This document shows positions 1-31,678 of a stretch of DNA of 31,678 nucleotides, one piece after another (position 1 is the first letter of the stretch; every line of letters starts with the position of its first letter). The notes under the pieces are model-generated. The model saw only the letters and a program-made list of their open reading frames with translations. It was not told the origin of the DNA and ran no database searches. Source of the stretch: a virus. The translations under genes and the position numbers were made by a program. The DNA lies in IMG/VR virus record IMGVR_UViG_3300027852_000126, positions 1 to 31,678 of that record; one strand, 5' to 3'.

Positions 1-935
1 ATATCAGACACTTCGAAGATTGCCCCGTTCAACAAACCTAGCTCACTATTGTTTCTAAGGCAAACTAATCTGTCTCCGACAACAGGGAATGGATCCATGA
101 TACCTTTCAATTTGCGAAGTTTACTGTTGGTTGCTCGCCGTGTCGCGTTCTTACCTACAAGAACCTGATCAAATGACAGCATGGTATCGGTGTCCAGCTT
201 AGTTCCTTTTGGGTGAACCACACAGTTATCCCCATAGTCGCCGATTGTTAACGCTGTTTGATTGCGTGTCTCAGTAGCCATGCGAATAATAGGGCTTTCG
301 GCAGCTTGACGATGAATGTCCGTCAGCATTACATTAGGTTTGACGTTTTCAGTGAAGTAACCAGCGCCTCCGACCGGAGGTAATTGAGCGGGATCACCCA
401 AGACGAGCACCGGTATTCCAAAAGATAGAAGATCCATTCCCATCTGACCATCCACCATAGAACACTCGTCAATTATAACGAGAGCTGCTTCTTTGATGAC
501 ACTATCTGTATTTAGAACAAAGAACGGCTGTTCTGAGTTATCGCTTTCAATTTTAATATCCGCTCGCAGACGTCGTACTTTTGGATGATCGTCGATGTAT
601 TCATCCTTGAGATCGCTGGAGGAAAGTTCCTCAATAAGAGTCTCTAGTTCCAGTTCCAGTTCAACAAGCTTGACACGACTTTTGTCACGAGAATGATATA
701 TAAGACTGTGAATAGTACAAGCGTTTTCACAGCCTTTAGAGCGTAAGACATGAGCGGCCTTACCAGTGTATGCAGCGAAAATAACTTCTCCATCTATACC
801 TTCCGCTAAATGTTTCGCGAGTGTAGTCTTGCCTGTGCCAGCGTACCCAAAGAAGTGGAACACCTGTTCCGATCCGTTCTTGAGCCAATTGTTGACAAGA
901 CGTAGGGCATCTTCCTGCTGATCTGAGAAATTCAT
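1..935 (-). CDS. RecD/Dda-like SF1B DNA helicase, C-terminus cut off by window edge
   Basis: About 311 N-terminal residues are visible, starting at ATG 935. The protein opens with a DQQEDA Q-motif-like stretch, then Walker A GYAGTGKTT (residues 30-38), Walker B with DECSMVD (156-162), and motif III GDPAQLPPV (180-188), followed by TDIHRQ. This set is typical of superfamily 1B 5'-3' helicases such as Dda and RecD2, which use ATP to unwind DNA at phage replication forks. A charged, Glu/Leu-rich stretch around residues 88-125 separates motifs I and II. The gene runs off the left edge, so the C-terminal motifs V and VI are not seen. It follows the SSB-like gene on the same strand, so a replication role fits. 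The family is secure. The exact subfamily is inferred from the motifs only. Confidence 0.9.
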   Translation of the reverse strand, partial: MNFSDQQEDALRLVNNWLKNGSEQVFHFFGYAGTGKTTLAKHLAEGIDGEVIFAAYTGKAAHVLRSKGCENACTIHSLIYHSRDKSRVKLVELELELETLIEELSSSDLKDEYIDDHPKVRRLRADIKIESDNSEQPFFVLNTDSVIKEAALVIIDECSMVDGQMGMDLLSFGIPVLVLGDPAQLPPVGGAGYFTENVKPNVMLTDIHRQAAESPIIRMATETRNQTALTIGDYGDNCVVHPKGTKLDTDTMLSFDQVLVGKNATRRATNSKLRKLKGIMDPFPVVGDRLVCLRNNSELGLLNGAIFEVSD

Positions 936-957
936 ATGTGTCTCCAAGAATAGGTTC

Positions 958-987
958 GAGGAGCGGCGACCGCCACCGCCGCTCCTC
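958..987 (-). terminator. Strong hairpin between SSB-like and helicase genes
   Basis: An 11-bp perfect stem (GAGGAGCGGCG at 958-968 with CGCCGCTCCTC at 977-987) encloses an 8-nt loop. It lies just after the SSB-like gene on the minus strand. No U-run follows it, so it is probably a partial terminator or an mRNA-stabilising hairpin that lets the SSB-like protein be made in excess over the helicase. Confidence 0.6.
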
Positions 988-1013
988 TGTCAAGGTCCGT
1001 TTAGACGCCCAAT

Positions 1014-1874
1014 CTAGAACGGAGCCTCTTCGTCGGCATCTGCACTCGAACCACCGCCGTTCGAGGAGTCGCCAGACCCTGTTTCCGAGACTTTCCCTTC
1101 GGTTTCAACAGCCGCTTTAGCCAATCCACCTTCGATCATTTCACGGAATTCACGTGCCGCAGTCAGCATCTCCAAACCAGCCTCGTCTGGCTTGATGAGC
1201 GAACCAATCCAGGTATCACCGAACGGACGGATCGACAAGTTGTAGAACGTCTTGCCTTTCGCAGTCTGCTTAGTGGTAGAAACCTTGGCACGGTTTGCCA
1301 TCAAAGGTGGAGAACCCTTGATAGTATACATCGAAGTCCACCAATCCTTCTGCACCTTGATCTTGGTGCTAGAGAATGGAAGCACACAGTAGCCGATGCT
1401 CTCAGTCCCTGTCTCGTTCAGGATCAGACAGTAGACATAGTGTGTTTCAATGAGGTCCATACCTTCTGGAGTCTTAAAAGGCATACGCTGGCGATCAGCG
1501 TTCTCAGGAGGGATACGTGACCCACCATTCTTCGCAATGATATCGAGGACCAGAGCGCAACCTTCCTCGTGAGAGTCACCACGACCGCCGCCTTTGGAAC
1601 GGGGAACCCATTCAGCCCAGAGATGGTCCTTGTGGATCGGTTGCACGATAACGGGTTGAGGTACAACCTCGCCAGTCACGGAGTTCACCAGATCGCCAGC
1701 TTTCGCAGGATGGTCATCGTCTTCGACCAGCACAGAGTTGCTTTGCATAACGGAGATGAACGGAATTGAAAGGTCGGTGACCTTGACACCTTCAAAGCCT
1801 TCGTGTTTGTGATCACCGTAGTCGTAAGTCTCGACCTCGGATGTCTTGGCCGTAGCCACTTCAGTTTTTGCCAT
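1014..1874 (-). CDS. Probable phage single-stranded DNA-binding protein
   Basis: A 286-residue protein starting at ATG 1874 with an AAGGA ribosome site 7 nt upstream. The C-terminus is the main clue: a Gly/Ser-rich linker leads to an acidic tip ending DADEEAPF, very like the DDxxPF tip of bacterial and phage SSBs that recruits partner proteins. The body is rich in Trp, Tyr and basic residues (KDWWTSMYTIKG, RPFGDTWIG), in line with an OB-like fold, but I cannot confirm the fold by eye. It sits directly before the RecD/Dda-like helicase and downstream of the SNF2-like helicase, so it belongs to the replication/recombination block. A strong hairpin after its stop may raise its output. The SSB role is an inference from tip and context. 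Confidence 0.6.
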   Translation of the reverse strand: MAKTEVATAKTSEVETYDYGDHKHEGFEGVKVTDLSIPFISVMQSNSVLVEDDDHPAKAGDLVNSVTGEVVPQPVIVQPIHKDHLWAEWVPRSKGGGRGDSHEEGCALVLDIIAKNGGSRIPPENADRQRMPFKTPEGMDLIETHYVYCLILNETGTESIGYCVLPFSSTKIKVQKDWWTSMYTIKGSPPLMANRAKVSTTKQTAKGKTFYNLSIRPFGDTWIGSLIKPDEAGLEMLTAAREFREMIEGGLAKAAVETEGKVSETGSGDSSNGGGSSADADEEAPF

Positions 1875-1932
1875 TTGGCGTTCCTTGCTAGTTAGTTTGT
1901 TGATGGGACTTTATGGTCTAGCAGTCCCTGGA

Positions 1933-2022
1933 CTAGTTGTTATAGCTGAGAGGTCGGATCATCCCTCCATTCATCAGGATCCAGTTTTGAATTGGCTCCC
2001 GACTCCATCCTTCATGGTCCAG
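1933..2022 (-). other. Open in-frame extension beyond the amber stop of the 56-aa gene
   Basis: After the TAG at 2023-2025 the same frame stays open for 29 more sense codons to a second TAG at 1933-1935. The extra residues (LDHEGWSREPIQNWILMNGG and so on) look protein-like. Nothing else occupies this stretch, which is otherwise the leader of the SSB-like gene. It may be a readthrough tail, a recent nonsense mutation or chance. No readthrough signal was recognised. Confidence 0.25.
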
Positions 2023-2193
2023 CTATTCGCAGTCTAGAAGAAGTTCAATATCTCCTAGAGTAAAACTATGATCAGGGGTCAGATGTAGATCATGATCCTC
2101 ACCACATTGATAAACAGCACCAGAAGAAAGTAGTTTTTGGGCCTTCTCTTCAGATAACTCATGTGTGACATCACTTATGACAAGATATCTCAT
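2023..2193 (-). CDS. Small conserved-looking phage protein, 56 aa
   Basis: The product begins MRYLVISDVTHELSEEKAQ. ATG 2193 has a GAAGGAA ribosome site 6 nt upstream and lies 2 nt after the stop of the preceding gene, so it is part of the same transcription unit. The protein is acidic, with a short beta-like N-terminus and a Leu-rich end (LGDIELLLDCE). No family is recognised. The frame continues open past its amber stop, so the mature protein could be longer if the stop is read through. Confidence 0.6.
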   Translation of the reverse strand: MRYLVISDVTHELSEEKAQKLLSSGAVYQCGEDHDLHLTPDHSFTLGDIELLLDCE

Positions 2194-2195
2194 AT

Positions 2196-2744
2196 CTATT
2201 CCTTCACCTTAGCTACACGTTGTCGGAAAATACCGAACGTCTCCTTGGGTAACTCCACACCCTCACCAAGCTGTTCCTTCACCCACGCGTTGAGTGTAGC
2301 GTGGTGAACGCTAAATTGTTCTGTCATAACCAGTGGCATTTTGATCTTCTTGACTGCCTCCTGGAATTTCTCGTAGTTGGCATCGTCGCCCTTTGCGAAC
2401 TTGAACACCAGCTCTCGCTTCACGATGTGGCCATATTCATGATCGTCCAACCACTTAATAGCAGGCACACGCTTTTCGCCAGCAATAGATGAGCGGATAT
2501 CTTCCTTGACCTCTAGTGTGCGGCCATCCTTGAGCAGCAGCTTCCCATTCATACCCTCTGTGGCAGCGGGTATGCGTATCTCTGCGATGTCCTTACGGTC
2601 GTCCTTGGCAGCTTCCAGAGCTAGTTCAGCGGCCTCTACTGCTGCGTCAGCAGCCACCAACTCATCTGCGAGCTGCATTAGAACTATCTCAAGATTTCCT
2701 GGAATTGCTTCGTCTTTAAATGCGGCGTATGGATCGTCGGTCAT
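2196..2744 (-). CDS. Coiled-coil phage protein of unknown function, replication block
   Basis: A 182-residue protein starting at ATG 2744, with CAGGAG spaced well upstream. Residues about 18-55 are an Ala/Glu/Leu-rich coiled coil. A middle part (KLLLKDGRTLEVKEDIRSSI) and a C-terminal domain with alternating charged and hydrophobic residues follow. There are no cysteines and no nuclease or nucleotide-binding motif is visible. Its place between the SNF2-like helicase and the SSB-like gene suggests a DNA-replication or recombination accessory role. That is context only, and the family is not recognised. Confidence 0.7.
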   Translation of the reverse strand: MTDDPYAAFKDEAIPGNLEIVLMQLADELVAADAAVEAAELALEAAKDDRKDIAEIRIPAATEGMNGKLLLKDGRTLEVKEDIRSSIAGEKRVPAIKWLDDHEYGHIVKRELVFKFAKGDDANYEKFQEAVKKIKMPLVMTEQFSVHHATLNAWVKEQLGEGVELPKETFGIFRQRVAKVKE

Positions 2745-2802
2745 ATCTACTCCTGGGCTATCTGTTTGATCAACCTACCTTATCCGGTAGCGGGTGACAA
2801 CA

Positions 2803-3141
2803 TCAAAATATCTTGGTGACAATCTCAGTGTATTCACCGTGTCTTCCACTCCATTGTAAGAACTTCACTCTACCATCATTGTAGTGAGCAGCGACCGCCG
2901 TTGACATTCCGATCAATCCAGGATTGCCGATAAGTAATAGAAAGTCATCATCATTAAACCCAGACAACTTATCGTGAATTTCACCTAGTATGAGTTCCGG
3001 ATCAAATGGATGGGCAGAAGGGGAGAGGACATAGACGATTTTCCCCCATTTTTCAGCTTTGTTGATTGATTGGAAACGCGGAACAAGCTCACGTCTCGTC
3101 TGATCAAATTTCATCTGTTGTTGTATAGCGTAAACGGTCAT
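2803..3141 (-). CDS. Conserved-looking phage protein, 112 aa, coupled to the SNF2-like helicase
   Basis: Start chosen at ATG 3141 (MTVYAIQQQMKFDQ). It overlaps the helicase stop in an ATGA arrangement, and GGAAGGA lies 6 nt upstream. The in-frame ATG 6 nt earlier (3147) would put the ribosome site directly against the start codon. The chain has an N-terminal Gln-rich segment and a C-terminal part with hydrophobic strands (FLLLIGNPGLIGMSTAVAAHY). No catalytic motif is visible. Translational coupling suggests it works with, or in step with, the helicase. Function unknown. Confidence 0.75.
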   Translation of the reverse strand: MTVYAIQQQMKFDQTRRELVPRFQSINKAEKWGKIVYVLSPSAHPFDPELILGEIHDKLSGFNDDDFLLLIGNPGLIGMSTAVAAHYNDGRVKFLQWSGRHGEYTEIVTKIF

Positions 3142-4607
3142 ATCCATTCCTTCCAGGGATCACCTTGTATCTCTGTGGCGATATCCTTCTTGTTTCGGAG
3201 ATTGTCGACAATGCGTTCATCAACAGTATCGTTAGCCACAAGGTCAATATAATTAACTGGATGCTCGTCCATTCCAGCTCGGTGACAGCGATCCTCAGAT
3301 TGTAATCTATCTATAAGTCGAAAACTGTTAGAGTAGTACACCATTGTTTTCGCTTGAGTAAGAGTTAGACCTGGACCACCCTTCTGGGCAGTTCCGACAA
3401 ACCACTTTGCATCACCAGCTTGGAACGCTAGTTTATTTTTCTCAGCTGTATCGTCATCCACTGATCCATCATAGCGAACAGCATCTTTACCCAAGAGGTC
3501 CATCAATTGGTCCACGTCGTGTGTGAAACGCGCCCATACTATTGTTGGCGTATGGATCGTATCACGGATATCCTCCATTATCTTCAGTCGGGGATTCTTA
3601 TCACTGAACATATGAACCGGTTCATCTTCACCAACTGGGACATAATTACATGCGATCTGCTGAAAGCGTAATAACTTTACGATTGGAAGCTCAGCAGTAA
3701 TTATCTCGTCACCTACTTCCAACATAAGTTCTTCACTTAGAGTCTCATATGCCGCTTTCTGCTCTCGACTCATGTCGAAATAACGCTTGGAATATAATTT
3801 CGGAGGCAAGTCCAAAACATCATCTTTTAGTACGCGATCAGTTATCTCAGCTAACCATTTCTTTAGGACATCTAGATTCTGGTATTCTAGTAGCTTATCA
3901 TACCCTGGATCATAACCGTGTAGTTTCTGACAATCAGCTCTAGTAAACCATCGCCCAAAGAACTGTTTGAACTCTACAGATCCGTGGATACCTTTGTTTT
4001 TCCAGAAGTACTCGTCAAGGAAACGAATTTGACTATAGAGGTCGAATGGTCCGACAGCCACGGGGGTTCCGGTAAGGATACGACGATACTCTGCATACTT
4101 ACCAGAAGCGACAATTGACTTTGTTCGTTTAGCATTTGGGGTCTTGACGTTATGAGCTTCATCGAGGACATACAGACACTTCCTTGCTTTTAGAAACTTC
4201 CAGATGAAGTCTTTACCCTCCTTTGTCATGAAGGCATTGTAGCTTATGAGAAGAATCGCCAATCCGTCCCAATTCATAAGCGCGTTCATGTTACGCTTAT
4301 GAGCTTTGGTGTTCTTCTTAGCTGTGAGGAATACCTGCACCATGGTATCAAACACGTACTCAGGTGGCATATGTTTGGGAATTTCGTCTGTGTTCCAGTT
4401 ACGCTCAACTCCAGGAGGAGCGACAACCACTAATGCATCAATTCTTTTATTCTCATATAGATAACAAGCTGTGTCAACAATAGGTTTAGTCTTTGCTGTA
4501 CCTTGTTCCCATAGTAAGCCCCATGACTTCTCTTCAACGTGATCATCTAGGTGCGATAGCTGATGATCGAACGGCTTAATGGTATGTGGGTAATCTTGAA
4601 TTTCCAT
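3138..4607 (-). CDS. SNF2-like superfamily 2 DNA helicase/translocase
   Basis: A 489-residue protein starting at ATG 4607 after AGGAG. Motifs appear in order: FDHQ Q-like region (13-16), motif I EQGTAKTK (34-41), VVVAPPGVERNW motif Ia (60-71), motif II LDEAH (148-152), motif III LTGTPV (178-183), motif V region GGPGLTLTQA (410-419) and motif VI QSEDRCHR (436-443). This is the phage SNF2/DEAD family of ATP-driven translocases that remodel DNA or help recombination. Motif I has Ala where Gly is usual before Lys-Thr, but the Lys and Thr are kept, so it is probably active. It is the first gene after the 328-bp repeat region, which may hold its promoter. Confidence 0.9.
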   Translation of the reverse strand: MEIQDYPHTIKPFDHQLSHLDDHVEEKSWGLLWEQGTAKTKPIVDTACYLYENKRIDALVVVAPPGVERNWNTDEIPKHMPPEYVFDTMVQVFLTAKKNTKAHKRNMNALMNWDGLAILLISYNAFMTKEGKDFIWKFLKARKCLYVLDEAHNVKTPNAKRTKSIVASGKYAEYRRILTGTPVAVGPFDLYSQIRFLDEYFWKNKGIHGSVEFKQFFGRWFTRADCQKLHGYDPGYDKLLEYQNLDVLKKWLAEITDRVLKDDVLDLPPKLYSKRYFDMSREQKAAYETLSEELMLEVGDEIITAELPIVKLLRFQQIACNYVPVGEDEPVHMFSDKNPRLKIMEDIRDTIHTPTIVWARFTHDVDQLMDLLGKDAVRYDGSVDDDTAEKNKLAFQAGDAKWFVGTAQKGGPGLTLTQAKTMVYYSNSFRLIDRLQSEDRCHRAGMDEHPVNYIDLVANDTVDERIVDNLRNKKDIATEIQGDPWKEWI

Positions 4608-4935
4608 GCTGATCTCCTGTTTACGGCACTTTAGCCCAAGGGTGCAGGTAAGACAACATCGCTGACTCCACTGACTTCACTCGTGAAGTGTCTTTTGGCC
4701 CCAAGTGAGGGCATCTCAAGTTATTGTTTTTATTTACTTTATTTATCATTGACTTTACTTACTTTACTTACTTTACTAAAAACAACCACCAGCTAAACGC
4801 CCCGGCCCCAGCAATTTGCAAACTGGTAGTGCCAGTAGTGCAAGTGAAGTCAGCAGAAAATCTTTTAAGCAATAACAATGCGGTAAGACTTGTGAGATGC
4901 CCTCACTTGACTCCACTTGACTTCACTAGTAGCAT
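4608..4935. promoter_or_regulatory. Gene-free 328-bp region, candidate origin or control region
   Basis: This is the longest gap among the packed minus-strand genes and it separates the replication block from the lysis block. It holds nested inverted and direct repeats, four copies of a GTGAAGT/ACTTCAC-type motif (4672-4681, 4683-4690, 4843-4851, 4919-4927), a hairpin ACTTCAC-TC-GTGAAGT at 4675-4690, and an AT-rich run of tandem TTTACTTAC units around 4750-4778. These are the hallmarks of an iteron-type origin or a multi-site operator. No clear sigma70 promoter was found. Confidence 0.5.
4664..4927. repeat. Nested repeats: 17-bp inverted repeats flanked by direct repeats
   Basis: A perfect 17-bp inverted repeat, CAAGTGAGGGCATCTCA at 4702-4718 and its complement at 4893-4909, encloses 174 nt. 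Outside it lies a direct repeat: GACTCCACTGACTTCACT at 4664-4681 and GACTCCACTTGACTTCACT at 4909-4927, differing by one inserted T. The pattern resembles a small transposable element with terminal repeats and a duplicated target, but the enclosed stretch has no gene. A replication origin or recombination site is equally possible. Confidence 0.75.
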
Positions 4936-5442
4936 TTAGCGCAGCATCTCGTAGTGTGGTCCATCAATAAAATCAGGTCCTGGATGACGGACTGTGTATG
5001 CTCGGACTGCCTTTTTCATGGCCGCAGCGTATCGCTCTGGGCTGTCCAGAGTCTTAGGAGCGTACTCATCGAGTTCTTTGTCCCATACACCACCCCACCT
5101 GAGTTCGCAATCCATCTCACGGCTTAGATAAGCCATTGCGCCAGCAATAGGATAGATCAACGGCCATTCCCAACGTGCTGAACCAACCCAAGGGACGAGG
5201 TCGACCGCTTCTCCGTATTCACTGACCTGCTTCTGGTGTTTGGACTTGCGATTGCGCCCATCCAACTTTGATGCGCCTTGCCTGTATAGCCTGTTCTGCA
5301 TGGACGCTGTGCGGAGACCACCATCTGCCAAGATTGTAAAGTCGACCGTTGTGATCTTGATGCATTCCTTGACAAGTTCTACCAGCCTTGGGTGAACTCC
5401 TTGTAGGCTTTTAAGTGAATTTTTACCTAGACGATAGGTCAT
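4936..5442 (-). CDS. Endolysin, M15-type peptidase (L-alanyl-D-glutamate or D-Ala carboxypeptidase type)
   Basis: A 168-residue cytoplasmic lysin that cuts peptide links in the cell-wall peptidoglycan at the end of infection. The zinc-site motifs of the M15/VanY-like family are visible: SKHQ (His69), EAVDLVPW (Asp81) and DGPHYE (His163). The length suits a single-domain endolysin like that of phage T5. There is no signal peptide, so it needs the holin encoded about 1 kb upstream. The start ATG 5442 overlaps the preceding stop as TAATG, with GGAGAAG ahead. It is the last gene of the lysis cassette. Confidence 0.88.
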   Translation of the reverse strand: MTYRLGKNSLKSLQGVHPRLVELVKECIKITTVDFTILADGGLRTASMQNRLYRQGASKLDGRNRKSKHQKQVSEYGEAVDLVPWVGSARWEWPLIYPIAGAMAYLSREMDCELRWGGVWDKELDEYAPKTLDSPERYAAAMKKAVRAYTVRHPGPDFIDGPHYEMLR

Positions 5443-5762
5443 TACTTCTTCTCCATTCTTTCCAGCATCCTGTCGATCCGTGAGGTTAGGTTGCCCATAG
5501 ATGAAATTAATCGCTCCTCACTAAGCAGCATCTTCTGCTCCATATCAGCGAGTCTGTTTCCGCTGACATATTTCTCAGCGACTTGTAATTTGAATTCATG
5601 CAGTTCATCTGACAACGCTTGATGAGAAACCTTTACCGCAGACGAATTGTCCATAACTTTACGCCATAGGTTCCATATAAGAGTTCCGAATATACCAGAT
5701 ACGGTAACTGCGAGACCTAAGATACTCAGAAGTTCTGGCAGTGTTATTGTCATTCCGTTCAT
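5442..5762 (-). CDS. Small membrane-anchored coiled-coil protein of the lysis cassette
   Basis: A 106-residue protein with one N-terminal hydrophobic helix (about residues 10-32, LLSILGLAVTVSGIFGTLIW) followed by a long charged coiled coil to the C-terminus. The start ATG 5762 overlaps the Rz1 stop as ATGA. It lies between the spanin pair and the endolysin, so it may be a second holin, an antiholin or another lysis helper. One membrane helix plus a cytoplasmic or periplasmic coiled coil is seen in several phage holin-associated families. No specific family is claimed. Confidence 0.75.
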   Translation of the reverse strand: MNGMTITLPELLSILGLAVTVSGIFGTLIWNLWRKVMDNSSAVKVSHQALSDELHEFKLQVAEKYVSGNRLADMEQKMLLSEERLISSMGNLTSRIDRMLERMEKK

Positions 5763-6073
5763 TGGCTCGTGATCCTTTCATCGCGTTTCACATAGAAATC
5801 TTTTAGAGACTGAAGTTGTAATCCACAGGCAATCAGATTAGATCGATCATTAAGCCAGAAGAATTCCACCTCCGCTTGGGTAAGGCCACCCTCTGGTAGA
5901 AGAATTGGTCGCTCACAAGCGACTGTCAATCCCTCTGGAGGATCTACAAGGATAGGTGGTTCAACGGATCCTATTGATCCTGAGCACGCTGTCAGCACCA
6001 ATGGCGCGGCGATCAGCATCAGGGTCACTTTCTCCCTCAACCAGTAAATCCTCAATTTCTCTGTTACGTTCAT
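5759..6073 (-). CDS. Rz1-like outer-membrane spanin lipoprotein (o-spanin)
   Basis: A 104-residue protein with a signal sequence ending in lipobox LVLTAC (Cys30), so a predicted lipoprotein. A short, Pro-containing mature region follows (SVEPPILVDPPEGL). The start is ATG 6073, not the TTG just upstream. It begins inside the Rz-like gene in another frame, which is the classical embedded or overlapping Rz/Rz1 arrangement. Together the pair would bridge and fuse inner and outer membranes in the last step of lysis of a Gram-negative host. Confidence 0.85.
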   Translation of the reverse strand: MNVTEKLRIYWLREKVTLMLIAAPLVLTACSGSIGSVEPPILVDPPEGLTVACERPILLPEGGLTQAEVEFFWLNDRSNLIACGLQLQSLKDFYVKRDERITSQ

Positions 6074-6335
6074 CAAGTAATCTCTCGAGTTCTGCTTGTC
6101 GTTGTCTAGCTTCCTCTAAGGCTATTGCATTAGCCTCGATTTGACGGTGACGCTCTTCCTGGATTGCCGTTTGGTATTTTGTCTCGATATCCGCGACACC
6201 ATTGTCGTAACCACTGTCATAGATCCACCACAGGAAAAACACAACGGCGAGCACAGCCAAGAGGTACGGCAAAAGACGTGTGAATACAACCCCAAGGCGC
6301 TTTCCGAGCATGGATATTACAAAGGACACTAACAT
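5961..6335 (-). CDS. Rz-like inner-membrane spanin (i-spanin)
   Basis: Start chosen at ATG 6335 (MLVSFVISMLGKRL) because AGAGG lies 5 nt upstream. An upstream in-frame ATG at 6377 has no ribosome site. The 124-residue product has one membrane helix (about 21-38, LLPYLLAVLAVVFFLWW) and a long Glu/Arg-rich coiled coil (50-100) facing the periplasm. The C-terminal part of the gene overlaps the Rz1 gene by 113 nt in a different frame. Role: partner of the lipoprotein in membrane fusion during lysis. Confidence 0.85.
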   Translation of the reverse strand: MLVSFVISMLGKRLGVVFTRLLPYLLAVLAVVFFLWWIYDSGYDNGVADIETKYQTAIQEERHRQIEANAIALEEARQRQAELERLLDERNREIEDLLVEGESDPDADRRAIGADSVLRINRIR

Positions 6336-6466
6336 ACCGACCTCTGGGGACACGCTGGTGCCAAGCCTGCGCACCATAGGGCAACCAACGCGGCCACAGG
6401 GCGTCCGCTTACGGCCTTAACGGCCTTGTGTTGGGGCATTGGTGCTGTGTTGTTACTTTTGGGCAT
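6329..6466 (-). CDS. Doubtful 45-aa ORF between holin and Rz
   Basis: The ORF starts at ATG 6466 inside the end of the holin gene and stops at the Rz start, so it fills the gap exactly. The product is basic with a hydrophobic stretch (VAALVALWCAGLAPAC) and no acidic residue. Its DNA has no GA and only one TC dinucleotide between 6351 and 6465, unlike its neighbours. It could be a short membrane protein or merely an acquired spacer that stays open by chance. Confidence 0.25.
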   Translation of the reverse strand: MPKSNNTAPMPQHKAVKAVSGRPVAALVALWCAGLAPACPQRSVC

Positions 6467-6746
6467 CCTGCGGGTCCTCCACTGCTTCAATACCACCAAT
6501 CTGAACCGTATCCTTAGCAAATCGTAGATCATTGACATCAGTGACAGTGGATCCTGCAAAGTAGCTGACGATTATGGTAGTACACATACCAAATATTGTA
6601 CCCAAGAGAAACGACAGATTCTCTATTCGGTCGGCTGCTCCGTCTTTGGTCACACCATAGACCAGCATCCATCCACCAACGGAGAGCATGAACCAGAATG
6701 CTATCCATGCCATCTGTCGGCGATTTTTAAAACGTGTGTCATTCAT
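6453..6746 (-). CDS. Probable holin with two membrane helices
   Basis: A 97-residue protein with two hydrophobic helices (about 11-31, with WIAFWFMLSVGGWMLVYGV, and 44-65, with SFLLGTIFGMCTTIIVSYFAG), a charged N-terminus and an acidic, soluble C-terminus (VEDPQDAQK). Size, topology and position at the head of the lysis cassette fit a class II-type holin that forms the pore releasing the endolysin. It starts at ATG 6746, with AGGA upstream, right after the receptor-binding-like gene. The holin call rests on topology and context, as holins share little sequence. Confidence 0.75.
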   Translation of the reverse strand: MNDTRFKNRRQMAWIAFWFMLSVGGWMLVYGVTKDGAADRIENLSFLLGTIFGMCTTIIVSYFAGSTVTDVNDLRFAKDTVQIGGIEAVEDPQDAQK

Positions 6747-6756
6747 CTCTATATTC

Positions 6757-8247
6757 CTAAACTGTTATATCGCCGATCATTTTGTAAGTATCTGTCGTGT
6801 TAGTTGGTACTAATTCAAACGAGGAGTTTTGACCATTTGATTTATCTGCAGAAGATTTACTTTCAAGAGTCCCTGTCCCAGAGACTGTGATCTGCCCTGC
6901 TCCTCCAGCGATAACCCTTAGAGGTCCAGAAGCTGAGAGACCAGCATTAAGGGTTAGTGTAATTGCAGCAGCGTTGTTCATTTCAAGAGTACGTCTGCCA
7001 TTAAAGTCAGCAGAAGTTAGAGTTCGTGAGGTTCCGGTATCTTCAACATATTCAACAGCGTCCTCTGAGCTCTCAAGTATCCCCATGCTAAAAAACGTAC
7101 TGTCGCTGTCCGCTACGTTTCCACCAGAGAGCGCGAACGTTAATCTGTAAATATCATCAGCAAGTAGAGCATAGACTCCAGAAGACATTACTGTTCCATC
7201 TTGCGAGGCAAAGCCGCCTTGAGCAATTTTCGTCCAAGATGATCCTCCGTCGGTGGAAACTTCAATATAGCAGGCACCGTCCCTGTTGCTGTCGAGTTTT
7301 ATACCAGCATTGAATATCCCGTACTTACCGTCTAAGGATGCTGGGACAGTGAATCTATTAGACGAAAGTGCCCCTTCTGTGTCAAAGAGTTCCGTCCCTA
7401 GAGTAACTTCTGTTTCTACCCAAGCGGTGATAGACTGGGTTGTTGCTGTTGTGGCTCGGAAGCCTTTGAAAGCCACGGGCATAGTTCCTCCGCCAGACAT
7501 CGCCTCTGGCTGTGGTCCATCATCGTAGCCTATGCAGCGTAGATATGTCCGACCAGCGCCGACTCCAGCTGAGTAAACTCCGAAACCAACTTCATCTATG
7601 TCAGATATTGAATGACTGCTTGTGGTTCCAGAAGACACTTCAATCCAATCAAGTCCGTCCATAGAAACATAAAATGTAATTGCTGTCCCAACACGAGTTA
7701 CTCGCATATAGAATTTGTCAACACTTGATGGGAATAATCCAACTCGTTCATTAGTTATGTTTACGCTTAGGACGTTTGGTGATGTATTAGTCCAGAATTG
7801 AAGTTCGATGTTTCTTCCAAAGCGATACAACTCAACAAGTTTTATTCCGGATGAGGAGTTACCGCAGAAGATAGCTAGCGAGGCGTCGTTGTCATCAACT
7901 ATAGAGCCTCTTAGGGTGAAGACTTTATCAAAGTCAGCACCTAGAGTTACGGACGCAGCCGCAAAAGAGGCGTTGTCATCCGCATCATGATCAATCATCC
8001 AGGTACTATCTGCCGCGTCGTAAGCGTTAGTTACTGGTGTGCCTCCATTCTCGGCAGTGAATATATCACCTGGACGGGTGAACCTAGCAAAACCAAGATG
8101 AGTAGCTTGTGGACCTCGCCCTATAAAATCTGCGAGCTCACCAAAATTAACTTCTCTGGAATTTGCCCCGACCTTAGCGTGGAAAACTTCAGTTCCGTCT
8201 AGAGGCAACTCTGTTGTGGTCAGGTCACTGATTTCTTTATTAGCCAT
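6757..8247 (-). CDS. Tail receptor-binding/adhesin protein with lectin-like and C1q-like domains
   Basis: A 496-residue protein. The N-terminus (MANKEISDLTTTELPLDGTE) is the type often seen on phage tail fibres and spikes, used for attachment to the tail. Residues about 50-245 look like a concanavalin/laminin-G-type beta sandwich (FYMRVTRVGTAITFYVSMDG, DWIEVSS). Residues about 258-395 look like a C1q/TNF-like head (GVYALLADDIYRLTF, FFSMGI). The last 100 residues form a beta-rich terminal domain (RTLTSADFNGRRTLEMNNAA). The role would be binding host surface sugars or proteins. The start overlaps the tip protein stop as TAATG. Domain calls are from pattern reading, not a search. Confidence 0.75.
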   Translation of the reverse strand: MANKEISDLTTTELPLDGTEVFHAKVGANSREVNFGELADFIGRGPQATHLGFARFTRPGDIFTAENGGTPVTNAYDAADSTWMIDHDADDNASFAAASVTLGADFDKVFTLRGSIVDDNDASLAIFCGNSSSGIKLVELYRFGRNIELQFWTNTSPNVLSVNITNERVGLFPSSVDKFYMRVTRVGTAITFYVSMDGLDWIEVSSGTTSSHSISDIDEVGFGVYSAGVGAGRTYLRCIGYDDGPQPEAMSGGGTMPVAFKGFRATTATTQSITAWVETEVTLGTELFDTEGALSSNRFTVPASLDGKYGIFNAGIKLDSNRDGACYIEVSTDGGSSWTKIAQGGFASQDGTVMSSGVYALLADDIYRLTFALSGGNVADSDSTFFSMGILESSEDAVEYVEDTGTSRTLTSADFNGRRTLEMNNAAAITLTLNAGLSASGPLRVIAGGAGQITVSGTGTLESKSSADKSNGQNSSFELVPTNTTDTYKMIGDITV

Positions 8248-11200
8248 TATGCTTCGTCTCCACTAAGTGTGACGGTATCGCCACCAGATTGTTGATCACC
8301 AGATGTTAGAAGTAGGTCATTCCCAGAATTCATATCACCAGACAATTTTTCAGCGCTTCCTAAAGTAACAGGAAACCACCCATAATACAATGAAGATTTT
8401 GTATCTCCGGTTGTTCGTCTTGCATAAAGTCGTATATCAGCCACGCTGCCAACTATACCAGTGAAGTCGACAGCAACCGGACTAGTGACACTAGAGGCTG
8501 AAAGAGATACCTCTTCAACTCCATCAACCCATACTTCTAGATCGTAGGTTTCCACTTTATCTGGAGTTTCGTCAGCATCGAGTTCCAGAGAAATCTGACC
8601 TTCAGTTCTATTTGAATTTACCCAAGAGAGGTTCTGAGAACCAGCCGCTAGTTTCGGAAGTATACGATCACCACCGTATTGCAGGTTCCTTGGGCGCAAG
8701 GGTCTATCAGCAACGTCTTGCAGAACGTAGGAAGATTCTGTAACTTCAGATTCACCTTGTGCTGAACCACCAACTCTATCCAAAAGCTTGTAGTAGATTG
8801 TTCCATCTTCAAGCAATTCTGCCCCAATGGTCGAAAGAGACAGAAGAGAAACATCGAAGAAGTAAACAATAGTATCTAAGGCATGAGTGATAGGTACAGT
8901 ACCTAACAGTCCGCGATGAACATTGGTCAGAGTGAAGGTTCCATCCATATTATCAGTGACGCCCTCATATCCCATCCACTCACCGTCGACATAGAGAATA
9001 CCGGCTTCTCCACTTTGTATCTGAGCAACAGTGGCAGCAATGGGATCTGATCCGTCTGCGCCTATGATCGTATTAATTGTGAAACCAGTAGCATCAACAC
9101 CAGTTAGGAAACCCTCAGTGTTCTCATACATTGCAGACAACTTACCGCTGAGAGAATGTAAGACCTGCTGAGGCTCCCATATATCTAGAACTCCTGTTGT
9201 TGTCCCACTGACCATATCAAAGCTATCAGAAGCTGCCTTCGGACTAACTGTAAATGGAATGACTGCACCAAACCCATCGAAGACCGGATCCTCAAGATTT
9301 GATCCAAAGAAATATGGCATATCAACAATATCAGAAGTAACAATAGCTTCAGGTTCAGGACGATCATCAGACCAACCTGTATCCTCTGGGTCAGAGAATA
9401 CAACTGTACTGACAGCGAATATATCTTGGACAAGTTCAACAGATATTTTGTTATCATCAATCTGACCGAGATCCAAGTTCTGAACACGACAGACCAGTTC
9501 TGTTACCCCGTATTCTGGAATTGATACTTTTATCGGTGCGCCGAGTTCTAGATCAAAGGCATTGCGATTCATTGTGCATGTGAGACGAAGAAGTGGAAAC
9601 GATAATACAGAAAGCTCTCTAGCTGCCAGTTGATTAGCAATCGTCTTATCATAGCAAAAAGGAAATGAGATCTCACTTGTGCTTTTACCGACCATATTAG
9701 CAACTGCCATGTTCTGGGCTTCAGCGACTCTAGTTCCTTCTTTTTCTCGTGATGCAAATGAAACCTTAACAACCGACTTCAAATCTTGCCAGCTTGTTTT
9801 TGTGAAAGAAGTAACTTCTATGATATCATCTTCATCATAGATTGGTAAGGTTCCTACAGTGTAGTCATCGCGAATCAATTTAAGTTCAATCTCTCCGACA
9901 GAGTTTTGGCTAAGAACACCGTCAATTTGTCTTAGAACCTCCTGGAATATCTTTTTACCAGTTTGAGAAGAAGTGACTTTAATAGAGCAACCATGACCTT
10001 CAGCTATCAGAGTTACACCGGCATCGTAGAAAGATTGAAAATTAAGATTAGCTGTTTCTAGACCAAGTCCAGACCAACCATCGACCGCCATATGGTACAA
10101 AGCTCCAGCTGGGTTGATGTCTGGGTGATCAAGAGCAATATGCCCAAGGAATGGTAGATTGAGATAGTTGGAATACTTCCCGACAAGAAATTCTGTCTTC
10201 CTCAAGGCAGGTGTTTCACCAATCCATTGATTTGGCATAACTATGTGACAGACACCATTGTATGCAGGAACCAGTCCTACACCAATTGAGGATTCCAGAT
10301 TAGGATCAACGTCTTGATCGAACTTACCAGCGTAGAAAGTAAAGTCACCGACATGACCACCACCACTTTTCTTACCTCCATACAACTTTGGTTCGTTAAT
10401 GTCAGAAGAGACCGTATCTATTACTTCTCCGAATCCTTTAATTGTGTATGTTTGCGAGTTAACGGTGATAATAGTAAATAACGGAAGAGTTGGTGAAAGC
10501 TGTGCGGCAACAGATAAATATCTGGCTCCTGGAGCCAGTGTATAGTTGACTTTCATTACCTCATTTATAGTATCACCATTTTCTGTATCCTGAACTGCTA
10601 AAGCCCCTTCTACGGGGTTCACAGGACTTCCGAAAGGATCTCCACTAACTGAATGCATTATTGCGCTAAGAGTGAAGCTACCGCTCGATGGACCACCTCC
10701 AGCTAACGGTGTTTTCTCAGTATCAAAATCAATAATAGCCTCTAGTTGTAAATCACCAGCGGAGGCAAGATTATCATATTGTTCTGCTGTCAATCCAGTG
10801 ACTGCTAGAATATCAGTTTCTTCGTAGACCAGAGACGAGGAACTAATGCTCATAGTGAGATCTTCATGATAAGTCTGCACCTGTTCTGGGTACAGGGTAT
10901 CTCCTTCAGCTACCACTTCATCATCAATATAAATTTTCTTAAGCTGAACGTTAGGACCGAGACAAATACCAAGATCTATAGAAAGATAATAATTATACCC
11001 AACCGTAACTTTCGTGGAACTGAACAATCCGGTCTTCATTTTTTCTTTTATAGGCTTTGATCTAAAATCTCCATACCAGAGAGTGTTAGGACCGGCGATA
11101 CGCGCACAACCCAAGAGGAGGGCTACCGGAGCATCTTCGGTAGCTTGTGGGAAGTTATTAGGATCCAGATCTTCAGGACGTGCGTTCTCAAACTCTGGCT

Positions 11201-11264
11201 TCGGGGCCAGCAGTGCCGTTATGAGGAATGATACGGCGAACAGGGCTAATGTGAACCAAATCAT
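8247..11264 (-). CDS. Large tail tip / central fibre protein (host-specificity type)
   Basis: A 1005-residue protein. A hydrophobic N-terminal helix (residues 1-21, MIWFTLALFAVSFLITALLA) precedes a beta-rich chain with many Asp/Gly turns. The middle (EDDIIEVTSFTKTSWQDLKS, then GAPIKVSIPEYG) matches the 'putative phage tail protein' family found in siphophage tips, equivalent in position to lambda gpJ and the large tip protein of gene transfer agents. A Fn3-like segment lies near residues 880-970 (LSWVNSNRTEGQISLELDAD). It would close the tail tip and link hub to receptor-binding protein. It overlaps both neighbours by one or two bases (TGATG upstream, TAATG downstream). Confidence 0.85.
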   Translation of the reverse strand: MIWFTLALFAVSFLITALLAPKPEFENARPEDLDPNNFPQATEDAPVALLLGCARIAGPNTLWYGDFRSKPIKEKMKTGLFSSTKVTVGYNYYLSIDLGICLGPNVQLKKIYIDDEVVAEGDTLYPEQVQTYHEDLTMSISSSSLVYEETDILAVTGLTAEQYDNLASAGDLQLEAIIDFDTEKTPLAGGGPSSGSFTLSAIMHSVSGDPFGSPVNPVEGALAVQDTENGDTINEVMKVNYTLAPGARYLSVAAQLSPTLPLFTIITVNSQTYTIKGFGEVIDTVSSDINEPKLYGGKKSGGGHVGDFTFYAGKFDQDVDPNLESSIGVGLVPAYNGVCHIVMPNQWIGETPALRKTEFLVGKYSNYLNLPFLGHIALDHPDINPAGALYHMAVDGWSGLGLETANLNFQSFYDAGVTLIAEGHGCSIKVTSSQTGKKIFQEVLRQIDGVLSQNSVGEIELKLIRDDYTVGTLPIYDEDDIIEVTSFTKTSWQDLKSVVKVSFASREKEGTRVAEAQNMAVANMVGKSTSEISFPFCYDKTIANQLAARELSVLSFPLLRLTCTMNRNAFDLELGAPIKVSIPEYGVTELVCRVQNLDLGQIDDNKISVELVQDIFAVSTVVFSDPEDTGWSDDRPEPEAIVTSDIVDMPYFFGSNLEDPVFDGFGAVIPFTVSPKAASDSFDMVSGTTTGVLDIWEPQQVLHSLSGKLSAMYENTEGFLTGVDATGFTINTIIGADGSDPIAATVAQIQSGEAGILYVDGEWMGYEGVTDNMDGTFTLTNVHRGLLGTVPITHALDTIVYFFDVSLLSLSTIGAELLEDGTIYYKLLDRVGGSAQGESEVTESSYVLQDVADRPLRPRNLQYGGDRILPKLAAGSQNLSWVNSNRTEGQISLELDADETPDKVETYDLEVWVDGVEEVSLSASSVTSPVAVDFTGIVGSVADIRLYARRTTGDTKSSLYYGWFPVTLGSAEKLSGDMNSGNDLLLTSGDQQSGGDTVTLSGDEA

Positions 11265-12067
11265 CAGAGACGGCTCTTGAATGGATTTTTATCAGGCACT
11301 AAAGGAAATCCTCCAAAATTACGCGCGTTATTGAACTTAGTGATACAATCACCGGCTAGGGCGTGATTACAGCCTTGGCGAATAGTGATAGTGTCAGTAG
11401 CTACTAATCCTGAAAATGGAGATGATACAGTAAATAGAGTTCCGACATTGTCGATTATCATGCGACGCTCCCCACCAGAAACAAACACCATCTCACCAGC
11501 GTTACAGGCGTCGTCTGCGAAAGGTGAGCTTGCAAGAGTAATCATATTCTCAGAAATACTGCTTACCACCACATTACTTTCAAAGGTGGTTGGATCAACT
11601 TGACATAAGTCATCATATAGAATATTGTTACATGGAGCCTGATATTTTACCCCTGGAAGCGGACCGTTAAGTGCGAATGATAGTAGAGATGGAACTTTTA
11701 GCTTGGCTATGTTTTTCTCAACTGACCAAGATAAAACTTCTCCTTGCCATTGTAAAAGAGTTGCATTTACATCATTAGGATGAGCTCGTCGTAGCTCTAA
11801 GATCAAAGAAGGTGGCGCGGTGCTGTAGACGTATTCCTGAACCATTGGATTGTTGAATGGTAAGGAGATAACCATAGACAAGTCTTCATCCTGAGTACCT
11901 CGTTCCAACTTCTCGCGCTGAATAGTAGCAATTTCGTAGGTTCCTTCGGAGTTGGTGATCTCTTCGTTCCAAGACGTGAAACGATATGTATTATAGTTTC
12001 CGGTGAACTTGAACAGTTCTATTGGAGCGCCACTGGCCGAACTCTTCTCTGTTGTTTCGAACGTCAT
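11264..12067 (-). CDS. Tail hub protein, BR0599/DUF2163-like, with a conserved Cys set
   Basis: A 267-residue baseplate hub-type protein. The C-terminal third carries the BR0599 signature: CNNILYDDLC (Cys146, Cys155), then GCNHALAGDC (Cys233, Cys241) and NARNFGGFPLVP. A further Cys is at 188. Lambda gpL, in the same tail position, binds an iron-sulphur cluster through four Cys, so these residues may do the same. The N-terminal part is beta-rich (IELFKFTGNYNTYRFTSW). The gene lies between the distal tail protein and the long tip protein, as in gene transfer agents and many siphophages. Confidence 0.85.
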   Translation of the reverse strand: MTFETTEKSSASGAPIELFKFTGNYNTYRFTSWNEEITNSEGTYEIATIQREKLERGTQDEDLSMVISLPFNNPMVQEYVYSTAPPSLILELRRAHPNDVNATLLQWQGEVLSWSVEKNIAKLKVPSLLSFALNGPLPGVKYQAPCNNILYDDLCQVDPTTFESNVVVSSISENMITLASSPFADDACNAGEMVFVSGGERRMIIDNVGTLFTVSSPFSGLVATDTITIRQGCNHALAGDCITKFNNARNFGGFPLVPDKNPFKSRL

Positions 12068-12070
12068 ACA

Positions 12071-13246
12071 TCACCCGTTATCTGTTGTAATGATATCGAA
12101 AGAGACCTCACTCTCAAGAGGGTAATGCCGCCAAGAAATCTGATCAGACATCCTTGCTTTTAGAAGGTAGCTGATGCGGGTCACATTAGCCACTTTTGGG
12201 TCTACTGGCAAGGCCGGAGAAAAGGTGACTATTACAGTACCTCCTCCGTCCACAGAATTAGTGATGGTATGAGAACTTTTAGTTCCGTCGGTGTATAGAA
12301 TTTCAAAGTGAGTATAAGCAGTGAATGCGTGGAATAGTTCATCGGAATAGGTTTCATTGATAACCATAGTCGTACCACCTTGAGACAAGGCTGTGTCAAG
12401 GGTCATGTCTGCTAATTGAGATGATATCAAGAAAGGCTTCCATGAACCACGGCACCAATCCATCAAGACGGTCCAGTAATCATAGTCTGCTTCATTACCA
12501 TAACCGCGCTCAACTCTGAACTTGCGCGTACCAGAGATATTGGCTCGCAGGTATCTTGAGGAGATAGTTCTCAAGCCAGTCTTGTTATCATCAACTTCAC
12601 GAGGAAAAGTATAGTTCTCATCCACACCAGCTTGGAAAGTTCTCTCCAGAATAGGTAAGCTATCCAATGTTGTCAGGGTCACAGCGTTATTGGTACGAAT
12701 TACATCGTTCTCTATCCAACTACTCACTTGGGCAGATACTGAACCTGCCATAGCATCCCATCGGAAACCTTGTCCGTTAGCCAATAAGCCAGTGATACCT
12801 TTGATTGTGAAGAAGTCTGTTGTGATGTCAATGCCCAAGGGAGCAGACAGGTTAGCACCATCTGCATCCATAGTTGTGACGACACCTTCTATGGCAACTC
12901 TGGTGTAGGGATTGAAGAAAACAATACGACCACCGTCTGAAATTTGTGCTCGCACAGGATCAAAGAATACTTTGGTTGCACCGCTTGAGGCGAGAGCAGT
13001 AACTCTCGCTGCGAATGGCCAAACAGGGACAGTCGAAGGTAACATTAGATCACGTGCAATAAGTTCAACAAAGGTATTGCGTTCAGTCTGATCTATTCCA
13101 GCCCAAGAGAGGGTCATAGTTGTTCTAGGAGTTGGACGGAGAGACAGTCTGCTCTCTGTACCATTCTTCGTTGACATTATATCAGTTAACCAATTCCAAG
13201 TCTCTCTGACTGGTGTCTCTGGAAATAGATTTAAGATATTGGTCAT
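12071..13246 (-). CDS. Distal tail (Dit-like) protein
   Basis: A 391-residue, beta-rich virion protein right after the tape measure gene, the usual place of the distal tail protein that caps the tube and attaches the tip. The N-terminus (MTNILNLFPETPVRETWNWL) and RPTPRTTMTLSW are of a kind met in tail proteins of aquatic siphophages. A second part with FRVERGYGNEADYDYW precedes a C-terminal Ig-like stretch. The start ATG 13246 overlaps the tape measure stop as TAATG. The Dit role is mostly from gene order. An exact family was not recognised. Confidence 0.7.
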   Translation of the reverse strand: MTNILNLFPETPVRETWNWLTDIMSTKNGTESRLSLRPTPRTTMTLSWAGIDQTERNTFVELIARDLMLPSTVPVWPFAARVTALASSGATKVFFDPVRAQISDGGRIVFFNPYTRVAIEGVVTTMDADGANLSAPLGIDITTDFFTIKGITGLLANGQGFRWDAMAGSVSAQVSSWIENDVIRTNNAVTLTTLDSLPILERTFQAGVDENYTFPREVDDNKTGLRTISSRYLRANISGTRKFRVERGYGNEADYDYWTVLMDWCRGSWKPFLISSQLADMTLDTALSQGGTTMVINETYSDELFHAFTAYTHFEILYTDGTKSSHTITNSVDGGGTVIVTFSPALPVDPKVANVTRISYLLKARMSDQISWRHYPLESEVSFDIITTDNG

Positions 13247-16200
13247 TACGCACCTAGAACTTGTTTGATCGACTTGGCGTTGCGCTCAACAGCCTTAACG
13301 ATCATTGTGTCTCCTTCTGAACCACCGAGTGCACCAGCGATATCAGCAGGACTGACAACAACGGCGATATTCGGAGCGGCTACATTGACAGTCGGAGCTT
13401 CATTACCACTAACTCCCTTATTGTTCTTCTGAGCATTTTGTTGACCTGGAGTTAGGATATCTACGCGCTCGTCGGGTCGCTTGGCGAATTGCACAAGCTG
13501 ACTATCTGTTGATCCAGGACCGCTCGGTAGAATAGAACCACCGCTGGAAAACCCAAGGGCACCACCGCCACCAGTAGCGCCGCCCAGAGGTGCACCGAAC
13601 ACAAAGCCAAGAGCCTTGAGGATCAGTTGCTTGGCGATCAACTTAGTGATCTGTGAAAATAAGTCAAAGAAGAACGATTTGATATTGAACTTACCGGTCT
13701 TAGCAAACTCTACGATTGCGTCGGCAGCACTATCGGCAGCACCGACAACTACATCGCCGAGTGCTGAGCCGAGTTCAGATGCGCTCATGATAGCACTGGT
13801 GATAGACGCTCTGAAACCTCCGGCCAGAGTTCCAGCCGCAGAGTCAGCCGCTGTCTGCATCTCACGGATGGCAACCGTATAATCTTCAACGCTAAGACGT
13901 CCTTGCTCAAACAAGGCGTTCAGCGCCATCTGTTGTTCTTTGATCTCTTCACGAGGACCAGTGATGCTTTCCAAGACTTCTGCCTGAGTGCGAGCAGCAT
14001 CCAGTGATTTCAGAGTAGCGTTTGCCAGTTCCAGTTCCGTTTGGGTCAGACCACGCTTCAGATCTTTCTCAATTTTGAGAATTTCCTCTGCGCGTTCACG
14101 TTCACTATTAGTCAAACGCAGCAACTCTATTTCCTTGTTCATACCAGCGATTATCGCACCGAAGTCTTTACCTTTACCTTTACCACCACCTTTACCGCCG
14201 CCGCTGCCGCTATCAGTAGTATTCTTGTTAGCCTCAGCTAATGCGATTAACTTATCATCTGAGATCGCATCCTGAACATTAGATCTAGCTCTATCAGTGA
14301 TTGGATCAAGTAGATTACCGAAGGCGTTTCCAAGACTTTCTAGACTGGTTGACTCAAAAGTCTCTTTGAAAGCACCGCTGAAAGCTTCTGCGGCAGCGTC
14401 CCCTGCACCAGCGTATTCGCTTTTAAATCTACCGAGCTCCACAGAACCGAGCTCCCCGATCTGACCACTGAACCCAAAGAGTTCTGCTGCCTTGGTTCCA
14501 CCAACGAAGGAGACCAATTTATTGATTGCTCCGATCACAAGGTTAATTGCCTTAATGGCTCCGTTAGCGAATGCCTCAAATCCAGCGATTAATGCATTTG
14601 CTATAGCAGTCGCGGCTGCGCCTGCTCCTGGAGGAAGAGTCTTGAACGCTGCGATCACACCAGCGATAGCTGACTGAGCTGCTCTAGGTAAAACCGTAAG
14701 AGTATCATAGAAAACAGTTCCTATGAACTCTATTGTCTTAATGACACCAGAACCAAATCCCACAAACAAATTAGATACGAAACTTATAGAGCTATTGAAT
14801 CCTTCTTTAAAAGAATCAGTGAATGGTAAAATCTCTTCAGTCATTAATTGAAACGCTGCAACAACAAAATCTCTAAGACCGACCATTCCATCTGAGGTGA
14901 CTTTAATGATGTTACCCCATTTCACAAATATAGCGATAACCGCCGCAACCGCCAAAACAGTTAAACCTATCGGACCAATAAATGCAGCTAGACTAGACAT
15001 AGCTACACTAACTAGACCAATACCACCAGCCAGCATTGGGAGCATACTTGTTAGCCGGGCCGCTGTGGTGGCCTGCGCCGCCTGTGCGCCCGCTAAACGG
15101 GCGTTAGCCGCCGCTGCGCTAGTGGTGGCAGCAGTTTGTGCCGCACGGGCGCTAGTAAGCCTCCCAGCAGTCGTAAGTTCTACATTCTCTACAATAGAAA
15201 GTTGTTGCGTGGCTCTTGAGAGATTAGCTTTTGCCACACCTAGAGCAACGAAGCGACCCGTTGCTATATTACGAGCCTGCCCATTAACCACAGTGAACTG
15301 AGTATCGAGAACGGTCTGTTGTAGCTGTGCCTTCTGAATACCCAAGAGGGACAGTCTCTGGGTAAGTTCCACCTGACGTTGAGCATTCTGTGCTACCTGA
15401 GCCGCATTGTTGCGGACAGAAGCAGTCGCTCTGAGATTCTCTACCTCCAAGAGACGAACTGATCTCAATGCGGCTGTTTTCAAACCTACAACATAATTGG
15501 CTATACTGGTGAGAGCTCGACCAGCGAAAGTTGCCGCCAAAGCCACACCTAGAGTTGCGAGTGTGCCGATTATTAAATTAAGATTCTCAGACAGAACAAT
15601 GATCGCCTTGGCCAACTTAGCTGAACCATTGGTCGTATCATCGAGATTGTCCAAGAACTGCAACCAGTTTGAATTGGCGATCGATAAAGCCTGAGCTATT
15701 GTCGGAACAGTATTGCCGAATAATGTGTTGATCTCATCTTCTGCTTCACGGAACGCTTTGAGAATAGTTTCTGCTGAAATCTTACCATCAGCACCCATCT
15801 CACGCAGTTCACCACGCGTGACACCAAGGCTCTTAGCAATAACGTCGGCGACAAATGGAAGTTGCTCGAGAACAGAACGAAGTTCGTCACCTCTAAGCGT
15901 GTTGGACGCCATACCCTGTCCAAGCTGGATCAAGGCAGCATGTGCCTCTCTGGCAGACGCACCAGAGATGATGGTCGCTTTACTAAGGCTCTCAGTGAAC
16001 GTAAGTGTTTCCTCTTGGGATATTCCTAGTTCACGGACTGACAAAGCAGTACGAGAGTATATGTCTGCAACGGCTTCAAAGCTGGTACGGCTATCTCGAG
16101 CCACTTGGAATAGACGTGTCTGGATTTCCTCAAGATTAGATGCACTTTTTGAAGTCAGTCGCAATCTGTTTTCATAATTGGTCAACAAATCAAGCTGACG

Positions 16201-16374
16201 TGTGATTGCACGAATTGCCCCTGCTCCGCCCAAGACGAAGATGGCTCTCTGCATCAAGAAGATACCGCGTGTGGCATTGTTCGCCGCTACACCGATATTG
16301 TCTATCTTACGCTTAATAACTCTAAAGCCAGTTGATCTAGCTCTGATGTCGACATTATGAGTAGTTGTAGCCAT
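13246..16374 (-). CDS. Tail tape measure protein
   Basis: A 1042-residue protein and the longest gene in the window. It sets tail length and is ejected ahead of DNA. The N-terminal 270 residues carry the TIGR02675-type tape measure domain (LSKATIISGASAREAHAALI, RGDELRSVLEQLP, VTRGELREMGADGKISAETI). Long Ala-rich helical stretches and hydrophobic segments follow (about 265-290, 445-490 and 580-640). A Gly/Lys-rich spacer (GSGGGKGGGKGKGKD) lies near residue 720, and a lambda-gpH-like C-terminus follows (SFFFDLFSQITKLIAKQLIL). At about 0.15 nm per residue the tail would be near 155 nm, an inference. Residues 402-444 are coded by 130 nt without GA or TC. Confidence 0.92.
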   Translation of the reverse strand: MATTTHNVDIRARSTGFRVIKRKIDNIGVAANNATRGIFLMQRAIFVLGGAGAIRAITRQLDLLTNYENRLRLTSKSASNLEEIQTRLFQVARDSRTSFEAVADIYSRTALSVRELGISQEETLTFTESLSKATIISGASAREAHAALIQLGQGMASNTLRGDELRSVLEQLPFVADVIAKSLGVTRGELREMGADGKISAETILKAFREAEDEINTLFGNTVPTIAQALSIANSNWLQFLDNLDDTTNGSAKLAKAIIVLSENLNLIIGTLATLGVALAATFAGRALTSIANYVVGLKTAALRSVRLLEVENLRATASVRNNAAQVAQNAQRQVELTQRLSLLGIQKAQLQQTVLDTQFTVVNGQARNIATGRFVALGVAKANLSRATQQLSIVENVELTTAGRLTSARAAQTAATTSAAAANARLAGAQAAQATTAARLTSMLPMLAGGIGLVSVAMSSLAAFIGPIGLTVLAVAAVIAIFVKWGNIIKVTSDGMVGLRDFVVAAFQLMTEEILPFTDSFKEGFNSSISFVSNLFVGFGSGVIKTIEFIGTVFYDTLTVLPRAAQSAIAGVIAAFKTLPPGAGAAATAIANALIAGFEAFANGAIKAINLVIGAINKLVSFVGGTKAAELFGFSGQIGELGSVELGRFKSEYAGAGDAAAEAFSGAFKETFESTSLESLGNAFGNLLDPITDRARSNVQDAISDDKLIALAEANKNTTDSGSGGGKGGGKGKGKDFGAIIAGMNKEIELLRLTNSERERAEEILKIEKDLKRGLTQTELELANATLKSLDAARTQAEVLESITGPREEIKEQQMALNALFEQGRLSVEDYTVAIREMQTAADSAAGTLAGGFRASITSAIMSASELGSALGDVVVGAADSAADAIVEFAKTGKFNIKSFFFDLFSQITKLIAKQLILKALGFVFGAPLGGATGGGGALGFSSGGSILPSGPGSTDSQLVQFAKRPDERVDILTPGQQNAQKNNKGVSGNEAPTVNVAAPNIAVVVSPADIAGALGGSEGDTMIVKAVERNAKSIKQVLGA

Positions 16375-16826
16375 TACGATAGCAACCTAAATCCAATAAT
16401 TTCAGACTGAGCCTCCAGTAGCGCAGTCTCAATAAAACCAGCAGCTACTTGAGTTGAAGAGCCAGAATTGAGTTTTCCGATATACGGCGTGGCGTTTGAT
16501 ATGTAGATAGCAGTTTCCAGTCCCCTTCCGGACACCCCTCTAACAGAACCGATACGAGCTAGTCCTGCAGATATAGCCGCGCTGGCATTAGCGCTCTCGC
16601 CGATACCGAGGTTCTTTCCTGGAGAATAGGCTTTGATAACAGACCGAGTTGGCGCACCAATACCGACGCGCCAATTGGAACGAGCGACACCTTTATCAAC
16701 AGGTGTGTTTTGAACAAGACTTCTCAAGGCGCGTGAAGAAAATGCCTTTACCATCCTAGTCCCAGAGTTCTCAATCTTAGAACCCTGAGACCTGATGTTA
16801 CGTGAGAACTGAGCCAGAGTAGCCAT
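16374..16826 (-). CDS. HK97 gp10-like minor tail / tail completion protein
   Basis: A 150-residue basic protein. TPVDKGVARSNWRVG (about residues 40-54) and SNATPYIGKLNSGSSTQVAA with FIETAL towards the end are the classic marks of the HK97 gp10-like family, which helps complete or join the tail. ATG 16826 is preferred over the GTG one codon earlier: it overlaps the preceding stop as TGATG and has AAAGAAG upstream. It lies between the assembly chaperone and the tape measure, which is slightly later than usual for this family. Confidence 0.8.
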   Translation of the reverse strand: MATLAQFSRNIRSQGSKIENSGTRMVKAFSSRALRSLVQNTPVDKGVARSNWRVGIGAPTRSVIKAYSPGKNLGIGESANASAAISAGLARIGSVRGVSGRGLETAIYISNATPYIGKLNSGSSTQVAAGFIETALLEAQSEIIGFRLLS

Positions 16827-17583
16827 CACTTCTTTCCAATATGTTTGAGATAGACTAAGTCCATATCCCTAACGTGTGAGTGCATAGCTTCCGTCTGATC
16901 CTCGTCTAAGCTATACCTGTCGCAGTATTCCTGAATTGTTGTCCACCATATTGGTCCAGCACTCATGCCCATTTGTCTAGAGGCGATTAAGTCCATGAAC
17001 CCTATATAGTATATCTCCAAACCCGGAAGAAGGCTAGGGGCATTAGCTATCTTTTCTGGCAGAGGCAAGCCACTCTTCACACTTTGGGCTATTATCTGCT
17101 GTTCTACTGGTCCCTGAACTAATTGATACTCCAGGAACTCTATGAGTTTTTTCCCTCGTCCTCTATTTCCCCCTTGCGGAAGTTGGCGAGTGATGCGGCC
17201 TGCTCTTGCAGATCCATAAACAACCGAGGTAGATCACGCAGGGCAGTTTCCACATTGACTTCGCTGAACGGTACGATTTCACCTTCACGGTTCTCTATGC
17301 CAGACTTCATGGCTTTCTCGTCACCTTCGCCTTGCATTACTTCCCATGCGAGGATGATGGTTTTGGAATAGATGTCAGCCATCAGTGCCTGCGAGCGTTC
17401 GTTGCTCAAAGCACCGGACTCAAGAGCGCGGCGAACCGGCTTGAGTTTCTTTTCGGCATATCGGACATAATTCTTATTACCTTGCCCAGCAGAGGCAAGT
17501 AAGACACGAAAATCACCGTAGTCAATCCAGACTCCGTTAGCTTCAAGTGTCTCATCGGTTTCAAAGACGTCGTACATTCCCAT
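16826..17583 (-). CDS. Tail assembly chaperone, -1 frameshift fusion (GT-type)
   Basis: A second reading frame, open from the end of the 147-aa chaperone gene to the stop at 16826-16828, lacks a good start of its own (only a GTG at 17080). It joins the upstream gene through a -1 slip at A AAA AAC (17146-17152), just before the upstream TAG. The fusion would be about 252 residues: 146 from the first frame, then LIEFLEYQLVQGPVEQQ and the rest. This is the lambda G/GT arrangement: the fused minority product recruits tape measure and tube protein during tail assembly. The T part contains PGLEIYYIGFMDL and GPIWWTTIQEYCDRY, usual for such chaperones. Confidence 0.88.
17140..17583 (-). CDS. Tail assembly chaperone, unshifted (G-type) product
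   Basis: A 147-residue protein starting at ATG 17583 behind GGAG, placed between the tail tube gene and the tape measure region. It is helical and charged, beginning MGMYDVFETDETLEANGVWI and ending EIEDEGKNS. Genes at this position coat the tape measure during tail assembly and are absent from the finished virion. The slippery heptamer lies in its last codons, so most ribosomes stop here and a minority go on into the T frame. Confidence 0.85.
   Translation of the reverse strand: MGMYDVFETDETLEANGVWIDYGDFRVLLASAGQGNKNYVRYAEKKLKPVRRALESGALSNERSQALMADIYSKTIILAWEVMQGEGDEKAMKSGIENREGEIVPFSEVNVETALRDLPRLFMDLQEQAASLANFRKGEIEDEGKNS
17146..17152 (-). promoter_or_regulatory. Programmed -1 frameshift site A AAA AAC
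   Basis: On the minus strand the heptamer A AAA AAC is in phase with the chaperone gene (codons GGA AAA AAC TCA TAG). Both tRNAs can re-pair after a one-base backward slip, and the new frame is open for 106 codons. The stop is two codons downstream. I did not identify a stimulatory pseudoknot. Confidence 0.88.
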
Positions 17584-17608
17584 ATCTATATCTCCTGGAG
17601 GTTATGGT

Positions 17609-17630
17609 GGGCGCCCCGAATGGGACGCCC
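17609..17630 (-). terminator. Hairpin between tail tube and chaperone genes
   Basis: A 9-bp stem with one G-U pair (GGGCGCCCC at 17609-17617 against GGGACGCCC at 17622-17630) and a 4-nt loop follows the tail tube stop on the minus strand. There is no U-run, so it probably acts as a partial terminator or stability hairpin, keeping tube protein output above that of the downstream genes. Confidence 0.6.
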
Positions 17631-17638
17631 GTTAGTGA

Positions 17639-19171
17639 TTAAGCTGCTGTCGGCAGATAGTTGAAGTAAGTGACCAACAGTGTGTGATCGAGGTTGCTGT
17701 TAACGTCCTCACCAGATGCCGCGTCGCTAGAAAGAGGCAAAGTAATCGGTTGATCAACCTCAACTGATAGACGACCATCACCCAGAGCGATGAGAGGCAT
17801 ATCAAAGATGAGACCTTGATTGTCCCGCACAAAGCCCATATCCAATGTCACGTCTGCGTTGTTACGAACTGCAGAAACAGCGGAGACATTGGAGAAATAG
17901 GCAGTAAGACTACCAGAGACCTGAAACGTACCAGCGGTTACGTCAAAGGCACCGAGAACACCGACTGCCTTGTTTGGTGAGACATTGTTGTTGATAGCGA
18001 GAGTAGCCTCTGTGACATAAGCGAATAAGGCTGTAGGGGCCTCATCAGTATCACTGACCGTTGATAGACGAATGCGAGAAATATCGCTAGAGGTGTTATA
18101 CTCCTTGGCGACAAACGGCGCGATGACCCCGCTCTGCTTTTCACCAGTTGTGCTATCTCGTTGCTCGTTATCAGTAGCTACGAACGAGAGGTCCATATTA
18201 AGCAGGTCAGCGGAGGGAACGTTAATAGTCACTTCGTTAGGTACAGCTCCAATAAGGACCTCAGACTGGAGATCTCCTGGAGCAGCATCATCGGGAGCGC
18301 CCAAGAGACGTTCCACATTGTATGAACGTCGTACGATATTGGAGCCGCTTTCATTACGAATAACATCACCGAAGAATAGCCGAATATCTAGACCAGTGCC
18401 GGTTTCAGCAACCATCGCCAAATCTGACTTGTCGATGGTCAAGGCATTAGCCGCTATTGCACGGATGCGTTTGAATCCGTTATTCGCAGCCGTTGCGAAC
18501 TGATCGCCAGCGGTGTCACCGCCGACAAAGATCCATTGACCTTCAACCAATCCTAGAGTTGTAAAATCCAGAACGGTAGATGTGATTGTTGGGAGATCAC
18601 CAGATGTGTTAACATCAAGATCGGCAGTGCCAGCCACGTTCCCTACAACTCGAATGTTAGCTCTTGTCGGAGGAGAACCTTCAATAACAGTGGCGGCACA
18701 TGCGACAGAGGTAGATGCGACAACAGCGGTCACCTCTTGCAAAGCATTGTTACCTGAGTTAGTGAAGTTCTGGCCTTTGATCAGCGAACCAACCAAGAAA
18801 CCGGTTGTCGAAGCAACCTCAAACACCGTGCCGGTGACACCAGTCGGCTCTTCATAACCCTTTTCACGCACATTGGCGAACATGACGCCTTGCATGATAT
18901 TGGATAAGTTGGAAAAGGTTAGGTTCTGATTAATACCGCCAGATGCGTTCAAATCAGTCGTAACGCCTTTACGGCGTTGACGAGATGGGTTGATCGGATT
19001 TGGAGCAACAGTGATAATCTCACCGCCGAAGTCGTTATAGCTGTTTGGTGCGAGTGAATGCCAGACGGGTGATCCTGCCTGACCATTTTCGCCTGGGAGA
19101 CTACCAAGAACGGCTTCCTCGGCAAATGCGAGGCCCGTGATATTGGAGTCGATCTTGTTGACCTGTGCCAT
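17639..19171 (-). CDS. Major tail tube protein
   Basis: A 510-residue virion protein with a perfect AAGGAGG ribosome site ahead of ATG 19171, fitting a high-copy product. It lies between the tail terminator and the assembly chaperone, the usual place of the tube gene. The sequence is beta-rich: PSRQRRKGVTTDLNASGGIN near residue 62, repeated beta units in the middle (VFEVASTTGFLVGSLIKGQ; LDFTTLGLVEGQWIFVGGD) and ATLAINNNVSPNKAVGVLGA towards the end. At 510 residues it is longer than the 150-300 usual for simple tube proteins, so the middle (about 110-260) probably forms one or two extra surface domains. Confidence 0.85.
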   Translation of the reverse strand: MAQVNKIDSNITGLAFAEEAVLGSLPGENGQAGSPVWHSLAPNSYNDFGGEIITVAPNPINPSRQRRKGVTTDLNASGGINQNLTFSNLSNIMQGVMFANVREKGYEEPTGVTGTVFEVASTTGFLVGSLIKGQNFTNSGNNALQEVTAVVASTSVACAATVIEGSPPTRANIRVVGNVAGTADLDVNTSGDLPTITSTVLDFTTLGLVEGQWIFVGGDTAGDQFATAANNGFKRIRAIAANALTIDKSDLAMVAETGTGLDIRLFFGDVIRNESGSNIVRRSYNVERLLGAPDDAAPGDLQSEVLIGAVPNEVTINVPSADLLNMDLSFVATDNEQRDSTTGEKQSGVIAPFVAKEYNTSSDISRIRLSTVSDTDEAPTALFAYVTEATLAINNNVSPNKAVGVLGAFDVTAGTFQVSGSLTAYFSNVSAVSAVRNNADVTLDMGFVRDNQGLIFDMPLIALGDGRLSVEVDQPITLPLSSDAASGEDVNSNLDHTLLVTYFNYLPTAA

Positions 19172-19183
19172 TTAAGGCCTCCT

Positions 19184-19600
19184 TTACTTTGTTTCGTTGT
19201 ACTCAAATTCTATGAGCATGTTATTGTGATAAAATTGGCTTTCACGACCGACTTCCTGCATACGGACATTTCTGAACCACACACCATTATCCGATACCAT
19301 ACCCTCATATGCGTCGGCCACCACTTTAGCTAAAGCGTAAGACTCTGACAAGCCATTTCCAGTGGGAGTAAATATGGATGCGATGGCTGTTCCGGTACGC
19401 ACGAAGTTGCGATTTCCAATTCCACCGAGATTATCTTGTCGTCCTGTAGCATGTCTAATAATGAACACTGCCCATGGATCGTCTGAGGTATTACGCTGAT
19501 CACGAACATTGTCCCAATGAAGATCATAGCCCGTAGTATCCCACGCAACCTTCATCATAGAGTTAATGTCGTCCACCGCTTGGGTAAAAGTCAAGCTCAT
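19184..19600 (-). CDS. Tail terminator protein (DUF4128-like)
   Basis: A 138-residue protein directly before the tail tube gene. GNRNFVRTGTAIASIFTPTG and AYEGMVSDNGVWFRNVRMQE with a FEY-type end fit the tail-terminator family (DUF4128-like) that caps the growing tube so it can join the head. The start ATG 19600 overlaps the preceding stop as ATGA. The call relies on pattern and gene order. Confidence 0.75.
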   Translation of the reverse strand: MSLTFTQAVDDINSMMKVAWDTTGYDLHWDNVRDQRNTSDDPWAVFIIRHATGRQDNLGGIGNRNFVRTGTAIASIFTPTGNGLSESYALAKVVADAYEGMVSDNGVWFRNVRMQEVGRESQFYHNNMLIEFEYNETK

Positions 19601-19989
19601 CTACGTATCCCCACAAAGCCAAGTAATTGAACGTCTCCAGGTTTCAGGATTTGCAGACCAATGATGCCGAATACTTCTGTTCCATCCTCAACATGGGAAA
19701 ACTGACGCATGTCAGTGGATCCAGGGTAGAAGATACCAATGTAATCAGAGAATTCAATGAGATCTTTAAACTCTGTTCCTTGCCCAAGAGAGGAGAGACC
19801 GAACTGCCGAACTGTGTTCGGAGGTGCGAAGACAGCCTTTGTTTCGAACTCTGTATCTACTCCCGTTTGGGCTCCCCAAGGTTTAGCTGCATCAGAAGCC
19901 ACTTCTGACTTCCGTTGAAAAGTGACAGTTCTGCCATTGGCTGTGATAAGGCGATCAGCAGTCGCAGCTAATTTTACATAATCAACCAT
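19597..19989 (-). CDS. Head closure (connector) protein
   Basis: A 130-residue beta-rich protein between the adaptor and the tail terminator. RTVTFQRKSEVASDAAKPWG near the start, AVFAPPNTVRQFGLSSLGQG in the middle and the LLGFVGIRR end are usual for neck proteins of the HK97 gp7/SPP1 gp16 stopper kind, which form the ring under the adaptor that holds DNA in the filled head. The start ATG 19989 overlaps the adaptor stop. The role is inferred mainly from position and length. Confidence 0.7.
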   Translation of the reverse strand: MVDYVKLAATADRLITANGRTVTFQRKSEVASDAAKPWGAQTGVDTEFETKAVFAPPNTVRQFGLSSLGQGTEFKDLIEFSDYIGIFYPGSTDMRQFSHVEDGTEVFGIIGLQILKPGDVQLLGFVGIRR

Positions 19990-20837
19990 TACCGAATCGT
20001 ACCTCCTGAAGCATTCATGTAAGGTAAAATTAGACGATCAGCAGCAGGATAACTTTTCAGAGCAGTTGAAGAACCGACAACGTATTCAGTCTCTTCCTCA
20101 ATTGGTCCAACTTTCTCTTTCTTATATTTAACCATATTGCCAGTGGGATCAAGCGTAGGATCCTCCAGCAGGTCTGCAGTCAGGGAGCGTAGGGCATACT
20201 CTGCCACGGCTTCTTTGACGCCCTGTGGGACGCCTAGAATGGCTGTGCCTGCATCTGTATATAGGTACAGGCGCGGGAAGGGTAAGGCTTGTCCTCGGTT
20301 CTCATCATTACCGCCGTTTAGGGTAGCGAAGGACCATGTCGCAGAAGTTACTGTGGTTGAGACCGCAACTGAATTACCATCCTCGCCATCAAAGGCAGCT
20401 TGAACCAACATGCTCAGTCCGGGATTTGTTTCAGCACAGAAATCAATATCAGCGGCATTGATAACCGATATCATGTTATCAATGGTTTCGCTGATACGAG
20501 TGGCAATCAATGCCTGACTAGCGGCGACCGCGACAACAGTCTTGAACGTGAACACGTTTCCATCTATGGTGATTGTCTCACCGTCAGACGGAAGCACAGT
20601 AAACGTAAGGACTGACTTAGCGCCGTTGGAAGAAGTCTCTTGAATCTGACCACGGAAGCGCCCAAAGAAGCGTTTCACGATATAGTCAGTTCCTTTGATG
20701 ATAGCATTCTGCTTGACCGCAGATGTTCCAGTCCAGGTCGTGATACCTCGATCAACAAAGTATGCATCGACGAACGCTTCTGATGCCAGTGCATTCGCAT
20801 TTACAATTCCTGATCCATCTTCAACGATAAATGCCAT
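19989..20837 (-). CDS. Head-tail adaptor with an inserted beta domain
   Basis: A 282-residue protein. The N-terminal 64 residues (MAFIVEDGSGIVNANALASE, then KGTDYIVKRFFGRFRGQ) and the C-terminal 100 (RGQALPFPRLYLYTDAGTAI, VPQGVKEAVAEYALRSLT) together match the DnaT-like/adaptor family of connector proteins. Between them, residues about 65-180 hold an extra domain (DGETITIDGNVFTFKTVV, then FDGEDGNSVAVSTTVTSATW, LNGGND) of the kind found in phage structural proteins. The RGQ tripeptide on both sides marks the insertion point. The adaptor binds the portal from below. Confidence 0.78.
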   Translation of the reverse strand: MAFIVEDGSGIVNANALASEAFVDAYFVDRGITTWTGTSAVKQNAIIKGTDYIVKRFFGRFRGQIQETSSNGAKSVLTFTVLPSDGETITIDGNVFTFKTVVAVAASQALIATRISETIDNMISVINAADIDFCAETNPGLSMLVQAAFDGEDGNSVAVSTTVTSATWSFATLNGGNDENRGQALPFPRLYLYTDAGTAILGVPQGVKEAVAEYALRSLTADLLEDPTLDPTGNMVKYKKEKVGPIEEETEYVVGSSTALKSYPAADRLILPYMNASGGTIR

Positions 20838-21358
20838 TATACGTCCACCTCATAAAAATCTAAATGGAGCTGAGCCTCTCTGTTATTTCCAGCTAAATTA
20901 ATCAGCTTAAAATAATAGTTCTTCCCAGGAGCAAGTATCCAATAGTTTTCTAAATCACCATTTGCTCCGTAGGCTGATCCTCCAGATCCACCGACAATTA
21001 ATTCAGTATCTAAGATAAGACCATCATCACTCACTGTTGGATTAGAGAAAATCAAAGAGGATAAAGAATGTGTAGATTTCCTATTATAATTTACTGGTGC
21101 TAGAGGAACACCGTCATCAGATATTGTGGGATCTTCAAAGATCAGAAATTCTCCATCACCACTAGTGGTCGCTCTAGGGAGAACTCTCACATCATGGGCA
21201 GCATCGACCTTTAGGAGAATTGAGACAAACGCATTATTCCCAATTGATAGATCCACTAATTCTGTCTTAAAGGCTAACCCTTGTAACGATCTTGCATGAA
21301 AATTTGGCAGGATTGTAACTTGATTTTTCAGACCACTGTGCGCTAATCCAAAGGACAT
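20837..21358 (-). CDS. Virion structural protein with an internal repeat
   Basis: A 173-residue protein in the head-connector block, starting at ATG 21358 overlapping the previous stop (TAATG). LIFEDPTISDDG (72-83) and LIFSNPTVSDDG (102-113) are a direct repeat 30 residues apart. The C-terminal part (YWILAPGKNYYFKLINLAGN, then HLDFYEVDV) resembles jelly-roll modules found in phage tail and decoration proteins. It is likely a capsid-surface or neck-fibre protein, but no firm family can be named. Confidence 0.65.
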   Translation of the reverse strand: MSFGLAHSGLKNQVTILPNFHARSLQGLAFKTELVDLSIGNNAFVSILLKVDAAHDVRVLPRATTSGDGEFLIFEDPTISDDGVPLAPVNYNRKSTHSLSSLIFSNPTVSDDGLILDTELIVGGSGGSAYGANGDLENYWILAPGKNYYFKLINLAGNNREAQLHLDFYEVDV

Positions 21359-21696
21359 TACGTTTTTGTCCCTATTGCAAACGGCACTCCAAAACCATCC
21401 AATACGTAGAGTGTCATGGTGCCTCCGGTTGTTGTCGCAGGATTGATTATCTTACCAGCTTCAACGTAACCTATGATATGAATGAAATCAGCCGCAACTG
21501 TAGGAGTTTCTACTACACGAGCATCGATAGTCAGGACAATCTGACCAGCAGTTATTCCAGCATCATCTGAAACAGCAACAATTCCTCCGGCTGGCATCTG
21601 TAGAGTACCGAGCACAGTTGGAGCTGCTATCAATGCAGAGAAACGGGCAAATTGTGCCCGTTTCTTGTTACGTTTCAGAAGGTGGAATACCGACAT
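21358..21696 (-). CDS. Small virion-block protein, 112 aa
   Basis: The protein begins with a basic segment (MSVFHLLKRNKKRAQFARFS) followed by hydrophobic and beta-rich stretches (IVAVSDDAGITAGQIVLTID, TMTLYVLDGFGVPF). It starts immediately after the stop of the upstream gene (TAA ATG), so it is coupled. It lies between the acidic coiled-coil gene and the repeat-bearing structural gene and is probably a head or neck component. No family recognised. Confidence 0.65.
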   Translation of the reverse strand: MSVFHLLKRNKKRAQFARFSALIAAPTVLGTLQMPAGGIVAVSDDAGITAGQIVLTIDARVVETPTVAADFIHIIGYVEAGKIINPATTTGGTMTLYVLDGFGVPFAIGTKT

Positions 21697-22458
21697 TTAG
21701 CTTCCCATCAAAGGACGAGCTGGACGGGTTGCTCCACGTCCAGTTTTTCGAGCCATTGCTCGATCGATTGCCATTCGTGGATCAAGCGTCCGAAGGTCCA
21801 CACCTTTAAGCAATTCGCGTGTTTTGGTGATACGAGCACCACGAGCCTCTGTCTGAGACTTGATGAAAGCCTGAATAGCTTGCTGATCACTCATATCAGG
21901 AACTTCGCTCTTGATGCGGTTCTTGGTATAAGCCAAGGACAACTTAATGCGATTCTTGATATCTGCTGCTCGAGACATAGCTTCTTCAGCCTCTTGAAGC
22001 TGCATAGCCAAGACCTTCTCAAGTATCTCTAGAACGGAGGGATCCAATTCCATGAGAAAGGGAACGAACTTCTTTTCTGGAAGTGGTTCTCCTTCCAAAT
22101 AAGTTTCTATACCACCGAGATCGATCGGAGGCTCCTCTTGGGCTCCATCCTTCTCCTCTTCAGCCTTATCTGCGATAGCCTGTGCAGCAGCTTTCGCCTC
22201 ATCATCAGCTTTAGCTAGTGCTTCTGCATCCTCTGCTTCTTTCGCAGCCAGTGCTTCAGCATCAGCCTCTGAGGTATCAACCTTTTCCGGAATAGCCATA
22301 TTTTCGCGAGAGAATTCAGGAGCAGCTTCTGTGACGTCTGAGCGAGAAACTTTCTCACCGACTGCCTCAGAAAGAACATCTAACCGCGGAGCACCATCGT
22401 TGGTCCACTGGTCGTCGTCTAATGCATCCATGTTCTCAAGTGCTGTCTTGATTTCCAT
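21697..22458 (-). CDS. Acidic coiled-coil head-block protein
   Basis: A 253-residue protein. The first 55 residues (DDDQWTNDGAPRLDVLSEAV, SRSDVTEAAPEFSRE) form a motif I associate with head-region genes of aquatic phages. An extremely Ala/Glu/Asp-rich coiled coil follows (about 60-110), then a helical domain and a basic C-terminus (ARKTGRGATRPARPLMGS). The start ATG 22458 has AGGAAGG upstream. It could be an assembly factor or minor head protein. The function is unknown. Confidence 0.7.
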   Translation of the reverse strand: MEIKTALENMDALDDDQWTNDGAPRLDVLSEAVGEKVSRSDVTEAAPEFSRENMAIPEKVDTSEADAEALAAKEAEDAEALAKADDEAKAAAQAIADKAEEEKDGAQEEPPIDLGGIETYLEGEPLPEKKFVPFLMELDPSVLEILEKVLAMQLQEAEEAMSRAADIKNRIKLSLAYTKNRIKSEVPDMSDQQAIQAFIKSQTEARGARITKTRELLKGVDLRTLDPRMAIDRAMARKTGRGATRPARPLMGS

Positions 22459-22490
22459 CTGTAAACCTTCCTAGGTTAATATAGTGTCAT

Positions 22491-22513
22491 GAGGAGCCCA
22501 AGAAGAGCTCCTC
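22491..22513 (-). terminator. Hairpin after the decoration-like gene
   Basis: A 7-bp perfect stem (GAGGAGC at 22491-22497, GCTCCTC at 22507-22513) with a 9-nt loop lies just downstream of the decoration-like gene on the minus strand. It lacks a U-run and is one of several such hairpins in the head and tail blocks. Confidence 0.5.
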
Positions 22514-22520
22514 GTTGTGA

Positions 22521-23036
22521 TTAATCGTCCAACATGGTAATGAGAGTAACCTCAAGAACACCAGTTGCCGTGATGACTACCGAAGTGTCATCCGTCTGAT
22601 CTGCTGCGTCAATCAGCAAGTTCAGGTTCAGTTCCAGATCACCGTCTGTGTTATCCAGAACATGAGATGATCCGTTGACCACATTGAGTGTAGGAGAGAC
22701 CTCGGCCGTTGCTGCACCAAGAGCAGTTTCAGCGATGAAGTCTTCGTCACCAGCGCTGATGGTAGCATCGGCCGCAGGCGTTGAACCTACACCAAAGTCG
22801 CCATCAAAAGTATCACTGAGATCTCCAGAAGTCGGACCGGTGAATGCAACCTGAATAGCAGATGCCAAGATCAGAAGCTGACCTTCTGGCAATCCACCGA
22901 TGACAGTAGAGCCGAAGCCAATCGCCGCACCAGTTGCTACCGAAGTAATCTCATGATTGATCGGAAGCCGAATTTTCGTAATCGCTTGTTTCTGCGCGTT
23001 TCCGCGAGAAAGTCCACGGGGATATCCTTTTGACAT
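22521..23036 (-). CDS. Probable head decoration / stabilising protein
   Basis: A 171-residue protein directly after the capsid gene, starting at ATG 23036 with AAAGGAG. A basic N-terminal arm (MSKGYPRGLSRGNAQKQAIT) is followed by an acidic beta-rich body with many Asp/Thr turns. Size, charge layout and position next to the capsid gene fit a decoration protein that sits on the shell. It is flanked by two strong hairpins, which suggests it is a high-copy product with its own mRNA segment. Confidence 0.65.
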   Translation of the reverse strand: MSKGYPRGLSRGNAQKQAITKIRLPINHEITSVATGAAIGFGSTVIGGLPEGQLLILASAIQVAFTGPTSGDLSDTFDGDFGVGSTPAADATISAGDEDFIAETALGAATAEVSPTLNVVNGSSHVLDNTDGDLELNLNLLIDAADQTDDTSVVITATGVLEVTLITMLDD

Positions 23037-23059
23037 TAGGTTTCTCCTTTCCGGGTTTA

Positions 23060-23079
23060 GGAGGGACCGAAGCCCCTCC
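23060..23079 (-). terminator. UUCG-tetraloop hairpin after the capsid gene
   Basis: On the minus strand GGAGGGGC-TTCG-GTCCCTCC forms an 8-bp stem (one G-U) closed by a C(UUCG)G tetraloop, one of the most stable RNA hairpins known. It lies 9 nt beyond the capsid stop. With no U-run it is more likely a 3' stabiliser or partial terminator than a full stop. Confidence 0.7.
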
Positions 23080-23087
23080 CGTTGTTC

Positions 23088-24146
23088 TTACGCTTCGCGA
23101 GTAACCAGACGAGCGAACTTGATCTGCTTACGCTCAGGATAGACACGGTTCCAGGAACCTGCTTCATCCAGATCGTCGTCACCTGTGCCAGTGTTTGCAG
23201 GACCACCGTCACCAGCAGTGCCGACCCACGCATGACCAGTTGGGTGCATCGTCCACATGACACGAGAGTAGAGGACGTCTTGTCCACCACCGTTACCGCC
23301 GCCAGCTTTACGATCAACCTCTGTTGCGACAGGCGGAGTACCAACGCCGATCTGAGTTGCCCCGCTGCCGAACAGCCAAGTGTCATAGACAGAACCAGTG
23401 CGTGGAACACCGTCATCAACGATAACTTCACGGCCCAAGAAAGTCGGGATATTAACACGACCTTCTGAATCAGGGATGAAGTCGATGAGGTTGTTCTTCT
23501 GCATACGGTTATACACGATCGAGTGGACCATGACACCAGTCAGGTCTTCCATGCTGTCGCCCATCGTCACGGCTGCGTCCAAGAACGCTTCGGCCGAGAA
23601 GTTGGTAACACCGTCGACGAAACCACCACCAGAGATGTCGTTAACATAGTCACCAGAATCATTGGCCACGTTGTCAGCGATAACACCGTTCCAAGTAGCA
23701 ACGAAAGCCGCCTGCATCCGGCGGACCCAATAGCTCGAGACGCGAGAAGCAATGCTTTCCATCGGATCAGCACCAGCCAGAATGGCAGACAGATCGGAAG
23801 TGGACCAAGAGTTATTGCGGTTCATGCGAACTGCAATCTCTTTGATGGTGCCTGTTTTCAGTGGGTTAGGTGGACGGGCAACACCAGCAGGTAGAGCCGC
23901 GTCTGCATCATCGAACGGAATAGAAGTATCAGTTGAGATACGATCAGAATCGTTGTCCAGATCTTTGAATGACGGAACTTGGAAGGTGATACCACCACCA
24001 GAAAGTTTCGAGTCCAAATCTTCGGAGCGAACTGCCATACCAGATTGAATAATACGCGATTTTTCCTCTGTGAGGTTTTGCGCATAACCAGTGAAGATCT
24101 CGGGGACGATTACGTCACTTACCCGAGTAGAGGGACCTGCTGCCAT
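23088..24146 (-). CDS. Major capsid protein
   Basis: A 352-residue coat protein, HK97-fold by context. The N-terminal region (VSDVIVPEIFTGYAQNLTEE, IQSGMAVRSEDLDSKLSGGG, then TFQVPSFKDLD) and the later HSIVYNRMQKNNLIDFIPDS match the capsid family of phages with DUF4055-type portals. No separate protease is seen, and the chain begins without a long delta domain, so assembly probably uses the scaffold-like gene just upstream. The start ATG 24146 has AAAGGA upstream. A structured 235-bp leader precedes it and a UUCG hairpin follows it, both in line with high output. Confidence 0.9.
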   Translation of the reverse strand: MAAGPSTRVSDVIVPEIFTGYAQNLTEEKSRIIQSGMAVRSEDLDSKLSGGGITFQVPSFKDLDNDSDRISTDTSIPFDDADAALPAGVARPPNPLKTGTIKEIAVRMNRNNSWSTSDLSAILAGADPMESIASRVSSYWVRRMQAAFVATWNGVIADNVANDSGDYVNDISGGGFVDGVTNFSAEAFLDAAVTMGDSMEDLTGVMVHSIVYNRMQKNNLIDFIPDSEGRVNIPTFLGREVIVDDGVPRTGSVYDTWLFGSGATQIGVGTPPVATEVDRKAGGGNGGGQDVLYSRVMWTMHPTGHAWVGTAGDGGPANTGTGDDDLDEAGSWNRVYPERKQIKFARLVTREA

Positions 24147-24381
24147 GATATTTCCTTTCGTGGCAAAAATGAGAAGGGAAGAGGCGAACCCATGTTCAAC
24201 TCGGGAGGAAGACCCATGTCTTCAATGACGTAGACCTTAACCTAAGTGGAAACAGAAAGCAACAGGCTATTTGATACGAATTACGCCTCACTATTTCTAG
24301 CGAGGCGCAATCACTTAGGCGTCGGACTACCACATACAACGCCTGTAACCCGTATAGCACGGAGACAAGCTTATGACCAGT
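24147..24381 (-). promoter_or_regulatory. Structured 235-bp leader of the capsid gene
   Basis: There is no gene here. The minus-strand RNA can form a 14-bp hairpin with a GAAA tetraloop (24280-24311, two G-U pairs), enclosed by ACAGGC/GCCTGT (24262-24267 with 24341-24346). As an alternative, CCTAAGTG (24241-24248) can pair with CACTTAGG (24312-24319). No clear promoter or U-tract was found. It may work as a transcription attenuator, processing site or ribosome-loading leader for the capsid mRNA. Confidence 0.5.
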
Positions 24382-25215
24382 CTATTTTTTCGCAGGTGGT
24401 CTCAGTCCACCAACTGTTGTTCCGGCCGCTTTAGCCAGCTTCGCAGCGATCTCAGCGCCCTGTTCTTTGTGGACCGCACCTTGCTTGGTAAGATTCCATC
24501 CATCGTGTGACCAAGGATTAGGATCACCACCTAAGAGACCAGCGCCACCACCAGCGCCACCACCTTCTGAAGCAGGCCACCAATGAGGACGCATCTTCTG
24601 CATCTCTTTCATGAATTGCTTTACATCAACTCCAGGAGTAACGCCCTGGACATCAGCCTTGGTGATGAATTGACCAGTGGTCTCATCTTTCTCAAGATAA
24701 GCCGCTGCAATCATCTCAACGTCGGCGATTGCTGTGGTGTGAACTTTCATCTCAACCGCAACACCGCGAACAGCTTCGTTCATGTCGCGCCGTTCCATAG
24801 CCGACTTCAAGCCATCGTTCTCGGCTTGGAGTGCAGTGTTAGTTTCAGTTAGAGTTGTGATATTGCGTTCCAGAGGTGCTATCTTCTGAGTCAGGCGACC
24901 TTCAACGATACCATTGATAGCATCGTCGTCTAGCTTACCGCCAGCGGCGGTTTCCAATTCTTTGATACGATCAAGTTGCCCTTGAACTTCGTCTGGCTTG
25001 AGATCACCCCATGCTTTCAGTCCAGTCTGCGCTACTTTATGGTCTTCGCGTTCTTTACGCAGTGCTTCTTGAACGTTTGTGATATCCGCTTGGGTTTTCA
25101 TCCCAGAGACACCGGCAAGTACGAACTTGCCTTCCACTTCGTCGTAAAGACCAGCAAATCCTTCTGGGATTGAAGCTGCGTCGTCGTAATTCAGTTCTAC
25201 CGTTACATCAGGCAT
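24382..25215 (-). CDS. Scaffolding-like protein
   Basis: A 277-residue protein between portal and capsid genes, the usual place of scaffold genes. The N-terminus (VELNYDDAASIPEGFAGLYD) is followed by long coiled coils (about 45-150), a Pro-Trp junction (MRPHWWPASEGGGAGGG) and a basic C-terminal helix (AAKLAKAAGTTVGGLRPPAK) like the coat-binding end of scaffolds. It would guide procapsid assembly and then leave. ATG 25215 is chosen because AAGGAGG lies 7 nt upstream. An ATG 4 nt earlier gives a three-codon frame. Confidence 0.8.
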   Translation of the reverse strand: MPDVTVELNYDDAASIPEGFAGLYDEVEGKFVLAGVSGMKTQADITNVQEALRKEREDHKVAQTGLKAWGDLKPDEVQGQLDRIKELETAAGGKLDDDAINGIVEGRLTQKIAPLERNITTLTETNTALQAENDGLKSAMERRDMNEAVRGVAVEMKVHTTAIADVEMIAAAYLEKDETTGQFITKADVQGVTPGVDVKQFMKEMQKMRPHWWPASEGGGAGGGAGLLGGDPNPWSHDGWNLTKQGAVHKEQGAEIAAKLAKAAGTTVGGLRPPAKK

Positions 25216-25235
25216 CCATATGCCTCCTTTAATAT

Positions 25236-25274
25236 GAGGACCTCACGTCCTCGGTTATTGAGACATCACGTCTC
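25236..25274 (-). terminator. Two tandem hairpins with matching cores
   Basis: GAGGAC-CTCAC-GTCCTC (25236-25252) and GAGAC-ATCAC-GTCTC (25260-25274) are two perfect stems with 5-nt loops, 7 nt apart and alike in sequence. The second overlaps the stop of the 38-aa gene. They separate the portal unit from the scaffold gene on the minus strand and lack a U-run. Confidence 0.6.
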
Positions 25275-25389
25275 AGAGAATGAAGGCACCGAGCAGGAAA
25301 CACCCACCGCCTAGCATGATCGTATAAATAGGATGAGAGATCCAGGCTGAATAGAGCCAGTCTTTGAAACCATTCCAAAGAGTTGTCAT
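25273..25389 (-). CDS. 38-aa single-pass membrane protein coupled to the portal gene
   Basis: ATG 25389 overlaps the portal stop as ATGA, with AAGGA 6 nt upstream, which is strong support for a real gene despite its size. The product begins MTTLWNGFKDWLYSAW and has one hydrophobic helix (about 19-38, HPIYTIMLGGGCFLLGAFIL). Small membrane proteins between portal and scaffold genes are unusual. It may anchor early head assembly at the membrane or act in superinfection or lysis control. Function unknown. Confidence 0.7.
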   Translation of the reverse strand: MTTLWNGFKDWLYSAWISHPIYTIMLGGGCFLLGAFIL

Positions 25390-26900
25390 GTTGTTTCCTT
25401 CTTCGCTTTGTTACGAGCAGAAATGTCGTCGTCAGTATTATCGCCGTTACCGTTCTGATCAGCACCTGCTCTGTCTGCCGTTTCAGATTTCTTGAACGGG
25501 AATTCTTCAGTGTCCTCTGAAGAAGCTGCGGCCTGCTCTTCTTCAAAAGTCATCATTGTCATACGGCGACGGAAAGCGAGATCATGCATAGACTTAGCTG
25601 AGATCGGGAAGCCCAAAGAGCGAGCAGTAGCAATCTCAACCATAGTTTGCCCTGTGAGTGGCATCTCTCCGAACTCTTTGTTAGGCTTGACTCTCACTTC
25701 GTCTGGATTTTCTCCCATCCATTCAGCGCATACCTTCAAGACCATTTCGAGACCGGCAGCACCAGTCTCTACGATTTGATTCATGTCTGCAGTGCGAGCA
25801 GCAACACGGATGCGGAGACTATCACCGCTCTCACGTTCTCTGCTGGTACTGTCAAGGGTCTGCGCCCCCATGCTGCCAGCTTGACTCTCTAGGCTCTGCA
25901 GGGCCTCACGTTGCTCACTGAGACCTTTGCCTCCAACACCTATGTACTTAGCGTCAGCTCCGAGAGGCAGATCCAGTCGGGCACCAGCGCCGATGCGAAT
26001 AGTATCTGTTTCGTCAAAGTTTCCACCGCTGGTCACCAATGTATCTTGACCCTGCATGAACAGGTTCTGTCGATAATCTGCATCAGCTCGGTAGATGGTC
26101 ATACAAAGATTAGCTAAATTAAGGATTGGAGGATCATCAACGTCTGATGTTAAATCAGCAGCATTGATAATCACGAGAGGAAGTTTGTTCAACGTGGTCC
26201 CGCGCCAACTAGGCGCTTTCATCATACCAGCAATATACTGACCGTCCTCAAACACACCTTGTTTATAGATGCCGACGTCTTGGTTTACGTCATCTTTACC
26301 AATGGTCAGAACACGATACTTCTCATCTTCATCCCAATTGAAATTATCTTTACGGACCTGTTCTGTTTCTTCCAGAACGACCATGTTAAGGACTTGTGGT
26401 ACAAGCTCCTCAACTTGACCATCATCCCAATTGATAACTCGCTCGGAAATATAAGTTGTGAGATAAGGTAAGTCTTTTCCTGGAGCAGGATTGGTCGGCA
26501 TGTCTGCCATAACAGCTAGGCGACCTGTGGTAAGTTGTTCTGTGTTGATACGACGCAGCAAATCAGGAAGCGATTCACCCTTACTGGAGCGGATACCTTC
26601 CATCGATTTTGGTAGCTTAATCTCAGGAGGCTGACTGTGCATCATGCCGATTGCTGTCTGCACTGCCTCTCGCACAAAGTTCGGGAATCGAGCTCTTGTC
26701 TTATAAGCAAGGTAGGCTCTAGAACCAACAGACTCTACGTTAACACCAGCTCCATCTAAAATCTGGCTTGACGTGTACGGGAGATAAGTTGCGTTCTTGC
26801 TCTTAACTTTACGCTCGCCTTTGTAGGCGTCGCGCATAAGGGTCCAGTCAACGGAGACTTCTCCATATTGTGGATGTTTAGATGAGAGTGAATTTGTCAT
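25386..26900 (-). CDS. Portal protein (DUF4055-like)
   Basis: About 504 residues from ATG 26900. Two in-frame starts are possible: TTG 26936, 12 codons earlier, sits in a small hairpin, and neither has a clear ribosome site. The N-terminus (KHPQYGEVSVDWTLMRDAYK, then YLPYTSS), FVREAVQTAIGMMHSQPP and the following DLLRRINTEQLTTGR and LVIINAADL segments fit the DUF4055 portal family. The C-terminus is acidic and disordered (NGDNTDDDISARNKAKKETT). Twelve copies would form the DNA channel at one capsid vertex, docking terminase and adaptor. It follows the large terminase gene. Confidence 0.88.
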   Translation of the reverse strand: MTNSLSSKHPQYGEVSVDWTLMRDAYKGERKVKSKNATYLPYTSSQILDGAGVNVESVGSRAYLAYKTRARFPNFVREAVQTAIGMMHSQPPEIKLPKSMEGIRSSKGESLPDLLRRINTEQLTTGRLAVMADMPTNPAPGKDLPYLTTYISERVINWDDGQVEELVPQVLNMVVLEETEQVRKDNFNWDEDEKYRVLTIGKDDVNQDVGIYKQGVFEDGQYIAGMMKAPSWRGTTLNKLPLVIINAADLTSDVDDPPILNLANLCMTIYRADADYRQNLFMQGQDTLVTSGGNFDETDTIRIGAGARLDLPLGADAKYIGVGGKGLSEQREALQSLESQAGSMGAQTLDSTSRERESGDSLRIRVAARTADMNQIVETGAAGLEMVLKVCAEWMGENPDEVRVKPNKEFGEMPLTGQTMVEIATARSLGFPISAKSMHDLAFRRRMTMMTFEEEQAAASSEDTEEFPFKKSETADRAGADQNGNGDNTDDDISARNKAKKETT

Positions 26901-26962
26901 GGAAGCGAGCGTACTGTAAAGACGCTTGTCTTGCAAGTCTTTTTTATCTCAGGTGATATTTA

Positions 26963-28480
26963 TTAATGCGTTCCGGTCGTAGTGCCGCTAGATCCTGTTT
27001 GACCAAGAGATCTAATGAAATAGCGCACTTCATCGGCGACGTGATCCTCGGCTTCGGTGTTCACATCATCCATATTCTTTTCATCTCTAGATAGAACTGG
27101 CAAAGTATCTATAAATGCCACACAATCTCTAAAAACAAATAAACCAGACTTCTCTCTCGGGAAAGTAGCTAATAAATTGCCATCTGAGTCCTTTTTCTCC
27201 TGTGGATGGGCGTTTTTCAGCTTTTCTCTCACTTGGGTCCATCCAGTAGCGCGTGATCCAGGTCTTTTATCGGCCGCTTGCCACTGAATTCCTGGATATT
27301 TATGATTATCGTCAAGTTTGACCTTGACTTTCATGTCCGTGGCAATGCAATTTCCGTTTTCAGCCGCAAATATCTGTGAATCAGCGACGCCTCCTTTGAC
27401 ACGACACCAATTCTCCCCGCTGGATCGCCATCCCCATTCCAATTCTCTCTGTACGATCCCTTCTGCGATCTCTGTCGCCAAAAGATTAAGTCCTTCATTC
27501 GCATTCTTTGTACACCCATACCATTCTCGAATACGGAACACATCTCCCCGAATGGTACTTCTCCAAGTTCCATCCCGTAACTGCACATCTTCTCCATTGC
27601 TGATCGCCCACCAGCCCACAGAGAAAGGTCTTGATGCACCCCAATCAAAACTCCTCGTGATCTTCCATCTATCCGGAATATCAAAGCGAGGAGTAACATT
27701 GTAACTCGGATTCCATACATCATCAAACATTCCTCCAGCGACGACGTTCCAGTTACCATCCAACCACGCCTTCTTTTCTGCTTCATTGCGAGCAGCAGCG
27801 GCGATCTTCTGTTTATAGTCCGGATCAGCCTCAAGAAGAGCTATATTTTCGTCAATGTGACTATGAATGCTTAGACGGCTCGGTTCGTTATAACCATCAT
27901 CATCAATTAGGTCATTACGAACAACCATATTCAGTGTATCTGGCTTGAACCTCTTTTTCACCCAATTGTGGCCGGGACCATACGGGTTGGTCGTAGCGCG
28001 ACACATACGCGGCATCCCCTTGGTGGAAGAACGACAGGTGGACATCATCCGCTTGTAGCCTTCATCATTGGCCCAGTTGCAGAGCTCCTCCCAGCCTATC
28101 CACGGATATTCGTGACCATGATAGTTATCATAGTCTGATGTCTTCGCAAATTGGCGCAGAAGAAGCTGCTCTCCAGTCGGCCAAGTCCACGTATGTTCGG
28201 AATGGTTGAACTTTGCCTCAGGCCAAATCTGTGGAATCCACTTCTTGGTCTTCGAAATAACATCGGTCAATTGTTTGTAGGTCTGGCGAAACAGAATTCC
28301 CTTCCACGATGCGTTATATCCCTTTCCAACATGCATACAGAACGACATCAATAGACTATCAGTCTTACCGCCACCACGGGTTCCCTCAAAGAGGACCTCG
28401 AAGACTGGTGTCGAAGCAAGGAAAGCTTCTTGGCTTCCAGGCATCGGCTTCCATATTACGTTCTTTGGGTATTGTCTCAT
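26963..28480 (-). CDS. Terminase large subunit (packaging ATPase/nuclease)
   Basis: A 505-residue protein. Start ATG 28480 overlaps the upstream stop as ATGA. A TTG start 12 codons earlier lies within the upstream gene and is less likely. The ATPase shows Walker A GTRGGGKTD (33-41), Walker B YPWIGWEEL (125-133) with catalytic Glu, and the coupling segment RATTNPYGPG (161-170). The RNase H-like nuclease shows SFDWG (Asp279), VADSQI (Asp367) and VADEVRYF (Asp483), the three acidic metal ligands. It pumps DNA into the procapsid through the portal and cuts the concatemer. No small terminase subunit was recognised nearby. Confidence 0.93.
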   Translation of the reverse strand: MRQYPKNVIWKPMPGSQEAFLASTPVFEVLFEGTRGGGKTDSLLMSFCMHVGKGYNASWKGILFRQTYKQLTDVISKTKKWIPQIWPEAKFNHSEHTWTWPTGEQLLLRQFAKTSDYDNYHGHEYPWIGWEELCNWANDEGYKRMMSTCRSSTKGMPRMCRATTNPYGPGHNWVKKRFKPDTLNMVVRNDLIDDDGYNEPSRLSIHSHIDENIALLEADPDYKQKIAAAARNEAEKKAWLDGNWNVVAGGMFDDVWNPSYNVTPRFDIPDRWKITRSFDWGASRPFSVGWWAISNGEDVQLRDGTWRSTIRGDVFRIREWYGCTKNANEGLNLLATEIAEGIVQRELEWGWRSSGENWCRVKGGVADSQIFAAENGNCIATDMKVKVKLDDNHKYPGIQWQAADKRPGSRATGWTQVREKLKNAHPQEKKDSDGNLLATFPREKSGLFVFRDCVAFIDTLPVLSRDEKNMDDVNTEAEDHVADEVRYFIRSLGQTGSSGTTTGTH

Positions 28481-28917
28481 GTGGGTACTGTTAGCCCAGG
28501 AAGGGTGCACTGGCAAGCCTCAAACTCTGGCGATTTGTCGTGTATCGCCATATAGTGCCAGTTGGGACAAAGATGCACTCCGGTTTTACCATTGTCTATA
28601 TAATGTTTGAGGAGTAAATCTTCATGATCGTGGTTCTCGGTAGTAGACTCTGGCATTTCCATGCGCAACGTCCTCGCCGGATTGTTGAAGTTACGAATCA
28701 ATCTTACTATAGTCTTTGGGCTTACGAGTAAAGCATTATCTTCTATGACAACTCTCTTTCCCTGAGGGATATCGTAATGATCTCTATGGAACCAGTGTCT
28801 CCCGAGGCCGACCTGCGCTCCCATTAGGTGAAGATTTCTAATAGAATACGGAAGGCAGACCAAATGACGACGCTGGTCTGTCACAAGCCATTGAATGGGT
28901 CGAGATAGTTTAATCAA
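28477..28917 (-). CDS. DUF4031-like protein with C-terminal Cys/His cluster
   Basis: Start chosen at TTG 28917, which has GGAG 7 nt upstream and overlaps the previous stop. An ATG at 28956 would overlap the neighbour by 47 nt. The 146-residue protein has an N-terminal region RRHLVCLPYSIRNLHLMGAQ with WFHRDHYDIP (16-51), as in DUF4031 proteins of phages and bacteria, whose function is unknown. The C-terminus carries CPNWHYMAIH and CQC (Cys117, 135, 137), a possible metal site. It is coupled to the terminase by an ATGA overlap. Confidence 0.65.
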   Translation of the reverse strand: MIKLSRPIQWLVTDQRRHLVCLPYSIRNLHLMGAQVGLGRHWFHRDHYDIPQGKRVVIEDNALLVSPKTIVRLIRNFNNPARTLRMEMPESTTENHDHEDLLLKHYIDNGKTGVHLCPNWHYMAIHDKSPEFEACQCTLPGLTVPT

Positions 28918-29218
28918 CGATAGTCTCCATGCAATGTGAACAGATGGCATCGCCATCTATAGTATGAAACATAGGTCCTTCATGAGGACACATGATCTGA
29001 CCATTTGTAAATCTGATGTCTTCGATATTGATCCAACGAACTGTCTTCTTTCTCTCAACATAATATGGCTGATATGAAGCTGTGGTCTCTACGTTGAAGT
29101 CCTTGTCTAACCCAAGGAGATGACAGCATCCGTAATCCGGATTTTGCGACAGGACGAGCCAGAAGCCAGTTCCTCTGCGTGAGAACATCTTCCCTACGAG
29201 GCTACGAATATCGACCAT
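28910..29218 (-). CDS. Small phage protein with a C-terminal zinc-ribbon-like motif
   Basis: Start chosen at ATG 29218 (GGAG 6 nt upstream) rather than ATG 29230. The product is 102 residues. The body is mixed beta and charged (FWLVLSQNPDYGCCHLLGLD). The C-terminus holds CPHEG then CSHC (CxH...CxxC), which could bind one zinc ion. It lies in the early accessory cluster upstream of the terminase. Function unknown. Binding of nucleic acid or a host protein is possible. Confidence 0.65.
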   Translation of the reverse strand: MVDIRSLVGKMFSRRGTGFWLVLSQNPDYGCCHLLGLDKDFNVETTASYQPYYVERKKTVRWINIEDIRFTNGQIMCPHEGPMFHTIDGDAICSHCMETIVD

Positions 29219-29372
29219 AATATTCTCCATCTACCTCAACAAGAACTTTATCACCAGCATAGAACGCAACATACCATTCCACGATATCAGCAACAGCGCT
29301 CGTCTTAGTGTAGATCTTCTTTTCTTTATGAATAGTTCTGTTCTTGAAGGTAATCCAGCAAAGCATATCCAT
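29202..29372 (-). CDS. Small phage protein, 56 aa
   Basis: The ORF runs from ATG 29372, directly after the stop of the preceding gene, to TAG 29202, overlapping the next gene start by 17 nt. The product (MDMLCWITFKNRTIHKEKKI and so on) has an aromatic-rich middle (DIVEWYVAFYAGDKVLVEVD). The tight packing and codon-like sequence support a real gene. No family recognised. Confidence 0.6.
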   Translation of the reverse strand: MDMLCWITFKNRTIHKEKKIYTKTSAVADIVEWYVAFYAGDKVLVEVDGEYYGRYS

Positions 29373-29555
29373 CTATTCTTTCTCCATCACATACACCTGA
29401 AACCAATCATCGATCCTATGCCGCCTGAAGTTAGAATCCCCGCCATCCTGAGCGTGTTTAATCTTTCGGAGAATTTTACTATTGTAAGAATCCAGTCGTT
29501 GACGGATACGTTTTTCAACCAAAGCTTCAATCGCTTCATTCATTGTATTCGGCAT
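29373..29555 (-). CDS. Small helical phage protein, 60 aa
   Basis: Start chosen at ATG 29555 (MPNTMNEAIEALVEKRIRQR) with GAGGG 5 nt upstream. A longer frame from 29606 lacks this support. The protein is helical and basic, with a C-terminal aromatic patch (DDWFQVYVMEKE). It overlaps the end of the upstream gene by 20 nt. DNA binding is possible given the basic helix, but nothing specific is recognised. Confidence 0.6.
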   Translation of the reverse strand: MPNTMNEAIEALVEKRIRQRLDSYNSKILRKIKHAQDGGDSNFRRHRIDDWFQVYVMEKE

Positions 29556-29904
29556 CGTTTCCCTCCCAATCGTGATATCGATATCGACCATTTCTCTTCT
29601 GAACATGGATCGCCATGTGGTGCCACCCAGGAACCGTCTCGACCTCTACTGTATAGTCTTTGATGTGAGAAACTTCTGGTAATGGCTCGCGAATAACTTT
29701 GATCTTTAAATAGCCACGAAAGTACCAACATCTCTTGTCCATGTCATACCGACAATTGATGTCCCACCAATAGTAGTGCTGCTTCTGAAGATACATAAAA
29801 GTATCGACCGAAAGTTCGAGAACGTGGTCTCCCTTATCCTCGTCCCAATCCATTTCCATCATAGCTGCTTCCCACAGCTTGTTTACTTCTTCAGTTGGTT
29901 TCAA
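29536..29904 (-). CDS. Phage accessory protein, 122 aa, with a WHHMAIH motif
   Basis: Start TTG 29904 overlaps the previous stop (TTGA) and has GGAGG 7 nt upstream, which supports the rare start codon. The chain is rich in Trp, Tyr and Asp (HYYWWDINCRYDMDKRCWYF), suggesting a compact beta fold. GWHHMAIH near residue 93 closely resembles NWHYMAIH in the DUF4031-like protein 1 kb away. Function unknown. Possibly an anti-host or regulatory protein expressed early. Confidence 0.65.
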   Translation of the reverse strand: MKPTEEVNKLWEAAMMEMDWDEDKGDHVLELSVDTFMYLQKQHYYWWDINCRYDMDKRCWYFRGYLKIKVIREPLPEVSHIKDYTVEVETVPGWHHMAIHVQKRNGRYRYHDWEGNDAEYNE

Positions 29905-30306
29905 GATAAACCCTCCTGATCATCTTTATTTCTCAAGCGGAAGCTTGAGCGAGCCGTATCATTATATCGCCATCCTTTGAATGGTCCTTTCGCATAATAC
30001 AGAAAATATCCTTTCGCTTCTCTACCGTGCTTAATTCCTCGTTCCTGCCCAAGGAAGATATCACCATCCTTTGAATGGTCCTTTCGCATAATACAGAAAA
30101 TATCCTTTCGCTTCTCTACCGTGCTTAATTCCTCGTTCCTGCCCAAGGAAGATATCACCATCAGTCCATACAATTTCTATCTCAGTCTGCATCCAGTCAT
30201 CTTTGTTCATGAGGTATCTACCTCCGACAACAGGGTCTGCAGTCTCGAATTGAGCAGTGTATTGCTCAGAAGTACATTCTACAGTAATATCTGAATATTC
30301 AAACAT
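29901..30306 (-). pseudogene. Accessory gene disrupted by a 94-bp tandem duplication
   Basis: From ATG 30306 (AAGGA 7 nt upstream) the frame reads MFEYSDITVECTSEQYTAQF and on to GPFKGW, then stops at a TGA created at the repeat junction. A second frame (29901 side) carries the missing end, RYNDTARSSFRLRNKDDQEG. Removing one repeat unit restores a single 103-codon gene that ends with the overlap to the next gene, so the original gene is clear. The predicted product is acidic at the start and Tyr/Lys-rich near the repeat. Function unknown. The break may be real or an assembly error. Confidence 0.8.
29971..30158. repeat. Exact 94-bp tandem duplication
   Basis: 29971-30064 and 30065-30158 are identical over 94 bp. 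Sequence ATATCGCCATC at the left boundary and ATATCACCATC at the junction and right boundary share 10 of 11 bases, so slippage or recombination between short repeats would produce it. The unit is not a multiple of three and shifts the reading frame. Confidence 0.95.
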
Positions 30307-30355
30307 CGGCTATCCTTTCAATATCGTACCAAAGGCGGTCGGGCGCGCCATGGGT

Positions 30356-30529
30356 CTAAAAATCTGTTTGGTCTATTACCTGTTTCAGTTTGGTTCTGAT
30401 CCTGCTTCGTCTCCCGTCAATCAATCTCTGAACCTCTCCCCTCGTGACGTCAGTGAGCATAATGCACATTCGGTCTTCAGTCTTGGAGTCGCTCCAAACA
30501 TCTACTGTGGATTGCTCTTTTCCGCTCAT
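30356..30529 (-). CDS. Small phage protein, 57 aa, first gene after the promoter
   Basis: ATG 30529 has AAGGA upstream (10 nt), and the gene is the first below the sigma70-like promoter. The product (MSGKEQSTVDVWSDSKTEDR, then MLTDVTRGEVQRLIDGRRSR) has an Arg-rich helical end that could contact nucleic acid. As the first gene of the leftward unit it may be an early host-takeover or regulatory protein. No family recognised. The plus-strand frame over the same bases looks like a shadow. Confidence 0.6.
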   Translation of the reverse strand: MSGKEQSTVDVWSDSKTEDRMCIMLTDVTRGEVQRLIDGRRSRIRTKLKQVIDQTDF

Positions 30530-30566
30530 CTAATTGGGATCCTTATAAGGTTCTCGATATTATTTT

Positions 30567-30595
30567 ATTTTAGCGGTTTGGGTTTTACTTGACAA
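30567..30595 (-). promoter_or_regulatory. Sigma70-like promoter reading leftward
   Basis: On the minus strand TTGTCA (30590-30595), a 17-nt spacer and TAAAAT (30567-30572) form a near-consensus promoter about 40 nt ahead of the first small gene. The -35 box lies in an inverted repeat GACAAG-CTTTA-CTTGTC (30591-30607) that could serve as an operator. It probably drives the accessory genes and perhaps the packaging genes. Confidence 0.7.
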
Positions 30596-30607
30596 GCTTT
30601 ACTTGTC

Positions 30608-30750
30608 TTTCTTGGGATTATGAGGATTCTGGTCCGACTCCGGCTAGGCGGGGGCGCACGTAGCACACCACTGACCACACCCGTTGATGGGGTGGGGTGT
30701 GTGGCGGGGCAGCTAGGGCAAGGCTTGCGCAGCCCTGCCCTAGTATTGTT
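30608..30750. other. Gene-free junction between the phage unit and the GA/TC-poor end
   Basis: No gene is seen. It holds an imperfect GC-rich inverted repeat (CCACACCC near 30675 with GGGTGTGTGG near 30696) and a 13-bp hairpin with one mismatch at 30713-30743 (loop TGCGC), followed on the plus strand by TATTGTTTT, a weak terminator form. Composition changes sharply within it: after about 30720 GA and TC all but vanish. Confidence 0.5.
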
Positions 30751-31134
30751 TTACTTGCTAGGCGCAACCAGCCACGCTTGGTTAGGGTTACTGGCCCACG
30801 TTGGCATGTTATGTGCCGCCCAACCACCGCGTGGTGGTGCCACGCTGCTAGCCGCTGCGCCTGCCACTAGTGCTTGCTTGTACTGGGCCAGCGTAAAGCC
30901 TTTAGGGTGTTGCTTGGTTAGTGCTGTTGCCACCTGCTGCGCATACGCGCGATGTGTGCCGGAGATCACTGGTGGCATAATGCCAGCAACAAACAAGGGT
31001 GCTTGTGGTGCTGCTGCCTGTGCTGCCTTGCTGCCTGTTGCAGCCTTGGTAGTGGCAACAGTGCCCGCGCCTGTGGCGGCTGTTGCTGGTGCTGCTGTGC
31101 GTTTAGCTGTGGTTTGTGTTTTAGCGTTTGCCAT
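30751..31134 (-). CDS. Basic Ala/Thr/Lys-rich protein without acidic residues, 127 aa
   Basis: Start chosen at ATG 31134 (MANAKTQTTAKRTAAPATAA), with AAAGG 8 nt upstream. A longer frame begins with TTG and is unlikely. The N-terminal 45 residues are a low-complexity basic tail like those of DNA-condensing proteins. The C-terminal part (KGFTLAQYKQALVAGAAASS, PPRGGWAAHNMPTWASNPNQ) looks like a folded domain. There is no Asp or Glu, a direct result of the DNA lacking GA dinucleotides. It could bind DNA. No family is recognised. Confidence 0.6.
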   Translation of the reverse strand: MANAKTQTTAKRTAAPATAATGAGTVATTKAATGSKAAQAAAPQAPLFVAGIMPPVISGTHRAYAQQVATALTKQHPKGFTLAQYKQALVAGAAASSVAPPRGGWAAHNMPTWASNPNQAWLVAPSK

Positions 31135-31259
31135 TGTGGTAGCCTTTACGTTTGTGGCCCTTGCGTTATTGCTTGGCCATGTTTTGGTTATAGCCACACA
31201 ATGTGGCGGAAATAAGGCAAACAAAAAATAAATGCGCCTTAATTCTGCCTTAGTTGCCT

Positions 31260-31273
31260 ACTATAAGTATAGT
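31260..31273. promoter_or_regulatory. Palindromic -10-like element between divergent genes
   Basis: ACTATA-AG-TATAGT lies in the 166-nt gap between the leftward basic gene and the rightward small genes. It contains TATAAG/TATAGT boxes on the plus strand and a symmetric layout, so it may be a promoter core or an operator. TTAATT 17 nt upstream could be a weak -35. The rest of the gap is A/T-rich with no other signal. Confidence 0.35.
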
Positions 31274-31300
31274 ATACCAACCAACAAAAAGGCTTACACA

Positions 31301-31456
31301 ATGTTTAACCGTTTTTACAAAACCAAGGCACAGCCCCAGCCACTAGCGCCAAGCAAGGTAATTTGCAACCACACGGGCAACACCCTTTACACTGGCAGCT
31401 TTGCCATGTGTGCAGCCTACGTGCGGGCCTATGGCCTTTGCCATGTAGCGGGGTAA
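31301..31456 (+). CDS. Small protein, 51 aa, no acidic residues
   Basis: ATG 31301 is chosen over the upstream in-frame ATG at 31232, as it follows AAAAGG at a plausible distance and the promoter-like palindrome lies between them. The product (MFNRFYKTKAQPQPLAPSKV, then NTLYTGSFAMCAAYVRAYGL) has three Cys and no Asp or Glu. Its DNA has no GA or TC at all. It ends 4 nt before the next gene, so the two are probably co-transcribed. Function unknown. Confidence 0.55.
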   Translation: MFNRFYKTKAQPQPLAPSKVICNHTGNTLYTGSFAMCAAYVRAYGLCHVAG

Positions 31457-31460
31457 GGCA

Positions 31461-31604
31461 ATGCAAGGATACGTAGTTAGCTACCGAGACTGGGACGGAG
31501 AAATGAAAACCCGTATTAGTTACGGCAAAGACCCAACTAGTGCGATATTTGCGTTTTACGCCACCTTTGACGAGGGTGCACCAGTTGGTATGATAGTACT
31601 TTAA
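31461..31604 (+). CDS. Small protein, 47 aa, before an intrinsic terminator
   Basis: The product begins MQGYVVSYRDWDGEMKTRIS and ends FDEGAPVGMIVL, a regular mix of beta-like and acidic residues. ATG 31461 lies 4 nt after the preceding stop, with a weak GTAAGG ahead. The stop is followed within 10 nt by a strong terminator, which supports a real last gene. Unlike its neighbour it uses GA dinucleotides normally. No family recognised. Confidence 0.6.
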   Translation: MQGYVVSYRDWDGEMKTRISYGKDPTSAIFAFYATFDEGAPVGMIVL

Positions 31605-31612
31605 AAAGCAGG

Positions 31613-31639
31613 GCCGCGCCGTAACAAGCGCGGCTTTTT
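31613..31639 (+). terminator. Intrinsic terminator
   Basis: A 7-bp GC stem (GCCGCGC at 31613-31619, GCGCGGC at 31628-31634) with an 8-nt loop is followed by TTTTT, and AAAAAGC precedes it. This is a standard rho-independent terminator, and the flanking A-run means it could work in both directions. The 38 nt after it are oddly rich in GA repeats. Confidence 0.88.
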
Positions 31640-31678
31640 GCTGGAGAGACGTGAGGACCGAGAGAGAGAGACCGGGCG

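Follow-up and report, generated by a model that had tools for sequence, protein, structure and literature searches.

Phage genomes are known to avoid target words, and the first-step-transfer DNA of phage T5 lacks certain restriction sites, so that a target word is locally absent from one region of the genome. In phage P1, one step is controlled by the modification state (Dam methylation) of pac, a site near the packaging genes (cited in PMC6449724). Restriction resistance has been used to place the hypermodified thymidines of phages M6, ViI and phiW-14 in TG or TC, and the M6 kinase acts on TG (unpublished in that source); site specificity is otherwise given as unknown (PMC6449724).

The window analysed here, i.e., the whole 31,678-bp stretch of viral DNA, contains a segment nearly devoid of the dinucleotides GA and TC, and related phages harbour counterparts of this “GA/TC-free island”. 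P1 pac and the T5 first-step DNA are the nearest ideas, but a coding island devoid of the motif within a hypermodified genome is found in neither case. In P1 pac, which shares a local modification state near packaging genes, the modified motif is densely clustered, whereas here it is absent over 0.7–1.3 kb including a gene. The words missing in T5 are 6-bp sites of host enzymes, whereas here a dinucleotide is concerned that fixes amino-acid use, and the enzyme is likely the phage's own. A literature search, with many subscription papers outside its reach, brought up no account of an island of this kind.

The phages under study resemble the Mesyanzhinovviridae, with which they have many genes in common and whose TerL proteins are approximately 54–57% identical. 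Pseudomonas phage M6 (Yuavirus) of this family likewise codes for a TS-like enzyme, an HD protein, a polymerase, a primase and HMUDK_hel. Unlike the island phages, M6 has the kinase domain PF18748 and the amino acid transferase PF18724, and it lacks both the glycosyltransferase described below and a GA/TC-free island; a search for TG/CA islands in M6 and MW2 revealed just a weak minimum near terS. The Queuovirinae phages 9g and CAjan (7-deazaguanine DNA) are similar in that they use headful packaging, have partly modified genomes and possess terL 41–43% identical, but the first 50 kb of each contain no comparable island. An archaeosine-type (DpdA) modification of GA was considered and judged unlikely, given that the relatives of the window carry a TS/HMUDK_hel/glycosyltransferase cluster and that 9g and CAjan are without the island.

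A GA/TC-free island upstream of terL

Between positions 30720 and 31460 of the window, a direct count yields 4 GA and 2 TC, as the earlier note had reported, and its expectation of 46 each comes close to the 40 GA and 52 TC expected from the segment's own composition. The dinucleotide odds ratios are 0.10 for GA and 0.04 for TC, and in 10,000 composition-preserving shuffles of the segment GA and TC together averaged 91.9 with a minimum of 63, compared to the 6 observed. The depletion is real, but extends slightly beyond the 740 nucleotides originally assigned to it: the stretch 30687–31467 (781 bp) still contains 4 GA and 2 TC, and GA resumes at 31468. Outside the segment both words are used freely, as had been claimed, with 28–69 GA and 34–87 TC per 740 bp (leaving out one 740-bp interval that overlaps the depleted segment). 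Rfam and tRNA searches of the window gave no match, and neither did a comparison of the island DNA with phage isolates and plasmids.

The minus strand of the window reads island, terL, portal and tail genes. The terL gene (terminase large subunit; 26963–28516, minus strand) is the next landmark downstream of the island and is 54% identical to M6 terL and 82% to terL of the related genome G003, while the portal gene (25386–26936, minus strand) was assigned by comparison with relatives. The terS gene of this phage would fall past the end of the record. In relatives the common order is terS, island, small genes, terL, portal and tail genes, and the junction supposed to lie at 30.6–30.7 kb is natural, because this gene order is common to the window and the relatives. 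The term “end segment” fits the 31,678-bp record, but in relatives the island is interior to the genome.

A terminase profile search provided 80 viral loci, for which TerL identity to G003 was measured, and an island was scored wherever GA plus TC numbered 10 or fewer within 400 bp, against approximately 50–70 expected. Such islands occur in 24 of the 51 loci with a TerL identity of at least 63% (several others end before the island position) and in 1 of the 29 loci below 60% (L145); some of the 80 loci are near-copies, and therefore these counts do not represent independent samples. The island is always located upstream of terL, at a distance of about 0.5–6.8 kb, and between terS and terL wherever both genes are present, and GA/TC usage in the remainder of these genomes is normal. 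Maximal-scoring island segments span 425–1507 bp, some being ended by the contig end, and the typical length is about 0.7–1.3 kb. Extreme cases are L115 with 6 GA plus TC in 1300 bp, L080 with 2 in 1008 bp, G016 with 1 in 715 bp and G005 with 1 in 700 bp, including 616 bp with none at all; the G006 island comprises a GA/TC-free run of 593 bp. The GA/TC-poor stretch of L145 (1431–2414; TerL 54%) is situated upstream of terL, contains dense TATA/TATAC-type repeats and lacks the island gene. A CpG-poor 700-bp stretch in G013 (12009–12708, L067; 9 CG vs 57 expected) may be a composition effect, as GC is low there too.

In most of these genomes, GA/TC is densest in the interval from terS to the island (up to 36–44 per 150 bp compared to about 20–26), with peaks that often directly follow the 3' end of terS and recur immediately ahead of the island; G007 and the window are exceptions. 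Saturated tracts, in most genomes the densest or close to it, are located at 11188–11337 and 12283–12432 in G005, at 29148–29297 in G003 and in the terS-island intervals of G016, G018 and G023, where they abut terS and island and carry repeats such as TTTCGCCGAGTCCGTCCATCGGAATCTC. The window's record ends with 11 GA in 38 bp (31641–31678), which is probably the start of a saturated tract of the kind that relatives have between terS and island. Short repeats around AATGTTGCGC occur in the upstream island part of L115 (31–1330), G005 (11097–11178) and L007 (2936–3017), and possibly represent protein-binding sites.

The island gene and selection at the DNA level

On its minus strand, the island of the window contains a gene for a basic protein of 127 amino acids (30751–31134) without a single Asp or Glu. 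Homologs of this protein are encoded in viral contigs of other metagenomes, each with a GA/TC-poor island inside a normal genome. Applied to the 29 loci scoring above 34 for the island, an HMM search identified the homologous gene in 22, with no match in L115, L110, L108, L109, L145, L099 and L128; L115 has a 166-aa reading frame without Asp/Glu, the end of which resembles the island family by eye. Members of the family start with an Ala/Pro/Lys/Thr-rich portion and share a conserved end. The structural model comprises two main helices (mean pLDDT 63.5), with moderate confidence in the conserved end only, and showed no convincing match to solved structures. Searches with the protein gave no match in phage isolates or genome_contigs, and no homologs with normal Asp/Glu were found in glycosyltransferase-free relatives.

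The depletion starts about 90–510 bp before the island gene and stops about 40–360 bp past it. Directly 3' of the stop, a strong hairpin of varying sequence is present in 19 of the 19 island genes examined (z averages −3.9 and is below −2.5 in 95%; controls: −0.6 and 15%). In the window, this hairpin (30713–30743, minus strand; z −4.5) is formed by 13-bp arms at 30713–30725 and 30731–30743. Because a T run is mostly absent from the island-gene hairpins, the term “terminator” is a guess. Within the island, an intergenic stretch (31135–31300), presumed to be a promoter region, separates the gene from a divergent 51-aa reading frame (31301–31456, plus strand), which lies in the strict island and contains neither GA/TC nor Asp/Glu. 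GA occurs at a normal level in a 47-aa reading frame on the edge of the island (31461–31604, plus strand), which encodes 6 Asp/Glu.

Relative to expectation, the coding strands of 12 islands retain GA at 0.08 and TC at 0.18, and depletion of the two words on one strand means that the avoidance extends to both DNA strands, as a duplex-level cause would predict. Summed over 15 islands, all TC contexts are depleted, ranging from 0.09 (ATC) to 0.28 (TCC) of expectation. In the island of G018 (L157 1–883), ATC/GAT is absent over 883 bp (ATC 0 vs 36.6 expected), and CTC (13 vs 23.5) and GTC are merely halved; A/T-TC is hit hardest, in G021 more weakly. The G018 pattern hints at A/T-TC as the avoided motif and at a different enzyme preference.

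Codon usage in 12 island genes (1570 codons) was compared to that in other genes. A T precedes a C-starting codon in 8 of 370 cases versus 40.3% elsewhere, and a G precedes an A-starting codon in 13 of 442 cases versus 28.0%. Asp and Glu together account for 0.4% of residues instead of 12.8%, and TCN encodes 8 of 70 serines compared to 5989 of 8874. Gene flanks within the islands retain GA/TC at 0.16 of expectation. G003, G007 and G008 have homologs of the 51-aa frame that lie at the edge of the island, and these contain 5–11 GA/TC and 3–7 Asp/Glu. The codon boundaries, the synonymous codons, the non-coding flanks and the comparison with neighbouring genes establish that selection over the island acts on DNA and not on protein.

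Predicted modification genes of the island phages

The window's record contains no modification gene, the modification region being outside the record, and therefore the pathway of its phage has to be deduced from relatives. There, a TS-like enzyme, an HD protein, HMUDK_hel (PF18723) and a GT4-type glycosyltransferase are encoded side by side. The gene for the TS-like enzyme, about 50–52% identical to that of M6 and by homology a dUMP hydroxymethylase, is present in G002, G003, G005, G007, G008, G015, G016, G018 and G023. HMUDK_hel was found in G002, G003, G005, G015, G016, G018 and G023 (in G018 and G023 by profile only), and the G003 HD query gave no match in G023. A search of seven records, among them the window, did not detect the 5hmdU kinase PF18748, and the glycosyltransferase stands beside HMUDK_hel in place of the kinase; for these reasons, the pathway is said to work like the M6-type pathway rather than to be one. 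The gene gp054 of M6 (L029 41685–42248) is annotated “terminase small subunit”, but its protein matches the 5hmdU DNA kinase family PF18748, and the label is probably a misannotation; genes in Ab18 and PaMx11 are annotated similarly.

Among the genomes with a strong island, the nine whose modification module has been sequenced all carry a 5hmdU-type cluster with one particular glycosyltransferase. On a TerL tree of 21 genomes, a strong island is present in 9 of 9 genomes that have the glycosyltransferase and a sequenced terS-terL interval, and in 0 of 12 without the enzyme, the absence of which is less sure in MW2, Ab18 and PaMx11 (40–50 kb searched) and in the partial record G022. The glycosyltransferase/island label underwent at least 2 changes on this tree, which is few, since G023 is nested among genomes that have neither glycosyltransferase nor island. 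G021 has a weak island (44 GA plus TC vs 140 expected) and no homolog of the glycosyltransferase.

Other genes are located beside TS in G020 (TAGT-like glycosyltransferase and epimerase; modification-type genes at L162 4891–6655), G021 (radical SAM) and G025 (GT4-like, FkbM methyltransferase and radical SAM; modification-type genes at L174 17238–19958). Those of G020 and G025 possibly specify undescribed thymidine modifications.

Candidate explanations for the island

Among the proposals of the earlier note, a base-modification pressure on GA/TC is the best supported, albeit in a different sense, namely as a place exempt from the phage's own motif. Judging from word counts and gene content, we consider it fairly probable that the island is kept TC-free on both strands and is thus exempt from the phage's own TC-directed thymidine hypermodification. 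By gene homology, the TS-like enzyme and its partners would supply 5-hydroxymethyl-dU, which the polymerase would insert into DNA. Following replication, HMUDK_hel as a helical DNA-binding partner and the GT4-type glycosyltransferase would put a bulky group on the T of TC, a specificity deduced from the island itself and from the co-occurrence. Given TC-directed transfer, a stretch without TC on either strand would stay free of the bulky group, and such a bare stretch would be needed for a protein-DNA step that bulky groups would block. This reading draws on the recurrence of the island at one genomic position, the DNA-level selection, the link between the glycosyltransferase and strong islands, the 5hmdU-pathway genes next to that enzyme, the published placement of hypermodified T in TG or TC, the saturated tracts adjoining the island in most genomes and the hairpins 3' of the island genes. 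With slightly less assurance, we lean towards the view that the phages erase the dinucleotide of the modifying enzyme over about 0.7–1.3 kb, such that one gene or site remains bare and the rest hypermodified, at the cost of acidic residues. Points against a modification-based reading are that all island phages are metagenome contigs with the modification predicted from gene content, that the window's own record has no modification gene, that the weak island of G021 comes without a glycosyltransferase homolog, that the label changes on the tree are few, and that M6, a known TG/TC-modified relative, as well as 9g and CAjan do without such an island.

As to the step that would be blocked, our first, tentative choice is the transcription of one pioneer gene, which could be read on incoming modified DNA. 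This choice is ranked first because most islands span one small basic-protein gene together with its upstream DNA and 3' hairpin, and because a passive site offers no obvious reason to retain a gene there at this expense; the seven island loci without a match to the protein family argue against it. A close second, somewhat more doubtful, is a packaging-start (pac) region, where the small terminase or the first cut would need unmodified DNA and the saturated tracts would mark phage DNA. It owes this rank to the location of the island, which falls between terS and terL whenever a genome shows both genes, to the saturated tracts directly 3' of terS and to the short repeats that some islands carry in their upstream portion; moreover, headful packaging and circular permutation have been reported for the related family (PMC11946847). 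Yet, the repeats are not common to all islands, and a passive site would not need the one conserved gene that sacrifices its acidic residues in most of them.

Iteron-like repeats upstream in G005, G006 and L115 would suit a replication origin kept unmodified for initiator binding or opening, but repeats are absent in the window and several relatives, and the GC-skew extremes do not consistently coincide with the island, which renders an origin unlikely. Packaging start and origin are sub-choices of the exemption from modification, and the likelihoods given here do not add up to one. More improbable still is an attack of a host nuclease or restriction system on GA/TC in first-entering or exposed DNA, with no phage modification involved: the avoidance of target words in phage DNA and the restriction of the island to one locus, as for first-entering DNA, would be accounted for, but not the co-occurrence with one glycosyltransferase or the GA/TC-saturated tracts directly beside the island. 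A local mutation process, e.g., deamination at TC, which erodes words in the absence of selection, could yield local depletion on two strands; however, C-to-T changes in a TC context should reduce G+C, yet the segment is richer in it (53%) than the window (47%), GC and TG being the enriched words, and site replacements follow codon needs, leaving very little room for such a process. Finally, a contig chimeric at 30.6–30.7 kb or a foreign insert from a replicon with extreme bias, as the earlier note suggested and as an island reaching the end of the record might indicate, is refuted by synteny and has a next to negligible probability, since the genes on either side are co-linear in relatives from independent metagenomes, 40–66 kb contigs show the matching order with the island inside, and the island occupies one syntenic position in many otherwise normal phage genomes.

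Exemption from the phage's own modification is the reading we prefer. The island represents an unusually clean case, where a DNA-level constraint strips a whole amino-acid class, nearly all acidic residues, from a protein. It would furthermore allow the motif of the modifying enzyme to be read from sequence, which here would be TC, and perhaps A/T-TC in G018. If true, the exemption points to an infection or packaging step for which hypermodified DNA is unsuitable, and it would mean that sequence avoidance alone suffices to give a genome a positional epigenetic pattern.
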